Below, piece after piece: positions 1 to 64,000 of a stretch of DNA of 64,000 nt. The stretch is from contig NZ_JADEXU010000007.1 in NCBI RefSeq assembly GCF_015206895.1, forward strand, positions 1-64,000, read 5' to 3'. Made by a program: the position numbers and the translations under genes. The first letter of the stretch is position 1; each line of letters begins with the position of its first letter. The notes below the pieces were generated by a model. That model did no database searches. It was not told where the DNA came from and saw only the letters and a list, made by a program, of their open reading frames with translations. Source of the DNA: Nostoc sp. LEGE 12450 (GTDB lineage: Bacteria; Cyanobacteriota; Cyanobacteriia; Cyanobacteriales; Nostocaceae).

Positions 1-50
1 GGAGTAGGGAGATGGGGAAGCAGGGGAAGAAGAACTATTGATATCTTGAG

Positions 51-77
51 CCATGCCCAATGCCCCATGCCCAATGT
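51..77. repeat. short tandem repeat (ATGCCCA/ATGCCCC type)
   Basis: A 14-bp unit, ccatgcccaatgcc, is present about twice in tandem. It follows purine-rich ggggaag repeats in the first 35 bases. Similar degenerate heptamer arrays (STRR type) are common in Nostocaceae intergenic DNA and recur here near 49.87 kb and 55.45 kb. No function is implied. Confidence 0.6.
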
Positions 78-89
78 CCTATTCCAATT

Positions 90-656
90 CTAAGTTAATT
101 GTGCAGTAGTTAAGGCTGTAGCGATCGCCCAGCCATCGACCAATAGTAACAGCAGTGTGAATCCTAGTAAAATCAGGTACATCCACGGCTGTGCTAAAGG
201 GCGAACATCTGTAGTATCAATACCTGTCTTTGCTTGGACAATTTGCACGAAACGGGCAAATCCAGTTACACGCATTGGTAGTAAATAAGCTTTCCCATCC
301 TGGCTGAGGAAGTAATAAACTAGCCCTCCTTGACCAGTGGTGCGGGGTTTTAACTCTTTCACCTCTGACCAAGGTAAAGACCAGCCTTTACGAAAAAAGC
401 GAGGCACCCAGGCGGGGTAAGTAACCTGAATTCCTTGGTCATCTAATATTACTTGTTCAGTCAATACAACGTACAAGGCAACTAAACCGATGCTAATCCC
501 TATCCACAAAAATTCTGGCGGTACGGGTGCGTCTGTTACCTGCGATAAAAAGGGTAATGGGACTGTGAGTGCTATGTATAGACTCAACAGCGTTATCCGA
601 ATTAAAGGAGACAGACGAAAAATAGAAACTGAGATATTGGCTGAGTTTGCTGTCAC
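90..656 (-). CDS. conserved membrane protein with PH-like soluble domain
   Basis: A 188-residue protein with three predicted membrane segments (about residues 14-36, 47-66 and 158-182). A central beta-rich soluble stretch (about 67-155) carries a W-S-x-V-K-E-L pattern like bacterial PH-type domains. The start codon is GTG at 656, chosen because it opens the frame; no strong ribosome binding site is seen, so a slightly later start is possible. The family is known to me only as a conserved cyanobacterial membrane protein, and its molecular role is unknown. The downstream flank holds heptamer repeats. The GTG start and function are uncertain, but coding status is well supported by composition and frame length. 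Confidence 0.75.
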   Translation of the reverse strand: MTANSANISVSIFRLSPLIRITLLSLYIALTVPLPFLSQVTDAPVPPEFLWIGISIGLVALYVVLTEQVILDDQGIQVTYPAWVPRFFRKGWSLPWSEVKELKPRTTGQGGLVYYFLSQDGKAYLLPMRVTGFARFVQIVQAKTGIDTTDVRPLAQPWMYLILLGFTLLLLLVDGWAIATALTTAQLT

Positions 657-746
657 GGCTTAATTACAATGCTTTTCTTCATTGTAGGGTAGGTCTATGT
701 CTTAGTTGGACTGTTGAAATAGGGTAGCCACTTTAATAATTTGTAA

Positions 747-811
747 TGGGCTACGCCCCACTACGCTCTAAGCAAAGCTATGCCGCAGGCTTTACGTAAT
801 TCGTAATTACT
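747..811. repeat. palindrome-rich dispersed repeat
   Basis: The segment contains gggctacgcccc (a short hairpin), a stretch rich in gctacgc/gcaaagctatgccgc motifs, and a GTAATTCGTAATTAC near-palindrome. Comparable motifs occur inside the elements at 17.9 kb and 45.3 kb. It lies between two minus-strand genes and could act as a 3' stem-loop, which is inference. Confidence 0.4.
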
Positions 812-817
812 AATTCT

Positions 818-1279
818 TTAAGGTAAATACTTTTGCACTACAATCCAGCCAGTAAGGGATACCCAGGCAAATCCTATAAACAGAATAATATTTATGCCGA
901 TGTGTAAGGGTCTAGCCCAAGACCGTCTGGCACTAATTTGAGTGGCACTGAAAGCAGACAGTAAAACTAATGCTACCACTATCAATCCAGCGACCAAGTG
1001 TGACGAGTGACCTAAAGAACCAAAGTGCCCTAAAGTCCCAACAATGCCGATCGCCAGCAATAGTAGCACTAAACTTACCATGCTGATGCCCATTGTATAG
1101 TGGAGCGATCGCACCCCTTTATTTCCGCCCATAAATGGCGTAATAAAAGGAAATTGCTGCGAAGTTCTCGCTCGAAACATTAAAACGCCGGTGATTGCTA
1201 ACATCAGATATGCCAGCAGGGACAAACCCATCGACCAGGCCGCTATTTTCCACAACCAAAGAAATGAAGGCAGATTCAT
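818..1279 (-). CDS. DUF4079 family membrane protein
   Basis: A 153-residue protein with about four hydrophobic segments (near residues 8-35, 60-85, 92-112 and 125-148). The layout and conserved polar positions (LHYTMG, GHSSHLVAG, RPLHIGIN) fit the cyanobacterial DUF4079 family. The His residues in the helices resemble haem-ligating histidines of four-helix cytochrome-like membrane proteins, but haem binding is inference. The start is ATG at 1279. Function is not established. It lies on the same strand as the upstream DUF1830 gene but is separated from it by a terminator-like hairpin, so it is probably transcribed separately. Confidence 0.8.
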   Translation of the reverse strand: MNLPSFLWLWKIAAWSMGLSLLAYLMLAITGVLMFRARTSQQFPFITPFMGGNKGVRSLHYTMGISMVSLVLLLLAIGIVGTLGHFGSLGHSSHLVAGLIVVALVLLSAFSATQISARRSWARPLHIGINIILFIGFAWVSLTGWIVVQKYLP

Positions 1280-1394
1280 AAGAATGATTGTAGATGAGAG
1301 TGGGCAGTGGGGAAATCAGGAGATAAGGTGACAAATTGCAACAAGTCTTTTACCTTGTCTCCAACTCTCCTTGTTTCCATGTCCCATGCCCAAT

Positions 1395-1424
1395 ATAAAA
1401 AGGGCTGCCGAATTCAGCAACCCT
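1395..1424 (-). terminator. rho-independent terminator of the DUF1830 gene
   Basis: Read on the minus strand, a hairpin with 7-8 bp arms (gggttgc...gcagccc, one G-U pair) around a loop containing GAATTC is followed by a short T run (ctttttata). It lies about 40 nt past the DUF1830 stop codon. Confidence 0.7.
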
Positions 1425-1461
1425 AAAATTGAGTCAAATTGTTTTTTTTAATTAACAGCTG

Positions 1462-1842
1462 CTAAAGAGCGACTTGTAAGGGTTTTATACTATCTCCAGT
1501 GTTTGTATTAATTTGCTGCACCAATGATTTGGTATTAATAGGGTCTTTTCCAGATAATGAGTCTGTATCAAACTCATGAGTACTGGATTCTTCGAGCATC
1601 AGGCGATCGCACGGAATCTTATCGGATAAAATTGCACTTGCCATCATCCCTGTATGAATCTCCAATTGGCCTTTTCGGGGAGCTTCAAAAACTAAACGCT
1701 GTCCAGGGAAAACAACCCTTTCAAAGTACCAGTTGGGAATATTGCAGATGCGAGCCACCTGTATTTTGCTCGTGGCATTAATGTAGCAGCAGAGAATTTT
1801 TCCCGATTGCTCAGGTGGTAGAGGATCTAATATTTGAGCCAT
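1462..1842 (-). CDS. DUF1830 domain-containing protein
   Basis: A 126-residue soluble protein. Residues 15-85 match the DUF1830 pattern: LCCYINATSKIQVARICNI, then NWYFERVVFPGQRL and FEAP. The tail after residue 90 (Ser/Asp/Asn rich) is low in conservation. The start is ATG at 1842. The family is widespread in cyanobacteria and its role is unknown to me. Transcription appears to end at the hairpin at 1395-1424. Confidence 0.85.
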   Translation of the reverse strand: MAQILDPLPPEQSGKILCCYINATSKIQVARICNIPNWYFERVVFPGQRLVFEAPRKGQLEIHTGMMASAILSDKIPCDRLMLEESSTHEFDTDSLSGKDPINTKSLVQQINTNTGDSIKPLQVAL

Positions 1843-2079
1843 AACTGCTGAGGAGCTTTACGCCACAATTTTACATTACACTGGGCAAGCCTAGCACTCA
1901 CTGATCCCCAGTTGCTGTAACTGTGAATACCAACTGTGTCTTTAGAGATTATTTCTTCCTAAAGGTATATTTTTAGTTATAAAAATTTTGTAACTATTCG
2001 TAGCTTTTTCGGAATTATACACTATACACAAAAGTTTTTAAGATTTTTATCCTGGTATCAAAGCTTTAATTCTCTTAGG

Positions 2080-2171
2080 GCAGACAAGACGACGATCCCC
2101 TTGCTTTTCGCCTAGCGAGTAAGGGAGTTTTGCCGTTTCATCTATCCCAGGATTAATAGGCTGGGATCATC
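2080..2171 (+). promoter_or_regulatory. structured leader upstream of the radical SAM gene
   Basis: Within the 593-nt gap 1843-2435 this part can form a hairpin at 2144-2167 (atcccag/ctgggat, perfect 7 bp) and another at 2097-2126 (cccttgct/agtaaggg, 7 of 8). The segment cgacgatccc (2090-2099) can instead pair with gggatcatcg (2163-2172, 9 of 10), which would compete with the first hairpin. Two mutually exclusive folds ahead of a gene suggest an RNA regulator. No cobalamin box (GCCACTG) is present. The rest of the gap is AT-rich with no gene seen. Confidence 0.35.
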
Positions 2172-2435
2172 GCTTAATGAATAAACTCAATGTTATGGTA
2201 AAGCTATATGAAAAATATCTTCATAAAGCCTATCTATAAACTCTATGTATGTTTTATGCATAGCAATTTTAGCGTTTCCTGCAATTGCTAATATTAGTTT
2301 TCTCACTACCAGCAATCAAATGAAATGTCAAGTGCGATCGCGATAATTAAAACCCAATAAAACAAGCACACACTTTAAAACTGGATGTTTTTCTCGCTTT
2401 CTCCAAAGATTGGCAAGATGGAAGTCAAAACACAG

Positions 2436-4010
2436 ATGATGGAAAATCGAATTCTTTACGTTCGCCTTCCTTGTAACCCCATCTTTCCTATTGGGGTTGT
2501 CTACCTGAGCGATCATGTCCATAAGCAGTTTCCTAATATTGAACAGCGCATCTTTGATTTAGGAACAGTGCCACCTTTAGACTACAATTCTGCTCTGGAT
2601 CGCTGTATCGATGAATTTAAACCTACACTGCTAGTATTTTCTTGGCGGGATATTCAAATTTATGCCCCAGTTGGTGGACGTGGTGGTAACCCACTGCAAA
2701 ACGCCTTTGAATTTTATTACGCTAAGAATCCTCTATTAAAACTACGTGGCGGATTGGGCGGTTTACGAATCTTCATCGCTTACTATGTAGAGTTATGGCG
2801 AAACCAGGGCTTAATCAAACGCGGTTTAAAGCGTGCCCAAAAATATAATTCTAATGCCCGTGTAGTTGTAGGTGGTGGTGCAGTTAGCGTATTTTACGAA
2901 CAGTTGGGTAAAAGCTTACCCCAAGGGACAATTATTTCTGTAGGTGAAGGTGAAACCCTGCTGGAAAAACTTTTAAGTGGAAAAGATTTTCGAGATGAAC
3001 GCTGTTACGTTGCGGGAGAAACCCAACCACGAAAACGCCTGATTCACGAACAACCCACCCCACTAGAAAAAACAGCTTGTAACTACGACTATATCGAAAC
3101 CATCTGGCCGGAATTTAACTTTTACCTGCAAGAAGAAGACTTTTATATAGGTGTACAAACTAAGCGTGGTTGTCCCCACAACTGTTGTTATTGCGTTTAT
3201 ACGGTTGTCGAAGGCAAACAAGTACGCATTAACCCAGCAGATGAAGTAGTTGCTGAGATGCGCCAATTATACGATCGCGGCATTCGCAACTTTTGGTTTA
3301 CCGATGCCCAATTTATCCCCGCACGAAAATTTATCGACGATGCCATAGAGCTATTGCAAAAAATCGTCGATTCTGGTATGACAGATATCCACTGGGCAGC
3401 ATATATCAGAGCCGACAATTTGACACCCGAATTGTGCGACTTGATGGCGAAAACCGGGATGAATTACTTTGAAATCGGTATTACCAGTGGTTCTCAAGAA
3501 CTCGTGCGGAAAATGCGGATGGGGTACAACCTGCGAACCGTCTTGCAAAACTGCCGTGACTTAAAAACAGCTGGTTTCAACGACTTAGTTTCCGTCAACT
3601 ACTCCTTTAACGTCATTGACGAACGTCCCGAAACCATCCGCCAAACCATCGCTTACCACCGCGAGCTAGAACGGATTTTTGGTGCTGATAAAGTTGAACC
3701 TGCCATCTTCTTTATTGGACTACAACCCCATACCCATTTAGAAGAATACGCTTTCAAAGAAGGCATCCTCAAACCAGGGTATGATCCAATGAGTTTGATG
3801 CCGTGGACAGCCAAAAAGCTCCTCTGGAATCCCGAACCCCTTGGTTCATTCTTCGGCGAAGTCTGCTTGCAAGCTTGGCAACAAAACCCCAACGATTTCG
3901 GACGCGAAGTCATGAAAATCTTAGAAGAAAAACTGGGTTGTGCCGACTTAGAAGCAGCACTTTCCGCACCAATAGAAACGAAAGAAAAACAGTTAGCGGG
4001 TATATCGTAG
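2436..4010 (+). CDS. B12-binding radical SAM protein (PSII high-light acclimation type)
   Basis: A 524-residue protein. Residues 1 to about 190 resemble a cobalamin-binding domain, with a GGG motif near VVVGGGAVS. A radical SAM core follows with the cluster motif C-x3-C-x2-C at Cys246, Cys250 and Cys253 (RGCPHNCCYC). In-frame ATGs exist at 2385, 2418, 2436 and 2439. I prefer 2436 because ggaag lies 11 nt upstream and the conserved sequence begins right after it. Cyanobacterial homologues are, to my recollection, annotated as photosystem II high-light acclimation radical SAM proteins; the substrate is unknown. The gene is preceded by a structured leader and followed after 77 nt by a DICT/HD gene on the same strand, possibly an operon. 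Confidence 0.85.
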   Translation: MMENRILYVRLPCNPIFPIGVVYLSDHVHKQFPNIEQRIFDLGTVPPLDYNSALDRCIDEFKPTLLVFSWRDIQIYAPVGGRGGNPLQNAFEFYYAKNPLLKLRGGLGGLRIFIAYYVELWRNQGLIKRGLKRAQKYNSNARVVVGGGAVSVFYEQLGKSLPQGTIISVGEGETLLEKLLSGKDFRDERCYVAGETQPRKRLIHEQPTPLEKTACNYDYIETIWPEFNFYLQEEDFYIGVQTKRGCPHNCCYCVYTVVEGKQVRINPADEVVAEMRQLYDRGIRNFWFTDAQFIPARKFIDDAIELLQKIVDSGMTDIHWAAYIRADNLTPELCDLMAKTGMNYFEIGITSGSQELVRKMRMGYNLRTVLQNCRDLKTAGFNDLVSVNYSFNVIDERPETIRQTIAYHRELERIFGADKVEPAIFFIGLQPHTHLEEYAFKEGILKPGYDPMSLMPWTAKKLLWNPEPLGSFFGEVCLQAWQQNPNDFGREVMKILEEKLGCADLEAALSAPIETKEKQLAGIS

Positions 4011-4028
4011 AAAACACGAATTCTGATT

Positions 4029-4074
4029 TTATCCCCCTCTCTTTCTCTGTGTCCTCTGTGCCTCTGCGGTTATT
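4029..4074. repeat. dispersed CTCTGTG/CTCTGCGG repeat
   Basis: Imperfect copies of ctctgtg and cctctgcggtt fill the 77-nt spacer between two co-directional genes. The same motif family appears inside the MITE at 17.8-17.9 kb and in the inverted repeat at 62.25 kb. It reads open in the frame of the downstream gene, which artificially extends that ORF upstream. Confidence 0.6.
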
Positions 4075-4087
4075 TTTACCAAATCCC

Positions 4088-5485
4088 ATGTTAGAAGGTT
4101 CAATCTTACAAAAGCTAGAAACAGCCCATCGCCATACCACCAGGCCAATTCGATTCGGTGTTTACTACAAAAATACCCTAGTTGCCCTGTGCCACGCTCT
4201 AGAAGACCATATCTTAACAGATGACGGTACACCCCTAGTTATCACAGCCTTTCAACAGGGGAAATGGTATCTACAAGAAGCTAAACGATATGCAGACATC
4301 GCCCAGCGTAGCCGCCAAATTGCCATCATGGCCGCCTCTGAATCTGGCTTTGCTGAACATCCTACCAGCCAGCTACCCAATGTAGACTTAGTAGGATTAG
4401 ATGCAGGCGATCCAGTTGAACAGGAGTGGCACTTAATTATTTTATCGCCTAAATACACAGCAATGGTAATTTGTCAAGAATTATCAGAAGCTGATTATGG
4501 CAGCGCTGGAGTACCGACATCAGACTTAGAGCGCAAATTCTATGGTTTGTGGACATTTGAGCCGGAATTAGTCCAAGAGACAGCAGAAATAGCGATCGCT
4601 CACATCAAAAAATACAACCCAGAACTGGCTCAAAAACTTACAGCCGATAAAGAACAAATTGTACCGTCAATGGCCAGATCGGAAAATTTAGGCGCAGTTG
4701 TCTCTCGTGTCGTAGATTACCTCCAGACTGGGCAAGATAATTTATCCATCCCCACAGCACCTCAGAAACAAACCCTAGATCGCAACTTGGTTTCCAACGA
4801 AATCCAAGCCTTTTTGCGAATGGCGCAACTAATGGATATGGCAGATGTCAACAATCCAATGGCAGCTGCGGAAGTGGTTGTACTTGCTGAAGCGATCGGC
4901 CAACTTTTGGATCTTCCCGCATGGCAGATTAAAAGATTGCGCTTGGCGGCTTTGTTACATCGCATAGATCCGTTACAAAAAGCAGAAAGCGTTCTCACAG
5001 ATGGTATATCCACACGCTACCAAGAAGATGCTCCCAGTTGTCCTTTAACTTGTCCCTTAGTACCAGGAGCACAAGTATTGCGAACTATGCCAAGATTACG
5101 AGCAGTTGCCCAAATTATTACTCACCAAAGCGAGTGGTGGAATGGCACAGGGGAACCAGCAGGTTTAGCTGGAGATGAAATTCCCCTAGAATCGAGAATT
5201 TTGGCATTATTGGCAGACTTTCAGTGGCGAGTTAATGAGCTAAAATCGTCAAATCAAAGCCGGGAACAGATATTTACTCAAGCTTTAGATGAATGCAAAC
5301 AGCAACAATCTAACCGCTTTGACCCTAAACTTGTAGATACCCTAACTTTATTAGTTATGGGTTTACAACAGGGACTCGACTTACCCATCATGACACCCAA
5401 AGTCAGCGCCGGCATCTGGATACTGGATTCCCAATGGGATAGCCACAGCAAGATAAGTGAGCAGATTGGTAGTTACTTTACATGA
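4088..5485 (+). CDS. DICT sensory domain plus degenerate HD-GYP-like protein
   Basis: A 465-residue protein. Residues 1 to about 170 fit the DICT sensory domain found with cyanobacterial signalling proteins. Residues about 230-440 follow the layout of an HD-GYP phosphodiesterase: AALLHRID, then THQSEWWNGTGEPAGL and IPLESRILALLADF. The HD doublet is replaced by His291-Arg292 and GYP reads GEP, so catalysis is doubtful. The reading frame is open upstream to 3803, but that part overlaps the radical SAM gene and a repeat, so I start at ATG 4088. The stop overlaps the next start by 4 bp (ATGA), implying translational coupling with the pentapeptide-repeat gene. A role as a sensor or scaffold is inference. 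Confidence 0.8.
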   Translation: MLEGSILQKLETAHRHTTRPIRFGVYYKNTLVALCHALEDHILTDDGTPLVITAFQQGKWYLQEAKRYADIAQRSRQIAIMAASESGFAEHPTSQLPNVDLVGLDAGDPVEQEWHLIILSPKYTAMVICQELSEADYGSAGVPTSDLERKFYGLWTFEPELVQETAEIAIAHIKKYNPELAQKLTADKEQIVPSMARSENLGAVVSRVVDYLQTGQDNLSIPTAPQKQTLDRNLVSNEIQAFLRMAQLMDMADVNNPMAAAEVVVLAEAIGQLLDLPAWQIKRLRLAALLHRIDPLQKAESVLTDGISTRYQEDAPSCPLTCPLVPGAQVLRTMPRLRAVAQIITHQSEWWNGTGEPAGLAGDEIPLESRILALLADFQWRVNELKSSNQSREQIFTQALDECKQQQSNRFDPKLVDTLTLLVMGLQQGLDLPIMTPKVSAGIWILDSQWDSHSKISEQIGSYFT

Positions 5486-6120
5486 ATATTGAAGCCATTA
5501 GATTAGGAAAACTCAAACAACTTCCAGGGGCAAATTTAGAAGACGAGGAACTCTCCCGACTGGATTTAAGCCGGATTAATCTTGCTGGTGCTACCCTTGT
5601 CGGCACTAATTTTGCTGGTTCTAAACTCGAAGGTGGACATTTGGAGGGGGCAAATTTGATGGGAGCCAACCTCCAAGAAACTGACTTGCGGGCGAATTTG
5701 ATGGGAGCCAACCTGATGCAAGCAGATTTAACGGGTGCTGACTTGCGGGGTAGTAATTTGCGTGGCGCTAACTTGATGGGAGCAAGACTCAGTGATGTGT
5801 CATTGGTAGGTGCTTTCTTGAGTGGTGCCAATTTGATGAACGTCAACTTACAAGGCGTTGATTTGCGCGGTGCTGACTTGCGCGGTGCAAACCTGACTGG
5901 GGCAAATCTCAAAGGTGCAGATTTGAGTCGCGCCGATTTGCAAGGTGCTTTATTGAGTGAAGCAAACCTTGAAGAAGCTGACTTGCGGGGAGCGAATTTG
6001 GCAGGGGCGAATTTTTCAGGAGCGAATTTACTTTGTGCAGAGTTAGAAGGTGTAAATTTGAGCGGCGTTAATTTGAATAAAGCGTGTGTGGTGGGGACAG
6101 TGGTTGAGACACTTGCGTAA
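5482..6120 (+). CDS. pentapeptide-repeat protein
   Basis: A 212-residue protein. After about 25 residues it is built almost wholly of A(D/N)LxG-type pentapeptides (ANLMG, ADLRG, ANLQE and similar). Such repeats form a right-handed quadrilateral beta-helix. One repeat near residue 70 is shortened, reading LRANLMGANL, which may break the register. It starts inside the stop of the DICT/HD gene (ATGA overlap), so the two proteins are probably made together and may interact. No membrane segment or signal peptide is visible. The biochemical role is unknown. Confidence 0.9.
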   Translation: MNIEAIRLGKLKQLPGANLEDEELSRLDLSRINLAGATLVGTNFAGSKLEGGHLEGANLMGANLQETDLRANLMGANLMQADLTGADLRGSNLRGANLMGARLSDVSLVGAFLSGANLMNVNLQGVDLRGADLRGANLTGANLKGADLSRADLQGALLSEANLEEADLRGANLAGANFSGANLLCAELEGVNLSGVNLNKACVVGTVVETLA

Positions 6121-6177
6121 ATATTGCACCAAAAAACCACCTATGCCGATTATTTGTATTTTTGAGGACTACCCAGA

Positions 6178-6324
6178 ATGACACCCGTCGCTGCACAAGT
6201 CTCAATCACCGCGATCATTCCCATCTTGACTGCGATCGCAAATTGGCAATGGGAACAGTTTAAAGAACTGGAGGCAGATTTATGTATCCTAGTATGGAGT
6301 AGAGGTATGGCAAGAGGTTTTTAA
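6178..6324 (+). other. possible small or decayed ORF (48 codons)
   Basis: The frame runs from ATG at 6178 to TAA at 6324 and is preceded by gaggac about 12 nt upstream. It begins MTPVAAQVSITAIIPIL and contains EQFKELEADL. After the stop, a different frame stays open for some 50 codons (around VWQEVFNFRLKLALDKDSD), which could mean a frameshifted gene remnant. I recognise no family. It lies between the pentapeptide gene and the toxin-antitoxin pair in a patch with other gene remnants. Confidence 0.25.
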
Positions 6325-6400
6325 TTTCCGTCTCAAGCTAGCACTGGATAAAGATTCTGACAGATGGCTTTTGATGCTGCGTACCGTAGCCACTTTTTCA

Positions 6401-6784
6401 TCACCAAACCCTCTGAATATTATAGGTATCAAAAGCCGAATCACGACTAATCAAAACAAGGGAATGATTCATCGCCTGTGCCACCAGAATACGATCAAAC
6501 GGATCTCGATGATGCAGTGGTAAATAACGGAATTGAACAGTATCGGTAAAGGTAATAGGGAGAATCGTTATACCCGCAGCAATTAGTTTAGGTTCAATCT
6601 CTTCAAAAGCACCCTGTAAGAATAGTTTTCCAATGTTGAGTTTAATCGCCATTTCCCAAAGACTTGCAATACTAAAGAAAACAGCCTCAGCAGATTCAAT
6701 TTTTTCTCTAGTTAACACTGGCAGGGTGGCATCATTCGAGACAAACCAGATAAAAGCATGAGTATCCAATAGTAATCTATTCAT
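6401..6784 (-). CDS. VapC-family PIN-domain toxin
   Basis: A 127-residue PIN domain. Acidic residues of the expected metal site are visible: Asp7 in LLLDTHAFIW, Glu44 in SLWEMAIK, Asp94 and Asp97 in HRDPFDRIL, and Asp115 in SRDSAFD. Family members cleave specific RNAs and are held inactive by the cognate antitoxin. The ATG at 6784 overlaps the stop of the upstream antitoxin gene by 4 bp, the usual arrangement for type II pairs. The protein looks intact. The RNA target cannot be inferred from sequence. Confidence 0.9.
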   Translation of the reverse strand: MNRLLLDTHAFIWFVSNDATLPVLTREKIESAEAVFFSIASLWEMAIKLNIGKLFLQGAFEEIEPKLIAAGITILPITFTDTVQFRYLPLHHRDPFDRILVAQAMNHSLVLISRDSAFDTYNIQRVW

Positions 6785-7008
6785 TCCATATATTCTTTCA
6801 TATCTTGAAGCGGCTCATCAAAGTCATTAGGCAATGGCAGAACAAACATTCCTTTCATCGTTCCAGCAACGCGATGCTTGTTTGTCTGCTTTTCTTCGGT
6901 AGAGTTTTTAGCGTGCTTCTCTATCAAAAACTCAATGTAATGAAGTACTTCCGTCTGAAGAGACTCAGGGAGTTCTTCTAATTTTTCTAAAATGACTGGC
7001 TGTATCAT
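6781..7008 (-). CDS. DUF2281-type antitoxin paired with the PIN toxin
   Basis: A 75-residue protein. The N-terminal half (LEELPESLQTEVLHYIEFL) matches the helical start of DUF2281 antitoxins. The C-terminal half (GTMKGMFVLPLPNDFDEPL) is the segment that usually occupies the toxin's active site. The start at 7008 has a GGAG ribosome binding site 8 nt upstream. Its stop codon overlaps the toxin start (ATGA). No AbrB or RHH DNA-binding fold is recognisable, so autorepression is uncertain. Confidence 0.85.
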   Translation of the reverse strand: MIQPVILEKLEELPESLQTEVLHYIEFLIEKHAKNSTEEKQTNKHRVAGTMKGMFVLPLPNDFDEPLQDMKEYME

Positions 7009-7054
7009 TGTTGTTTCTCCTTGGCAATTTTTATGAAAAACATCACAGCTATAT

Positions 7055-7252
7055 TTGTTTGAATCTCAAATACATTTTAATCCGGTTTGGATAAGCACTT
7101 TAATATCATGTCCTCTTGATTACTTACTAAACCCCAAGAACCCCACCCCGCCAAAGCTTATTGCTGCTACAGCCTTATATCTGGGAGTACCAGTGATTAG
7201 TCGAGATAGCAAAATTCAACTATCTAGTGTTAATACCATTTGGAGCCAGTAA
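7055..7252 (+). pseudogene. C-terminal remnant of a second PIN-domain protein
   Basis: The last 33 codons (about 7154-7252) read LIAATALYLGVPVISRDSK...VNTIW, matching the C-terminal end of VapC-like PIN domains including the final Asp. The expected N-terminal half with the first catalytic acids is absent, and the D-P-x-D segment before LIAATAL is replaced by NPTPPK. It lies head to head with the intact toxin-antitoxin pair. I read it as debris from another toxin gene. Confidence 0.65.
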
Positions 7253-7310
7253 AAAGGAAGCTTAGTGGAATAATGAGTAATAAAGCTGAATATTATTAAT
7301 ATTTTTATTT

Positions 7311-8144
7311 TCATATATGAGGCGATCGCTCAGTTCGCCCTCGTATCCACAAAGCTAGTACACTCATTAACAACACCCCCATCACTCCTTGTAGGGGATT
7401 ATTATTCACACCAGTTACCCAATCAGGAACCTGACCAGAATATTTAACTAATCCGCCAACATTAATAATGTAGTAGCCCCAAACTAAACCACCATGCAAA
7501 CCAATTAGTAAACCCAAGCGTCCCCTCCGCCAACGCTTTCCCCATACCTGCGTTAACCCCAGCAGGACTAAAGCTGGAAATTGTGGCAGTGTATGAATAA
7601 TTGCCTCCAAGGGTTTAATAAAATGCAATGTAGCAAAGGCAGTTGCATCTGTCCATAATGCCACACGCGGACTGTAATCTCGTTGTAATTCATCTAGCAA
7701 CCAGCCTCGGAATAACAATTCCTCAGCAAATCCGATGCCCAAACCAACAAGTAAACCCTCTAAAATAACTTTCAGCAAAAAAACTTTTGGTTGTTGCCAC
7801 ACCAACCAACCCAATAAACTTTCTACCCCAAAAAGTATCAGAATATTAATTATCCCCATAGCCAAACCACGCAGCAAATCCACACCGTTTTGTCGCGTGA
7901 ATTCTAAGCCATAATGCCGGAGAATTTGGGGCTCCTGGTAGACATATTTACCCCATAGTCTCAGGAGAAAAATAAATACTGTATATAACAATACCAATGT
8001 CAATATACTTTCTAAGTTTGAATCATGCACTAGTAAGTATATTGGTGCAGCTAATGGCAACCATAGCAACAATAAAGTCAAAATAAAACAACCCAGCCTA
8101 ATAGAGGCAGGGCGTTCAGCTAAACGGACAAGGTTTTTTTTCAT
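7311..8144 (-). CDS. CPBP-family intramembrane metalloprotease
   Basis: A 277-residue, highly hydrophobic protein with about seven membrane segments. Motif 1 of the CPBP (CAAX protease/Abi) family is clear: Glu141-Glu142 and Arg146 in FAEELLFRGW. His174 in FATLHFIKP gives the second motif. A further His appears in GLHGGLVWGYY. Family members act as membrane glutamic or metalloproteases in CAAX processing, bacteriocin immunity or signalling. The substrate here is unknown. The start is ATG at 8144. It neighbours clpS on the same strand with a 52-nt gap, but the pairing may be coincidental. Confidence 0.85.
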   Translation of the reverse strand: MKKNLVRLAERPASIRLGCFILTLLLLWLPLAAPIYLLVHDSNLESILTLVLLYTVFIFLLRLWGKYVYQEPQILRHYGLEFTRQNGVDLLRGLAMGIINILILFGVESLLGWLVWQQPKVFLLKVILEGLLVGLGIGFAEELLFRGWLLDELQRDYSPRVALWTDATAFATLHFIKPLEAIIHTLPQFPALVLLGLTQVWGKRWRRGRLGLLIGLHGGLVWGYYIINVGGLVKYSGQVPDWVTGVNNNPLQGVMGVLLMSVLALWIRGRTERSPHI

Positions 8145-8196
8145 ACCAATGTTAAGTCACCAGCCAATACTCTATATTTCAACTAATGACCAATAA

Positions 8197-8478
8197 CTAT
8201 TCATCAGGTTCAATCGTGCTACTTAAACCGTGACTTATCAATGTTTCGCAATAGAACTCAGCGTGTTCCAGAGCGCAAGTAATGACTAAAGCTAGCCCGT
8301 TAGTATGGGCTTCCATCATGATGCTAACAGCCTGGGGTTGGGTAAGGCTTGGTACAGTGGCTATTAGTGACTGCACAACATGCTCCATAGAATTGTAGTC
8401 ATCGTTATGGAGCAAAACGCGATATCGAGGCGCTAGCTTACGAATTGTGGAAGGCTTTTCAATAGTTTCAACTGACAC
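8197..8478 (-). CDS. clpS: ATP-dependent Clp protease adaptor ClpS
   Basis: A 93-residue protein. The core has the ClpS signature: RVLLHNDDYNSMEHVV, then MMEAHTNGLALVITC and EHAEFYCETL. ClpS binds N-degron substrates and delivers them to ClpAP/ClpCP. The Asn-Asp pair in HNDDYN and the downstream His are the conserved N-end-binding positions. The start is GTG at 8478. Cyanobacteria usually have two ClpS forms; this looks like the canonical one. The 282-nt spacer beyond it (8479-8760) holds one HIP1 site and nothing else recognised. Confidence 0.93.
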   Translation of the reverse strand: MSVETIEKPSTIRKLAPRYRVLLHNDDYNSMEHVVQSLIATVPSLTQPQAVSIMMEAHTNGLALVITCALEHAEFYCETLISHGLSSTIEPDE

Positions 8479-8760
8479 GGCTCTTTGCTCTTTTCTTGTT
8501 GATTCACTACTACAAAGTGTCTGTGTAGCGATCGCTTAACAGTTATTTACCTATTCTATAGTATCTCTGTTGAGATACTATGCTAGAAAAACCGCTCTAC
8601 TTAGTTTTGCGTAGCCACTTCCGAGGCAGATGTCTGAGACATAGTTGCCGTGAGAGTGCTACCCTAATCTTACAGAAGGTTCCTTAAACGTAGCGCATTT
8701 TCATTTTTAAAATTAAGGAAATTGCAAAATAATCCTTGCCCCTGACCCAACTCCATAATC

Positions 8761-9105
8761 ATGGACATTAGCCTAGATTTTCTTCAACCAGGACAAATTG
8801 TGTCTTTAGAGCATGGCGATAGAAATCTGTATGCAGAAGTCATTCAATTTGTAGTTTCCCGGCAGTTGTGCTGGGTGCGTCCTTTACTAATGGTGACTTT
8901 GATTCAAGAATCGCCGCTAATTACCGATTTGCGAGATGCGTCTGACTTGCTTTGGCCTGCAAATTTATTTCGACCAGCATTAGACACAGAAGTAATTACC
9001 TTCTTGAGTCAAGTTTTAGCAAAAGAACCAAAAACTGAGCCTGACTCAGCCGCCAAGCAGCAACTTAATCAATTTATTCACCAATTATGGTCAGCATATC
9101 AATAG
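8761..9105 (+). CDS. conserved hypothetical protein
   Basis: A 114-residue soluble protein starting MDISLDFLQPGQIVSLEHGDRN. The N-terminal 60 residues look like a small beta-barrel (alternating hydrophobic pattern, a W-V-R-P-L turn). The C-terminus is helical (NQFIHQLWSAYQ). I recognise it as a type of protein conserved in cyanobacteria but know of no assigned function. It stands alone between clpS, divergent on the other strand, and the dapL remnant, convergent. Confidence 0.7.
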   Translation: MDISLDFLQPGQIVSLEHGDRNLYAEVIQFVVSRQLCWVRPLLMVTLIQESPLITDLRDASDLLWPANLFRPALDTEVITFLSQVLAKEPKTEPDSAAKQQLNQFIHQLWSAYQ

Positions 9106-9109
9106 GCAT

Positions 9110-9262
9110 AGGGCAAAGGATATGACTAGAAGTTAGTTTATCTGGAGCGCCAACAGCCATACTGATGATATCAACTCCCTTCGCAACGAGTTCATTATGC
9201 TTGTGGACAATTTCAGCAAACAGAAAGGGAGGAATTTTTTCTCGGCGTTTAGCGAACTACAT
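9110..9262 (-). pseudogene. dapL: N-terminal fragment of LL-diaminopimelate aminotransferase (dapL), broken
   Basis: Translated on the minus strand from ATG at 9262, the sequence reads M-stop-FAKRREKIPPFLFAEI and continues to GVDIISMAVGAPDK and SSHI. This closely follows the DapL start MQFAKRLEKIPPYLFAEI and its GVDVINIGVGDPDKPT segment. The second codon is TAG where CAG is expected. Similarity stops after about 48 codons, where the convergent neighbour gene ends. It is therefore a truncated duplicate rather than a functional lysine-pathway gene. Confidence 0.8.
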
Positions 9263-9476
9263 AGCGATTTACTCCGAATGCACAATAATGTAGAGGGTTA
9301 TTAGCACGGTTTACGCCATTCTAGTTATTTAAATAATCAACCTTAGAGAAAAATACAAACAATAATATCGCTCTTATTATCCCACCTGCCTTTATTAAAA
9401 CTTGTTTTACTAACTTGGAATCTTGATTACTTCAGTATTCATCAAATTTACTTGATATACCTCTATGCATAAGCAG

Positions 9477-9680
9477 TTAGGAATATCCAAAGCTGGGAAC
9501 CAACTTAATTCTACCAGCATCCATCTCCGACATTAATAATTCCAGAGCTTCGTAGTCAACGTCAGAAATATAACCCAGTTCTGTCAGTTCTGAATTGATT
9601 TCATTTTCTATCTCAGGAGTTAGCTTTTTAATGTCAAGAGCTTTTTCTACCAACTTACGAATAGCGTACTTAGTTCTCAT
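9477..9680 (-). CDS. small conserved hypothetical protein
   Basis: A 67-residue, mostly helical, acidic protein from ATG at 9680, with ggatg about 8 nt upstream. An in-frame TTG at 9695 would add five residues. It begins MRTKYAIRKLVEKALDIKK and contains LTPEIENEINSEL and EALELLMSEMDAGRI. It resembles short cyanobacterial helical proteins of unknown function. A perfect CRP-type palindrome lies about 80 nt upstream and could control it or the divergent STAS gene. Confidence 0.65.
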   Translation of the reverse strand: MRTKYAIRKLVEKALDIKKLTPEIENEINSELTELGYISDVDYEALELLMSEMDAGRIKLVPSFGYS

Positions 9681-9761
9681 AAGTAATACATCCAACTGTA
9701 ATATGATACTGATTATCCCAGATAAGTCTAAGTATAAAGAGCGATCTAAATACTAATTAAG

Positions 9762-9779
9762 TTGTGATATAGATCACAA
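9762..9779. promoter_or_regulatory. CRP-type binding site
   Basis: TTGTGATATAGATCACAA is a perfect 7-bp inverted repeat around 4 bases and matches TGTGA-N6-TCACA exactly (core 9763-9778). This is the consensus of cAMP receptor proteins, including the cyanobacterial SyCRP1/AnCrpA type. It sits in the divergent gap 9681-10151. That gap also holds GGCTAAATTAGCC (9868-9880) and a CTTAGT/ACTAAG hairpin at 9880-9896. Confidence 0.6.
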
Positions 9780-10151
9780 TCAATTAATCAAATAGATAAT
9801 TCGCTATGACTCTGGCGTATGCCATCAGCAACGCTAAAGTAGGAGATTTAACTTACCGTTAAGACTTGGCTAAATTAGCCTTAGTTATAGACTAAGCAAG
9901 TTTTATCAGCATAGTTACTGATGATTTGTTTGCTCTATGGCTGTCTATGTTGATTGTTTTTGAACTGAGATAAAAAAAAAGTATATATAAACACATTTTA
10001 ACCTGGAATTATAACAATCTTTAAACAGAGATACTAAAGAAATAAAGATTCAGCAAAGAGAGCTAAGACGTATGGTCGATGCAACAGAATAGAGTTTATG
10101 TTCAAATAATCCTTAGCGTGACGCTTCAATAATTCTCAATAGGATGTAACT

Positions 10152-10481
10152 ATGCAAGCAGTGCTTAACTATCCCAAAATTGCAGTCATTCGCCCCCAAG
10201 GGTATTTGAATGCTACAAACGCCTTGGAATTTGAACGAGATATGACCACAGCGTTGGTACAAAATGATATTTCCATCTTGGTAGTAGACCTCGCAGCAGT
10301 AGAATCCTTAGATAGCGCGGGGTTAATGGCATTGTTATCTACACACAAGTTGGCTCTGAGTTTAGAAAGGGGTTTGCGACTTTGTGCTGTAGCTCCGTCA
10401 ATTAGAATTATTTTTGAACTAACGCAACTCGACAGCGTATTTGAAATATTGGATGGTGAAATTGAGTTAGCTGCAACGTAA
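10152..10481 (+). CDS. STAS-domain protein (anti-sigma factor antagonist type)
   Basis: A 109-residue protein that is a single STAS domain. The signature DLAAVESLDSAGLMAL includes Ser55 in the D-S-x-G-L motif, the position phosphorylated in SpoIIAA/RsbV proteins. Such proteins bind anti-sigma kinases or act as switches in partner-swapping. No kinase or phosphatase gene is adjacent, so its partner is elsewhere. It has a 450-nt non-coding upstream region with several hairpins and a CRP-type palindrome. The start is ATG at 10152, with aggat about 8 nt upstream. Confidence 0.85.
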   Translation: MQAVLNYPKIAVIRPQGYLNATNALEFERDMTTALVQNDISILVVDLAAVESLDSAGLMALLSTHKLALSLERGLRLCAVAPSIRIIFELTQLDSVFEILDGEIELAAT

Positions 10482-10640
10482 TTTATAACTTTATGTATGT
10501 AAAAGCACAAAAGTTTGGTTAAAAAGTGGAGTTTATGTAAAGGAGTTATAAGTTACAACGAGAAACTATGTTAGGAGACCTAATTCAATGCTAATGTTGG
10601 GTTTGGGTAGCTGTAATTAAGGTAGCTAGAAGATAGCACA

Positions 10641-13307
10641 GTGGCTGTTGCAGTTGAGAAATTAATAACATCGGATATTTTAAAACCAGGGCGTTACCTT
10701 GGTAATGAGCGTTTAGCAGTACATAAAGCTTGGGATAAGACAGCAATACACTGGGTCTTAACCTATCCGGAAGTATATGAAGTCGGTGCATCTAATTTAG
10801 GGCACATTATCCTATACAACATCTTGAATGCCCAACCGCGTCAATTGTGCGATCGCGCCTACCTCCCAGGAAAAGACCTGGCAGCCAAACTACGCGAAAC
10901 TAATACGCCATTGTTTGCGGTAGAGTCAAAGCGATCGCTCACAGAATTTGACATTTTAGGTTTTAGCCTCAGTTACGAACTGGGTGCAACTAATATCTTA
11001 GAAATGTTGGATCTGGCTGGAATTCCATTGACGTGGAGAGAAAGGCAAAAAGCGGTGGAAGCAGGGGGAGAATTTACGAATCTCCAATCCCAGTTTCCGT
11101 TAATTTTTGCTGGTGGGCAAACAGCAACATCGAATCCTGAGCCTTACGCTGACTTTTTCGACTTTATCGCCCTTGGGGATGGAGAGGAACTGCTCCCAGA
11201 AATTGGTTTGGTATTGGAAGAAGGTAAACAAGCAGGATTAAGTCGGGAAGATATATTACTGGATTTGGCACAGATACCAGGCGTATATGTGCCTCAGTTT
11301 TACGACATGGCAGAAGATGGCTCAGTTCATCCTCGTCGCTCTGACGTACCAAAACGAATTTTGCGACGGGTGGCAACCCCCATACCAGCATATTCCATTG
11401 GGTTAGTTCCTTATGTAGAAACGGTGCATGACCGTTTGACTATTGAGATTCGGCGTGGTTGCACTCGTGGCTGTCGCTTCTGTCAACCAGGAATGCTGAC
11501 TCGGCCAGCACGGGATGTAGAACCCGATAAGGTTGTAGAAGCAATCGAACAGGGAATGCGGGCAACTGGTTACAATGAGTTTTCCCTGCTATCTCTGAGT
11601 TGTTCTGATTATTTGTCCCTACCAGCAGTAGGGATGGAAATCAAAAATCGCTTAAAAAATGAAAATATTTCTCTGACTCTACCAAGCCAACGGGTAGACA
11701 GATTTGATGAGAATATTGCCAATATCCTGGGAGGTACACGGCAAGGTGGACTAACTTTTGCTCCAGAAGCTGGAACTCAGCGGATGCGAGACATCGTAAA
11801 TAAAGGTTTGACGAATGAAGAATTGTTGCGGGGAGTAAAAACCGCTTGGGAGCAAGGCTGGGATAAAATCAAGTTGTATTTTATGATTGGCTTGCCAGGT
11901 GAGACGGATGTTGATGTTTTGGGCATTGCGGAAACAGTCAGCTGGCTACAGCGAGAATGCCGAGGCAAAGGCAGAAAACCGCTGAACTTTAACCTGACAA
12001 TTTCTAACTTTACGCCTAAGCCGCATACACCATTCCAGTGGCACTCAGTTTCTACCACAGAATTTAAGCGCAAACAAAACCTGTTGCGCCAAGAATTCCG
12101 CCGGATGAAGGGAATGAAGGTAAATTTTACCGATGTCCGCATTTCGGCAATGGAAGATTTTGTGGGACGAGGCGATCGCAATTTGAGCAAAGTAGTGCGC
12201 CGCGCCTGGGAATTGGGTGCAGGGATGGATTCCTGGTATGAAAATTTAGATCAGGCTTTTAGCGCTTGGGGAGATGCGATCGCCGGGGCCGATCTAGATT
12301 GGAAATACCGCCAAGTAGAAAATGGCGAATGGAATTTGTTTCACGCACAAGAGCAGAACAAATCACCAGATGCGGAAAATACCGAATTCCTCAATCCTCA
12401 CTCGCTAGATACTCCCCTACCTTGGGATCATATTGATACCGGAATTAATAAAAACTGGCTCAAAGAAGACTTGCAACGTGCCTTAGCAGCCGCAATTGTA
12501 CCCGACTGCTCTTTTGAAGGTTGTTCTCACTGTGGCGTATGTGGAACCGACTTTGGCCATAACGTCGTGATTGCACCACCTGTTATCCCACAATTCGCTG
12601 GCGAGTTTGTTCCCAACACAACCAAGGCACAACGACTACGAGTTTGGTTTGGAAAACAGGGTAATATGGCTTTGGTAAGCCACCTAGATTTAATCCGTCT
12701 GTTTGACCGAGTTGTGCGGCGAGCAGGCTTGCCTATTGCTTTTACTGGTGGGTTTCATCCAATGCCGCGAATTTCTGTAGCAACGGCATTGGCTCTAGGT
12801 GCTACTAGTAGCGGTGAAATTGCGGATTTTGAGTTAACTGTACCAGTAGACATCGATACTTTTCGAGAAGAATTGGTTCGGAAAATGCCCACAGACATAC
12901 CTATATATAATGTGGAGCAGATAGATTTAAAAACTCCGGCAGCTACTCAACTGCTAGAAACCGCAGAATATTTAATTACCGTAGCAGCACTTGAAGAAAC
13001 AACACCTATACAATGGCAAAACTGGATTGATACCATCAAAGCAAAAGATGAGCTTTGGTACGAGCATACAACAAAGTCAGGCAAGAGCCAGTTAATAAAT
13101 CTGCGCGATCGCTTATTTGAACTGGAATTAGTAGAAACCCACAAAGGCATTGCAGAATCTATATCTGTTATCCGTTATGTAGGTAGCTATCGCCAAGATG
13201 GTTTTCTATTGCGTCCTGAACAAATCCTGTTTATGCTAGGGATAGTGGGTAGTGGAGAATTTCAACTCCTGCACATCCACCGCAATCGGCTAATTTTAGC
13301 GGTATAA
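10641..13307 (+). CDS. TIGR03960-type B12-binding radical SAM protein fused to DUF2344
   Basis: An 888-residue protein. Residues 1 to about 220 are the TIGR03960 N-terminal region. The radical SAM core has Cys274, Cys278 and Cys281 in RRGCTRGCRFC. From about residue 660 a DUF2344/TIGR03936 domain follows (RVWFGKQGNMALVSHLDLIRL, GGFHPMPRIS). A four-Cys motif, CSFEGCSHCGVC, lies between them. The start is GTG at 10641 because the conserved sequence begins MAVAVEKLI right there. The family is often next to RNase E/G genes, as here (rne begins 850 nt downstream), which suggests a role in RNA or ribosome modification. The reaction is unknown. Confidence 0.9.
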   Translation: MAVAVEKLITSDILKPGRYLGNERLAVHKAWDKTAIHWVLTYPEVYEVGASNLGHIILYNILNAQPRQLCDRAYLPGKDLAAKLRETNTPLFAVESKRSLTEFDILGFSLSYELGATNILEMLDLAGIPLTWRERQKAVEAGGEFTNLQSQFPLIFAGGQTATSNPEPYADFFDFIALGDGEELLPEIGLVLEEGKQAGLSREDILLDLAQIPGVYVPQFYDMAEDGSVHPRRSDVPKRILRRVATPIPAYSIGLVPYVETVHDRLTIEIRRGCTRGCRFCQPGMLTRPARDVEPDKVVEAIEQGMRATGYNEFSLLSLSCSDYLSLPAVGMEIKNRLKNENISLTLPSQRVDRFDENIANILGGTRQGGLTFAPEAGTQRMRDIVNKGLTNEELLRGVKTAWEQGWDKIKLYFMIGLPGETDVDVLGIAETVSWLQRECRGKGRKPLNFNLTISNFTPKPHTPFQWHSVSTTEFKRKQNLLRQEFRRMKGMKVNFTDVRISAMEDFVGRGDRNLSKVVRRAWELGAGMDSWYENLDQAFSAWGDAIAGADLDWKYRQVENGEWNLFHAQEQNKSPDAENTEFLNPHSLDTPLPWDHIDTGINKNWLKEDLQRALAAAIVPDCSFEGCSHCGVCGTDFGHNVVIAPPVIPQFAGEFVPNTTKAQRLRVWFGKQGNMALVSHLDLIRLFDRVVRRAGLPIAFTGGFHPMPRISVATALALGATSSGEIADFELTVPVDIDTFREELVRKMPTDIPIYNVEQIDLKTPAATQLLETAEYLITVAALEETTPIQWQNWIDTIKAKDELWYEHTTKSGKSQLINLRDRLFELELVETHKGIAESISVIRYVGSYRQDGFLLRPEQILFMLGIVGSGEFQLLHIHRNRLILAV

Positions 13308-14158
13308 TCCCTGTAGGGCAGCTTGCTAGTAGTTGTCCTAATATGGCACATCGTCGGAATTGATTTTTAGCAAGGTTGCGTTAGAATGGGGTGAAGAGAA
13401 TTTTTCTGGCGCTGCATTGAATTAGCTGGTTCACTACCCTGGTGTTCAGGGGGCGAAAGCAAAGATATTAGAGTGCAACTTCTAGGATTTTATCCCAGAC
13501 AAACTGAGGCAGATTAAAGAACACACACTCTCTCTATAGCTACCTTGTGAATCAGTAACTAACAGCAGGCTCGGTTAGCTTCTCTAAATCCATACTTTTC
13601 CAACAACTGCTGAATGTCTAATCCACAGTATTGCCCAAGAGCTAGTGCATTACTCTTCTAGAGTTGTTCACCCTTGGTGTTACCGTAGGGTAAACAACTG
13701 CTGTAGGTTAAGCCGATTTGCAGACGTTCACCAGACGCGCAAAGCGCGGCTTAAAAGTAGGGTAGCAGCTGGCGTTGCTGAGTATAACCCTAAGAATAAA
13801 TCCAGGGAATGGAAAATAGAAATAGTTTCTTTTTCTTAACGACTTCAGTAGGTTACTCTCAAAAAAGCTTCCTGAGTTAAAAACTCACTCAGGATTCAGA
13901 ACTTTCAACTCAGAACTCTCTTCATTGAGAGTATTGCATTGCAAATCAACCATAGATGGTTGATTTAATTGCTTAAACATGCAGCCGTTCTGGAATAATC
14001 CGCCGTGAAAACGCTCTTAAGAGTGCCAATAGCTATTTAACTTAGAACATCAGGTTTGCGATTTTTATCATCAGTAGCGCCTTTTGAGGGTTGCAAGGGC
14101 AACAAAGGTATAACAAACCTCCAGACCTATTGGTGCTGACAATTTTTGAGGAAATTGA
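13308..14158 (+). promoter_or_regulatory. 850-nt spacer/leader before rne with several hairpins
   Basis: No credible gene is seen. Visible structures are CCCTG/CAGGG near 13436-13450, a long hairpin at 13663-13698 (gttgtt-accc/gggt-acaac), CTCTC/GAGAG near 13916-13931, a perfect 11-bp inverted repeat at 13943-13966 (aaatcaaccat/atggttgattt) and CTCTTAAGAG near 14016. A GAGG ribosome binding site lies about 7 nt before rne. RNase E mRNAs commonly have long autoregulatory leaders, so part of this region may be one. That role is inference. Confidence 0.45.
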
Positions 14159-16318
14159 ATGCCAAAACAAATTATCATCGCGGAGCAGCACCAAATTGCT
14201 GCTGTCTTTTCCGAAGATCAAATACAGGAACTCGTTGTTGCTACCGGTCATCATCAAATAGGTGATATCTACTTAGGAGTAGTAGAAAACGTATTGCCTG
14301 GGATAGATGCGGCTTTTGTGAATATTGGCGACCCAGAGCGGAACGGTTTTATTCATGTTACCGACTTGGGCCCATTGAAACTCAAGCGTACCGCAGCAGC
14401 CATTACAGAACTATTAGCACCACAGCAGAAAGTTTTGGTGCAAGTAATGAAAGAGCCAACGGGAACAAAAGGGCCCAGGCTCACGGGTAATATCACCTTA
14501 CCCGGACGCTACGTAGTACTAATGCCTTATGGTAGGGGCGTAAATTTATCCCGACGAATTAAAAGTGAAAGTGAGCGCAACCGCTTGCGGGCACTAGCGA
14601 TTTTGGTTAAACCGGCGGGAATGGGTTTGCTCGTGCGTACAGAAGCCGAAGGCAAACCAGAAGAAGCGATTATGGAAGATTTGGAGTTGCTGCAAAAGCA
14701 ATGGGAGGCGATCCAGCAGGAAGCGCATTCTACCCGTGCCCCAGCATTGCTCAACCGAGACGATGATTTCATTCAGCGCGTATTGCGGGATATGTACGGC
14801 GCGGATGTCAATCGAATTGTCGTAGATTCTAGTACTGGTTTGAAGCGTGTGAAGCAGTACTTGCAGAATTGGAGTGGCGGTCAAACACCGCAAGGATTGT
14901 TGATTGACCATCACCGCGATCGCTCCCCAATTTTAGAGTACTTCCGCATCAGTGCTGCCATTCGAGAAGCCCTAAAACCAAGAGTAGACCTACCTTCTGG
15001 CGGTTACATCATCATCGAGCCAACCGAGGCATTAACCGTAATCGATGTTAACTCAGGTTCCTTCACGCGATCGGCGACAGCCAGAGAAACAGTTTTGTGG
15101 ACAAACTGCGAAGCTGCAACAGAAATTGCTCGCCAGTTGCGTCTGCGGAATATTGCCGGAGTGATTGTCGTTGATTTCATTGATATGGAATCTCGACGTG
15201 ACCAACTGCAAGTTCTTGAACACTTTAATAAAGGACTCAAAGCAGACAAAGCTCGTCCCCAGATTGCTCAACTTACGGAACTGGGTTTAGTAGAACTGAC
15301 CCGCAAACGTCAGGGTCAAAATATTTACGAATTGTTTGGTGAAACTTGTCCCACTTGTGGCGGTTTAGGGCATACTGTGCGTCTGCCTGGAGAACTTGAA
15401 AATCGATTACCAATACCAGCAGAAACACCAGAACGTGAGCGTTTTGTATCCCTACCTCACCGAGAACCACGTCAGCCATCTGCCCGCGTCCCGGAACCAC
15501 GAGAAACTTATGACGGGTTTGGGGAAGCATTTGATGGCGACTCGGAATCGACTAACCTAAATCTGATTAATCATCCTAGTTATCAAGAACTTAATGATAA
15601 TAAGCGTCGTACCCGCACTCGCCGTAGTCGAATTGGCATCAATGGCTTAAACGGGAAAGATGAATCTCGGGTTATTGCCAATCCATTAGCTTTTGTCAAT
15701 GAACCAGATTTAGACCTTGATGTAGAACCAGAATTAGGAGTTACACCAGAAATTCCCTCACCCACCCTGGGTAAACCAGGTTGGAATGAAAGAGTAGAGC
15801 GCACTGTAGAACGCGCTAAAGTTATCAAGGCAGAACCAGTTAAACCAGTGGTAGAACCACCGGAGATTAGAACTGTAGAAATGAGTCTCCAGGAACAGGA
15901 TATGTTTGCCTTGATGGGAATATCTCCGTTGGTGAAGTTAGAGCAAGAGGTTAAAAATACCAAATCTGTGATTATTAACGTGATTCAGCCCGGTCAAGTG
16001 CGAACGACTCCAACTGAATCCATCTTAGAATCACCTATTGCCCAAAAAGTAATACCGGAAGTAGTTGCAACCAAGTCACCAATACCAAAAGTTATTGAGC
16101 CAGAACAAAAATCTTTGATAGAAGAGACAGATGAACCAGCTGAGTTGACTACCAATCCTTCGGAAAGCTTGTCTGCAAAAGCCTCCCTCAAAGCGATCGC
16201 AGATGAAAGTGATTCAAGCAGCGCCGCCAATGCGATCGCAGATGAAAGTGATGCAAACAGCGCCGCCACTGCTAGCCGCCGTCGCCGCCGCCGTTCCTCA
16301 GCGATTGAGGATAATTAA
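14159..16318 (+). CDS. rne: ribonuclease E/G family endoribonuclease
   Basis: A 719-residue protein. An S1-like RNA-binding region covers about residues 35-125. The catalytic core has TVIDVNSG and VVDFIDME, the acidic Mg sites. The Zn-link motif is CPTC at Cys397 and Cys400. Residues beyond about 420 form an unstructured acidic/basic tail ending with RRRRRRSSA at 707-715. In cyanobacteria this nonapeptide is known to recruit polynucleotide phosphorylase, giving an RNA-degradation complex. The tail also contains two near-identical DES(D/N)-(S)NSAA-like units. rnhB follows after 8 nt on the same strand and is probably co-transcribed. A long structured spacer precedes the gene. Confidence 0.96.
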   Translation: MPKQIIIAEQHQIAAVFSEDQIQELVVATGHHQIGDIYLGVVENVLPGIDAAFVNIGDPERNGFIHVTDLGPLKLKRTAAAITELLAPQQKVLVQVMKEPTGTKGPRLTGNITLPGRYVVLMPYGRGVNLSRRIKSESERNRLRALAILVKPAGMGLLVRTEAEGKPEEAIMEDLELLQKQWEAIQQEAHSTRAPALLNRDDDFIQRVLRDMYGADVNRIVVDSSTGLKRVKQYLQNWSGGQTPQGLLIDHHRDRSPILEYFRISAAIREALKPRVDLPSGGYIIIEPTEALTVIDVNSGSFTRSATARETVLWTNCEAATEIARQLRLRNIAGVIVVDFIDMESRRDQLQVLEHFNKGLKADKARPQIAQLTELGLVELTRKRQGQNIYELFGETCPTCGGLGHTVRLPGELENRLPIPAETPERERFVSLPHREPRQPSARVPEPRETYDGFGEAFDGDSESTNLNLINHPSYQELNDNKRRTRTRRSRIGINGLNGKDESRVIANPLAFVNEPDLDLDVEPELGVTPEIPSPTLGKPGWNERVERTVERAKVIKAEPVKPVVEPPEIRTVEMSLQEQDMFALMGISPLVKLEQEVKNTKSVIINVIQPGQVRTTPTESILESPIAQKVIPEVVATKSPIPKVIEPEQKSLIEETDEPAELTTNPSESLSAKASLKAIADESDSSSAANAIADESDANSAATASRRRRRRSSAIEDN

Positions 16319-16326
16319 TTCGCTTT

Positions 16327-16983
16327 ATGGTAGAAACATCACCAACGCCCTTGGAACAATCCAATTGGCTGGAGTTTTCTACCTTGTCAGGGATTCCAGG
16401 ATTGGTTGCAGGCGTGGATGAAGTAGGTCGAGGCGCTCTATTTGGCCCGGTGGTGGCGGCAGCAGTGATCCTACCAGATCATGCTTTGCCAATACTGATG
16501 GCAGCTAAAATTAAAGACAGTAAAAAGTTGTCTAGTTCTCGGAGAACTCAGCTAGCACAGCAAATTTGTGGGCTGGCTATAGACTGGAAAATCGGGTTTG
16601 CTTCTACTGCCGAAATTGACAAGATAAATATTTTGCAAGCGACACTATTAGCAATGAAGCGGGCTGTACTGAAGTTAAAGGTACAGCCTGCAATCTGCTT
16701 GGTTGATGGCAATCAGTCAATCAAAGACTTGCTATTGCCACAACAAACAATAATTAAGGGAGATGAGCGATCGCTTGCTATTGCCTCTGCTAGTATTGTT
16801 GCCAAGGTTTGGCGTGACGATCTGGTATTGCGTCTAGCATTGAAATACCCTATGTACAACCTAGAGCGTAACAAGGGCTATGGTAGTCAACGTCATTTGC
16901 TGGCTCTGCAACAATATGGGCCATCGCCCCTACATCGTCAGTCTTTTCGTCCTTGCCAAATCAAAGTACTAAACGCTGAGTGA
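16327..16983 (+). CDS. rnhB: ribonuclease HII
   Basis: A 218-residue protein. The signature AGVDEVGRGALFGPVV places the catalytic Asp31-Glu32. SKKLSSSRR and VDGNQ follow, with the last motif in IASASIVAKVWRD. RNase HII removes ribonucleotides embedded in DNA and RNA from RNA-DNA hybrids. It starts 8 nt after the rne stop, so co-transcription is likely; an rne-rnhB pair is a known cyanobacterial arrangement. The length is normal and all motifs are present. Confidence 0.95.
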   Translation: MVETSPTPLEQSNWLEFSTLSGIPGLVAGVDEVGRGALFGPVVAAAVILPDHALPILMAAKIKDSKKLSSSRRTQLAQQICGLAIDWKIGFASTAEIDKINILQATLLAMKRAVLKLKVQPAICLVDGNQSIKDLLLPQQTIIKGDERSLAIASASIVAKVWRDDLVLRLALKYPMYNLERNKGYGSQRHLLALQQYGPSPLHRQSFRPCQIKVLNAE

Positions 16984-16991
16984 TTAAATGA

Positions 16992-17579
16992 TTACTCAGC
17001 ATTCAAGATTGGCAATTCGGTACTGTCACTGTCAAGTCTTCTATCTTTAGTTTGTGATATCACCCAGTAGCGATAATCAGTCAAAAGTTGATTTAATAAC
17101 CTTTGCTTAACCGACAGCAGTACGCTTTTGAGCAAACCATTACCAGTAGCTTCTAAAATTGGCTTAGGAGTAAAGGAAAATGGCGGTGGTAAATCCACCA
17201 GCACTTCTAAATCAGCTTTTCCTTGCAGACGAGTGCCAGTGCTAAACTCTTTGGGAGACAAATGCCCTTTTAAATTAAGGGCAAAGCGCTGGTTAATATA
17301 CTCGAAACCCAGGATTTCACAGCCTAGCGATCGCAAATAAATTATTCCATTTGATTCTGCCCAAACTCTCATGTCTACAGTCGGTTGAATACTCAATGAC
17401 ATAAAACTGAGCGGACGCATTTTCAAGCGAAATACTTCCTCAGAAAGCTGCTGAGTTCGGGTGTTGTCAGCCAAAGCCTTAACCAGACGTTGAGGCTGAC
17501 GCAAGTAGTGCTGAATGTGAATAGGCTGCTCTGGAACAGCGATTTCAACCGATTGGGAGGCAGTAAACCGGGTAGCCAT
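16992..17579 (-). CDS. DUF1997 domain-containing protein
   Basis: A 195-residue soluble protein. The sequence from residue 20 to 170 fits DUF1997: HYLRQPQRLVKAL, FRLKMRPLSFMSLSIQPTVD and FSFTPKPILEATGNGLL. This family occurs in cyanobacteria and plastids and looks like a START/SRPBCC-like fold, which is inference. The start is ATG at 17579. It converges on rnhB with an 8-nt gap. Its function is not known to me. Confidence 0.85.
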   Translation of the reverse strand: MATRFTASQSVEIAVPEQPIHIQHYLRQPQRLVKALADNTRTQQLSEEVFRLKMRPLSFMSLSIQPTVDMRVWAESNGIIYLRSLGCEILGFEYINQRFALNLKGHLSPKEFSTGTRLQGKADLEVLVDLPPPFSFTPKPILEATGNGLLKSVLLSVKQRLLNQLLTDYRYWVISQTKDRRLDSDSTELPILNAE

Positions 17580-17730
17580 GAGCGGATAAAAATATCTGTC
17601 TTTTAATTTTAATATTTTTTAACAACTTAAATTTGATTATTAGAAAATTACAAAATTATCGTTGCTTATCAGCTATACAGCATTAGCAAAAATTTGGTAC
17701 GCTCATTACTATCTTTCGTTCAAGAAATAT

Positions 17731-17985
17731 AGATTAGGATTAGCCCTTTCAAGGTGGCTAAAAATTTTGGTCAATAAATTCCTCTTTAAACTCTGGACTC
17801 TGTGTAATCTGTGTGTCTTTTGTTAAAAAAAATGCTTTCCAACCGCAGAGACACAGAGAAGCCAGTGCGTTGGGCGGGTTCCCCGACTTGTTCGCTGAAA
17901 ACGTTCCCGCAGAGTAGCAACTGGCGCGGCGCTGAGAAAAAATAAGAGATTTTACGAGTTACCTTGAAAGGGCTAAGATTAGGAT
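17731..17985. mobile_element. MITE-like element with target-site duplications
   Basis: The element spans 17741-17975 (235 bp). Its ends are perfect 15-bp terminal inverted repeats (tagccctttcaaggt / accttgaaagggcta). It is flanked directly by identical 10-bp direct repeats, agattaggat, at 17731-17740 and 17976-17985. It has no transposase. The interior carries CTCTGTG/CCGCAGAGAC motifs and a GCCAGT...ACTGGC inner inverted repeat. It sits in the 696-nt divergent gap between the DUF1997 gene and pheA, about 290 nt before pheA. The mobilising transposase is not in this window. Confidence 0.8.
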
Positions 17986-18010
17986 TTAACTCTTGATACA
18001 AAGTAAAGAA

Positions 18011-18068
18011 TGTGAGTTTTTATTTGGTGAAAAACTCACATAATTGCTCTGAAGATTTCAGAGCAATT
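18011..18068 (+). promoter_or_regulatory. tandem hairpins in the pheA upstream region
   Basis: Two adjacent stem-loops: tgtgagttttt/aaaaactcaca (18011-18040, 11 bp) and aattgctctgaa/ttcagagcaatt (18042-18068, perfect 12 bp, 3-nt loop). They lie about 210 nt before pheA. No clear T run follows on the plus strand, so classical attenuation is not proven. They may be leader structure or repeat debris. Confidence 0.45.
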
Positions 18069-18275
18069 TCGCCAAAAAAACTGCCAGAAAATCTATTTCA
18101 TAGAAGGCTAGTTTTCATAATTTGTTTTCCTAAATACATATTTAGGACTCTTCGTTTAGTGGTTAAATTTTAGAAATAACAGTTTTTACTAATAGTAAAT
18201 ATTAAATATATTTGCCGAATCCAAAATATCATAATCTCTGTTTACACATTAAACTGCCAACTCAAGGCTAAAGAC

Positions 18276-19151
18276 ATGACTCTATCGATCGCACATTTAG
18301 GGCCTCCCGGCACTTACGCAGAACAAGCAGCTGTTCTTTATGTCAACTGGTTGACTAAAAGTACGGGAGATGAAGCTACCTTATCTCCCTATCCCACCAT
18401 CTCACAGTCACTCCACGCCGTTGCTGATGGTCAAGCTCACCTAGCTGTTGTGCCAGTGGAAAATTCTATTGAAGGGAGTGTTACCACAACATTGGATACA
18501 CTCTGGCAGTTAGACAGTTTGCGAATTCAGTTGGCTTTGGTATTACCCATTGTCCATACCTTAATTTCCTGCGCCTCTGGTTTAGATAAGATTAAAACTG
18601 TTTACTCTCACCCGCAAGCTTTGGCACAATGTCAGGGATGGTTAGAGCGATTTCTCCCGACTGTACAGATTATTCCCAGCAATTCTACAACCGAAGCACT
18701 ACAGCGATTGGAGCAAGAAACAACAACAGCAGCGATCGCTTCTAGTAGAGCAGCTCAACTCTACAACCTGCCGATACTTGCCACTGGTATTAACGACTAT
18801 CCAGAAAACTGTACTCGTTTTTGGGTAGTAAGTCAGGGTGAAGCAGATGCTGGATACCAGACATCAAAAGTGCCTACTAGTCACACATCGCTAGCTTTTA
18901 GTATGCCTGCCAACACACCCGGAGCATTAGTCAAACCTTTGCAAATCTTTGCTCAACTAGGAATTAACCTCAGCCGAATTGAATCTCGTCCGACGAAGCG
19001 ATCGCTAGGCGAATATTTGTTTTTCATGGATTTAGAAGCAGATGTCAAGGAAGCACAAATGCAATCTGCTTTAGCAGAATTAACTATTCACACAGAGATT
19101 TTAAAAATTCTTGGTGCTTACAATGTTTTGCCGATTGGCGCTTTTACTTGA
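18276..19151 (+). CDS. pheA: prephenate dehydratase
   Basis: A 291-residue monofunctional enzyme that converts prephenate to phenylpyruvate for phenylalanine synthesis. The catalytic TRF motif is Thr180-Arg181-Phe182. The VENSIEGSV motif is at about 61-69. A C-terminal ACT domain (about 205-280) carries ESRP at 236-239, the phenylalanine-sensing motif, so feedback inhibition is expected. No chorismate mutase domain is fused. The start is ATG at 18276. The upstream region has two strong hairpins and a MITE. Confidence 0.95.
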   Translation: MTLSIAHLGPPGTYAEQAAVLYVNWLTKSTGDEATLSPYPTISQSLHAVADGQAHLAVVPVENSIEGSVTTTLDTLWQLDSLRIQLALVLPIVHTLISCASGLDKIKTVYSHPQALAQCQGWLERFLPTVQIIPSNSTTEALQRLEQETTTAAIASSRAAQLYNLPILATGINDYPENCTRFWVVSQGEADAGYQTSKVPTSHTSLAFSMPANTPGALVKPLQIFAQLGINLSRIESRPTKRSLGEYLFFMDLEADVKEAQMQSALAELTIHTEILKILGAYNVLPIGAFT

Positions 19152-19243
19152 GAAGTTAGGAGTTATCAGTTAGGCAATATAAATTATAAGTTGTCGATCT
19201 TGTCTTTTTTGTTATTTTCCCTAACTCCTAAACTCCTCACTCC

Positions 19244-19891
19244 TCACTTTTCATTAAAGGTGTCTTTGAGAACAGCGCGAGCTGCCAAGTGATTACGAGT
19301 AGAAGTTAAAATTTCTGCTTCCCGCTCTAGACGCGTTGCAGTATCTTGCATTTCTAGCAATAACTGTTGCTCTGCGGCGACACCATAAAGATTACTGGCT
19401 ACCCAATAAGATAGTTCTGTTGGTAGATCGGGCAAATCTTCTGGCAGTTCGATATTTTGTTCGGTTAATTTACCTGATAGACGCACAACATCTCGCAGTA
19501 GTTGTTCTACTTCAGTTGACAAAGGATGTAAATCTTTAGTTGGTGGTTGGTCTTCAATCCACTCAACTAAGCCAACGCGATATGGCTTTTCACGAACATA
19601 TTCTAATACACGAAATCTTTGCTGCCCTAATGTCAACATCTTGATTCGATCATCTGGCAGCCGTTGGTGATGAACGATTTCTGCACAGCAACCAGTGTTT
19701 GCAATTGTGCCTTTGACTGGATCGAACATCAAAACACCGAACCTGCGATCACTCTCCAAAATCGTGTTCATCATGATTCGGTAGCGAAATTCAAAGATGT
19801 GTAAAGGTAATGGTCTAGTAGGAAACAGAACTACTTCGGGTAACGGGAACAGAGGTAGTTCACGAACTGCAATTTTAGAAGATGATGTCAT
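19244..19891 (-). CDS. LON substrate-binding domain protein
   Basis: A 215-residue protein. Residues 8-200 fit the N-terminal substrate-recognition domain of Lon: LPLFPLPEVVLFPTRPLPLHIFE, RYRIMMN, and later GRRF-like and LGQQRFRV segments. There are no AAA+ or protease motifs, so it is a stand-alone LON-domain protein of unknown substrate. The start is ATG at 19891. It lies downstream of the str operon terminator and is probably its own transcription unit. Confidence 0.9.
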   Translation of the reverse strand: MTSSSKIAVRELPLFPLPEVVLFPTRPLPLHIFEFRYRIMMNTILESDRRFGVLMFDPVKGTIANTGCCAEIVHHQRLPDDRIKMLTLGQQRFRVLEYVREKPYRVGLVEWIEDQPPTKDLHPLSTEVEQLLRDVVRLSGKLTEQNIELPEDLPDLPTELSYWVASNLYGVAAEQQLLLEMQDTATRLEREAEILTSTRNHLAARAVLKDTFNEK

Positions 19892-19983
19892 TGTTACCTT
19901 GGTATAAACTTAATCTTTAAAATTTCTTTTTCTCTGCTTTTCCCGTATTTTGTCTATATTCTATCATTTGTTTCCTAGCTAAA

Positions 19984-20014
19984 TAAAAGCCCTGAGATAT
20001 ATTTCTTCAGGGCT
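19984..20014 (-). terminator. terminator of the str operon after rpsJ
   Basis: On the minus strand, agccctga/tcagggct (8 bp, arms at 19988-19995 and 20007-20014) is followed by tttattt. It lies about 60 nt past the rpsJ stop, as expected for a rho-independent terminator. Confidence 0.75.
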
Positions 20015-20075
20015 ATGTAAAAATTCATACTAATTTGATTTGTCTTTTGTCCTTTGTCTGAGTACTAATGACTAA

Positions 20076-20393
20076 TTAAAGTTTTACTTCAATATCCACA
20101 CCCGATGGTAGGTCCAATTTCATCAGGGCATCTATAGTCTTAGAAGAGGGCTGGTAAATGTCAATAATCCGGCGATGGGTACGGGTTTCAAAGTGTTCCC
20201 GTGAATCTTTATCTACGTGAGGCGATCGCAGCACACAATAGATCCGGCGTTTTGTTGGTAAAGGAATTGGGCCTATGGCTGTAGCGTTGGTGCGGTTAGC
20301 TGTATCTACAATCTTCTCGCAAGATGTATCTAATAAGCGTCGGTCAAAAGCCTGTAAGCGAATTCTAATTTTCTGCTGCTGTAGAGTTGCCAT
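20076..20393 (-). CDS. rpsJ: 30S ribosomal protein S10
   Basis: A 105-residue protein with normal length and the family motifs [22 protein letters not shown] and [13 protein letters not shown]10 is part of the 30S head and, in other bacteria, also binds NusB in antitermination. It is the last gene of the rpsL-rpsG-fusA-tuf-rpsJ order, the usual cyanobacterial str cluster. The 179-nt gap after tuf holds a strong hairpin and a ggttacaggg inverted repeat, so its level may be set partly by read-through. Confidence 0.96.
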
Positions 20394-20441
20394 CTTTAAT
20401 TTTCCAGGTTCTGCGTAATTAGGGGATTATTTACAGGTTAA

Positions 20442-20491
20442 AGGTTACAGGGTAAAGGTTACAGAAAACTATTACCTGTCCCCTGTAACCT
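20442..20491. repeat. GGTTACAGGG inverted/direct repeat
   Basis: Perfect 11-bp arms aggttacaggg (20442-20452) and ccctgtaacct (20481-20491). A further direct copy, aaggttacag, starts near 20455. It lies between tuf and rpsJ. Confidence 0.6.
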
Positions 20492-20516
20492 ATTACCTTA
20501 TTTATAGAGGGAAGAG

Positions 20517-20554
20517 AAAGGAGCAGAGAGGAATCATACCATCTCTGCTCCTTT
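20517..20554 (-). terminator. hairpin directly after tuf
   Basis: Perfect 13-bp arms aaaggagcagaga (20517-20529) and tctctgctccttt (20542-20554), about 20 nt past the tuf stop. On the minus strand it is followed by ctcttccctc, a weak pyrimidine tail. It may be a partial terminator or a 3' stabilising stem. Confidence 0.6.
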
Positions 20555-20572
20555 GTTATGAGCAAAAAGGTG

Positions 20573-21802
20573 CTACTTGATGATTTTGGAGACGACACCA
20601 GCACCGATGGTACGTCCACCTTCGCGGATAGCGAAGCGCATTCCTTGTTCAATCGCGATCGCGTTGATCAATTCTACTGTCATCTTGATGCGATCGCCTG
20701 GCATCACCATTTCTACTTCTTTGCCTTCATCGGAGGTGTAGGCTTTGATGGTACCAGTTACATCGGTTGTCCGCACGTAGAACTGTGGACGGTAGCCAGC
20801 GAAAAATGGAGTCTTACGACCACCTTCTTTTTCTGTTAAGACATACACCTCACCTTCAAATTCATTGTGAGGTTTAATCGAACCAGGTTTGGCGATGACC
20901 ATACCCCGTTCAATATCAGCCTTCTGGATACCCCGGAGTAGTACGCCAGCGTTATCCCCAGCCATACCTTGGTCGAGACTCTTCTTGAACATCTCAATCC
21001 CAGTTACGGTAGTGGCGCGAGTATCTCTGATACCCACTAGTTCAACGTTATCGCCAACTTTGACTACACCCCGCTCAATCCGACCGGTGGCGACAGTACC
21101 ACGACCTGTAATTGAGAACACGTCTTCTACAGCCATCAGGAAGGGTTTATCAACATCCCGCTCAGGAGTGGGGATGTAAGAATCTACAGCATCCATCAAT
21201 TCGTAGATTTTGTCTACCCAAGGATTTTCACCGCGTTGGGTCTTAGGATTTTTGGTCATTGCTTCTAGAGCTTGCAGACCAGATCCTTTGATAATGGGGA
21301 TGTCGTCACCAGGGAAATCGTAGCTGGAAAGCAGTTCTCTCAGTTCTAGTTCTACTAGTTCCAAGAGTTCTGGGTCATCCATCAAATCTTCTTTGTTCAA
21401 GAAGACAACCAGACTGGGAACGCCTACCTGTTTTGCCAACAGGATGTGTTCGCGGGTTTGGGGCATAGGTCCATCGGTAGCAGCAACTACGAGGATACCT
21501 CCGTCCATCTGGGCAGCACCAGTGATCATGTTCTTCACATAGTCAGCGTGTCCTGGACAGTCTACGTGAGCATAGTGCCGACTTGCAGTCTCATACTCTA
21601 CGTGAGCGGTATTAATGGTAATACCCCGTGCCTTTTCTTCTGGGGCATTATCAATTTGGTCGTAGCCCTTAGCTACAGCCTGACCCATAGCTGCCAAGGT
21701 CATGGTAATGGCTGCTGTCAAGGTAGTTTTACCGTGGTCAACGTGGCCAACTGTACCGATATTGATGTGGGGCTTGTTTCTTTCAAACTTTGCGCGTGCC
21801 AT
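20573..21802 (-). CDS. tuf: elongation factor Tu
   Basis: A 409-residue GTPase that delivers aminoacyl-tRNA to the ribosome. G1 is [10 protein letters not shown] (about residues 18-27), G3 is DCPGHADY and G4 is NKED. Domains 2 and 3 follow, with GRIERG and the C-terminal GAGVVSKI. The start is ATG at 21802, 23 nt after fusA ends. Codon use is consistent with high expression. A strong hairpin follows the stop. Confidence 0.98.
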
Positions 21803-21825
21803 GAATGCTCATTTCCTTATTTTAA

Positions 21826-23904
21826 CTAAGCGTTCCCTTTGCTTTTTGCAATGATAGTTTCAGCTACGCTGCGAGGCACCTCTTCGTAGTGGCTGAACTC
21901 CATCGTGAAGGTACCCCGACCTTGCGTTTTTGACCGGATATCAGTGGCGTAGCCAAACATACTCGCCAGTGGAACTTTGGATGTTACCTTAGCGAGTCCC
22001 TTTTCGGTGCTTTGGCTTTCAATCTGCCCTCGGCGGGTGTTGAGGTCGCCAATCACGTTCCCCATATAGTCTTCAGGAACTTCAACTTCAACTTTCATCA
22101 TAGGCTCTAAGATGACAGGTGAAGCTTTCAGCACAGCCTCTTTCATCGCCATTGAACCAGCGATTTTGAAAGCCATTTCTGAAGAGTCTACATCGTGGTA
22201 TGACCCATCAATTAGCGTCGCTTTAACGTCAATCAATGGATATCCAGCTAGAACACCGGATTCACAGCTTTCTTTCATCCCTTGTTCTGCGGGGCCAACG
22301 TACTCTTTAGGTACTGTACCGCCAGCAATTTTGGAAACGAATTCAAAGCCAGTACCGGGTTCTCCAGGCTCCAAATTGATCACAACGTGACCGTATTGAC
22401 CTTTACCACCACTTTGGCGGATGAATTTACCCTCAACTTTGTTCACAGCTTTCCGAATTGTTTCTCGGTAAGCTACTTGTGGCGCACCTACATTCGCTTC
22501 CACCTTGAATTCTCGTAACATCCGGTCTACTAGAATTTCTAGGTGTAGCTCTCCCATTCCCGCGATCACGGTCTGGTTTGTTTCGGGATCGACGCGAACA
22601 CGAAAGGTGGGGTCTTCTTCTGAGAGAGATTGCAGAGCTTTGGACAACTTGTCCATATCGTTCTTGGTTTTGGGTTCAACCGCTACCGAGATCACAGGCT
22701 CAGGAATGAATAGGGATTCCAGAATTACTGGCGATCCATCATCACAGAGCGTGTCACCTGTTAAGGTGTCTTTCAAACCCAGAGCTGCTCCCAAATCACC
22801 TGCTCGCAGTTCATCGACATCTTGCCGATCGTCTGCCTTCATGAGGACTAAGCGGGAAATCCGTTCTTTTTTATTCTTACTAGCGTTGAGAACGTAGCTG
22901 CCCTTTTTCAGGACACCAGAATAAACGCGAACAAATGTCAGGCGACCGTAAGGGTCAGCCATAATCTTGAATGCCAGAGCTGCTAGGGGTTCATTGTCAT
23001 CAGCCCGTCGCTCAATAGTATCGCCATTGGGCAGTAAGCCTTGAATTGGCGGTACTTCACTTGGCGCTGGCAGGTAATCTACAACGGCATCCAGCATCAA
23101 CTGCACGCCTTTGTTTTTGAATGCTGAACCGCAAAGTACTGGTACAATTGTCCCCGCAATTGTGCCTTTACGCAGAGCAGTCCTAATTTCCTGTTCTGTA
23201 AGTTCTTCGCCCTCGAAGTACTTAGCCATCAGAGCATCATCGGTTTCTGCCGCAGCTTCTATGAGCTTAGTGCGGAATTCGTCTACCTGCGCTTGCAATT
23301 CTTCCGGGATATCGGTTTCCTGGATATCGGTTCCTTGGTCGTTGGCGTAAATATACGCACGTTGCCGTACTAGGTCAACGATACCTTGGAAGTCATTTTC
23401 ACTACCAATGGGTAGTTGAATGGCGATCGCATTCGCCCGCAGGCGATCGCGGATTTGCTCGTGAACTTTATAAAAGTTCGCTCCGGTGCGATCCATCTTG
23501 TTGATAAAGGCTATCCGAGGAACTTTGTAGCGTTCTGCTTGTCGCCACACTGTCTCAGACTGCGGTTGCACGCCGCCCACAGAACAAAATACTGCGATTA
23601 CACCATCCAACACGCGCATGGAACGCTCAACTTCAATTGTGAAGTCTACGTGACCCGGAGTATCGATAATGTTAATTTGATGATCTTTCCAACTGGTACT
23701 AATAGCAGCAGCAGTAATGGTTATTCCCCGCTCCCGCTCCTGCTCCATCCAGTCTGTGACGGCAGTTCCTTCATGAACTTCGCCAATTTTATGAATTATC
23801 CCAGAGTAAAATAATATTCTCTCTGTTGTTGTTGTTTTGCCCGCATCTATATGCGCCGCAATACCAATGTTGCGTACTTTCTCTAGCGGGATCGTGCGTG
23901 CCAC
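21826..23904 (-). CDS. fusA: elongation factor G
   Basis: A 692-residue translocase GTPase. G1 is [15 protein letters not shown]3 is DTPGHVDF and G4 is NKMD. Domains II to V follow with [12 protein letters not shown] and the C-terminal [15 protein letters not shown]. The start is GTG at 23904, supported by AGGAGG about 9 nt upstream, the strongest ribosome binding site seen in the window. It lies in the str operon between rpsG and tuf. Confidence 0.98.
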
Positions 23905-24042
23905 AGCTACCTCCTATAGTTTTTGCCTCATGATATCTTGTATATTACTCTTTGTTAAGATTCTATACTTTTACGGAAAACCGTCTTCTTTTTGTAAATC
24001 TACGATATACCGCTTCGGCAAGGCGATATATCGCTTTTCTAC

Positions 24043-24513
24043 TTAATAACGATAGTGGGCAAATGCTTTGTTAGCTTCCGCCATCCGGTGCGTTTCTTCG
24101 CGTTTCCGAATTGCATTGCCAGTTTCGTTAGCAGCATCCATTAACTCATTTGCCAATTTGCTTGCCATTGTCCGGCCTGGTCTAGACCGGGAATATTGCA
24201 CTAACCAACGCAGTGCTAAGGTAGTGCCCCGTTCTGAACGCACTTCCATTGGTACTTGGTAGGTTGCTCCACCTACTCGTCTAGCTTTCACCTCTACTAA
24301 AGGTGTGGCATTTCGCACTGCTCTTTCAAAGGTTTCTAAAGCACCATTTCCAGTGCGTTCCTCAATAGTTTTCAATGCTTCATAAACAATTCGTGCGGCA
24401 AGTGATTTCTTGCCATGACGCATGATCCGCCTGATAATCATGCTCACAAGGCGACTGTTATATACAGAGTCAGACGGAACTGGGCGCCTTTGAATAACAC
24501 CACGACGAGACAT
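24043..24513 (-). CDS. rpsG: 30S ribosomal protein S7
   Basis: A 156-residue primary 16S-binding protein of the 30S head. It begins [19 protein letters not shown] and shows [14 protein letters not shown] and [12 protein letters not shown]. Length and motifs are typical. It follows rpsL, but with an unusually long 552-nt spacer containing a dispersed stem-loop element. Confidence 0.97.
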
Positions 24514-25065
24514 ACTTCACCTTTAATTCGGAATTGGCAACGAAATTATATGCTATCAGACACCGGAAACTAAAAGCTGTGGAACTCAACCCTCAGACTT
24601 TTTCAATTTTGTTTTCGACTGTTGCAGCAAGGCTGACCTATAGACTGCCAATTTTGGATTAGAGTTTTTGGTAGACGTTCCGACCACAAGGATTGGAAAA
24701 AATCAAAAGTCTGTAAGCCTCATCCCCTTGTGGGTTCGACCAATCCAAAATTGCAAATCGCTCGACTGAGCGTAGTCGCAGTCTAAAATCTAAAATTCAT
24801 TGACTTGCTACCTGCAACTAAATACTTAAGGTGACAAGATTCTAAACCTTAATGTCCAGATTAGAATTCTGCTGTGGGTTACAGCATTCTCCTCAGAACT
24901 TCTACACTTGCTCGCTTAGTGTAGGTGTAGCTTGCTTGATTTTTTTTAACAGACTTGAGCAGGTTTCATGACTGCTCTTAGAACACAGACCCTGATAGTT
25001 TTTTGTCCTTGGGCGCTTCGTAAGATAGACGATTAACCGTGTTGGGTGCGATTAATCGCCTAATC
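24514..25065. repeat. rpsL-rpsG spacer with dispersed stem-loop element
   Basis: This 552-nt spacer has no credible gene. At 24650-24752 the arms aattttggatt and aatccaaaatt (11 bp, perfect) enclose ccacaagg/ccttgtgg and a ggttcgacc motif. The motif and arms recur at 37737-37813. A second hairpin, ctacact/agtgtag, lies at 24902-24924. It seems the str operon leader was invaded by a repeat. Confidence 0.6.
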
Positions 25066-25449
25066 CTATTTTTTCGCTTCTTTCGGACGCTTGGTTCCAT
25101 ACTTGGAACGCCCTTGTTTACGGTCTTTAACTCCGGCTGTATCTAGGGTGCCACGGATAATGTGGTATCTCACGCCTGGTAGATCCTTAACCCGACCACC
25201 ACGAATCATCACAACTGAGTGTTCTTGTAAGTTGTGACCAATACCTGGAATGTAAGCTGTAACTTCAAATCCAGATGTAAGTCTGACTCTTGCTACTTTG
25301 CGTAGAGCTGAGTTAGGCTTCTTGGGTGTAGTCGTGTATACTCTGGTACAAACTCCCCGACGTTGAGGGCATTGTTTCAGAGCCGGGGACTTGGTTTTCT
25401 GACGCGCTTGCTCGCGCTCATTACGTATTAGCTGCTGTATTGTTGGCAT
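25066..25449 (-). CDS. rpsL: 30S ribosomal protein S12
   Basis: A 127-residue decoding-centre protein. It begins [18 protein letters not shown] and contains [15 protein letters not shown], the loop where streptomycin-resistance substitutions occur elsewhere. The two conserved Lys positions of that region appear wild type (TTTPKKPNS, then [13 protein letters not shown]). It is the first gene of the str operon. Confidence 0.97.
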
Positions 25450-25575
25450 GAGTTACAGCGCGTAAAGCTGCTTATATGTCTAAGTTTTAACAAATCCTGA
25501 TTATATCGTTTTTTAGTGTTTTATGTCAATTGTAATTTTTCCTTTGTTATTAGCAAACGATCGCTAATTTAAGGA

Positions 25576-25905
25576 CTATTGATTGCTTGTCAAAAAAGAA
25601 TTGCCACAGCCACAGGTTGCGATCGCTTGGGGATTGTGGAAACGAAAACCACCACCCATTAAGTCTTCTGAATAATCTACCCTCAAACCGTTGAGGTAAT
25701 TTAAGCTTGTAGCATCTATGACTACTTGAATTTCGTCCAAGTTGAAAACCTGGTCGCCAAATTTTATTGTTTCATCAAAGGACATATCATAAAATAACCC
25801 AGAACAGCCACCTGATTTTACTGCCAATCGAAACAAGACATTTGGCTGCTGCTTGGACTTTATTCGCCCAATTTCACTCGCGGCTGCTTGACTCAGATGA
25901 ATCAT
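25576..25905 (-). CDS. A-type iron-sulfur carrier (IscA/HesB family)
   Basis: A 109-residue protein from ATG 25905 (MIHLSQAAASEI). In-frame ATG 25914 and TTG 25923 are alternative starts. The three conserved cysteines are Cys34 in SGGCSG and Cys98 and Cys100 in TCGCG. A-type carriers bind an Fe-S cluster or iron and pass it to apo-proteins. It lies upstream of rpsL on the same strand with a 127-nt gap. It is not in an obvious suf or nif cluster, so a housekeeping role is more likely than a nitrogen-fixation one. Confidence 0.9.
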   Translation of the reverse strand: MIHLSQAAASEIGRIKSKQQPNVLFRLAVKSGGCSGLFYDMSFDETIKFGDQVFNLDEIQVVIDATSLNYLNGLRVDYSEDLMGGGFRFHNPQAIATCGCGNSFLTSNQ

Positions 25906-26136
25906 GGAACTCATTTTTTGCAATTGAATACCCCATCTTCATTTTACAGACAGATGGGTTAACTCTTGCTTCTCGAAAATTCCAAATTATCGAAGCCATG
26001 AGCGCGATCGCTATTACTACATTTATAACACAAAAAACTTCAGTCCCCACCTTAACTAGGTAGAGACTTCTGGGGTGCAATGGTTCGCAAAGACGATTGG
26101 CACAAAAATGTATTCAGTTTTTATTATATTAGAGCT

Positions 26137-26556
26137 TTAGTCCTTAGTTCGGGCATAGTCATCTTGGTAGCGGATAATGTCATCCTCTCCCAAGTATTCG
26201 CCATTTTGCACTTCAATTAACACTAAGGTAATCACGCCAGGATTTTCTAAACGATGAGATGTACATTGAGGTACATAAGTTGACTCATTATTGCTCAGTA
26301 ATACTTCTTTCTCGCCACAAGTTACCCTAGCTGTACCTGAGACGACAATCCAGTGTTCGCTGCGGTGGTGGTGCATCTGTAAACTGAGGCGGTGTCCGGG
26401 CTTAACTTCGATGCGCTTGATTTTGTATCCGCGCCCTTCTTCCAAAACTGTAAAAGCACCCCAAGGACGTAACTCAGTTGCAGCAACGCCTCTGGAAGTG
26501 ATAGTTGAAGGTAGGTGTAGAGTGTCAGTCTGTGTAGTTTCTTGATATCGAGCCAT
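26137..26556 (-). CDS. mannose-6-phosphate isomerase type II C-terminal cupin domain
   Basis: A 139-residue protein from ATG 26556, chosen because GAGG lies 6 nt upstream; an ATG at 26577 is also in frame. The sequence RPWGAFTVLEEG, PGHRLSLQMHHHRSEHW and GTARVT is the MPI domain that normally forms the C-terminus of bifunctional ManC/AlgA. The nucleotidyltransferase half is absent, so this is a stand-alone cupin with the metal ligands (His-His-His, Glu, later His) intact. It probably interconverts fructose-6-phosphate and mannose-6-phosphate for exopolysaccharide precursors. The 340-nt gap beyond (26557-26896) holds repeats and a GATGG/CCATC hairpin. Confidence 0.85.
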   Translation of the reverse strand: MARYQETTQTDTLHLPSTITSRGVAATELRPWGAFTVLEEGRGYKIKRIEVKPGHRLSLQMHHHRSEHWIVVSGTARVTCGEKEVLLSNNESTYVPQCTSHRLENPGVITLVLIEVQNGEYLGEDDIIRYQDDYARTKD

Positions 26557-26896
26557 AATTACCTCATTTGAAGACATAACAAACCGTTTGTACTCTTAAC
26601 TATTGATAAAAAATCTGGCGCTATGTTCCAATGTTGAAAATCAGCAATTTTGTCGCACCTTGATAAACATAACAAAATCAAACCTGATGGTGTAAACCAT
26701 CACTATTAAAACTCTTAGGTTTACACTAAGTCTTCATCAAGCAAAGCAGCAGCTTGTTCTAAACTTTAAAAAAAGATGGGGTATTGGGCATTGGGCAAAA
26801 CAGTTCCGAGTGCTGTTAGCGGTAGCGGGGCGTTTAGCCCGTGAAGAGTTAGGAGTTACGAATTTTCCCCCTTACTCCCTACTCCTTAATCGCTGA

Positions 26897-28918
26897 TTAA
26901 CGTGGTTTCAGGAAAATACCAATTCCATTATGAACACGAGCAGCAGTACTAGGCGATCGGTCAAGTAGTTGCCCTCCTAAATAAAGGCTGGTAGAACTAC
27001 CGCCGTCCAGATTTAAGGCATCCACACAGCCCATCTGTTGCATTAATTGGGCATGTTCTGCCAATGTAGGACCATAACCGCCAGCACGATTATGAATAGC
27101 AGCAATCATCAGCGTGCCTGTTGCAGTTGTACAAATACCACTACGAATAGCCTTTTCTGCAATAAAGGCATTGCTGAATTTTTCAGCTTTGGCATCAAGG
27201 ACAACTTGACGATTTTGGATTAATAGCGGCCCGGCTCCGATAATGTGGGGATAACGACTAAAATCAGTGGGAGTAGTGCTGCTAGAAATACTTACTGCGC
27301 TTCCAATTGGTAACTGTGACGTAGTGCTAGCAGCGTTAGCACGTAAAGTTAGTAGGTAGCCATCCTGGGGAATGGGAACGGCCGTCCCACCAACTTTGCC
27401 GCCTGGTAGCTGCTGAGTAATTTGGTCTTTTTGTACCACTAGGATAATTTCGTTATCCGTTAAAGGTGTGTAAGTTGCTCCCCAAACAGGGGTGTAACGG
27501 GCAATGCCACTCTGGACGTAGCCACTATTAAGAAACAAAATTGGTAAGCGCTGGTTATTTGCAGTAATTAAAGTTTCTTCTAAGGTGAGACGACCAAAGT
27601 AAAATTGACCTGAATCATTCCAAGCGATCGCACCCCGGTTAAGAATGGGGCCTGATAACCACTGACTATCCCGACGAATCGCACCCAATGGTAATCTATT
27701 ATTGCGGTTAAAATAACCACCGTTAATACCAGCTACTGCTAAGTAACGTTGTGCTGTTTGAATTAAGGGAGCAGTACCCCCAAGCCCATCAGGACTAGCC
27801 CACATAGGTTTCAAGGTTAGCCCAAATTTACGGGGATTAACTTCTAACCAAACCGCCGGAAAGCGTTCTGTGCCTAAGTTGACATAATGCTGTCGCCAGC
27901 GTAATCCTGGGGCCCAAGTAATATCTCGTTCTTCTAGAGGATCGGGTCGAATATCGATAATCAGGCGATTGGGGTTAGCGACAGTCTTAACTTGAGGCGA
28001 TAGACCAAAGGGAACGCTCAGACTAATAATCGTTTGGTTTTTCACCACCTGCACTTGTCGGATAAGTGGTTCAGGGGCTGGTGGTATTGGTTGTGTTGGT
28101 GTAACTGGTAATAATTGTTTGAGCAGGTTTGGCAGTAATGTTGGCGCTGCTGCTGGGGGCTGAGGGGTATAGCGTTCTATCAAAACGGGATCGGCTATTC
28201 CATCCAGGGTAATTGTCCACTCTCGATTTGGCGGTGTAGTGGGTTTTGGGGTTGGTGTGTCTGGATCGGAAGATGGAGTTTGCGGTTTTGCGATCGCTGA
28301 TCCTTGTGCAACTTGCCACGGAGTCGGCCGATCTAAATTTACAAGTATGCGAGTTTGTTGCAAAGGCGCACTTGCCTCTGGAGGTTCCTGACTCTGAACA
28401 ATATTCGTAATTTGTGCCTTTGGAGTAGCAATCACCAAGATGTTCCCATTAGCTTGGATTTGCCATCCAGATGTTTGAGCAAAATTAGTGATATCCACAT
28501 AGCGATATGCTCCTACTAGCCTGGTGGCTAACACCAGTGGCGTTGTCGCCGTCGAAAACCACTGTATTGGTTGCTTCGCTGAACTACTACTGTTTAAGAA
28601 ATTTACTCCAATTAATTGCCTGAATGATCCATCACTGATGTGAGTTGTCACCTGACCAGCTTTTCCAGATTGTTGTAACCAAGTTCCTGGTAAAGTACGA
28701 CCATTGAGGGAAATTTGATTCCCAGAGGATACCCTCCCTTTTAAAGGAGGTGCAGATAACTGGGAGATCAGTAGTTTGCTGTTTTTTGGCAACTCTTGGG
28801 CGTTGCTAGCACCATTAGTGGTTAAACACAGTAATGTTAAAAGTATTGGTGACACAGTAACCCGGAAGAATCTGCGTTCGCTAATCCCTGATTGGCAACA
28901 ACTCGGCATTTTTACCAT
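26897..28918 (-). CDS. exported phosphodiester glycosidase family protein
   Basis: A 673-residue protein. A hydrophobic segment at about 20-40 suggests a signal peptide or anchor. Residues 45-170 are a beta-rich domain, 200-265 a Pro/Thr-rich linker, and about 285-325 an AMIN-like segment. The C-terminal 300 residues fit the NAGPA/phosphodiester glycosidase domain: AGINGGYFNRN, IGAGPLLIQN, and CVDALNLDGGSSTSLYLGG at the end. Members hydrolyse sugar phosphodiesters or act in envelope polymer turnover; the substrate is unknown. The start is ATG at 28918. It diverges from the glutamate synthase gene across a 757-nt gap. Confidence 0.85.
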   Translation of the reverse strand: MVKMPSCCQSGISERRFFRVTVSPILLTLLCLTTNGASNAQELPKNSKLLISQLSAPPLKGRVSSGNQISLNGRTLPGTWLQQSGKAGQVTTHISDGSFRQLIGVNFLNSSSSAKQPIQWFSTATTPLVLATRLVGAYRYVDITNFAQTSGWQIQANGNILVIATPKAQITNIVQSQEPPEASAPLQQTRILVNLDRPTPWQVAQGSAIAKPQTPSSDPDTPTPKPTTPPNREWTITLDGIADPVLIERYTPQPPAAAPTLLPNLLKQLLPVTPTQPIPPAPEPLIRQVQVVKNQTIISLSVPFGLSPQVKTVANPNRLIIDIRPDPLEERDITWAPGLRWRQHYVNLGTERFPAVWLEVNPRKFGLTLKPMWASPDGLGGTAPLIQTAQRYLAVAGINGGYFNRNNRLPLGAIRRDSQWLSGPILNRGAIAWNDSGQFYFGRLTLEETLITANNQRLPILFLNSGYVQSGIARYTPVWGATYTPLTDNEIILVVQKDQITQQLPGGKVGGTAVPIPQDGYLLTLRANAASTTSQLPIGSAVSISSSTTPTDFSRYPHIIGAGPLLIQNRQVVLDAKAEKFSNAFIAEKAIRSGICTTATGTLMIAAIHNRAGGYGPTLAEHAQLMQQMGCVDALNLDGGSSTSLYLGGQLLDRSPSTAARVHNGIGIFLKPR

Positions 28919-29675
28919 AATTTACTAGGTACTTTTGAAAACTATCACCCCAAGGTATAAACTAACTAATTATTTGAAAATATAAAAAAAACATGACTTT
29001 ATTTATTAAAAAACATGCTAGTATATATATTGGATAATTGTCTCTTTAAGACAAAAATAAATTTAGATGCTAAAGCCACTGCAAAGAAGTGTTTTAACTG
29101 GCACTAATCCTAACCACACTATACACGGTAGTCTTGGTTATCAAAACTGGATTAAGATAGTCAATCCTGACTGAACGTTGCTACTTCAGTGAGGTCTAGT
29201 TAATAGTAATATGTAGCAACTGGTAAGCAGTAAAACTCCAGACAACAACAAAAATATTTGGGAATTGTCAAATGGGTATATATTGTAATACGCTGATTTT
29301 ATTGCCGGATCGGGATGAGTTTGGCTTTAAAACATAAGACAGCATTGAGTTTGGTTTCAGGTGAGCCGAAATAGGCTCTGTGGTTAGCTACCGTGCATCT
29401 GGAAAAAGGGAATTGAAAAAATACTTAGCTTCAAAATATAAAAAAGAAACTGTCAGGACAATAATCATGTCTTGGCGGAGGTAAATTGTCTGACACCGCA
29501 TAAATACATAAAAAATACGCAACTATTTTAACACGGGTAAACGAAGAAAGTAAAACCGAAGTTAAAATTTTTTTTCCCTAAATTTCGGTGCTTATATATT
29601 TCTCCATTGTGGAATTTAGAAATTTTTCCCGTAAGTAGTGGCAAAATTGGTAACTCAATACTTCAGGAACAGGGT
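28919..29675. promoter_or_regulatory. divergent intergenic region upstream of glutamate synthase
   Basis: AT-rich gap with no credible gene. I found no exact NtcA site (GTA-N8-TAC); the nearest is GTA-N8-TAA at 29214-29227. A run, gtcaggacaataatcatgtc, near 29452 may fold weakly. The ribosome binding site of the downstream gene is AGGA at about 29665. Confidence 0.4.
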
Positions 29676-32600
29676 ATGAATAATCAACCGATGAATCAAG
29701 AGCAGAAAATCACAGCAAATATCAACTCAAGAGATACCTATCAGGGGCAAAAGTGGTTAGTAGAAGAACGAGATGCCTGTGGTGTCGGTTTTATTGCTCA
29801 TCGTCAAAATCATACCAGCCACGAAATTGTCGAAAAAGCCTTAGCTGCTCTAACCTGCTTAGAACATCGGGGAGGTTGTAGCGCCGATCAAGACTCTGGT
29901 GATGGAGCTGGGGTATTGACAGCTATCCCTTGGGATTTGTTCCAACAAGACTTTGCCCAAAGAGGGGAAGAATTTCCATCCACCAATAATATAGCTGTGG
30001 GGATGATATTTCTCCCACAAGACCAGGAAGCAGCACAAAAAGCTAGGGCGGCAGTTGAGCAAGTAGCTACTGAAGAAAAATTAATTGTACTGGGTTGGCG
30101 AGTAGTGCCAGTGCAATCTGATTTATTGGGTGTACAAGCAAGAGAAAATCAACCCCAGATCGAACAAGTTTTGTTAGCTTCTGTTGACAAAAGCGGCGAT
30201 GAATTGGAACGACAGTTGTACATTACCCGCCGCCGAATTAGTAAAGTTGCAACCAATATCTCAGAAGAATTTTATATCTGCTCGTTGTCAAATCGCACAA
30301 TTGTCTACAAAGGCATGGTGCGTTCTGCCGTATTGGGAGAATTTTATCAAGATTTAAAAAATCCGGCTTACAAAAGCGCCTTTGCTGTCTATCACCGCCG
30401 CTTTAGTACCAACACGATGCCCAAGTGGCCCCTAGCTCAACCGATGCGGCTTTTGGGTCACAACGGCGAAATTAATACCTTATTGGGTAACATCAACTGG
30501 ATGATGGCACGAGAAGCTAGCTTGAATCATCCTGTATGGGGCGATCGCATCAAGGAACTCAAGCCATTAGTTCATATTGATAACAGCGACTCAGCTACCC
30601 TAGATAACGTACTGGAATTACTGGTGTGTTCTGGACGCACCCCCTTGGAAGCTTTAATGATTATGGTTCCAGAAGCTTACCAAAATCAGCCTTCTTTGCG
30701 TGAATCTCCAGAAATTGTTGATTTCTACGAATATTACAGTGGACTGCAAGAAGCATGGGACGGGCCAGCACTTTTAGTATTTAGTGATGGGAAAAAAGTT
30801 GGTGCAACTCTAGATCGTAATGGCTTAAGACCAGCTCGCTACGTGATTACTAAGGATAATTACATTGTCGTAGCTTCGGAAGCTGGTGTAGTGGACTTTC
30901 CAGAAGCCGATATTGTCGAGAAAGGTAGACTTGGCCCAGGACAAATGATTGCCGTGGATTTAGTAAATCATGAAGTCCTGAAGAATTGGGAGATTAAGCA
31001 GCGCATTGCCAAGCAGCACCCTTATGGTGAATGGCTGCAACAGTACCGTCAAGAACTAAAGTCATTGACCGGTCATCCGTCATTAGCAAATGGCAATGGC
31101 AAAGGACAAATGACAAATGACCAAGGACAAGTGACAATTGACAAGCAAACATTGCTTCAACTGCAAACTGCCTTTGGCTACACCACAGAAGATGTGGAAA
31201 TGGTGATTCAGCCAATGGCGATCGCAGGTTCAGAGCCGACTTTCTGTATGGGGGATGATATTCCTTTAGCAGTGCTGTCAACGAAGCCCCACCTGCTTTA
31301 TGACTACTTCAAACAGCGCTTTGCTCAGGTGACGAACCCGGCAATTGATCCCCTGCGGGAAAAGCTAGTGATGTCTTTGAAAGTCGAATTGGGTGAACGA
31401 GGTAACTTATTAGAACCCAAAGCAGAATATGCTCGGAGATTGAAACTTGAATCGCCAGTGTTAACGGATGGTGAATTAGAGGCGATTAAGCTGTCGGGAT
31501 TTGCCACAGCCGAGTTGTCAACCCTATTTGCGATCGCCAACGGTCCTGAAGGATTGAAAGCCGCAGTGGAATCTTTACAAGCACAAGCAGCTGAATCAGT
31601 CCGGGCAGGTGCAAAGATTTTAATCTTAACTGATAAGGTAAATGACGGTATCACCACAGAATATACCTACATCCCTCCCCTGTTAGCAGTCGGTGCTGTA
31701 CATCATCACCTGATTCGGGAAGGGTTGCGGATGAAAACATCCCTGATTGTCAATACTGCCCAATGCTGGAGTACTCATCACTTTGCTTGTCTTATTGGCT
31801 ATGGTGCTGGTGCAGTCTGCCCGTATATGGCTTTGGATACGGTACGTGATTGGTGCATTGATCCCAGAACCCAAAAGTTAATGGGGGTGCAAAAAATTCC
31901 CACCCTTACCGTAGAACAAGCTTTAGGAAACTATCGCAAAGCGGTAGAGTCAGGTTTGCTCAAAATCCTCTCCAAGATGGGAATTTCTCTGCTCTCCAGC
32001 TATCAAGCAGCCCAAATATTTGAAGCTATTGGCATTGGTGGAGATTTAATCGAACTAGGATTTCGTGGTACGACTTCCCGCATTGGTGGTTTGAGTATTA
32101 GCGAACTCGCTGATGAAGTACTTTCCTTCCATGTCAAGGCTTTCCCAGAACTAACGACCAAAAAGTTAGAAAACCTGGGGTTTGTGCAGTATCGTCCTGG
32201 CGGCGAGTACCACATGAATAGCCCCGAAATGGTCAAGGCGCTGCATAAGGCTCTAGATGGCAAAAACTATGACCACTACGAAGTTTACAAAAAACACCTC
32301 CAAGGCAGACCAGTAACGGCATTGCGAGACTTGCTAGATTTCCAAGGCGAGCGTACCCCAATTTCTATAGAAGAAGTAGAGTCGGTAGCTGAAATTGTCA
32401 AACGTTTTTGTACGGGCGGCATGTCTTTAGGCGCTTTGTCAAGAGAAGCCCATGAAACTTTAGCGATCGCCATGAATCGCATCGGCGGTAAATCTAACTC
32501 TGGGGAAGGTGGCGAAGACCCAGTGCGCTATAAAGTTCTAGATGATGTAGACGAGTCTGGTAACTCGCCAACCCTACCTCATTTAAAAGGATTGCGGAAT

Positions 32601-34358
32601 GGTGATAAAGCCTATAGTGCCATTAAGCAAGTTGCATCGGGACGCTTTGGTGTTACGCCAGAGTACCTAGTCAACGCCAAACAAATTGAAATCAAAATTG
32701 CCCAAGGTGCCAAGCCTGGAGAAGGTGGACAACTGCCAGGGCCAAAGGTGAGCCAATACATTGCGATGTTGAGGCGCTCGAAGCCAGGTGTGACACTGAT
32801 TTCGCCACCACCGCATCACGATATATATTCAATTGAAGACCTAGCGCAACTGATTTTTGATCTGCACCAAATTAACCCCAAAGCAAAGGTGTCGGTGAAG
32901 CTAGTTTCAGAAGTTGGCATTGGTACGATCGCGGCTGGTGTAGCCAAGGCAAACGCTGATATCATCCAAATTTCTGGTCATGATGGTGGTACAGGTGCAT
33001 CGCCACTAAGTTCGATTAAACATGCTGGTTCGCCGTGGGAATTGGGTTTAAGTGAAGTGCATCGCGTTTTAATGGAAAATAGCCTGCGCGATCGCGTAGT
33101 TTTACGTGTGGATGGCGGTCTGAAGAGTGGCTGGGACGTGGTAATAGGTGCATTGATGGGTGCTGAAGAATTTGGTTTCGGCTCCATCGCCATGATTGCT
33201 GAAGGCTGTATCATGGCGCGTATCTGCCACACGAATAATTGCCCCGTGGGTGTCGCCTCGCAAAAAGAAGAACTCCGCAAGCGGTTTACCGGAATACCGG
33301 AACAGGTTGTCAACTTCTTTTACTTCATCGCTGAAGAAGTGCGTAGTTTGTTAGCACGACTTGGCTACCGTTCTTTGTCAGAAATCATTGGACGTGCAGA
33401 TTTGTTGAAATTGCGCCAAGAGGCAAAAATTACCAAAACACAATCACTAAATCTTGATTGTTTACTTAAGCTGCCAGATACCAGAGACAATCGTAGTTGG
33501 TTAGTGCATGAAGAAGTCCACAGCAACGGCGTGGTTTTGGATGACAAGTTTCTTGCCGATCCCGATATTCAGGCTGCCATTAGGGATCAGTCCACTGTCA
33601 CCAAGACTTACCCCATTGTCAATACTGACAGAACAGTAGGGACAAGATTAGCGGGAGCGATCGCTTCTCAGTATGGTGATAGTGGCTTTGATGGACAAAT
33701 TAATCTCAACTTCACAGGTAGTGTTGGGCAAAGCTTTGGTGCGTTCAACCTCCCCGGCATAATCCTGACTCTCCAAGGAGAAGCAAACGACTACGTAGGT
33801 AAAGGGATGCATGGTGGTGAAATCATTATCAAACCTCCAACTGATGCTACCTATAACGCATCACAAAATGTCATAGTTGGTAATACGTGCCTCTATGGTG
33901 CTACTGGTGGCATGTTATTTGCCAATGGACTAGCAGGAGAACGCTTTGCTGTAAGAAACTCCAAAGGCATCGCAGTGATTGAAGGCGCTGGGGATCACTG
34001 CTGTGAATACATGACTGGTGGTGTGATTGTCGTCCTCGGTAAAGTAGGACGCAACGTCGCTGCTGGAATGACTGGCGGACTAGCATACTTCTTAGATGAA
34101 GATGACTCATTTCGTGAGTTAGTCAACCCGGAAATAGTCAAAATCCAACGGGTGATTACGGAAGTAGGTGCAAAACAACTGCAAGAGTTAATCCAAACTC
34201 ATGCGGAACGCACTGGTTCACTAAAGGCAAAGAAAATTCTGCAAAACTGGCAAGAATTTTTGCCGAAGTTCTGGCAGTTGGTTCCACCTTCTGAAGCTGA
34301 TAGTCCTGAAGCTAATCCTGAAAAAAAAGCTGAGTTTAGTTTAGTAACTAGTCATTAG
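29676..34358 (+). CDS. glsF: glutamate synthase large subunit, probably ferredoxin-dependent
   Basis: A 1560-residue protein from ATG 29676 (AGGA 8 nt upstream); an upstream in-frame ATG at 29607 adds 23 poorly supported residues. A propeptide of 34 residues precedes the catalytic Cys35 (ERDACGVGF) of the glutamine amidotransferase domain. The FMN/synthase domain holds the 3Fe-4S cysteines Cys1178, Cys1184 and Cys1189 in [14 protein letters not shown]-terminal GXGXG beta-helix domain follows. It makes two glutamates from glutamine and 2-oxoglutarate. No small subunit (gltD) is adjacent, which favours the ferredoxin form (GlsF). An unusual 7-bp repeat array is translated at about residues 474-490. 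A strong terminator follows. Confidence 0.93.
31096..31144 (+). repeat. heptamer (NTGACAA) tandem array inside the glutamate synthase gene
   Basis: Seven consecutive 7-mers of the type (a/g/t)(t/g)gacaa: atggcaa, aggacaa, atgacaa, atgacca, aggacaa, gtgacaa, ttgacaa. Three heptamers make 21 nt, giving a 7-residue peptide period ([14 protein letters not shown]). The same heptamer family, on the other strand, forms the intergenic array at 49829-49863. Confidence 0.85.
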
Positions 34359-34430
34359 TAACTTCAGCAAAAATCTCTTTGGATCGCTAAGGCAGCTACC
34401 TGAACTTACTCCTGAGAAGAGAGTAGAGAT

Positions 34431-34467
34431 AAAAAAGGATTCCCCTTATAAAGGGGAATCCTTTTTT
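34431..34467 (+). terminator. strong rho-independent terminator after glsF
   Basis: Perfect 17-bp arms (34431-34447 and 34451-34467) with loop ATA. The core is ggattcccctt/aaggggaatcc, with A6 before and T6 after, so it can work in both directions. It lies 73 nt past the stop. Confidence 0.93.
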
Positions 34468-34548
34468 AAGTGATTCAAAAATAATGTTTTTTAAACAAAA
34501 AATATAATTTTAGTTTTCAGCCGATTATTATTGACCAATTAACCATAA

Positions 34549-35460
34549 TTATTGCTTTTTATTTGCAAGCAACTTTTGACCTTTATCTTCTATTTCTAAA
34601 AGTTCTGGAATAGTCACAAAGCGATAGCCTTGCTTTCTAAAGTTGCTAATAATTTCTGGTAAAGCTTGTACAGTTCGAGAACGGTTCCCACCACCATCAT
34701 GCATTAGCACAATACCACCAGGCTTTGAATCTTTAATTACGTTATTTATCAACTTTGGTACAGTCGGTAATTTGTAGTCTGTTGAGTCAGCTGACCACAT
34801 GATCACAGCATACTTCTGTCCTCTAGCATAAGCAGACAATCCATTGTGCAGATTCCCACCAGGCGGTCGGAAGAGATTTGTTTTAGCGCCTGTGATTTGA
34901 TAGATTAGGTCTGTTGTGCGATCAATTTCGAAAGCTGCTGCTTGTTGATTAAAGAAGTGATACCAATGATGCCAAGTATGGTTAGCAATGACATGACCTT
35001 CAGTTACAATTTTCTTTCCTATTTCTGGATAATTTTTTAGGTTCTGTCCAACAACAAAAAACGTTCCTTTGATATTATTTGATTTCAGAATATCTAGCAC
35101 TTGCTCTGTAGTGTCAGGCCAAGGGCCATCATCAAAAGTGAGAGCAATCACTTTTTCACCCTGAGTTAGTGTTGCCTCTTCAATTATTGCCCCTTGAAAA
35201 CGTGATGGCACAGCGTAGGATAGCCCTTTTGTTTGTGCTTCTTGCTGCCAACTTGTAAACATCGCCGCCTTTAATTTCTCAATGCGCTGCTGAGTTCCTA
35301 CATTTGCAGCCACATCTTTGACATCAATATTTTGTCTACTCTGAGCCTCTGAGGCATTTGGTCTGAGAAGCATCATAAAAGCAAGGCTAAAAACACCACC
35401 TAAAGCAAGCAGTGCAATTAATATTCCTTCTGGCCACAGAAACGACTTATTGTTTTCCAC
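34549..35460 (-). CDS. membrane-anchored polysaccharide deacetylase
   Basis: A 303-residue protein. A membrane segment at about 12-32 anchors it, with the enzyme facing outward. The NodB domain starts near residue 103: Asp110-Asp111 in LTFDDGPWPDT, and the metal ligands His161 and His165 in HTWHH. Then LFRPPGG and VLMHDGGG follow. Such enzymes remove N-acetyl groups from peptidoglycan or exopolysaccharide. The start is GTG at 35460 with AAGGAGC about 9 nt upstream. A large AT-rich gap lies upstream. Confidence 0.9.
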   Translation of the reverse strand: MENNKSFLWPEGILIALLALGGVFSLAFMMLLRPNASEAQSRQNIDVKDVAANVGTQQRIEKLKAAMFTSWQQEAQTKGLSYAVPSRFQGAIIEEATLTQGEKVIALTFDDGPWPDTTEQVLDILKSNNIKGTFFVVGQNLKNYPEIGKKIVTEGHVIANHTWHHWYHFFNQQAAAFEIDRTTDLIYQITGAKTNLFRPPGGNLHNGLSAYARGQKYAVIMWSADSTDYKLPTVPKLINNVIKDSKPGGIVLMHDGGGNRSRTVQALPEIISNFRKQGYRFVTIPELLEIEDKGQKLLANKKQ

Positions 35461-37162
35461 CTCATAGCTCCTTCAAAGATCGAACCATCAACCACGGTTA
35501 TGACGGTACGTTATAGCACATTTTTTTAGATATTTTAAATACCAGTTAGTTACTGGTAATTCTGAAAATTAGAATTGGGGCTAACGGAGATTCACAATCG
35601 GCTATATGGCTTTAACTGAACCTACATACTTGAGATTTCAATGAGAATGAATGCTTACACAATACTTGCTACTGTTTAATGACAACCCATTCATAAAAGG
35701 CAAGGTCTGCATTTCCACATTTTTACCTCTAGCTCTAAGAAGGAGTACAATTAGATAATTAGCCACACCCCAAAATCCTCTTAATAGGAGTTCTGAATTA
35801 GTTTCTGTCTTTCACTTCACAGCGAAGGCAGCATTATCTTTTCAAGTTTTATAGCTTTACAAATAAGATGAGCTAGGCTTCGCGTATACAATTTGCAGTT
35901 TTCACGCACTGAAGTTGTTATCTTCAGACATTCTGAACAGTAAATTTGTATAATTTACAACTTAGTGAATTATTTGATTAACATACAAAACTACTTAAAA
36001 GGGGCGTGATATCTTTCAAAAATGAGTCTAGCAAACTGTTAGTTCTATTGTTGATAAGATATATTCTACTGCCTGCTGCTATTGCTTCTTTTTTAAGAAA
36101 AAGTTAAATTTTTAACTGGCAGAATATTACCTTGTACTTTCTAGGAAATAGACCAGACGAAAATTGATTCAATATAGTTTCTCATTGCCAAGGGGCACTT
36201 ATTCGTTAATCTAGATACTTTCGATCAATTTAGCAAAAATAATTTTATCGGCAGTTTAATTCTATTTTTAATGCTGATACTTTAGACTAAATTGCTAATG
36301 ACTTTTGTCGCTTAATGTTTTTCTCGATAATGATGGAGATTTATATCTTATTAATAGTACACTTTAATATCTAGTGTCACCGTATAATTACGGAAAAATT
36401 TTCATATATATAGGCTAAGTTGTTAAAATCATCATAATATTAGGAATTCGCTTCGATTTCTGAGATTTCTAAATTTACCTGCATAGGTAGGCAATAGCCA
36501 ATAGGAAAGAAGGCTTTGTCAGATGTACTGAGTTTTTTCAAAAATCAAAGATGAGTTCTATATAACATTTATACTATTGAATTATACATTTAAATGTAAG
36601 ATTTTTTACTGTTATCACTTTTAGGGCTGTAATTCTGTATTTAAAATTATATTGTAATAGTAGTTAATTTTATGTAATATCACTTAATAATACATATCAA
36701 ATATATTTGATTTTAACTCAACCTTACCAAGACTGACATCGGGCTTTTTTCAGTGAAGTGAAGCAGATATTATCAAATATGTCGTAAGCAGTTTTGCTAC
36801 TTAACAACCAATTTTCTGCTCAAATAAAAACCGACTGTATGTATAGCTTTATCTATCGGTAACTAGCTTTTTTAGCAGAAGGCAATAAAACTGAAAATTA
36901 TCTAAGAACTTGCCTTATATTATAATTGCAGCAATTAGAATTAGGATTCTTAAATTATTGAGGAATCTTAATCATTAGCTTATATTCCCTTAAAGAGATC
37001 ATCGTTTATTTACAGTACTTTTATTTATGTTTGTAGATGTAATAACTGTATTGTTTAATATATGTATGGGTTTATGCATAACCTATATTGTTTATTAGTA
37101 TACCTTTTGAGTCAAAATAATCAAGGTATTTGTCCCACTTCTGAAACTGGCTACAAATTTTT
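35461..37162. other. 1.7-kb AT-rich gap without recognisable genes
   Basis: All frames are broken frequently and I see no conserved motif. I noticed no HIP1 octamer in it, unlike most of the window. Long A/T runs and short inverted repeats are present but no clear terminator, tRNA or repeat family. It separates the divergent deacetylase and lepB genes. It could hold an ncRNA or decayed DNA; neither is demonstrated. Confidence 0.6.
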
Positions 37163-37735
37163 ATGATTCCTCACGAAAGTGATGCAAAAGAAGAACGTGC
37201 GTCGTCAAAAGTATTGCGTAGTTGGCAAGAAAATCTGATTTTAATTGCGATCGCATTATGTTTAGCATTTCTGATCAGAACTTTTATCGCCGAACCCCGC
37301 TATATCCCTTCGGATTCGATGCTGCCAACCTTACATACTGGCGATCGCTTGGTAGTTGAAAAAATATCCTACCATTTTCACCCTCCCATAACTGGGGATA
37401 TTATTGTTTTTCAGCCACCCGCAGAACTACAACGTCGGGGATATCCTAAAGACCAAGCTTTCATCAAGCGGGTTATTGGCCAGCCTGGTGAGGTAATTAG
37501 TGTTGATTCTGGCAAAGTCTATCTCAACGGTCAGCCTTTAACAGAAGACTACATCGCTGAACCACCAAATCAGCCATATCAAGCAGTGAAAGTCCCAGAA
37601 GACGAATTTTTTGTCATGGGAGATAACCGCAATGATAGTAACGACTCTCGCTATTGGGGCTTTTTACCCAGAGAAAACGTCATTGGTCGAGCAACGTTTC
37701 GTTTTTGGCCTCTCGATCGCATTGGGTTCATTTAA
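37163..37735 (+). CDS. lepB: signal peptidase I
   Basis: A 190-residue membrane-bound serine protease that removes signal peptides. One membrane segment spans about residues 24-42. The nucleophile is Ser52 in PSDSMLPTL and the general base Lys102 in FIKRVIGQPG. The GDNRNDSNDSR box (about 152-162) is present. The length is typical for cyanobacteria, where two paralogues are usual. The start is ATG at 37163. Confidence 0.95.
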   Translation: MIPHESDAKEERASSKVLRSWQENLILIAIALCLAFLIRTFIAEPRYIPSDSMLPTLHTGDRLVVEKISYHFHPPITGDIIVFQPPAELQRRGYPKDQAFIKRVIGQPGEVISVDSGKVYLNGQPLTEDYIAEPPNQPYQAVKVPEDEFFVMGDNRNDSNDSRYWGFLPRENVIGRATFRFWPLDRIGFI

Positions 37736-37736
37736 T

Positions 37737-37849
37737 TAATTTTGGATTTTGGATTTTTCCTTCAATCCAAGTTGTGCTGTAAGCGCACCAAAGGTTCGAC
37801 TCAAAATCTAAAATTAGCAGAGTTAGAAGTTATTTTAAAACTTCTAACT
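37737..37849. repeat. dispersed stem-loop plus bidirectional terminator
   Basis: aattttggatttt near 37738 pairs with aaaatctaaaatt near 37803 (12 of 13) and encloses a ggttcgact motif like the copy at 24650-24752. Immediately after, agttagaagtt (37821-37831) and aacttctaact (37839-37849) form a perfect 11-bp hairpin between the convergent lepB and helix-hairpin-helix genes, probably terminating both. Confidence 0.6.
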
Positions 37850-38382
37850 TAAAACCTTAAATAATACATCAATTGAGCGATCGCATCACCAGGTAACTCC
37901 AGCCGTCGTTGGAAATCAGCTAGGTTACGGTAAGGCCCGGAGGATTGCCGATTTTGAACCACTGCTTGCGCTAAAGATAAATCTATAAATGGAATTTGTG
38001 CTAACTTTTCGACTGTTGCTGTATTCGGATTGACTAAATGTGTAGCACTTTCTAAAGATTCGTGGTCATAATAAATAAAATTCAGCAGAGGCTTTAATGG
38101 CTCCAGACGCGGCGCTGGTATAGCCAAAGCCGCAGCAATGTCTTCAATACAGTAAAATTTAACACCAGAATGGGAAAGTTCTACAAGCGATCGCGCTTGG
38201 TGAATTGACAAACCTGGTAGGCGTAACCAATCGTCTACAGTGGCTTGATTAGCATCAATGCGAATACCTAATTTGGCCGCTATCTGAATTTCTTCCCCAG
38301 ATTGTAGGCGATAGTAGGGATCGTTGAGGAGCTTGGCGCGGAGTTTTTGCAACCTGGGGTTCAAAGGTAGCCAGTTATTCAT
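37849..38382 (-). CDS. helix-hairpin-helix protein (ComEA-like)
   Basis: A 177-residue protein with two or three helix-hairpin-helix units. The clearest are ANQATVDDWLRLPGLSIHQA (about 48-67) and NPNTATVEKLAQIPFIDLSLA (about 117-137). ComEA-type units bind DNA backbone without sequence specificity. There is no signal peptide, so it is likely cytoplasmic, unlike classical ComEA. The start is ATG at 38382. The TM2 gene ends 14 nt upstream on the same strand, so the two may be co-transcribed. Confidence 0.85.
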   Translation of the reverse strand: MNNWLPLNPRLQKLRAKLLNDPYYRLQSGEEIQIAAKLGIRIDANQATVDDWLRLPGLSIHQARSLVELSHSGVKFYCIEDIAAALAIPAPRLEPLKPLLNFIYYDHESLESATHLVNPNTATVEKLAQIPFIDLSLAQAVVQNRQSSGPYRNLADFQRRLELPGDAIAQLMYYLRF

Positions 38383-38396
38383 GATTATCGCTTACC

Positions 38397-38771
38397 TCAA
38401 GAAATCTGGTCTAGCAATTGGCGGCGCTTTTGCTCAAACTCATACTCTGAAATCAGTCCATCCTGACGCAAAGCATCTAATTCTCGCATTGCGTCAGCCA
38501 TCGCTCCTACCTGATTAGTTACCTTTTGTGAGTTCCTTGTCGCTGACTTGCCTAGATTAAAATTACGATCAAAAGCTTCTTCGTCTTGGGCTAAATACCA
38601 AACTCCCTCAATGGCACTAGCTACCTTGGGGATAGGTGTCCAGGAAAGTAATACATACAAAACACCCCACAGAGGCTGTCCCAGATAGAATTTATGTAAT
38701 CCTGAAATTGTCAGCGTGCCAGAAAAAGCTAAAACAGCAGCAACGCTTCTACTTTTGCGCTTAGTCAACAT
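38397..38771 (-). CDS. TM2-domain and SHOCT-like small membrane protein
   Basis: A 124-residue protein. Residues 8-62 form the TM2 domain: two membrane segments around GLHKFYLGQPLWGVLYVLL. The C-terminal 30 residues (ELDALRQDGLISEYEFEQKR) match the SHOCT oligomerisation motif. The role is unknown. It is followed closely by the helix-hairpin-helix gene. Confidence 0.85.
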   Translation of the reverse strand: MLTKRKSRSVAAVLAFSGTLTISGLHKFYLGQPLWGVLYVLLSWTPIPKVASAIEGVWYLAQDEEAFDRNFNLGKSATRNSQKVTNQVGAMADAMRELDALRQDGLISEYEFEQKRRQLLDQIS

Positions 38772-38954
38772 ATTTCTAATAAATCTACCAATACCACAGT
38801 TCCTACAATCAAACAGTCAACTACCCTGGCTTGCTCTCCAGACTTTCGAAAGTTCCCACACAATTTAGTATTTGAAGAAATTTGAGTAAGTTTCACATGA
38901 CTGTGCATTGAGCTTTGATGCTAATTTTAAGTTTTTAACAGCTTTATTACTACT

Positions 38955-39878
38955 ATGTCACAGACCTTACTACCGCCAGGATGGGTTGAAAAGCTTTGTG
39001 ATCCTTACGCTGTGCTAGGAATTTCTGTAATTGCTGACGAGCGCCAGATTTTCAAACGCTATCACACTTTAGCGAAGCTGCTACATCCCGATCGGCATGC
39101 TAAAAACTGCAATCCAGACCAAAAATTAGCAACGGCAATATTTAGCCATTTAATCAACCCTGCTTATCAACAACTGAAACATCGACAGAAGCGCTTGATT
39201 GCGATCGCTATGCTGCGATCGGATGCAAGAGTTTCAGAGCAGAAGCCTTTGTCTTCTCAAAGTGCCATAGCTCAGGAAATTATGGAAATGTCTACACCTG
39301 AAGCAGAATTGTTTTACGAAGAAGCGATCACCTGTTATGCAGAAGCTCAATACAAATCACTAGATCAGTTTTATCAGGTGACGCAACAAATTACTATACT
39401 GAATTTAGTATACCTACGGTTGCATAAACCAGACCTCTTCTTACCACAAAAAGCTGTTCCCATAATCTCTGAATTAGAAGTCAACCCAGTTGAATTGACA
39501 TTAACTGATGTCAAACCAGTTTTGACAAACTACTCTCAACGTCACTACCAGCGAGCTATTGAGTATGTCAGGCTAGGAAAATGGACTATAGCTGTTCAAG
39601 AACTGCGCGATGCCATCAAGTTAGAGCCGAATAACAGCGACTATTATGCCTTATTAGGTTTGGTACATCTCAAACAAAAATTTATGGGGATGGCTAGGGT
39701 TTACATCTGTCAAGCATTAAAACTTAATCCAAAAAATTCACTAGCCTTAAAATACGCTCCCGAACTGAAAATTCAACTGGGTGAAAACACCAATCCTAAA
39801 TCAATGGCTAAAGCTATGAGTATTGCGGCTTTATTAAGTCGATTTACACAGCGAAAAGGTTCTCAAGTCAAGTGTTGA
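38955..39878 (+). CDS. J-domain protein with TPR repeats
   Basis: A 307-residue protein. A J-domain at about 17-80 has the HPD motif at His44-Pro45-Asp46, needed to stimulate Hsp70 ATPase. Two TPR motifs lie at about 194-262 (YQRAIEYVRLGKWTIAVQEL; YALLGLVHLKQKFMGMARVY). It lacks the Gly/Phe and zinc-finger parts of DnaJ, so it is a specialised type III co-chaperone. The client is unknown. The start is ATG at 38955. Confidence 0.9.
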   Translation: MSQTLLPPGWVEKLCDPYAVLGISVIADERQIFKRYHTLAKLLHPDRHAKNCNPDQKLATAIFSHLINPAYQQLKHRQKRLIAIAMLRSDARVSEQKPLSSQSAIAQEIMEMSTPEAELFYEEAITCYAEAQYKSLDQFYQVTQQITILNLVYLRLHKPDLFLPQKAVPIISELEVNPVELTLTDVKPVLTNYSQRHYQRAIEYVRLGKWTIAVQELRDAIKLEPNNSDYYALLGLVHLKQKFMGMARVYICQALKLNPKNSLALKYAPELKIQLGENTNPKSMAKAMSIAALLSRFTQRKGSQVKC

Positions 39879-40004
39879 AATTTCGGTAACAAACCGTACT
39901 AAAACCGAAGCTTCGTCACTAGATTACTCACCTAGACTAAAATAATAAATAGAAGTAAAACTATTAAGCTACTGAGTCTGGGCGCTCAGTTTAATATAAG
40001 CAAT

Positions 40005-40328
40005 ATGGGATTCTTCGATTCTGAGATAGTTCAGCAAGAAGCAAAACAACTTTTTGAAGATTATCAAGCGCTAATCAAGCTTGGTAACAACTACGGCAAA
40101 TTTGACCGCGATGGCAAAAAGCTGTTTATTGAGCAAATGGAAGCCATGATGGATCGGTATCGCATCTTTATGAAGCGCTTCGAGCTATCAGAAGATTTTA
40201 TGGCACAAATGACTGTAGAACAGCTGAAAACGCAATTAGGTCAATTCGGTGTCACCCCGCAACAAATGTTTGACCAAATGCACCTGACTTTAGAACGGAT
40301 GAAAGCCGAGCTAGAAAAACAGGCTTAG
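40005..40328 (+). CDS. DUF1825 family protein
   Basis: A 107-residue helical protein that matches the DUF1825 family across its full length: MGFFDSEIVQQEAKQLFEDY, KLFIEQMEAMMDRYRIFMKR and GVTPQQMFDQM. It is very conserved in cyanobacteria. No function is established to my knowledge. The start is ATG at 40005. The gap to the convergent PBP gene holds a stem-loop. Confidence 0.9.
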   Translation: MGFFDSEIVQQEAKQLFEDYQALIKLGNNYGKFDRDGKKLFIEQMEAMMDRYRIFMKRFELSEDFMAQMTVEQLKTQLGQFGVTPQQMFDQMHLTLERMKAELEKQA

Positions 40329-40332
40329 TTAA

Positions 40333-40390
40333 TTTTAGATTTTGGATTAATTGCCAATTCAAAATCCAAAATCCAAAATCTAAGATCCAA
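40333..40390. repeat. stem-loop of the AATCCAAAATCTAAAAT family
   Basis: attttagattttggatt pairs with the tandem aatccaaaatccaaaatct downstream, between the convergent DUF1825 and PBP genes. It is related to the stem-loops at 24650 and 37737. It probably serves as a two-way terminator. Confidence 0.55.
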
Positions 40391-40392
40391 AG

Positions 40393-42318
40393 TTATTGTG
40401 ACTTGGGGCGAGAAAACTGGGAAGGTGGCTTAAAGTTTTCCACTGGTACATTCTTAAGTGCCTTCTCCATAAAATCTTTCCAGATGGGAGCAACCATACC
40501 GCCACCCGTCGCCCGGCTAGCTAATTGTCTGTTGTCGTCCCTTCCCACCCAGACAGCAGTTGTTAGTTGTGGCACAGTGCCAACAAACCAGATATCCTTT
40601 TCTGAGGAAGTTGTACCCGTCTTACCAGCACTTGGACGAGCTATTGCAGCACCTTTACCTGTACCACTAGTAACTACCGTTCGCATCACATCGATAATGG
40701 CTGCCGATGCCCAAGGGTCTAAAACTAGCTGGGGCTTAGGGGTGTTATCTAATAGCACATTACCACTACTATCGGTGACACGAGCGATTACAGTGGGTGG
40801 GGACTGCCAGCCATAATTAGCAAAGGTAGCATAAGCACTAGCCATTTCCAGGGGAGTAACACCAATTGCCCCCAGAGGCAGAGAGGTAACAGGTTCCATC
40901 GGACTCATGATCCCCAAGGTGCGGCAAGTTTCGATCACTCGATTCATGCCCACAGCCTTACCAATCTTGATCACAGGAATGTTGCGCGATTGGGCTAAAG
41001 CTGTGCGGATTGGCATAGCTCCGCTAAACCCCCCATCATAATTTCTGGGAAAATACCAACCGTTACCATCTCGATAGCTGACTGGGGAATCTACCACCGT
41101 TGAGTCTGGTCCATACTTACCAGTAGCAAAAGCAGTATAATATACAAACGGTTTAAAGGAAGATCCGGGCTGGCGTTGAGCTTGAGTTGCACGATTGAAT
41201 TCACTGATCTTAGGATCTACACCACCGACTAGTGCTTTGATAAAATGCGTGCGCGGATCAATTGCTACCAAGGCAATTTGATTCTTAGATAGTCCCTGCC
41301 CAAGTAGTGATTTATGCCACTTAGTGACAGTTTCCTCTGCCATGATTTGGAATTTGGCATCGACTGTAGTTTGCACTCGCATCCCACCCTTGAGTAGTGT
41401 CTCACGCCCAAACTTCTTAGCCAATTCCTGCGCTACGGTGTTGGTTACATAAGGTAGGGCACTACCTTGAAAAGATTTGATTCTACCAAGTTTTATTTCC
41501 TGTTTGAGGGCATCGTCATACTCAGACTGGTTGATCCAGTTTAATTCCAGCATCCGCCCCAGCACTTCTTTTTGTTTCTGTTTTGCCAGCTTCATGCTCA
41601 CAAAGGGGCTGAATTCTTCTGGTGCTTGGATCAAACCCGCCATCATTGCTGACTCACCCAAGCTTAAATATTCTGATGACTTATTAAAGTAACTGCGGGC
41701 TGCCGTTTGTACACCATAATTGTTATGACCCCAATAAACTTGATTGAGGTACATTTCTAAAATTTGGTCTTTGGTGAGAATTTGCTCTAACCTGATTGCC
41801 AGCACTGCCTCCGCTAACTTGCGGGTAAAGGCACGCTTTTGAGACAAAAACAGGTTTTTTACCAATTGCATAGTAACAGTGGAGCCACCCTCTTTGACTC
41901 CACCTGCTACAGCGTTAACTACTATAGCCCGGCCAACACCAGTGGGGTTAATACCGTGGTGATCGTAGAAGTGACTATCTTCACTTGCTAATACCGCCCG
42001 TTTTAAGTTCGGAGAAATTCTATCCAGGGGTACGACTTCTCGGTTGGCTTCCCCGTGGATACTCGTTAAAAGTTTACCCTTAACGTCATAGATGTAAGTT
42101 GTTTCTGAGGGAAAGAAGTTACGTAGCTGTCTTACATCTGGCAAATTACGGAAACTAATGGCTAAACCAACCAGTCCTCCGGCTACAATGGAACTTGCCA
42201 ACATGGTAATTGAGAGCAGAGTACCCCCAGTTACCTGACCAACTCCTTTCAAAAACTCAAAACCTGATGAAGCCCGACGTTGTGGCTGTTTATCTTCAAA
42301 AGTCCTAGAAGACGACAC
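40393..42318 (-). CDS. class A penicillin-binding protein (PBP1A family)
   Basis: A 641-residue bifunctional peptidoglycan synthase. A membrane segment at about 29-55 is followed by a GT51 glycosyltransferase domain (EDSHFYDHHGI with its catalytic Glu, then GGSTVTMQLVKNLFL). The transpeptidase domain has SxxK in PGSSFKPF, SRN as the SxN motif, and KTGT in AGKTGTTSS. Cyanobacteria encode several class A PBPs. The start is GTG at 42318. It diverges from tyrS. Confidence 0.95.
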   Translation of the reverse strand: MSSSRTFEDKQPQRRASSGFEFLKGVGQVTGGTLLSITMLASSIVAGGLVGLAISFRNLPDVRQLRNFFPSETTYIYDVKGKLLTSIHGEANREVVPLDRISPNLKRAVLASEDSHFYDHHGINPTGVGRAIVVNAVAGGVKEGGSTVTMQLVKNLFLSQKRAFTRKLAEAVLAIRLEQILTKDQILEMYLNQVYWGHNNYGVQTAARSYFNKSSEYLSLGESAMMAGLIQAPEEFSPFVSMKLAKQKQKEVLGRMLELNWINQSEYDDALKQEIKLGRIKSFQGSALPYVTNTVAQELAKKFGRETLLKGGMRVQTTVDAKFQIMAEETVTKWHKSLLGQGLSKNQIALVAIDPRTHFIKALVGGVDPKISEFNRATQAQRQPGSSFKPFVYYTAFATGKYGPDSTVVDSPVSYRDGNGWYFPRNYDGGFSGAMPIRTALAQSRNIPVIKIGKAVGMNRVIETCRTLGIMSPMEPVTSLPLGAIGVTPLEMASAYATFANYGWQSPPTVIARVTDSSGNVLLDNTPKPQLVLDPWASAAIIDVMRTVVTSGTGKGAAIARPSAGKTGTTSSEKDIWFVGTVPQLTTAVWVGRDDNRQLASRATGGGMVAPIWKDFMEKALKNVPVENFKPPSQFSRPKSQ

Positions 42319-42491
42319 GGCGATTTCACTTCCTCACTTATAAATTTAACTGTAATTGATTGGATGAAGCAAGGCGGTTAATTTTTTGCAATTATAGTAG
42401 TTTGGCAGATGAGAAAGTGGATAAATTGCAAGTGTTTATAACCAACTTAACTTCTAGTGGGCAAAACATAGCTAACAGTGGATTTTCTAGT

Positions 42492-43679
42492 ATGACGCAA
42501 GATTTTGCTTGGCTGCGTCGTGGTGTTGTAGAAGTTTTTCCACAACCAGTAGATGTTAACAGTGAAAGTCTAGAAAAGCTTTTGGCAACTACAAACAAAC
42601 CTTTAAGGATCAAGTTGGGGATTGACCCGACTGGTACTGATATTCATTTAGGTCATAGCATACCAGTACGAAAACTGCGAGCGTTTCAAGATGCAGGCCA
42701 TATAGCAGTTCTAATTATTGGCGATTTTACAGCGCGCATTGGCGATCCGACTGGTAAATCTGAGGTGCGTCGCCAGCTTACAGAAGCAGATGTCGCCCAA
42801 AATGCCCAGACTTATCTTGACCAAGTACGTCCTATCTTGGATTTTGACACACCAGGAAGGTTAGAGGTGCGCTATAACTCCGAATGGCTCTCTGGGCTTA
42901 ACTTAGAGAAGATTTTGGAGTTACTTTCCACAATGACGGTGGGGCAGATGTTGGCGAAAGAAGGATTTGCCGATCGCTATAGAAAAGAGAATCCGATTTT
43001 TATCCATGAGTTCCTATACCCATTAATGCAAGGTTTCGATTCCGTTGCCGTGGAAGCAGATGTGGAATTAGGAGGGACTGATCAGAAATTTAACATCGCT
43101 GTGGGCAGAGATTTACAGCGCCATTTTGGTCAAAAGCCACAGTTTGGGATGCTGCTGCCAATTTTGATTGGCACGGATGGGGTGCAAAAAATGTCCAAGT
43201 CTTTAGGTAATTATATTGGGTTGTCAGAACATCCGGGGCAAAAATATCAGAAGTTGCAAGGGGTTCCAGATAATCTGCTGGAACAGTATTTTGAACTGCT
43301 GACGGATTTACCTTTGGATAATCTGCCAGAAAATCCCCGCGATCGCCAAACACTCCTCGCATGGGAAGTCGTCAAACAGTACCACGGCGAAACAGCCGCC
43401 CAAGAAGCCAAAGAAGCAGCCCAAAGCGGCGGAAAGGAAGGTGCAGTTCCCGAATTTTCTCTAGCTGAGATATCGCATCCCGCTAAATTAGCCTATATTC
43501 TCAATGTCACTGGTTTATGCAAAAGTACAGGGGAAGGTAAGCGGAAAATTCAAGAAGGTGGGGTGCGTATAGATGGCGATCGCATTACCGATGTTGATAC
43601 TACTTTTGCTGATTCTGCCCAGTTACAAGGTAAGGTTTTACAAGTTGGGAAAAATAAGTTTGTGCGCCTAGTACCTTAG
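42492..43679 (+). CDS. tyrS: tyrosyl-tRNA synthetase
   Basis: A 395-residue enzyme from ATG 42492 ([11 protein letters not shown]); the frame is open from 42360 but the extra 44 residues are not family-like. The class I signatures are HLGH at 52-55 and KMSKS at 233-237. An S4-like RNA-binding domain occupies about 325-395 ([19 protein letters not shown]). It charges tRNA-Tyr. pyrF begins 42 nt later, so they may be co-transcribed. Confidence 0.95.
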
Positions 43680-43721
43680 ATGGGAACTAGGGGCTGGGAA
43701 GTACTTAGCAAGAAACCACGT

Positions 43722-44441
43722 ATGAATGCAGAAGAAAAAATTATTGTCGCTTTGGATGTACCGGATGAGCAAGCTGTGATCGCTCTTATAGATCAACTCC
43801 CGCAAGTCGGTTTTTGGAAAGTCGGCTTAGAGTTGTTTACCAGCACTGGCCCCAAAATTCTGGAAGTCCTAAAGTCTAAGGAAAAGCGCATTTTCTTAGA
43901 TTTAAAGTTTGATGATATCCCCAACACCGTTGCTGGTGCTTGCCGGAGCGCAGCTAGATACGGAGTGGATTTGCTGACAATTCATGCTACTGCTGGTAGA
44001 GATGCTCTAAAAGCCGCAATTGAAGCAGCACACGAAGGGGCAGCCCAAGCGGGTGTACAACCACCAAAGTTAATTGCTATTACCCTGCTGACGAGCATTT
44101 CTGCTAGGCAGTTGGCATTTGATTTAAAAATACCTCTGGAATTGCCAGAATATGCTCTAGAAATGGCCCTGCTGGCTCAAGAATGTGGTTTGGATGGGGT
44201 AGTTTGTTCGCCTCAAGAGGTGGCACAGCTACGAGAGACTTGTGGAGATCGCTTTTTGCTAGTTTGTCCCGGCGTTAGACCAACTTGGGCAGATAAAGGC
44301 GATCAAAAGCGATCGCTCACTCCTGCACAAGCCATGAAAGCTGGTGCAGATTATTTAGTAATTGGCCGTCCCATTACTACTGCTACTGAGCCAGAGTTAG
44401 CCTGGAAGAGGATTTCTGAGGAGTTAACCACAGTGGCATGA
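43722..44441 (+). CDS. pyrF: orotidine 5'-phosphate decarboxylase
   Basis: A 239-residue enzyme of the last step of UMP synthesis. The catalytic Asp-Lys-Asp array is Asp60, Lys62, Asp64 and Asp65 in [12 protein letters not shown]. The phosphate site CPGVRP and GRPIT follow. I start at ATG 43722 ([16 protein letters not shown]). An upstream in-frame ATG at 43680 would add 14 residues encoded by a heptamer-type repeat (gggaactaggggctggg). The stop overlaps the next start (ATGA). Confidence 0.94.
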
Positions 44442-45148
44442 AGCTAAGAGTCAGTGAGAAACTGGGAAACAGAGTGCAGGGTGTAGGGGAGAAAAATCTT
44501 GCCTCTTCACTCAAGAAGAAAAATTATAGTTGGCTTGTAGCTTGTGGCTTTTGGATTTTAGTATCAAATAGCTTTACTTACCCAGCGTTCTCGAAAATCC
44601 TCACCCCTAACTCCTCGGCGCTAGCAGAAAGAGAAAATATCAACGACGGGGCGAAGTCTTTCTGTTCTGAGCAAAATTTAGAAACATTAACTATAGAGCT
44701 ACTCCAAGATTTACCTAGTTATACTAATCGCGCCAGTCAACGCGCCCGTCGCCTCAGCAGAAGTAGTGATATTTACAGTTATATGTTAGTGGCAGGAAGA
44801 CCTGAGTTTACTCCTCTGCCCCTTAACCTTGAAGAATATAGTGCAGATGCGTCTAAAAGCTCTGCATCAGGAGTTGAGCAAGTTTTCTTTACTACCTTGG
44901 AGCGCCAGTACATAGGAAAGAAAGCAATCGAATTGCAGGAATTCCACTGGCTGTTGTTGACTAAAACTACAACTGGTTGGCATTTAGTGATGATGTTTTC
45001 TCAAACTGGTTCCAATTCAGCACAGCAGCCATTATCCCCGCCACGCGATAGTAGTAATGGCACTGTTGCCCAAGCGGTGAATACTTGGTTACGCGATTGC
45101 CAAGCTGGAAGTGTCCGACGGATGCGTGCTGTGAATGGTGGACAATAA
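44438..45148 (+). CDS. hypothetical exported or anchored protein coupled to pyrF
   Basis: A 236-residue protein. Residues about 30-52 form a hydrophobic segment ([18 protein letters not shown]), likely a signal or anchor. The mature part has [28 protein letters not shown] and [12 protein letters not shown], and ends [11 protein letters not shown] recognise no domain, though the overall type occurs in cyanobacteria. The start overlaps the pyrF stop by 4 bp. The first 20 codons contain low-complexity repeat-like DNA, so the start could be later. Confidence 0.7.
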
Positions 45149-45183
45149 TCCCGTGCAGAACTGAAGTTATGGGCTGATAGCCA

Positions 45184-45446
45184 AAGTCCACTCAAGTGGA
45201 CTGAATCGATCGTTTATAGGACTTACGCACAAGTTACGGGATAACGAAATAACGTAGACTCGTAGCGGCTTGCCGAATGCTACCGCAGAAAAGCCCTTCT
45301 ATCCCTGCGGGGAAGCAAGCTACGCCCAGCGGCAACCACAGGGCGATAACACGGAGAAATGAGAGTTTGAGAGATATTTATGCGTCAGTCCTAATTTGGT
45401 CCACCCTTAGTGGACTTCAGCTATGAAACTCGGAATTCATTCCGAG
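45184..45446. mobile_element. nested palindromic element, MITE-like core 45218-45392
   Basis: Core ends aggacttacgca (45218-45229) and tgcgtcagtcct (45381-45392) are inverted repeats (11 of 12). The core is 175 bp, GC-richer than its flanks, and holds gctaccgc/gcggc motifs. Outside it lie gtccact-ca-agtggac (45186-45201) and gtccac-cctta-gtggac (45399-45415), then ctcggaat-tc-attccgag (45429-45446). There is no transposase. The rest of the 753-nt gap to remA (45447-45901) shows no gene. Confidence 0.5.
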
Positions 45447-45901
45447 GCGGGATGAAAACGCAGTACGAGATTTAAAAGATATAGCTACGGTAATTCTTGT
45501 GTTTACACTGTAGCCTTTTAGCAGAGAGAGCAGAGTTTATTGCATACAAACAAAAGCACTAAAAGTCATTTTTGCAAGAGAGCGAAAGAGCTTTTTATTA
45601 CTCCCTTCCCTTCTCTCTACTTCTGCAAACAGTCGATTTTGCTCTCCATCAATTTTCGAGCTAGATACTTGTTTCAAACAAAATAAATGTACATCATCCA
45701 ACTAGCTTCTATCAGTGTAATTGCGCCTATGCCTTTGGGAAGATTTTCAGCAAGTTTAGCCAATAAACAGCGAAAAAAAGCAGACATTATTTAAAAACAA
45801 AGGCTGGCTTGAATTTAAGCGTTGTAACTCCCGTTTTTTGGCGATAACATAGAAATAAGTTTATTTCGAGCTTCTCAAACCGCCTTTGGCGTGAGTTTTT
45901 T

Positions 45902-46168
45902 ATGGAGATTCAATTAATCAACATCGGCTTTGGTAACATTGTGTCTGCTAACCGAGTAGTTGCAATTGTCAGTCCAGAGTCTGCCCCGATTAAGCGGATT
46001 ATTACCGATGCGCGGGACAGAGGTCAACTGATTGATGCAACTTACGGTCGTCGGACTAGGGCTGTAATTATCACCGATTCCAGCCACGTAATTCTGTCAG
46101 CAATTCAGCCGGAAACGGTAGCGAATCGCTTTGTAATTTCCCGCGATCATCAAACTGTAGATAATTAA
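45902..46168 (+). CDS. DUF370/RemA-like regulator
   Basis: An 88-residue protein matching the DUF370/RemA family: [35 protein letters not shown] and [13 protein letters not shown]. In Bacillus, RemA is a DNA-binding activator of matrix genes. Whether the cyanobacterial protein does the same is not known. The remA-gmk order is common in Gram-positives and cyanobacteria. The start is ATG at 45902. Confidence 0.9.
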
Positions 46169-46333
46169 TAGTAGATTATTCCCACTCCTCTTCGTACCGG
46201 ATCAGCAGTACGATGTGAATTAGATAAGTTTTCTGTCACCCATGCTACAAATTCTTTAGTCACTAGTGGACTTGGCCGGGAACACAAGACTAATGAATAA
46301 TATCTATTGATTGATTCACAGGTTGAGGGGATA

Positions 46334-46930
46334 ATGCCAGTTTTACCCATCCAGAGTAGTGCTACCACAGAAGAATGCTTACATTTAGGCAGGTTGATTG
46401 TTTTGACTGGCCCTAGTGGAGTTGGTAAAGGCACTTTAATGCGATCGCTGCTACAACGTCATCCAGAACTTTATTTTTCCGTATCCGCAACGACTCGTTC
46501 TCCCCGTCCAGGAGAAATCGATGGCAAAAATTATTACTTTGTCAGCCTTAGTAAATTTAAACAATTAGTGGCTGAACGCGAGTTTTTAGAATGGGCAGAA
46601 TTTGCTGGTAACTATTACGGCACTCCCCGTGAAGCTGTACTTAACCAAATTCAATCTGGCAAGTTGGTAGTGCTGGAAATTGAGTTAGAAGGCGCAAGAC
46701 AAATTCGTGCTTCCTTCCCCAGTGCCCTCAGCATTTTTATTTTACCGCCTTCTTTTGATGAATTGGAGAAACGGATACGCTCTCGCGCCCAAGACTCTGA
46801 AGAAGCGATCGCTCGTCGTTTACTCCGCGCCCAAGAGGAAATTCAAGCGGCAGATGAATTTGATATTCAAATCGTTAATGACGATTTTGAAACTGCTTTA
46901 AATGACATTGAAACGGTTTTGTTTAAATAA
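46334..46930 (+). CDS. gmk: guanylate kinase
   Basis: A 198-residue enzyme that converts GMP to GDP. The P-loop GPSGVGKGT is at about 26-34. [13 protein letters not shown] and DGKNYYFVS form the GMP site, and RLLRAQEEI is in the lid. I start at ATG 46334 because gaggggat lies just upstream; ATG 46307 is in frame but adds nine residues of repeat-like DNA. It lies downstream of remA by 165 nt. Confidence 0.95.
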
Positions 46931-46945
46931 CTTAGAAGTTAGGAG

Positions 46946-46965
46946 AGACGCGATTAATCGCGTCT
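46946..46965. repeat. 20-bp palindrome AGACGCGATT/AATCGCGTCT
   Basis: A perfect 20-bp palindrome between the convergent gmk and psaL genes. It is set in heptamer arrays (gagttag repeats) with larger arms agttaggag / ctcctaact. A near-identical copy lies at 50859-50878. It probably acts as a two-way terminator. Confidence 0.65.
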
Positions 46966-47029
46966 GTATGGAGTTAGGAGTTAGGAGTTTGAATTCATAA
47001 CTTCTAACTCCTAACTTTTAATTTCTAAA

Positions 47030-47551
47030 TTAACCAAATAAACCTTGAATTATTCCCAGGTTACTAGTCAAAAAGTAAGCAACCACTGCACCACCAATAC
47101 CACCAATCAAGAAAGAACTAGCAAAATTGTTCCAGCTTTCTTTAGAGTTAAAAGCATCTACCGGAGGATTGGGTACGGTAACGCTAGGAAGTGCTTTCGG
47201 CGGATTGCTATTGGAATACAGGGATAGGGCCCCGGTAAGAAGAACAACCAAGCCAATGGCTGCCAGTAAACCAGCTAAATTCGCATTATCTGTATCCCGC
47301 AGTGGGCCCAATTTGGCAAAGGGGCCAAATATCCAGTAACCATGAGCCATGCCAACTTCTAAACCGCGTCTAGCAGGAGACAGACCTGGGCGATAGGCAG
47401 GTAAGTTATTAATGAACCACTTGCTCAAGGGAGAAGCATTAACCGGGGTTTCTAGGTTTCCCAGTTGCGGATCGCGAAATGCAGGAAAAACAACTTCCCG
47501 ATTTCTGGGATCGCTGGGGAGATTCTTTGATGCGTCTACAGCTTGTGCCAT
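47030..47551 (-). CDS. psaL: photosystem I subunit XI
   Basis: A 173-residue thylakoid protein with membrane segments near 88-110 and 145-168. Sequences NLETPVNASPLSKWFINNLP, YRPGLSPARRGLEVGMAHGY and GPFAKLGPLRDTD are typical PsaL. PsaL mediates trimer or tetramer formation of PSI. The start is ATG at 47551. It follows psaF and psaJ on the same strand, but a perfect hairpin separates it from psaJ. Confidence 0.97.
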   Translation of the reverse strand: MAQAVDASKNLPSDPRNREVVFPAFRDPQLGNLETPVNASPLSKWFINNLPAYRPGLSPARRGLEVGMAHGYWIFGPFAKLGPLRDTDNANLAGLLAAIGLVVLLTGALSLYSNSNPPKALPSVTVPNPPVDAFNSKESWNNFASSFLIGGIGGAVVAYFLTSNLGIIQGLFG

Positions 47552-47670
47552 ATTTTATGTTCGCCTCTAAATTTAAAATGGTGGCATTTTTATATTAATA
47601 ATAATTGTAGCTAAAGATGTCTTTTGGCTAAGAAGTTTAGAAAAATTAATTTAGCTACTTTTAAAAGTGT

Positions 47671-47705
47671 GAAACTCGCGATCTGTAAACAGGATCGCGA
47701 GTTTC
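47671..47705 (-). terminator. hairpin between psaJ and psaL
   Basis: Perfect 13-bp arms gaaactcgcgatc (47671-47683) and gatcgcgagtttc (47693-47705) with a 9-nt loop. On the minus strand it is followed by acactttta. It probably ends the psaFJ transcript or reduces read-through into psaL. Confidence 0.7.
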
Positions 47706-47824
47706 AAAAAACTCTTTGTGCTGCCTATTTTGATGATAATTCTGCTTACCTAAGCTGAATAAATCAACTACATAATTTTAGGAAAAACACAAGGAATTCA
47801 ACTGTGCTAAATCCCATTTTCTAC

Positions 47825-47974
47825 CTATGGCAGTGGGTGGAAAAGTAAGTCGGGGAAAAAGCGGTTGAATTCAATCAAGATACCTGCTGTGATTGTCAGC
47901 CAGATGGTAGCTGCCACAGGTGCTGTGGAAATAAACTTAATCAAATATGATGATTGATCGCCTTTGTCTGCCAT
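47825..47974 (-). CDS. psaJ: photosystem I subunit IX
   Basis: A 49-residue protein from ATG 47974: [19 protein letters not shown], then one membrane helix [17 protein letters not shown], ending [13 protein letters not shown]. This is the normal PsaJ length and the conserved C-terminal Arg-Phe-Pro-Asp-Leu pattern. It binds chlorophyll and lies next to PsaF in PSI. It sits between psaF and psaL, the common cyanobacterial psaFJ order. Confidence 0.95.
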
Positions 47975-48013
47975 GAATTTATTCTCCAAAACGAATGAAT
48001 TAGTTAAGCTGAT

Positions 48014-48508
48014 TTAGCGTGGGGAAATAGGGATTTCTGAATCCTTCGCTGCTAATTTCCCAGAGAGAAACTCTTGCAGTGCTGCGACTGGCCAAGTAAA
48101 GCCTGACGCAATGATAGGGAGTGCCAAACCAAGATCGATTTGGATTTCTTTTAGTTCAGTGTCAGATTCCTTTTTGATTGCTTGCAGATAGGTACGACCT
48201 ACCCAGCCAATCCAACCAGCAATATATAGAAACAGAATGCTGGGGATCAAAAAGTCACCAGCTCGATCAAGACGACCATCAACAATTAAGTGGGGGTAGC
48301 CTTCAGGGCCGCACAGTGCCTGAGAATAACGCTCAAACCGCTTTTTCCCTGATTGGGGGTCAGCAGTTGTATTACGGGCATTAGCTGCTAGCTCTTGAAA
48401 AGCGGGATTGTCCTTGCACGGTGTCAAATTAGCCCCTAAAGCTTGTGCTGGGGAGGCAAAATTGAACCAAAGACAAATCGCTAACATCAAAGCAAACAAT
48501 CGTCGCAT
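48014..48508 (-). CDS. psaF: photosystem I subunit III (plastocyanin/cytochrome c6 docking)
   Basis: A 164-residue protein with a signal peptide of about 23 residues (cleavage after ASPAQA). The mature start [15 protein letters not shown] and the Cys pair at CKDN and LCGPEGYPH are typical. One membrane helix lies near 88-110 ([20 protein letters not shown]). The start is ATG at 48508. psaJ follows after 39 nt and is surely co-transcribed. Confidence 0.97.
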
Positions 48509-48775
48509 AGAGTTGTTTCCTTTTATTACAAAACAAGAAGTTCTTTGTACAAAACGAAGCGGCTTGTACAGCTGTTTATTTGCATAACTAGGAAGTCATC
48601 ATACTCTTGGGTGGGAACCGAGTAAAGTTTAAGTAAATAAAAGTTAAAGCTTCTCAACCAAAATAGAGTGTGAAGTCTTGAGTGCTGAGTATAAGAATTG
48701 TTGTTGTAGGGTAGTAAAGAAGCAAGATTTTCTCTTGATTACTCTGGACTCCAGACTCAGCAATCATTACTTTAA

Positions 48776-49825
48776 ATGACAACCGTTTTAGCAATAGAAA
48801 CCAGTTGTGATGAAACTGCCGTCGCAATTGTTAACAATCGTAAAGTTTGTAGCAGTATTGTCGCCTCGCAAATTCCAGTCCATCAGCAGTATGGCGGGGT
48901 AGTGCCGGAAGTCGCATCTCGCCAGCACTTGGAAACGATAAATGTTGCGATCGCACAAGCCTTAAAGCAAGCCCAGCTAGACTGGGGACAAATTGACGCA
49001 ATTGCTGCCACTTGTGCGCCCGGACTCGTAGGAGCGCTGTTAGTGGGGTTAACTGCTGCCAAAACCCTAGCAATGGTACACAACAAGCCATTTTTGGGAG
49101 TTCATCACCTCGAAGGTCACATTTATGCAACTTACTTGAGCGAATCAAGTCTAAATCCCCCTTTCTTGAGTTTATTAGTTTCTGGCGGACATACAAGCTT
49201 GATTTTCGTAAAAGATTGTGGTAATTACGAAACACTGGGGCAAACCCGTGATGATGCTGCGGGTGAAGCCTTTGATAAAGTGGCGCGATTGTTAAAGCTG
49301 GGTTATCCGGGTGGTCCAGTAATTGACAAGTTGGCACAACAAGGAAATCCCCAAGCCTTTGCTCTACCAGAAGGAAAAGTTTCTTTACCTGGCGGTGGGT
49401 TTCATCGTTATGATGCGAGTTTTAGTGGGTTAAAAACGGCTGTATTGCGTTTAGTGCAGCAATTAGAGAAAGATGGTGGACAAGTGCCAGTGGCAGATGT
49501 AGCAGCTAGCTTTCAGGAAACCGTAGCGCGATCGCTAACCAAAAGAGCGATCGCCTGTGCCCTAGACTATGGTCTAGATACAATTGCTATTGGTGGCGGT
49601 GTAGCAGCTAATAGTGGGTTGAGAAAAAACCTCCAAGCTGCCGCCGTTAAACATAACCTCCGCGTCCTATTCCCGCCTCTGAAGTTTTGTACCGATAACG
49701 CCGCCATGATCGGCTGTGCCGCCGCCGATCATCTATCTCATGGTCATACATCGCCTCTCACGCTAGGCGTTGAGTCTAGGTTAGCGCTGACCCAAGTGAT
49801 GAAGTTATATCACCCTCTTGAGTAG
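48776..49825 (+). CDS. tsaD: tRNA N6-adenosine threonylcarbamoyltransferase
   Basis: A 349-residue enzyme of t6A37 tRNA modification. The metal-binding His111 and His115 occur in [21 protein letters not shown] starts the protein and GGHTSL and [10 protein letters not shown] follow. It transfers the threonylcarbamoyl group made by TsaC, whose gene is at 55.5 kb in this window. The start is ATG at 48776. It diverges from psaF. Confidence 0.96.
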
Positions 49826-49828
49826 TTA

Positions 49829-49863
49829 TTTGTCCTTTGTCGTTTGTTATTTGTTACTTGTGA
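49829..49863. repeat. heptamer array (TTTGTNN x5)
   Basis: Five consecutive 7-mers: tttgtcc, tttgtcg, tttgtta, tttgtta, cttgtga. It is directly followed by a caatgcc/caatacc array to about 49910. Both are intergenic, between convergent tsaD and the hydrolase gene. This is the same family as the array translated within glutamate synthase. Confidence 0.75.
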
Positions 49864-49894
49864 CCACCAATGCCCAATACCCAATTCCCAATGC

Positions 49895-50806
49895 CTAATG
49901 ACTAATGACTATCGACCGAATGCGATCGGCCACTTCATCCGGCTGTTCCAACATAGCCAGGTGTCCGCAATTAGGAATTTCCAAAACATTGTCACCACAG
50001 TATTGAAACAGTCTGTGAAAGCTAGCTAAATGGCGTACATACTTGGGTTCCATAACCTTATCCTCAGCACCAGCCAAAAAATAAACTGGCTGCTTCAGCT
50101 GGGATACTAGCTCAGGTAAACGATTGATTTCTTCCTCCGTTGTGGAATCTAACAGAGTTCCTAACGCTGCTTCTGGGTCAGCCACAACGAAATCAATCAG
50201 CCTTTGACGTGCCCAATGGCGGTCTAAAGGACGGACTACACTGGCTCTAGTAAACAGCAAATCAATCAAAGGCACTTGGGAGAGCCAACGCGGGCGGACT
50301 TGCAAAAATTTCTGACCCGCCGAGCGAAACTGCTCAAAAGCTTCTTTCAGGTAAATACCACCGCCAGCGTTGATACAGATAACTCCCTTGATACAATCAG
50401 GTATTTGATCTGCTCCCCAAAGCGCGATCGTACCTCCCAAGGAGTGACCAATTAGCCAAGCACTACTAATATTCAGCTGTTTTAGGAGAATGGCTAAATC
50501 CTGAGCATAAGCAACAGGAGTATAAAGAGAATCGATTGGTGAACCAAGCGCACTATTCGAGATGGGGATCAGACTTAGAGACGTTTGTACCCGACTAAAA
50601 TCGGTTTGTACCTGGGACTGGGATTCACCAAAACCCCGCAAATCATAGGAAAGGCACTGCAAATCATCTGATAGGCGGGAAATCACAGGTTGCCAATATC
50701 CACGGCTATTGAGCCAACCGTGGATAAATACTAAAGCGTGGGGGCAGGAAGTGGGAGCCGTTAGCTCGTATGCGTGTGGAACGCCCAAGATTTCGATAGT
50801 TGCCAT
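49895..50806 (-). CDS. alpha/beta-fold hydrolase
   Basis: A 303-residue protein. The oxyanion region FIHGWLNS is at about 28-35. The nucleophile elbow is GHSLGG with Ser122, and the His of the triad is probably in NCGHLAMLEQP near the C-terminus. The fold suits an esterase, lipase or haloalkane-type enzyme, and the substrate cannot be inferred. The start is ATG at 50806. The final codons lie close to a heptamer array. Confidence 0.85.
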   Translation of the reverse strand: MATIEILGVPHAYELTAPTSCPHALVFIHGWLNSRGYWQPVISRLSDDLQCLSYDLRGFGESQSQVQTDFSRVQTSLSLIPISNSALGSPIDSLYTPVAYAQDLAILLKQLNISSAWLIGHSLGGTIALWGADQIPDCIKGVICINAGGGIYLKEAFEQFRSAGQKFLQVRPRWLSQVPLIDLLFTRASVVRPLDRHWARQRLIDFVVADPEAALGTLLDSTTEEEINRLPELVSQLKQPVYFLAGAEDKVMEPKYVRHLASFHRLFQYCGDNVLEIPNCGHLAMLEQPDEVADRIRSIVISH

Positions 50807-50858
50807 GTTTATATCGTACCCCGAAGGGCGGGTGCGACTAAATACGGAATAGGAAAAT

Positions 50859-50878
50859 AGACGCGATTGATCGCGTCT
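50859..50878. repeat. second copy of the AGACGCGATT palindrome
   Basis: agacgcgatt-gatcgcgtct, identical to the copy at 46946-46965 except for one central base. It is followed by aattacgaattacga heptamer-type repeats to about 50935. Confidence 0.65.
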
Positions 50879-50957
50879 GCACAGGAGTTAAGAATTAGTA
50901 ATTGTTAATTTTTAATTACGAATTACGAATTATTTAACTCATAACTCCTCACTTTTC

Positions 50958-51677
50958 TCATTTCCCCAGCAACCTCTGTCGCACTCCCTCGGCAATTTTG
51001 TGACCGAGATATTCAGGAATAAGGCTTTCATTTGGCCCCAATAAGTAGAGAATTAGCCGTGTACGTCCACGCCAAACCAATAAATTGGCATTGACTACCA
51101 GCAGGTCTTCCTGCCAGATGGCGTACATCACTTTGTAGAATAATCCTGGTTGATTATCGGCTTCAATCACCAAGGCAGGGAGATGAAAGACCGGATCGAC
51201 ATAGAACTCAGTTTGTACCTGCTCTAAGCCAGTATCAAGATTAAATTCTACAGCCAGCATCTCTTCTACCTCAAACCGACCTCCTAAAGCCTCGCGGATG
51301 GCACGACAGACATTTTCTGCGGTTTTCTCGGTCAAGGCTTTACTACCACGAGATACCAACAATTTGATAAAAACTAGCATTGGCGGACGGATCTGACCGT
51401 ATAGGCTCAGACCGTGAATAGTCAACCCATAAGCTGCTAGTACACCAAAAATATCGCTGAGGAGAAAAGACTGGTTACGGTAAGCAAAATGCAAAGCACT
51501 TTTACTGCCTTCCGGTTTCAGTTCAATCACAGCGCGTCTAGTTTTATACAGACGGTAGGCTAGGCGCAAATTTTGCAGTTGAATCTCACTGCTGACGAAT
51601 TGCTCATAAAACTGGGGAAACGCTCGGTTAAAGCGCTTTAGAAGTTCCAGTGTTGAAGATTTTAAACCAGAAGCCAT
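50958..51677 (-). CDS. ACT-like tandem domain protein of unknown function
   Basis: A 239-residue soluble protein. Two regions resemble ACT domains of the GlnD type: about 75-115 (SFLLSDIFGVLAAYGLTIHGLSLY) and about 168-215 (ALVIEADNQPGLFYKVMYAI, VVNANLLVWRG). The N-terminal 60 residues are helical. ACT domains bind amino acids, so an amino-acid or nitrogen-sensing role is possible. There is no catalytic domain. The start is ATG at 51677. I know it only as conserved in cyanobacteria. Confidence 0.7.
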   Translation of the reverse strand: MASGLKSSTLELLKRFNRAFPQFYEQFVSSEIQLQNLRLAYRLYKTRRAVIELKPEGSKSALHFAYRNQSFLLSDIFGVLAAYGLTIHGLSLYGQIRPPMLVFIKLLVSRGSKALTEKTAENVCRAIREALGGRFEVEEMLAVEFNLDTGLEQVQTEFYVDPVFHLPALVIEADNQPGLFYKVMYAIWQEDLLVVNANLLVWRGRTRLILYLLGPNESLIPEYLGHKIAEGVRQRLLGK

Positions 51678-52733
<1,056 letters not shown>

Positions 52734-52793
52734 CGTTCAATCAAAATAAAACCCGATTTGCATAAGAAAATCTATTATTTTGATGTAGTTTTG

Positions 52794-52856
52794 AAAGGTT
52801 CAGCCGACAAGGGCGCAAGTATATATCTTGTAGAACTTAAGTCGGCATAAACCTTT
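52794..52856 (+). ncRNA. candidate structured RNA element before tRNA-Pro
   Basis: The outer stem aaaggtt/aaccttt (52794-52800 and 52850-52856) and the inner stem gccgac/gtcggc (52803-52808 and 52841-52846) stack with small internal loops. Inside, acaag and cttgt can pair as an alternative. No T run follows. It lies 60 nt past the acetyltransferase stop. It could be a 3' structure or an independent RNA. Confidence 0.3.
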
Positions 52857-53016
52857 ATCGGTGTAAAAATCTAAAATCTAATCTATCTTGTTCTTGGCAA
52901 GGGAAAAAAGATTAGGCATAAGCCATATAATGTGATATAGTGACCTTAATGCTTTTGGTAAAGCGCGATCGCTTTAATGGGATAAAACCAAACTTCCAAA
53001 AGTAGATGAGTATAAC

Positions 53017-53090
53017 CGGGATGTAGCGCAGCTTGGTAGCGCGCCTGCTTTGGGAGCAGGATGCCGCAGGTTCAAATCCTGTCATCCCGA
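53017..53090 (+). tRNA. tRNA-Pro (TGG)
   Basis: A 74-nt cloverleaf. The acceptor arms are CGGGATG/CATCCCG with discriminator A. The D arm is GCGC...GCGC. The anticodon stem is CCTGC/GCAGG around loop TTTGGGA, anticodon TGG. The T arm is GCAGG-TTCAAAT-CCTGT. CCA is not encoded. A TATAAT-like box lies at 52926-52931. Confidence 0.97.
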
Positions 53091-53691
53091 TTTAAGTGAT
53101 ATGTTTAACAGCTAAAGTAAATTGACAAAGTTTACTTGCTAGGTAATGCAATTAAATTGTACATTTTTACCGATAATAGCAATTTGCCTGTTATAGTTTT
53201 GGATTAACTGTTGAAGTCTAACAAGCAAATTTCACCCTAAAGCAGTAAGATATTCCTGATACTGAGCTTTGTATCGATTTGAGAAGATATTAAAGCAAGC
53301 GCGATGGAACGATTGATTAAGTAATAGCGTCACCCGCTCTTAGAGAAAGCCGATAGAATGGCATTTATCATATCCAAGGTCGAGAGACTAAGAAACTTTT
53401 CACCGTTTGAGAAGACATATAGTAGGCATCTACAGCATTTCGTGGTGAATAGCAAAGCGAAATCGAGAAGAACACAACTTTAGTACTGTCGATTTGTGAA
53501 AACGATACTATAGCAACCTTCAATAGCTGGGGAATATTGGATTTTGACCGTTGATGCTTAACACTAAACCTCAACGCGCACAATGAATTTTTCCCAACTG
53601 AAATAGATTGCTATATAACTAAAGCTAGTTGGTGCTGTGCAAATCCAACCATTTGTTTAATTTAATTAGATTATTGATGCGAGGAGCAGTC
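53091..53691. other. intergenic region between tRNA-Pro and Tic22
   Basis: A 600-nt region without a credible gene. I see no repeat family or strong hairpin. The only clear signal is the GAGGAG ribosome binding site of the downstream gene at 53681-53686. Confidence 0.55.
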
Positions 53692-54504
53692 ATGAAATCA
53701 TTTATTCGCTTAGGCGCAACATTGGGTATAGCTGGCAGTGTATTTTTAGCGGGACTTTCAGGAATAGGCAATCTACCGGGAATAGGCAATCTAGAGGCAG
53801 TAGCGTTGCCACAAGATCAGATAGTGAAAAAGCTCCAAGAAGTACCTGTATTCACCCTTACTAATCCTAAAGGCGAATTTGTAGTTCTTTCGAGGAAAAA
53901 CAACAATGCGTCCAAGCCGATCTCACAAGTAGGATTTTTTATTAGCAAGCAAGATGCTCAAAAATTTCTTGATAATCGGCTCAAAAAAGAAAATCCCCAA
54001 TTGGCAAGCACTTTACAGGTGAGACCTTTATCCCTGGCAGACTACTATAAAATAGTCCAAGAAAGCAAAAAGAAATCAGACTCTGTAATTTATACTTTAG
54101 TCCCGACGCAAGCACAGGTAGCTTCAGCAACAAGTATGCTGAATCAAAATGGTAAAAAAGGGGAGCAATTCAATGGGATTCCCTTATTTGTACCCAAATT
54201 TAAGAAAGATAATAGCTATTTGACCATTCCCTTGGCAAAAGGCAACGAGCGGTACATCCCATTCTTTTTTGAAAAAGAGCAAGCAGTGGCTCTGTTAGAC
54301 CAATTCAAAAAAGCCGTACCCAAGGAAGCAGAGAACACTGAAATTCAGGTAGTGGATTTGTACGGTGTTATGGAGGCTCTCAATAGCAGCAGCGACCCTA
54401 GTATTAATAAAATTGTTCTGTATCCATCACGGGAGTCCATCAATTTTATTCGCTCACTTGCGCCGAATCAATCCCCAGCTGCTGCGCCCGCTCCGAAAAA
54501 ATAA
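53692..54504 (+). CDS. Tic22 family protein
   Basis: A 270-residue protein from ATG 53692, chosen because GAGGAG lies 5 nt upstream; the frame is open from 53629. Residues 1-35 form a signal peptide. The Tic22 fold follows: EVPVFTLTNPKGEFVVL, VGFFISKQDAQKFLD, VRPLSLADYY and ENTEIQVVDLYGVMEAL. In plastids Tic22 is an intermembrane-space chaperone. The cyanobacterial homologue acts in the periplasm or thylakoid lumen for outer-membrane protein traffic. prmC starts 30 nt later. Confidence 0.9.
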   Translation: MKSFIRLGATLGIAGSVFLAGLSGIGNLPGIGNLEAVALPQDQIVKKLQEVPVFTLTNPKGEFVVLSRKNNNASKPISQVGFFISKQDAQKFLDNRLKKENPQLASTLQVRPLSLADYYKIVQESKKKSDSVIYTLVPTQAQVASATSMLNQNGKKGEQFNGIPLFVPKFKKDNSYLTIPLAKGNERYIPFFFEKEQAVALLDQFKKAVPKEAENTEIQVVDLYGVMEALNSSSDPSINKIVLYPSRESINFIRSLAPNQSPAAAPAPKK

Positions 54505-54534
54505 AATAACGGTTATGTACTCCAAGGTTGAGGC

Positions 54535-55425
54535 ATGGGGGAGAAGCATCTGATAGTTTCTGGTTTACAACTTTGGCAGTGGCGAAATGCAGCCCTTGAA
54601 GCAGCGATCGCCACTGATGTCCCAACAATGGAGGTAGATTGGCTACTCTTAGAAGTTGCTGGGTTAGACCGCTTGGCACTGCGTTTGGAGTCTTTTAAAA
54701 ACTGGCCGCAAATTCAGCTGCAATTACCTCTAGAAAAGTTAGACCAGCTATGGCAGAGGCGATTAAACGATCGCTTACCAGTGCAGTATATTGCTGGTGT
54801 GACACCTTGGCGTAACTTTCAAATCGCGGTGTCAAGTGCCGTTTTGATTCCCAGACCAGAGACAGAGAGCTTAATTGACTTAGCTTTAGCAGCAGCTAGC
54901 GGTGTATCAGGACATTGGGCAGATTTAGGTACTGGGAGTGGAGCGATCGCCATCGGATTAGCAGATGTCTTGCCAAAAGCAACAATTCATGCAGTTGATT
55001 ACAGTTTAGAAGCTCTAGCGATCGCTCGAACCAACGCTGCTAATTTGGGTTTTGCTGACCGGATTGAATTTTATCAAGGTTCTTGGTGGGAGCCACTAGC
55101 ATTTCTCAAAGGTCAGTTTAGTGGTATGGTGTCAAATCCTCCTTACATACCCACCAGCACCTTACCTACATTGCAACCAGAAGTAGTTAACCATGAACCA
55201 CATCTAGCTTTGGATGGTGGTGGTGATGGCTTAGATTGCATTCGCCATTTGATAGAAATTTCTCCCAGTTATTTACAATCTGGCGGTGTCTGGTTAATTG
55301 AGATGATGGCAGGACAGGCGGATGCAGTGCGAGAACTTTTGCAAAATCAAGGTAGCTATTGTAAGATTCAAATTCACGCTGATTTAGCTGGAATTGAACG
55401 CTTTGCCCTTGCCTACAAAAGTTAG
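54535..55425 (+). CDS. prmC: release factor glutamine N5-methyltransferase
   Basis: A 296-residue enzyme that methylates the GGQ motif of RF1 and RF2. The SAM motif DLGTGSGAIAIGLA and the catalytic NPPY (in VSNPPYIPT) are present. The N-terminal helical domain covers about 1-90. The start is ATG at 54535 with gagg upstream. The t6A synthase gene tsaC follows after 79 nt of repeat-rich DNA. Confidence 0.95.
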   Translation: MGEKHLIVSGLQLWQWRNAALEAAIATDVPTMEVDWLLLEVAGLDRLALRLESFKNWPQIQLQLPLEKLDQLWQRRLNDRLPVQYIAGVTPWRNFQIAVSSAVLIPRPETESLIDLALAAASGVSGHWADLGTGSGAIAIGLADVLPKATIHAVDYSLEALAIARTNAANLGFADRIEFYQGSWWEPLAFLKGQFSGMVSNPPYIPTSTLPTLQPEVVNHEPHLALDGGGDGLDCIRHLIEISPSYLQSGGVWLIEMMAGQADAVRELLQNQGSYCKIQIHADLAGIERFALAYKS

Positions 55426-55431
55426 GAAATA

Positions 55432-55495
55432 GGGTATGGGGTATGGAGCATGGGGCATAGCGCATAGGGAAAATGCTCCATACTCTATACCTGTA
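55432..55495. repeat. inverted heptamer-type repeat between prmC and tsaC
   Basis: gtatggagcat (55441-55451) and atgctccatac (55473-55483) form a perfect 11-bp inverted repeat, with flanking ggggtat and ctatacc tandem motifs. It falls in frame with tsaC and creates an artificial upstream extension. Confidence 0.65.
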
Positions 55496-55504
55496 CCCAT
55501 AAAA

Positions 55505-56107
55505 ATGACACAAGTTTCTTTAACAAATCTAATAGCTGGCGCACAGGCTGGTGTTTTGGTAAGCTTTCCTACTGATACTGTTCCTGCACTTGCGGCGATA
55601 CCAGAAAAAGCTGAGTTAATTTTTGCGGCGAAGCAACGCAGTCAAGACAAACCTTTGATTTTGATGGCTGCTAGTGCTGAAGATTTGTGGCTCTATGTTA
55701 AAGGTAGTAAAAACGAGTATAAAGTTTGGCAAGAACTAGTTGAGAAACATTGGCCAGGAGGGCTGACATTAGTTTTGCCAGCAAGTGAACGATTGCCAAA
55801 AGTCATGAACCCTGTTGATCCAACGACAATTGGTATTCGAGTCCCGAACAGTGCGATCGCTCGAACTATTTTGGCGCAAACAGGCCCCCTTGCTACAACT
55901 AGCGCTAATTTTTCCGGTCAGCCACCTTTGCAAACGATGGCAGAAATTGAGACTCAGTTTCCCCAGGTTTTGACTCTAGTAACTACAGAATGTCAGGGTG
56001 AAACAGCAGCAATGGGTATACCTTCCACCGTTGCTAAATGGACAGGCATAAATTGGCAGATTTTACGACAGGGTGCGATAAAGTTAGATTTTTCGAGTGA
56101 TAAATAG
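55505..56107 (+). CDS. tsaC: L-threonylcarbamoyladenylate synthase
   Basis: A 200-residue YrdC/Sua5 domain protein from ATG 55505. Signatures are VSFPTDTVPALAA, KQRSQDKPLILM, HWPGGLTLVLPAS, TIGIRVPN and ATTSANFSG. It makes threonylcarbamoyl-AMP for t6A37 in tRNA, the substrate of TsaD (48.8 kb). It lacks the C-terminal Sua5 domain, so the short TsaC type is assigned. The frame extends to 55436 through a repeat, which I exclude. Confidence 0.92.
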   Translation: MTQVSLTNLIAGAQAGVLVSFPTDTVPALAAIPEKAELIFAAKQRSQDKPLILMAASAEDLWLYVKGSKNEYKVWQELVEKHWPGGLTLVLPASERLPKVMNPVDPTTIGIRVPNSAIARTILAQTGPLATTSANFSGQPPLQTMAEIETQFPQVLTLVTTECQGETAAMGIPSTVAKWTGINWQILRQGAIKLDFSSDK

Positions 56108-56211
56108 ATATAGGTAGTTATAATGTTGTTTTCCTGATTTTCACAACAGATAAATCTGGAACTTTAGTCTGCGCTGTTGTGGTCAATTAACAAGTTAATA
56201 ATTGCCAAATT

Positions 56212-57150
56212 ATGAATTGGAGCAACTGGATATATCTAGGAGCAGGACTCGCACTAGGTATGATTTTCTATCGGTTATTTGTGCTATGGTTACGCCCGCC
56301 GCAGGCATCAGCAAATGTTTCATCTAGCTCATCCCTAATAGCGCCATTAGATCAAGAGGAGATGCCACCGATATCACAACAGCTACAGCAAACGCAGCTG
56401 GCATACTTTATGGCAAGGGAAATGAGCCAGTTTAAAGCTGGTTTTTTGGCACGAACTACCCATGAATTGCGATCGCCTCTCAATGGTTTGATTGGCTTGC
56501 ATCAATTAATTTTGTCAGATTTATGTGAAGATCCGGCTGAAGAACGAGAATTTATTGGCCAAGCTCACGAACGAACGCTAAAGCTACTCAAGCTGATAGA
56601 TGAAATTCTCACCGTTGCGAGAACGGAACACGGTACTAATAAATTAGATATTCAGCCCCGACCGTTAGCCCAAATTTTAGAAGAGGTTCATAAATTAACT
56701 TATATGCTGGCGGCTAATCGCAATTTTCCCTTGCAATTGTTACCCGCCGATCCAGAAATTTATGTTTTAGCAGATTATCTCTGGCTCCGCCAAATATTGA
56801 TCAGTTTAATAGACACTGCCATTACTCAAATGGAAGAAGGCAGTATTTGTATTTCTAGCAATATCTTACCTACAAATAATTTTGTAACCATTTGGCTAGA
56901 TGTCCCAACTCATGCTATACCCTCGAACGAGCCGATTGATTTGCTCAAATCTGATGAGCAGCAGATCCAAATTGATCAAAAGGTTGCTCTTTCCCCAGGA
57001 ATGAGACTATTAATCAATCAGACTTTAGTGGAAGTTATGGGAGGAAAGTTAGAAATTTTGCCTTCGACCATTGCCAAGGAACCACATCAGGAGATTACCA
57101 GACTACAAATCTCTATCCCCCTAGTGATTCCTGAAGCTGAACTTCTGTAG
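56212..57150 (+). CDS. histidine kinase-like membrane protein with degenerate ATPase domain
   Basis: A 312-residue protein. One membrane segment is at about 7-27. A HisKA-like helix pair has His84 in RTTHELRSPLNGL. The C-terminal region keeps the shape of a HATPase domain (LRQILISLIDTAI..., LINQTLVEVMGGKLEI), but the N-box Asn positions read Ser and Thr. The DxGxG motif is missing, and the usual GxGLG is replaced by LSPGMRL. ATP binding is therefore doubtful. It may be a pseudokinase or a partner of another kinase. Its 3' end overlaps the convergent GNAT gene by 38 bp. Confidence 0.8.
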   Translation: MNWSNWIYLGAGLALGMIFYRLFVLWLRPPQASANVSSSSSLIAPLDQEEMPPISQQLQQTQLAYFMAREMSQFKAGFLARTTHELRSPLNGLIGLHQLILSDLCEDPAEEREFIGQAHERTLKLLKLIDEILTVARTEHGTNKLDIQPRPLAQILEEVHKLTYMLAANRNFPLQLLPADPEIYVLADYLWLRQILISLIDTAITQMEEGSICISSNILPTNNFVTIWLDVPTHAIPSNEPIDLLKSDEQQIQIDQKVALSPGMRLLINQTLVEVMGGKLEILPSTIAKEPHQEITRLQISIPLVIPEAELL

Positions 57151-57583
57151 CCTGAACGAAAGCAAGATTAGCTCGATTGTGTAACACCATCGTAGTGGTG
57201 GTGTTAGGCTGGAAACCAATCTTTTTGTAAAATCCCTGCTGGTGAGTAGTCATCAGGTAAACGCGCTCAACTCGTCTCATGCGGGGATGACTCAAAACAG
57301 TTTTCACTAAATTGCTTCCCAACCCACTACTTTGATACTCTGGATGAATGACAACATCCCAAATTGTGGCGCGATATATGCCATCAGATGTTGCTCTAGC
57401 AAAGCCAATGAGTTGATCGCTATCCCAGACAGAAATCACTGGTTCACTATTGGCAATAGCTATACCTAAATCTTCAATACTGCGTCCCTTTGCCCAGAAA
57501 GCTGAAACGTTTAACAGTTCTTGGAGTTGGTAAAGGTCAATTTCAGACTTGCAATCGCTAAATTGAATCTGAGACTCGTTCAT
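57113..57583 (-). CDS. GNAT acetyltransferase
   Basis: A 156-residue protein. GNAT motifs: [35 protein letters not shown] (the acetyl-CoA loop), and YLMTTHQQGFYKKIGF. It is a diverged paralogue of the ycf52-like enzyme at 52.2 kb. The substrate is unknown. The start is ATG at 57583. The last 13 codons overlap the end of the kinase-like gene on the other strand. Confidence 0.88.
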   Translation of the reverse strand: MNESQIQFSDCKSEIDLYQLQELLNVSAFWAKGRSIEDLGIAIANSEPVISVWDSDQLIGFARATSDGIYRATIWDVVIHPEYQSSGLGSNLVKTVLSHPRMRRVERVYLMTTHQQGFYKKIGFQPNTTTTMVLHNRANLAFVQATEVQLQESLGG

Positions 57584-57680
57584 TTATGGCATCCACTTTT
57601 GGCAATATCTTTGTATATTTAAGCCATATTTTGCTAAAAATTGCTGTACGTGTATATGTATATGCAACGAGAAAGAAAAA

Positions 57681-58094
57681 TTAATGGCAAATCCACTTCC
57701 ACAGAGGATGACTTGGCCCCTGCTGACGTATCCGATAAACTTGTTTTTCTAAACGTTGTTTTTCAGACTTTGGTAGTCCAAATAAGATATTCCGACTTTG
57801 CCAAACCAAAACAGCAGCAGTCATCCCAATACAAAAGGCTAAACCCAAGGTAGACAGTGGATGGTAGAAGAGTCCATATCGCACCGCTACCCAGGTAAAA
57901 TATTGTTCCCACAGAGAAATTTCTGCACGTAGACCCCACAAGCTAACAGGTGCAATGGTGAGCCACAAACAGCCGACAAACAGCCATCTACCGTATAATG
58001 TCAGCTTATGTAGCCTTTGTACTTGTTGAATAAAGGATGCGTCAGAGTTCTCAAATTCTGGATTAGGGATTAATGGTTCTTCAGGTTGATCCAT
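57681..58094 (-). CDS. conserved hypothetical membrane protein
   Basis: A 137-residue protein from ATG 58094 (MDQPEEPLIPNPEFEN). A GTG at 58160 would add 22 residues. Two membrane segments lie at about 35-55 and 80-105. The C-terminus is basic (KSEKQRLEKQVYRIRQQ). It lies 7-73 nt downstream of secF on the same strand, depending on the start chosen. I recognise no domain. Confidence 0.75.
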   Translation of the reverse strand: MDQPEEPLIPNPEFENSDASFIQQVQRLHKLTLYGRWLFVGCLWLTIAPVSLWGLRAEISLWEQYFTWVAVRYGLFYHPLSTLGLAFCIGMTAAVLVWQSRNILFGLPKSEKQRLEKQVYRIRQQGPSHPLWKWICH

Positions 58095-58166
58095 AGAAGA
58101 ATAAAATTCCAAAGCATAGGTGAGCAATTTAAAATGCTTTAACCCAATTGTGAAATGCACACAAGT

Positions 58167-59153
58167 TTAACTATCCTGAGAACTGGCAGATGTATCAATC
58201 GGCTCTACGCTTTCTACCACTTGGGATTCATCCCTTTCTCGCCACCAAGTAAGGAGAGTACTGGCGATGAAAATACTTGAATAAGCTCCCATCGTGAACC
58301 CAATAATCAAAGCTAGAGCGAAATATCTCAGTGTTTCTCCACCAAATAGAAAGATGGAAGTTAATGTCAGCAACACGGTTAAGGTCGTGTTGATTGATCT
58401 TGTCAGAGTTTGGTTAACCGCATCATCGACAATTTCGGCAATTGGGCGCTCAGGATTGATTTTAATGGTTTCTCGAATGCGATCGTAAATCACCACTGTG
58501 TCGTTGACTGAGAAACCTGTAATGGTCAGTAAGGCGACGATAAAAAGGCTATCTACTTCGATGCCCGCTACCAAACCCAAAATTGAAAAAGCCCCAACTG
58601 TGATTAAGATATCGTGAAAGAGGGCAACGATCGCAAACACAGCATAATCTAACTGGAAACGGAAGCTCATATAGATAGTAATACCGATGAAGGAAACTAT
58701 CAGAGCTAATATCCCAGACCTCAACAGTTCTTTTCCCAAGGTAGGGCCAACGGAGTCAATTTGATTTTTTTGCGGATCAAAAACCCCAATTTCTTCGCTT
58801 AAAGCATTTTGCAACTTGGTGCGCTGATCGACACTCAAATCTTTTGTCCGAATTAGTACACCATTTTCTGCACCATTTTCGGAGACAAGTTGGATGCTGC
58901 TATCACCTAGTCCCTGCGCTTTTGCCACTTCCCGGACAGCATTGATATCAATTGGTTTGTCACAATTGCCTGGTTTGGTGCAATCTCGGACAAACTGTAA
59001 CCTTGTACCACCAATAAAATCTAAACCGGGGCGTAAGGGTGCATGAATATTGGGTTGTTGCCAAGAAATCACCATTGAGATGATACCAGCAAGAATAATC
59101 GCAGTAGAAATAGTCCACCAAAGCGATCGCGATTTGTTAATACTCAGTTTCAT
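58167..59153 (-). CDS. secF: protein translocase subunit SecF
   Basis: A 328-residue protein with six membrane segments. The periplasmic P1 domain starts [13 protein letters not shown]. The membrane motifs [31 protein letters not shown] and [16 protein letters not shown] are typical. SecDF uses the proton gradient to help SecYEG export. The ATG overlaps the secD stop by 4 bp. Confidence 0.96.
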
Positions 59154-60562
59154 GGAGTCACCTCTGCCTTATTCGATGTTGGCAGGTTTGGACAGAAAAG
59201 TTCTGTCTTCCGCAAGGAGGGAATTGAAATTGCCAAAAACAGCAATGTCCGACTACAAGTAATTGCGGTAAACATACTCACAGCCACCCCCAAAGCTAAG
59301 GTAAGAGCAAAACCTTTGACTAAACCAGACCCCAGCCAAAACAGGGCAGCACAAGCAATCCATGTAGTGACGTTGCTATCTAAAATACTAGAAAATGCTC
59401 GGTAAAAACCAGATTCTACTGAACGATACAGAGATTTACCTGCTCGTAATTCTTCCCGTGTTCGTTCAAAAATTAGTACATTGGCATCAACCGCCATCCC
59501 AATACTGAGAATAAAACCAGCAATTCCCGGCAAAGTTAGGGTGACACCCAATAAAGCAAAGGTTGACCAAGTTAAAAGGGAATAAATCACTAGTGATACA
59601 TCCGCAATCAGTCCTGGTAATCGATAGTAAAACACCATGAAGATTAATACTAAAGTCAGACCACCAACTCCAGCATAAATACTGCTTTGAATACTATCTT
59701 TACCCAATGTTGCCCCTACTGTCCGTCTTTCTGCGATTTCTACTGGTACGGGTAATGCGCCACCACGTAGTTGTACACCCAAGTCATTAGCTTCTTGTGC
59801 GGTAAATCTTCCTGTAATTATGGCAGAGCCACCGGCAATACCTGCGGCGGCAAATTCTATACCCACAGTAGGAGCGCTAATCAGTTCATTGTCTAGAAAA
59901 ACACCAATACTCCGCCCAGTACCGGCAAGATTCTTCGTCAAATTGGCAAACAGTTCACCACCCTTTTGGTCGAAGCGAATGGTAACGTGCCAGTTGTTAC
60001 CTTGAGTGGGTTCACCATAAGCATCCTTGAGGTATTTGCCACCTAGTGGTGGATTAGTGCTTTCAAACAATTCTGCGATCGCTTGATTACTTTTTTGTAA
60101 ATCTTCTTGATTCTTAGCTATTGCTGCTTTGTCACTACTCTTTCTCAACTCTTCTTGCTTGACTTTCAATTCGGCTCTAGATGTTTGGAAAGCACGCAGT
60201 GGGATTTCTGTATTTGGCTTTTGGGTACGAAATTCTAACTGTGCCGTTCCCCCTAACACCCGTTCGGCTTGCTCTGGATCGTTAACCCCTGGCAATTGTA
60301 CCAAGATTTTATCCGCACCGACTGTTTGGATCAATGGCTCAGAAACACCCAGACCATTAATCCGGCCTTCGACAACTCTTTTCACACCTTCTAATTCTCG
60401 TTCGGTGATTTTGGGAATTTCTGCTGATGGTTTCACCTGAATTGTTAGCTGTGAACCTCCCCGCAAGTCCAGTCCCAAGGGTATCGGAATTGTCGCAATC
60501 ACCGTAAAAGCGGCGATTATCAGGACTAAAATCAAAATTAATAGCGATCGCTGTCTTTGCAT
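59150..60562 (-). CDS. secD: protein translocase subunit SecD
   Basis: A 470-residue protein from ATG 60562 ([14 protein letters not shown]); an in-frame TTG at 60583 is less likely. Features are [28 protein letters not shown], a large lumenal/periplasmic domain, and the six-helix part with [19 protein letters not shown]. It is coupled to secF by an ATGA overlap. The pdhB gene upstream is on the same strand, separated by heptamer repeats. Confidence 0.96.
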
Positions 60563-60618
60563 ACCATAACTCGCAACTGACAAACGCTATAATAGCGCTC
60601 TTTTGAGGAGTTATGAAT

Positions 60619-60690
60619 GGGAAATAGGGAGTGGGAAGTTGGGAGTGGGAAGTCGTAATTGAATTTCTTCCCTATTCCCTACTCCCTAAG
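60619..60690. repeat. 14-bp tandem repeat (GGGAGTGGGAAGT) with inverted partner
   Basis: gggagtgggaagtt (60627-60640) and gggagtgggaagtc (60641-60654), followed by the partly complementary ttccctattccctactccct. It lies between pdhB and secD. Confidence 0.7.
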
Positions 60691-60738
60691 TCATGAATCG
60701 GAAGTCAGAAGTAGTAGTTAAATCTCTTCTCTATTCCC

Positions 60739-61722
60739 TCAAACCCGCAACGCCACCATTTTTTCCACAGCTTCTACGATTTGCTCTGGTTGGATGATTG
60801 TTAGTCGTTCCAGATTGCCGTTGTAAGGCGTGGGGATATCTTGAGAAGAAAGCCGCAGTACTGGCGCATCTAATTCATCAAATAAGCGATCGTTTATCGA
60901 GGCAATAACTTCTGCTCCGATACCCGCAGTTCGCATTGATTCTTCCACAACAATAACTTTATGGGTTTTGCGTACTGATGCACCAATTGTATCAAAATCT
61001 AATGGCTTGAGGGATATTAAATCAATAACTTCTGGATCGTAACCTTGTTTTTCAAGTGTTTTTACCGCTTGCAGCACATGATGCCGCATCCGAGAATAAG
61101 TGATAATTGTGACATCCTTTCCTTGACGCACAACTTCGGCTTTATCTAAGGGTAGTAAATATTCTTCTTCTGGTAAATCTTCTTTCAAGTTGTAAAGCAA
61201 AACGTGTTCAAAGAACAACACCGGGTTATCATCGCGGATAGCTGATTTTAGTAGTCCTTTGGCGTTTCTTGGTGTGGAGCAGGCAACAATCTTCAAGCCT
61301 GGCACAGCTTGGAAGTAGGTTTCTAATCGTTGGGAATGTTCTGCACCTAGCTGTCTTCCTACACCACCAGGGCCGCGAATTACCATCGGAATTTTAAAGT
61401 TACCGCCGGAAGTATAGCGCAGCATCCCAGCGTTGTTGGATATTTGATTGAAGGCGAGCAATAAAAAGCCCATATTCATGCCTTCGATGATGGGACGCAA
61501 CCCTGTCATGGCTGCCCCTACTGCCATACCAGTGAAGCTATTTTCAGCGATGGGGGTGTCTAGAATGCGGAGTTCGCCATATTTTTGGTACAGGTCTTTG
61601 GTAACTTTGTAGGAACCGCCGTAGTGTCCTACGTCTTCACCGAGAACGAATACGCTGGAGTCACGGGCCATTTCTTCATCAATGGCTTCGCGTAAGGCGT
61701 TGAAGAATAGTGTTTCTGCCAT
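60739..61722 (-). CDS. pdhB: pyruvate dehydrogenase E1 component, beta subunit
   Basis: A 327-residue protein. Motifs are [52 protein letters not shown] and ALNE-like segments ending YNGNLERL. E1-beta together with E1-alpha decarboxylates pyruvate with thiamine diphosphate. The alpha subunit is not adjacent, as is normal in cyanobacteria. The start is ATG at 61722. The pdhB-secD-secF order is, to my recollection, known in other cyanobacteria. Confidence 0.94.
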
Positions 61723-62311
61723 TTAGACCTTTTAGTACGATTATGGTTTTAGAATTTTATCGTGCTGCTGTCGCAAATACGGTGAGCGATCGCACTAGTT
61801 AGAGATTGGGTTTTTTAAACGAACTGCCCCAAACATAGAGCGAGTAATTGCCATAACTATATCAAAGCTATTTAATTTAGATTTTAGATGTTTTATGAGC
61901 GATCGCCTCTCACTCTGGCAAATCTGTTGATTTATTTATGTAATAAAACTTAGAGTAAATGTATAAAATACATTAGAAGCTTCCTGATTGAAAAATACCA
62001 ATTTAACGTCAGGTTTTTTAGAAGATAAGTATCTGCGGCAAAACCCGCCATCAAATTAACTAAAAGATGCCAATAGAATTTTAGAAATTTTAGAAATTTT
62101 AGCTAGTGGTGTCCGATGAAAAAACTATAATCAAGTAGCGATCGCATCCCCATAACACTTGCTTGAAAAGTGAATTTGCATAGTCTTAACCCGCCGCAGG
62201 CATCGCAAAAGCCATAAACAAAGAATCTCACGCCTAAACACTAAAACCCAACTCTGCGTCTTTGCGCCTCTGCGTGAGATTTTCTCAATTATTATCATTC
62301 AATCGCACACC
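61723..62311. repeat. intergenic region with 9-bp tandem repeats
   Basis: A 589-nt gap without a credible gene. It holds three tandem copies of aattttaga (62077-62103, last base varied), aatgtat-aa-atacatt near 61958, three HIP1 octamers, and the inverted repeat described next. Confidence 0.6.
62224..62281. repeat. inverted repeat enclosing CTCTGCG motifs, downstream of hemB
   Basis: aatctcacgc (62224-62233) and gcgtgagatt (62272-62281) are perfect 10-bp arms. The loop contains ctctgcgtctttgcgcctctgcg, the repeat also seen at 4.03 kb and in the MITE. On the minus strand a T-rich ctttgttta follows, so it may end hemB transcription. Confidence 0.65.
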
Positions 62312-63292
62312 TTACTTTAACCATCGCGCCGCATCTTTGGCATGGTAGGTCAAAATCAAGTCTGCACCAGCCCGTTTAAACCCAGTTAAAGTTTCCATAA
62401 CTACGCGCTCTTCATCAATCCAACCGTTGAGAGCCGCAGCTTTCACCATCGCATACTCACCAGAAACATTGTAAGCCGCAACTGGCAAGTTACTCGCTTC
62501 TTTCACGCGCCAGATAATATCCATGTATGCCAAGGCTGGCTTAACCATGAGCATATCAGCACCTTCAGCGATATCCAATTCAATCTCTTTAATTGCTTCG
62601 CGGGCATTACCAGGGTCCATTTGGTAAGTTCTTCTGTCGCCAAATTGCGGTGTTGAGTCTGCGGCATCCCGAAATGGGCCATAATAACCCGAAGCATACT
62701 TAGCAGCATAAGACAAAATCGGCGTGTCTTGAAATCCGGCTTCATCCAAACCCTGACGAATTGCTTGCACAAACCCATCCATCATCCCAGAAGGCGCGAT
62801 GATATCGGCACCAGCTTTGGCTTGAGAAACTGCTGTTTTCTTCAACAATTCCAAAGTTGGGTCATTTAAAACTCGTCCTGTTAAATCACCAACTTGCAGA
62901 TAACCACAATGACCGTGGCTAGTGTACTCACACAAACAAGTATCAGCAATTACAATCAAATCTGGCACTGCTGCTTTTACCGCCGTCGCTGCTTTTTGGA
63001 CGATACCGCAATCATGCCAAGCACCAGTTGCATCTACATCTTTATCAGCCGGAATACCAAATAAAATAATAGAAGGAATTCCTAAGTCGTAAACTTCTTT
63101 TGCTTCTTCAACGATTTTATCTACCGAAAGTTGGTAGACACCGGGCATGGATTTCACCTCATTAGCGATTCCCTCACCCGGTACAGCAAATAATGGGTAA
63201 ATTAAATCGTTTGTTGTTAAAACAGTTTCACGAACCATCCGGCGCAGTTGAGGATGGGTACGCAGACGACGGGGGCGGTGTGTAGGAAACAT
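62312..63292 (-). CDS. hemB: porphobilinogen synthase (delta-aminolevulinate dehydratase)
   Basis: A 326-residue enzyme that condenses two 5-aminolevulinates to porphobilinogen for haem and chlorophyll. The metal site [14 protein letters not shown] has Cys119, Cys121 and Cys129, the zinc-type motif rather than the Asp-rich magnesium type. The Schiff-base Lys is in [10 protein letters not shown] and a second active Lys in [13 protein letters not shown]. The start is ATG at 63292. Confidence 0.96.
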
Positions 63293-63598
63293 AAAATTTT
63301 ATGAAGAAAAACAACGCAGATGGACACAAAATAAAGCGTCACAAAAGCAGGCTAAAATTTTCCTGCCGTCAGACAGACTACAAACAGTGCTTAACTGTCC
63401 TTTGCCCTACTCTTAATCAAGTTGTGGGGCAATTTTGTATTCTACAGCTTGGTTGCACCTATCCGACGGACTGGGAAAAAAACGACATAATAAGCAATTC
63501 AAAATTCAAAATCCTGGCGATTGGTTGTATGCAAACTCAAGGCACAACAGCTTAATAAAAATAACTAACAATTGCCCAATATCCAATGATAATTTCTT
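63293..63598. other. intergenic region between hemB and DUF4870 genes
   Basis: About 300 nt without a convincing gene. An 84-codon plus-strand frame (63301-63555) has no family signal and no ribosome binding site. No hairpin or repeat of note. Confidence 0.5.
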
Positions 63599-63958
63599 CT
63601 AAAGAAATCGGAAAATGTAGGGATAACGGAAGGGTATATCAGGATTGCTGAAAACTCCGATGAGCGCCCAAATTGTTAATCCCCAGTGTAATAGATATCC
63701 CAGCCCAGCTAGTGGCCCCAGTAATAATAGAGGTAACACTAACCAACCGAATAGAAAAAACAGCGCTCCCAGAATTGCACCATAAAACCAGACATTAAAG
63801 TGGAAATTGATGGATTCTTTGGCGTTTTCTTTAACAACAGGATCGTCAGATACAAGCAATATGGCGATAGGTACACCGACAGATACCAATGTTGTGCTGA
63901 AAAAAATGGCTCCATGCGACAAGGCTGATAAAAGCTTTCGCTTGTCTGTGTCGTACAT
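63599..63958 (-). CDS. DUF4870 domain-containing membrane protein
   Basis: A 119-residue protein with three membrane segments (about 15-36, 56-80 and 83-103). The pattern LSALSHGAIFF, ENAKESINFHFNVW and ALIGVFSNPDIPFRYPYIFRF fits DUF4870. GGAG lies about 8 nt before ATG 63958. The function is unknown. Confidence 0.88.
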   Translation of the reverse strand: MYDTDKRKLLSALSHGAIFFSTTLVSVGVPIAILLVSDDPVVKENAKESINFHFNVWFYGAILGALFFLFGWLVLPLLLLGPLAGLGYLLHWGLTIWALIGVFSNPDIPFRYPYIFRFL

Positions 63959-64000
63959 TGCTTTCTCCTCTTTAGTTTAGATTGTTAGTAGTTATACTAC

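Follow-up and report, generated by a model that had tools for sequence, protein, structure and literature searches.

What is the short non-coding segment between pheA and a divergent DUF1997 gene in Nostoc sp. LEGE 12450, when did it arrive, and why does it stand at this site? The window, by which we mean the whole stretch of 64,000 nucleotides that was analysed, holds at this position an element of 235 bp from one terminal inverted repeat (TIR) to the other, with perfect 15-bp TIRs, a 205-bp interior between the two 15-mers and identical 10-bp flanks, as the first-pass annotation had read it from the letters. Its parts and neighbours are these:

16992 to 17579, minus strand: DUF1997 gene, divergent upstream neighbour, with 161 bp between gene start and element
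17731 to 17740, plus strand: left copy of the target duplication, AGATTAGGAT, a single copy in 6 of 20 empty relatives
17741 to 17975, plus strand: MITE, 235 bp, non-coding, with no open reading frame of at least 80 amino acids within it
17741 to 17755, plus strand: left terminal inverted repeat, TAGCCCTTTCAAGGT
17961 to 17975, minus strand: right terminal inverted repeat, the exact reverse complement of TAGCCCTTTCAAGGT
17976 to 17985, plus strand: right copy of the target duplication, AGATTAGGAT
18276 to 19151, plus strand: pheA, prephenate dehydratase with an ACT domain (Pfam), downstream neighbour

The element is short, bounded by TIRs, devoid of a transposase gene, flanked by a target duplication and present in many copies, and it belongs to the class of MITEs. 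It lies 300 bp from pheA, whose identity is given by a Pfam match to prephenate dehydratase (9.5e-59) plus the ACT domain. Both strands of the window copy fold better than 200 of 200 shuffled sequences (z -4.4 and -3.6), as expected from the inverted repeats. An Rfam search returned no match up to an E value of 0.1, a PDB sequence search a single match (E 0.29) that is unrelated by name, and a search of a plasmid collection 7 matching records, none of them covering 80% of the query.

Within the genus, 37 of 39 genomes contain the exact TIR, as against 5 of 148 order-wide, the window's own genome being among the 5. Further copies in that genome, which the first-pass annotation had proposed to look for, are plentiful: BLAST finds 29 pieces including the window copy, and the exact TIR has 10 sites as opposed to 0 for a reversed control. 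A lone exact family TIR lies on the window's contig beyond the window (G000:C387:72759-72773). Our census comprises 77 distinct copies with both TIRs and at most two mismatches per end, copies with worse ends being left out; since these were chosen, among the matches listed, for two near-perfect and close ends, proportions among the 77 are biased, and 4 of them represent the pheA site. Direct repeats of 9–12 bp flank 27 of the 77 copies, a repeat of at least 9 bp being expected under the census criteria at 0.05% of random position pairs. Another 24 lie between hexamers resembling the ends of a second family, E2 (TAGGAC on the left, GTCCTA on the right, allowing two mismatches in each; chance expectation for the pair, 0.1%). 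Outside these hexamers, 17 of the 24 show a 5-bp repeat, perfect in 13 and with one mismatch in 4 (1.8% expected), and 7 do not; the remaining 26 of the 77 have neither type of flank.

How old is the insertion at pheA? The site was searched in 59 genomes including the window's own, yielding at least 30 loci, 5 further matching genus genomes not being among those listed; 29 same-genus loci, own genome included, have both flanks readable (L086, which has no right flank, was left out). Among the matches listed, 20 of the 29 carry no insert, and 6 of those 20 spell AGATTAGGAT exactly once. The 10-bp target duplication is therefore real, as the first-pass annotation had anticipated for empty sites. 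The other loci comprise four copies in the same orientation, one reversed copy (G034), one left-end remnant (G001), two deletions (G027 and G006) and one different insert (G003). In the window's genome (G000), G023, G007 and G012 the element sits at the same base in the window's orientation, and the flanks of the filled-site genomes are about 78–98% identical to the window's. In phylogenetic trees, the four forward copies form one clade with the G001 remnant and the G027 deletion, with support of 100/99 for coding DNA and 100/100 for flank plus coding DNA. Given the shared base and the single clade, the insertion is ancestral to that Nostoc subclade, and the description of it as recent, which had been drawn from its perfect ends and identical flanking repeats, does not hold: perfect TIRs persist even in a pheA copy as old as the subclade's ancestor. 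A single clade of filled, remnant and deleted rows is not rejected with flank plus coding DNA (p-AU 0.26); the value of 0.001 from a coding-DNA test holding only the five filled rows together comes from an unfair test, as the remnant and deleted rows were shut out. The reversed copy in G034 may be either a second independent insertion or an inversion. A separate insertion in G007, where AGATTAAAAT stands on both sides, was considered and rejected: a 12-bp gap is common to this element and that of G012, and we take the two as one insertion. At this G007 locus (L062) both duplication copies carry the same changed bases, which looks like exchange between repeats. Upstream of pheA in G003 (L070), the different insert lies a few bases from the MITE site and starts with TAGGACTCCTATTTGATTTTTGAACGG.

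One may ask whether a regulatory role for pheA or the DUF1997 gene has kept the element at this site. Its position between two divergent genes, beside a conserved TTGACA-containing sequence, would suit such a role, but pheA lies 300 bp away and the DUF1997 start 161 bp away, and there is no Rfam match. Moreover, the majority of relatives never had the element (20 of 29 loci empty among the matches listed), and within the clade it is reduced to a remnant in G001, gone with its surroundings in G027 and decayed in G007 and G012. We consider retention for regulation highly improbable.

Why, then, this site? Alignment of the 27 copies with direct repeats in one orientation gives the target N5-TAGGAC^TTACGCATTGACA, where the caret marks the insertion point. 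The 27 copies represent 24 insertions, with pheA counted once: 16 at an E2 end, 1 in tandem beside such a copy, pheA itself and 6 others. The 16 lie exactly 6 bp inside E2 (TAGGAC^TTACGCA), and their direct repeat is made up of the hexamer and all or most of the N5 of E2. E2 has the inverted ends TAGGACTTACGCA, with 40 exact ends in the window's genome, and its own 5-bp duplication is perfect in 6 of 8 loci, with a 4-of-5 match in one more. The window itself contains an E2-like element of 177 bp at 45217-45393 (TAGGACTTACGCA ... TGCGTCAGTCCTA), with no MITE in its ends and with flanking 5-mers that match in part. The remaining 8 of the 24 did not go directly into an E2 end. Among these, the weaker targets, scored over 19 bases, comprise the window copy at pheA with 6 mismatches, three sites with 8 and three with 9, levels reached by 0.017%, 0.5% and 2% of random window positions, respectively. 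Two or three of the eight (L098, L226) lie in tandem heptamer-like repeats, as does the intact element L313 described below, and there direct repeats mean less. The stretch of the pheA site that is compared with E2 is:

17980 to 17998, plus strand: target remainder TAGGATTTAACTCTTGATA, 13 of 19 bases identical to the E2 terminus TAGGACTTACGCATTGACA, an equally close match being found at 0.017% of random window positions

The site is spelled exactly TAGGATTTAACTCTTGACA in G023 and two empty relatives, with 5 mismatches to the E2 end. Judged by its bases, the pheA target, TAGGAT^TTAACTCTTGACA in its nearest form, is a conserved chromosomal sequence resembling an E2 end.

A pair of near relatives, as placed by the flank plus coding DNA tree, illustrates the targeting of E2 itself. 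At one site G033 contains E2 alone between two CAGTT repeats (L266). At the same site in G025 (L164), two tandem MITEs stand at E2's left end, each with the N5-TAGGAC repeat, and the sequences before, between and after them read CAGTTTAGGAC, CAGTTTAGGAC and AGTTTAGGAC. The comparison of E2 alone with E2 plus tandem MITEs indicates that insertion regenerates its target. The pattern of a MITE end, five free bases and an E2 end occurs in 10 stretches among 84,980 species genomes, a set that perhaps leaves out the window's own genome, and all 10 are from Nostoc. Taken together, the sites occupied suggest that the MITE family prefers E2 ends or look-alike sites as its targets.

Which enzyme could move an element that encodes none? 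Two longer elements have the exact 15-bp ends: L119 in G012 spans 1,626 bp and contains a broken transposase, and L210 in G030 spans 2,598 bp and is broken up by another element, of which it contains two reading frames. In several one-ended copies, a transposase adjoins the TIR. Exact MITE ends go only with broken transposases, those of L119 and L210; intact frames have diverged ends. L313 (G072; 1,454 bp, 455 amino acids) has the TIR TAGCCCTGTCAAGGTGAC, which matches the MITE's in 14 of 15 positions, and is flanked by the 10-bp repeat CTCCTAACTC inside a tandem-like repeat. L315 (G066; 1,505 bp, 460 amino acids) has the ends CAGCCCTCTCAATATTGACA, matching at about 11 of 15 positions, and the 11-bp repeat GTTAAACTACC. 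The intact L316 (G067) has ends as in L315 and a 10-bp repeat, and the intact L314 (G020) shows no clear repeat, so that a 10- or 11-bp direct repeat accompanies three of the four intact full-length relatives. The full-length insertion sequence with the same TIRs that the first-pass annotation had looked to is thus represented in related genomes, exactly in L119 and L210 and at 14 of 15 positions in the intact L313, but the window's own genome yielded no such element, the L212 protein finding no transposase match there at 1e-15. Three matches in that genome to the transposase piece of L119 were rejected as a partner, the query stretch being one that matches many places and not the transposase core. 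Barring the help of a more distant transposase, the window copy is probably stranded.

The proteins of L313 and L315 match Pfam DDE_Tnp_1 (PF01609) above its cut-off, and their D(69)D(106)E spacing falls within the D(60-110)D(100-150)E of the IS4 family. The family's duplication of about one helix turn is found in the parent elements as well (10–11 bp). Both proteins contain Y(2)R(3)E, with T where K is expected, and thus depart from Y(2)R(3)E(6)K; both score below the curated cut-off of 115 bits for NCBIfam IS4_1 (L313, 96 bits, E 2.3e-27; L315, 110.4 bits, E 9.2e-32). The ends, TAGCCC or CAGCCC, differ from the IS4 subgroup signature -AATR--------WTW and, beginning with TAG or CAG, from the CAT of the IS231 subgroup. 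For IS4Sa (ends CA------T, 8–10-bp duplication), the L315 end CAGCCCTCT fits, but its 11-bp duplication does not. Because of the T in place of K and the IS4_1 scores below the cut-off, we call these elements IS4-like only and assign them to no subgroup.

We regard it as very probable that the window element is a MITE of IS4-like origin, moved in trans, with a preference for E2 ends as targets, and that its insertion at pheA took place in the ancestor of the subclade. The MITE, short and non-coding, would derive from an IS4-like insertion sequence, and an IS4-like DDE transposase supplied in trans would act on its 15-bp ends. Insertion would proceed through a staggered cut of about 10–12 bp, 10 at pheA, preferably at targets resembling the E2 terminus, N5-TAGGAC^TTACGCATTGACA; at pheA, a conserved chromosomal site like an E2 end would have been used in an ancestor of this Nostoc subclade. 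The ends, the duplication, the empty sites, the target consensus, the full-length elements with like ends and the versions of one site with E2 alone and with E2 plus MITEs can be read in the sequences compared; from these we infer that this IS4-like transposase moves the MITE, how it cuts and that the interior of E2 can be lost.

This loss concerns the hexamer-flanked copies, which resemble elements with 21-bp TIRs and 5-bp duplications. Could the true ends be 21 bp long (TAGGACTAGCCCTTTCAAGGT) and have moved as such with a 5-bp duplication, the 10-bp and other long repeats being secondary? The hexamers on both sides of 24 of the 77 copies, with the 5-bp repeat perfect in 13 and one mismatch away in 4, would be accounted for, as would the orthologous empty sites, which contain a single N5 in L254, L262, L263 and, with one base changed, L265. 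The 9–12-bp repeats of 27 copies run against it, however, as do the intact-transposase elements, which have 10–11-bp repeats and no hexamers; furthermore, the hexamers are E2's own ends, accompanied by E2's 5-bp repeat in 6 of 8 loci (7 with the 4-of-5 match). At one locus E2 itself occupies the place of the MITE: G005 has the MITE between hexamers with the N5 TTTAT (L120), and G068 has E2 there with the same N5 on both sides (L248). We therefore give true 21-bp ends very little credence, and for the window copy a 21-bp TIR is ruled out by the empty sites and the intact relatives. The simplest reading of these alignments would be that the MITE stands in E2's place and has inherited its hexamers and 5-bp duplication, with the G005/G068 locus as the one direct case; relatives were compared at 8 of 12 and 5 of 9 hexamer-flanked sites, and E2 was found at 1 of the 13. 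The direction of replacement, from E2 to MITE, follows from the MITE's preference for E2 ends, as the single case is itself not polarised. One N5 and hexamer frame surrounds a 134-bp subfamily in G008 (L251) and a 166-bp subfamily in G026 (L138) and G065 (L252), as though the MITE had come later than its frame. The G008 copy has an extra small insert at its very end, with CTAG on both sides.

By what route might the MITE displace the interior of E2, so that only the outer hexamers and the 5-bp duplication of E2 remain around it? Three routes could lead there: recombination of two insertions, transposase-mediated adjacent deletion, and a concerted reaction involving both ends of E2. If a MITE inserted at each E2 end and homologous recombination between the MITEs then deleted E2, only known processes would be needed. 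Tandem insertion at one end has been observed (L164), and the L121/L174 locus has differing N5 copies, TAGTT inside and GGAGA outside, a sign, as far as the bases tell, of exchange between copies. On the other hand, none of the 8 loci with both E2 ends located has MITEs at both. In addition, G065 (L269), compared with an identical MITE at an E2 end in G026 (L168), is without the 11-bp repeat on the E2 side, a gap that abuts the MITE end exactly and that MITE–MITE recombination would not produce. We put this recombination route at slightly under an even chance. We also consider it conceivable, if rather unlikely, that the IS4-like transposase joins its two ends to both ends of the resident, so that the interior is swapped and the 5-bp duplication inherited in an act of replacement and not of insertion.

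How does this behavior compare with that of known elements? According to PMC2266710, IS4-family duplications are about one helix turn long, members of the IS4 subgroup have Y(2)R(3)E and 10–13-bp duplications, and some show a "spectacular apparent insertion specificity" with conserved target arms. PMC1626470 describes IS231 elements repeatedly found just inside the ends of class II transposons, namely IS231A in Tn4430, IS231U in TnBMB165, IS231F in TnBtoxis and IS231L in TnBt9727. The Nostoc system resembles IS231 in that an IS4-family element, here one that is only IS4-like, recurs just inside the terminal repeat of another transposon and makes a duplication of about one helix turn (PMC1626470, PMC2266710). 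Unlike IS231, which lies immediately ahead of the final base in the repeat of a large class II transposon, the Nostoc MITE lies 6 bp inside E2; its prey is itself MITE-like and makes 5-bp duplications, the inserted element is in most cases a MITE, and the resident can be replaced, judging by one direct case. With the IS4 subgroup, as described in PMC2266710, it shares the DDE transposase, Y(2)R(3)E, duplications of 10–13 bp and conserved target arms, whereas the K of YREK is T, the subgroup's end signature is missing and the target is the end of another element. Like the cyanobacterial MITEs of Anabaena sp. 90 and Anabaena PCC 7120 and like Nezha, the element is short, non-coding, structured and multicopy; in contrast to Anabaena 90, whose authors found no IS with matching ends, the Nostoc family has like-ended elements and a target rule (PMC3542288, PMC10969869). 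In the literature searched, with most subscription papers, ISfinder and Wolk 2010 outside its scope, there was nothing on this MITE family or its E2 preference. The behavior is thus a new instance of what is already known from IS231; the literature searched does not describe a prey that is MITE-like, a target that is regenerated or the replacement that we appear to see.

An ordinary-looking MITE may thus document, in its flanking bases, how one mobile family preys on a second, whose resident copy can be lost. Annotators should note that a single MITE family can seem to have TIRs of 15 bp with duplications of 9–12 bp in some copies and TIRs of 21 bp with duplications of 5 bp in others, because in the latter the outer bases belong to the resident E2. 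The target preference is simple enough to be tested in a laboratory strain.

The interior of the window copy is composed in part of further repeats:

17808 to 17857, plus strand: inner palindrome with the CTCTGTG/CCGCAGAG repeat, arms at 17808-17829 and 17836-17857
17860 to 17928, plus strand: 69-bp G+C-rich palindromic repeat, absent in alignment from the orthologues in G023, G007 and G012

Small dispersed repeats have reportedly been treated by Elhai. The first-pass annotation had suggested that dispersed copies of the CTCTGTG repeat were carried by elements such as this one, which applies to a minority: 7 of 27 exact CTCTGTG/CTCTGCGG copies in the window's genome have a family TIR no more than 300 bp away, compared with 0.4% of 227 random positions, and 20 do not. 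The other two copies in the window, at 4053 and 62259, belong to the latter, nothing TIR-like lying within 300 bp of either. The CTCTGTG/CCGCAGAG palindrome is a separate dispersed repeat, mostly outside the MITE family, and some family members carry it. The window copy measures 235 bp, as against 166 bp for the G023 orthologue and 154 bp for that of G007, the excess over G023 being the 69-bp repeat, and the sequence of that repeat recurs elsewhere in the window's genome. G010 has a member of 236 bp that matches the window copy along its length at 83%; the 69-bp segment is thus shared by some further members of the family and may be either a nested insertion or an exchange with another copy.
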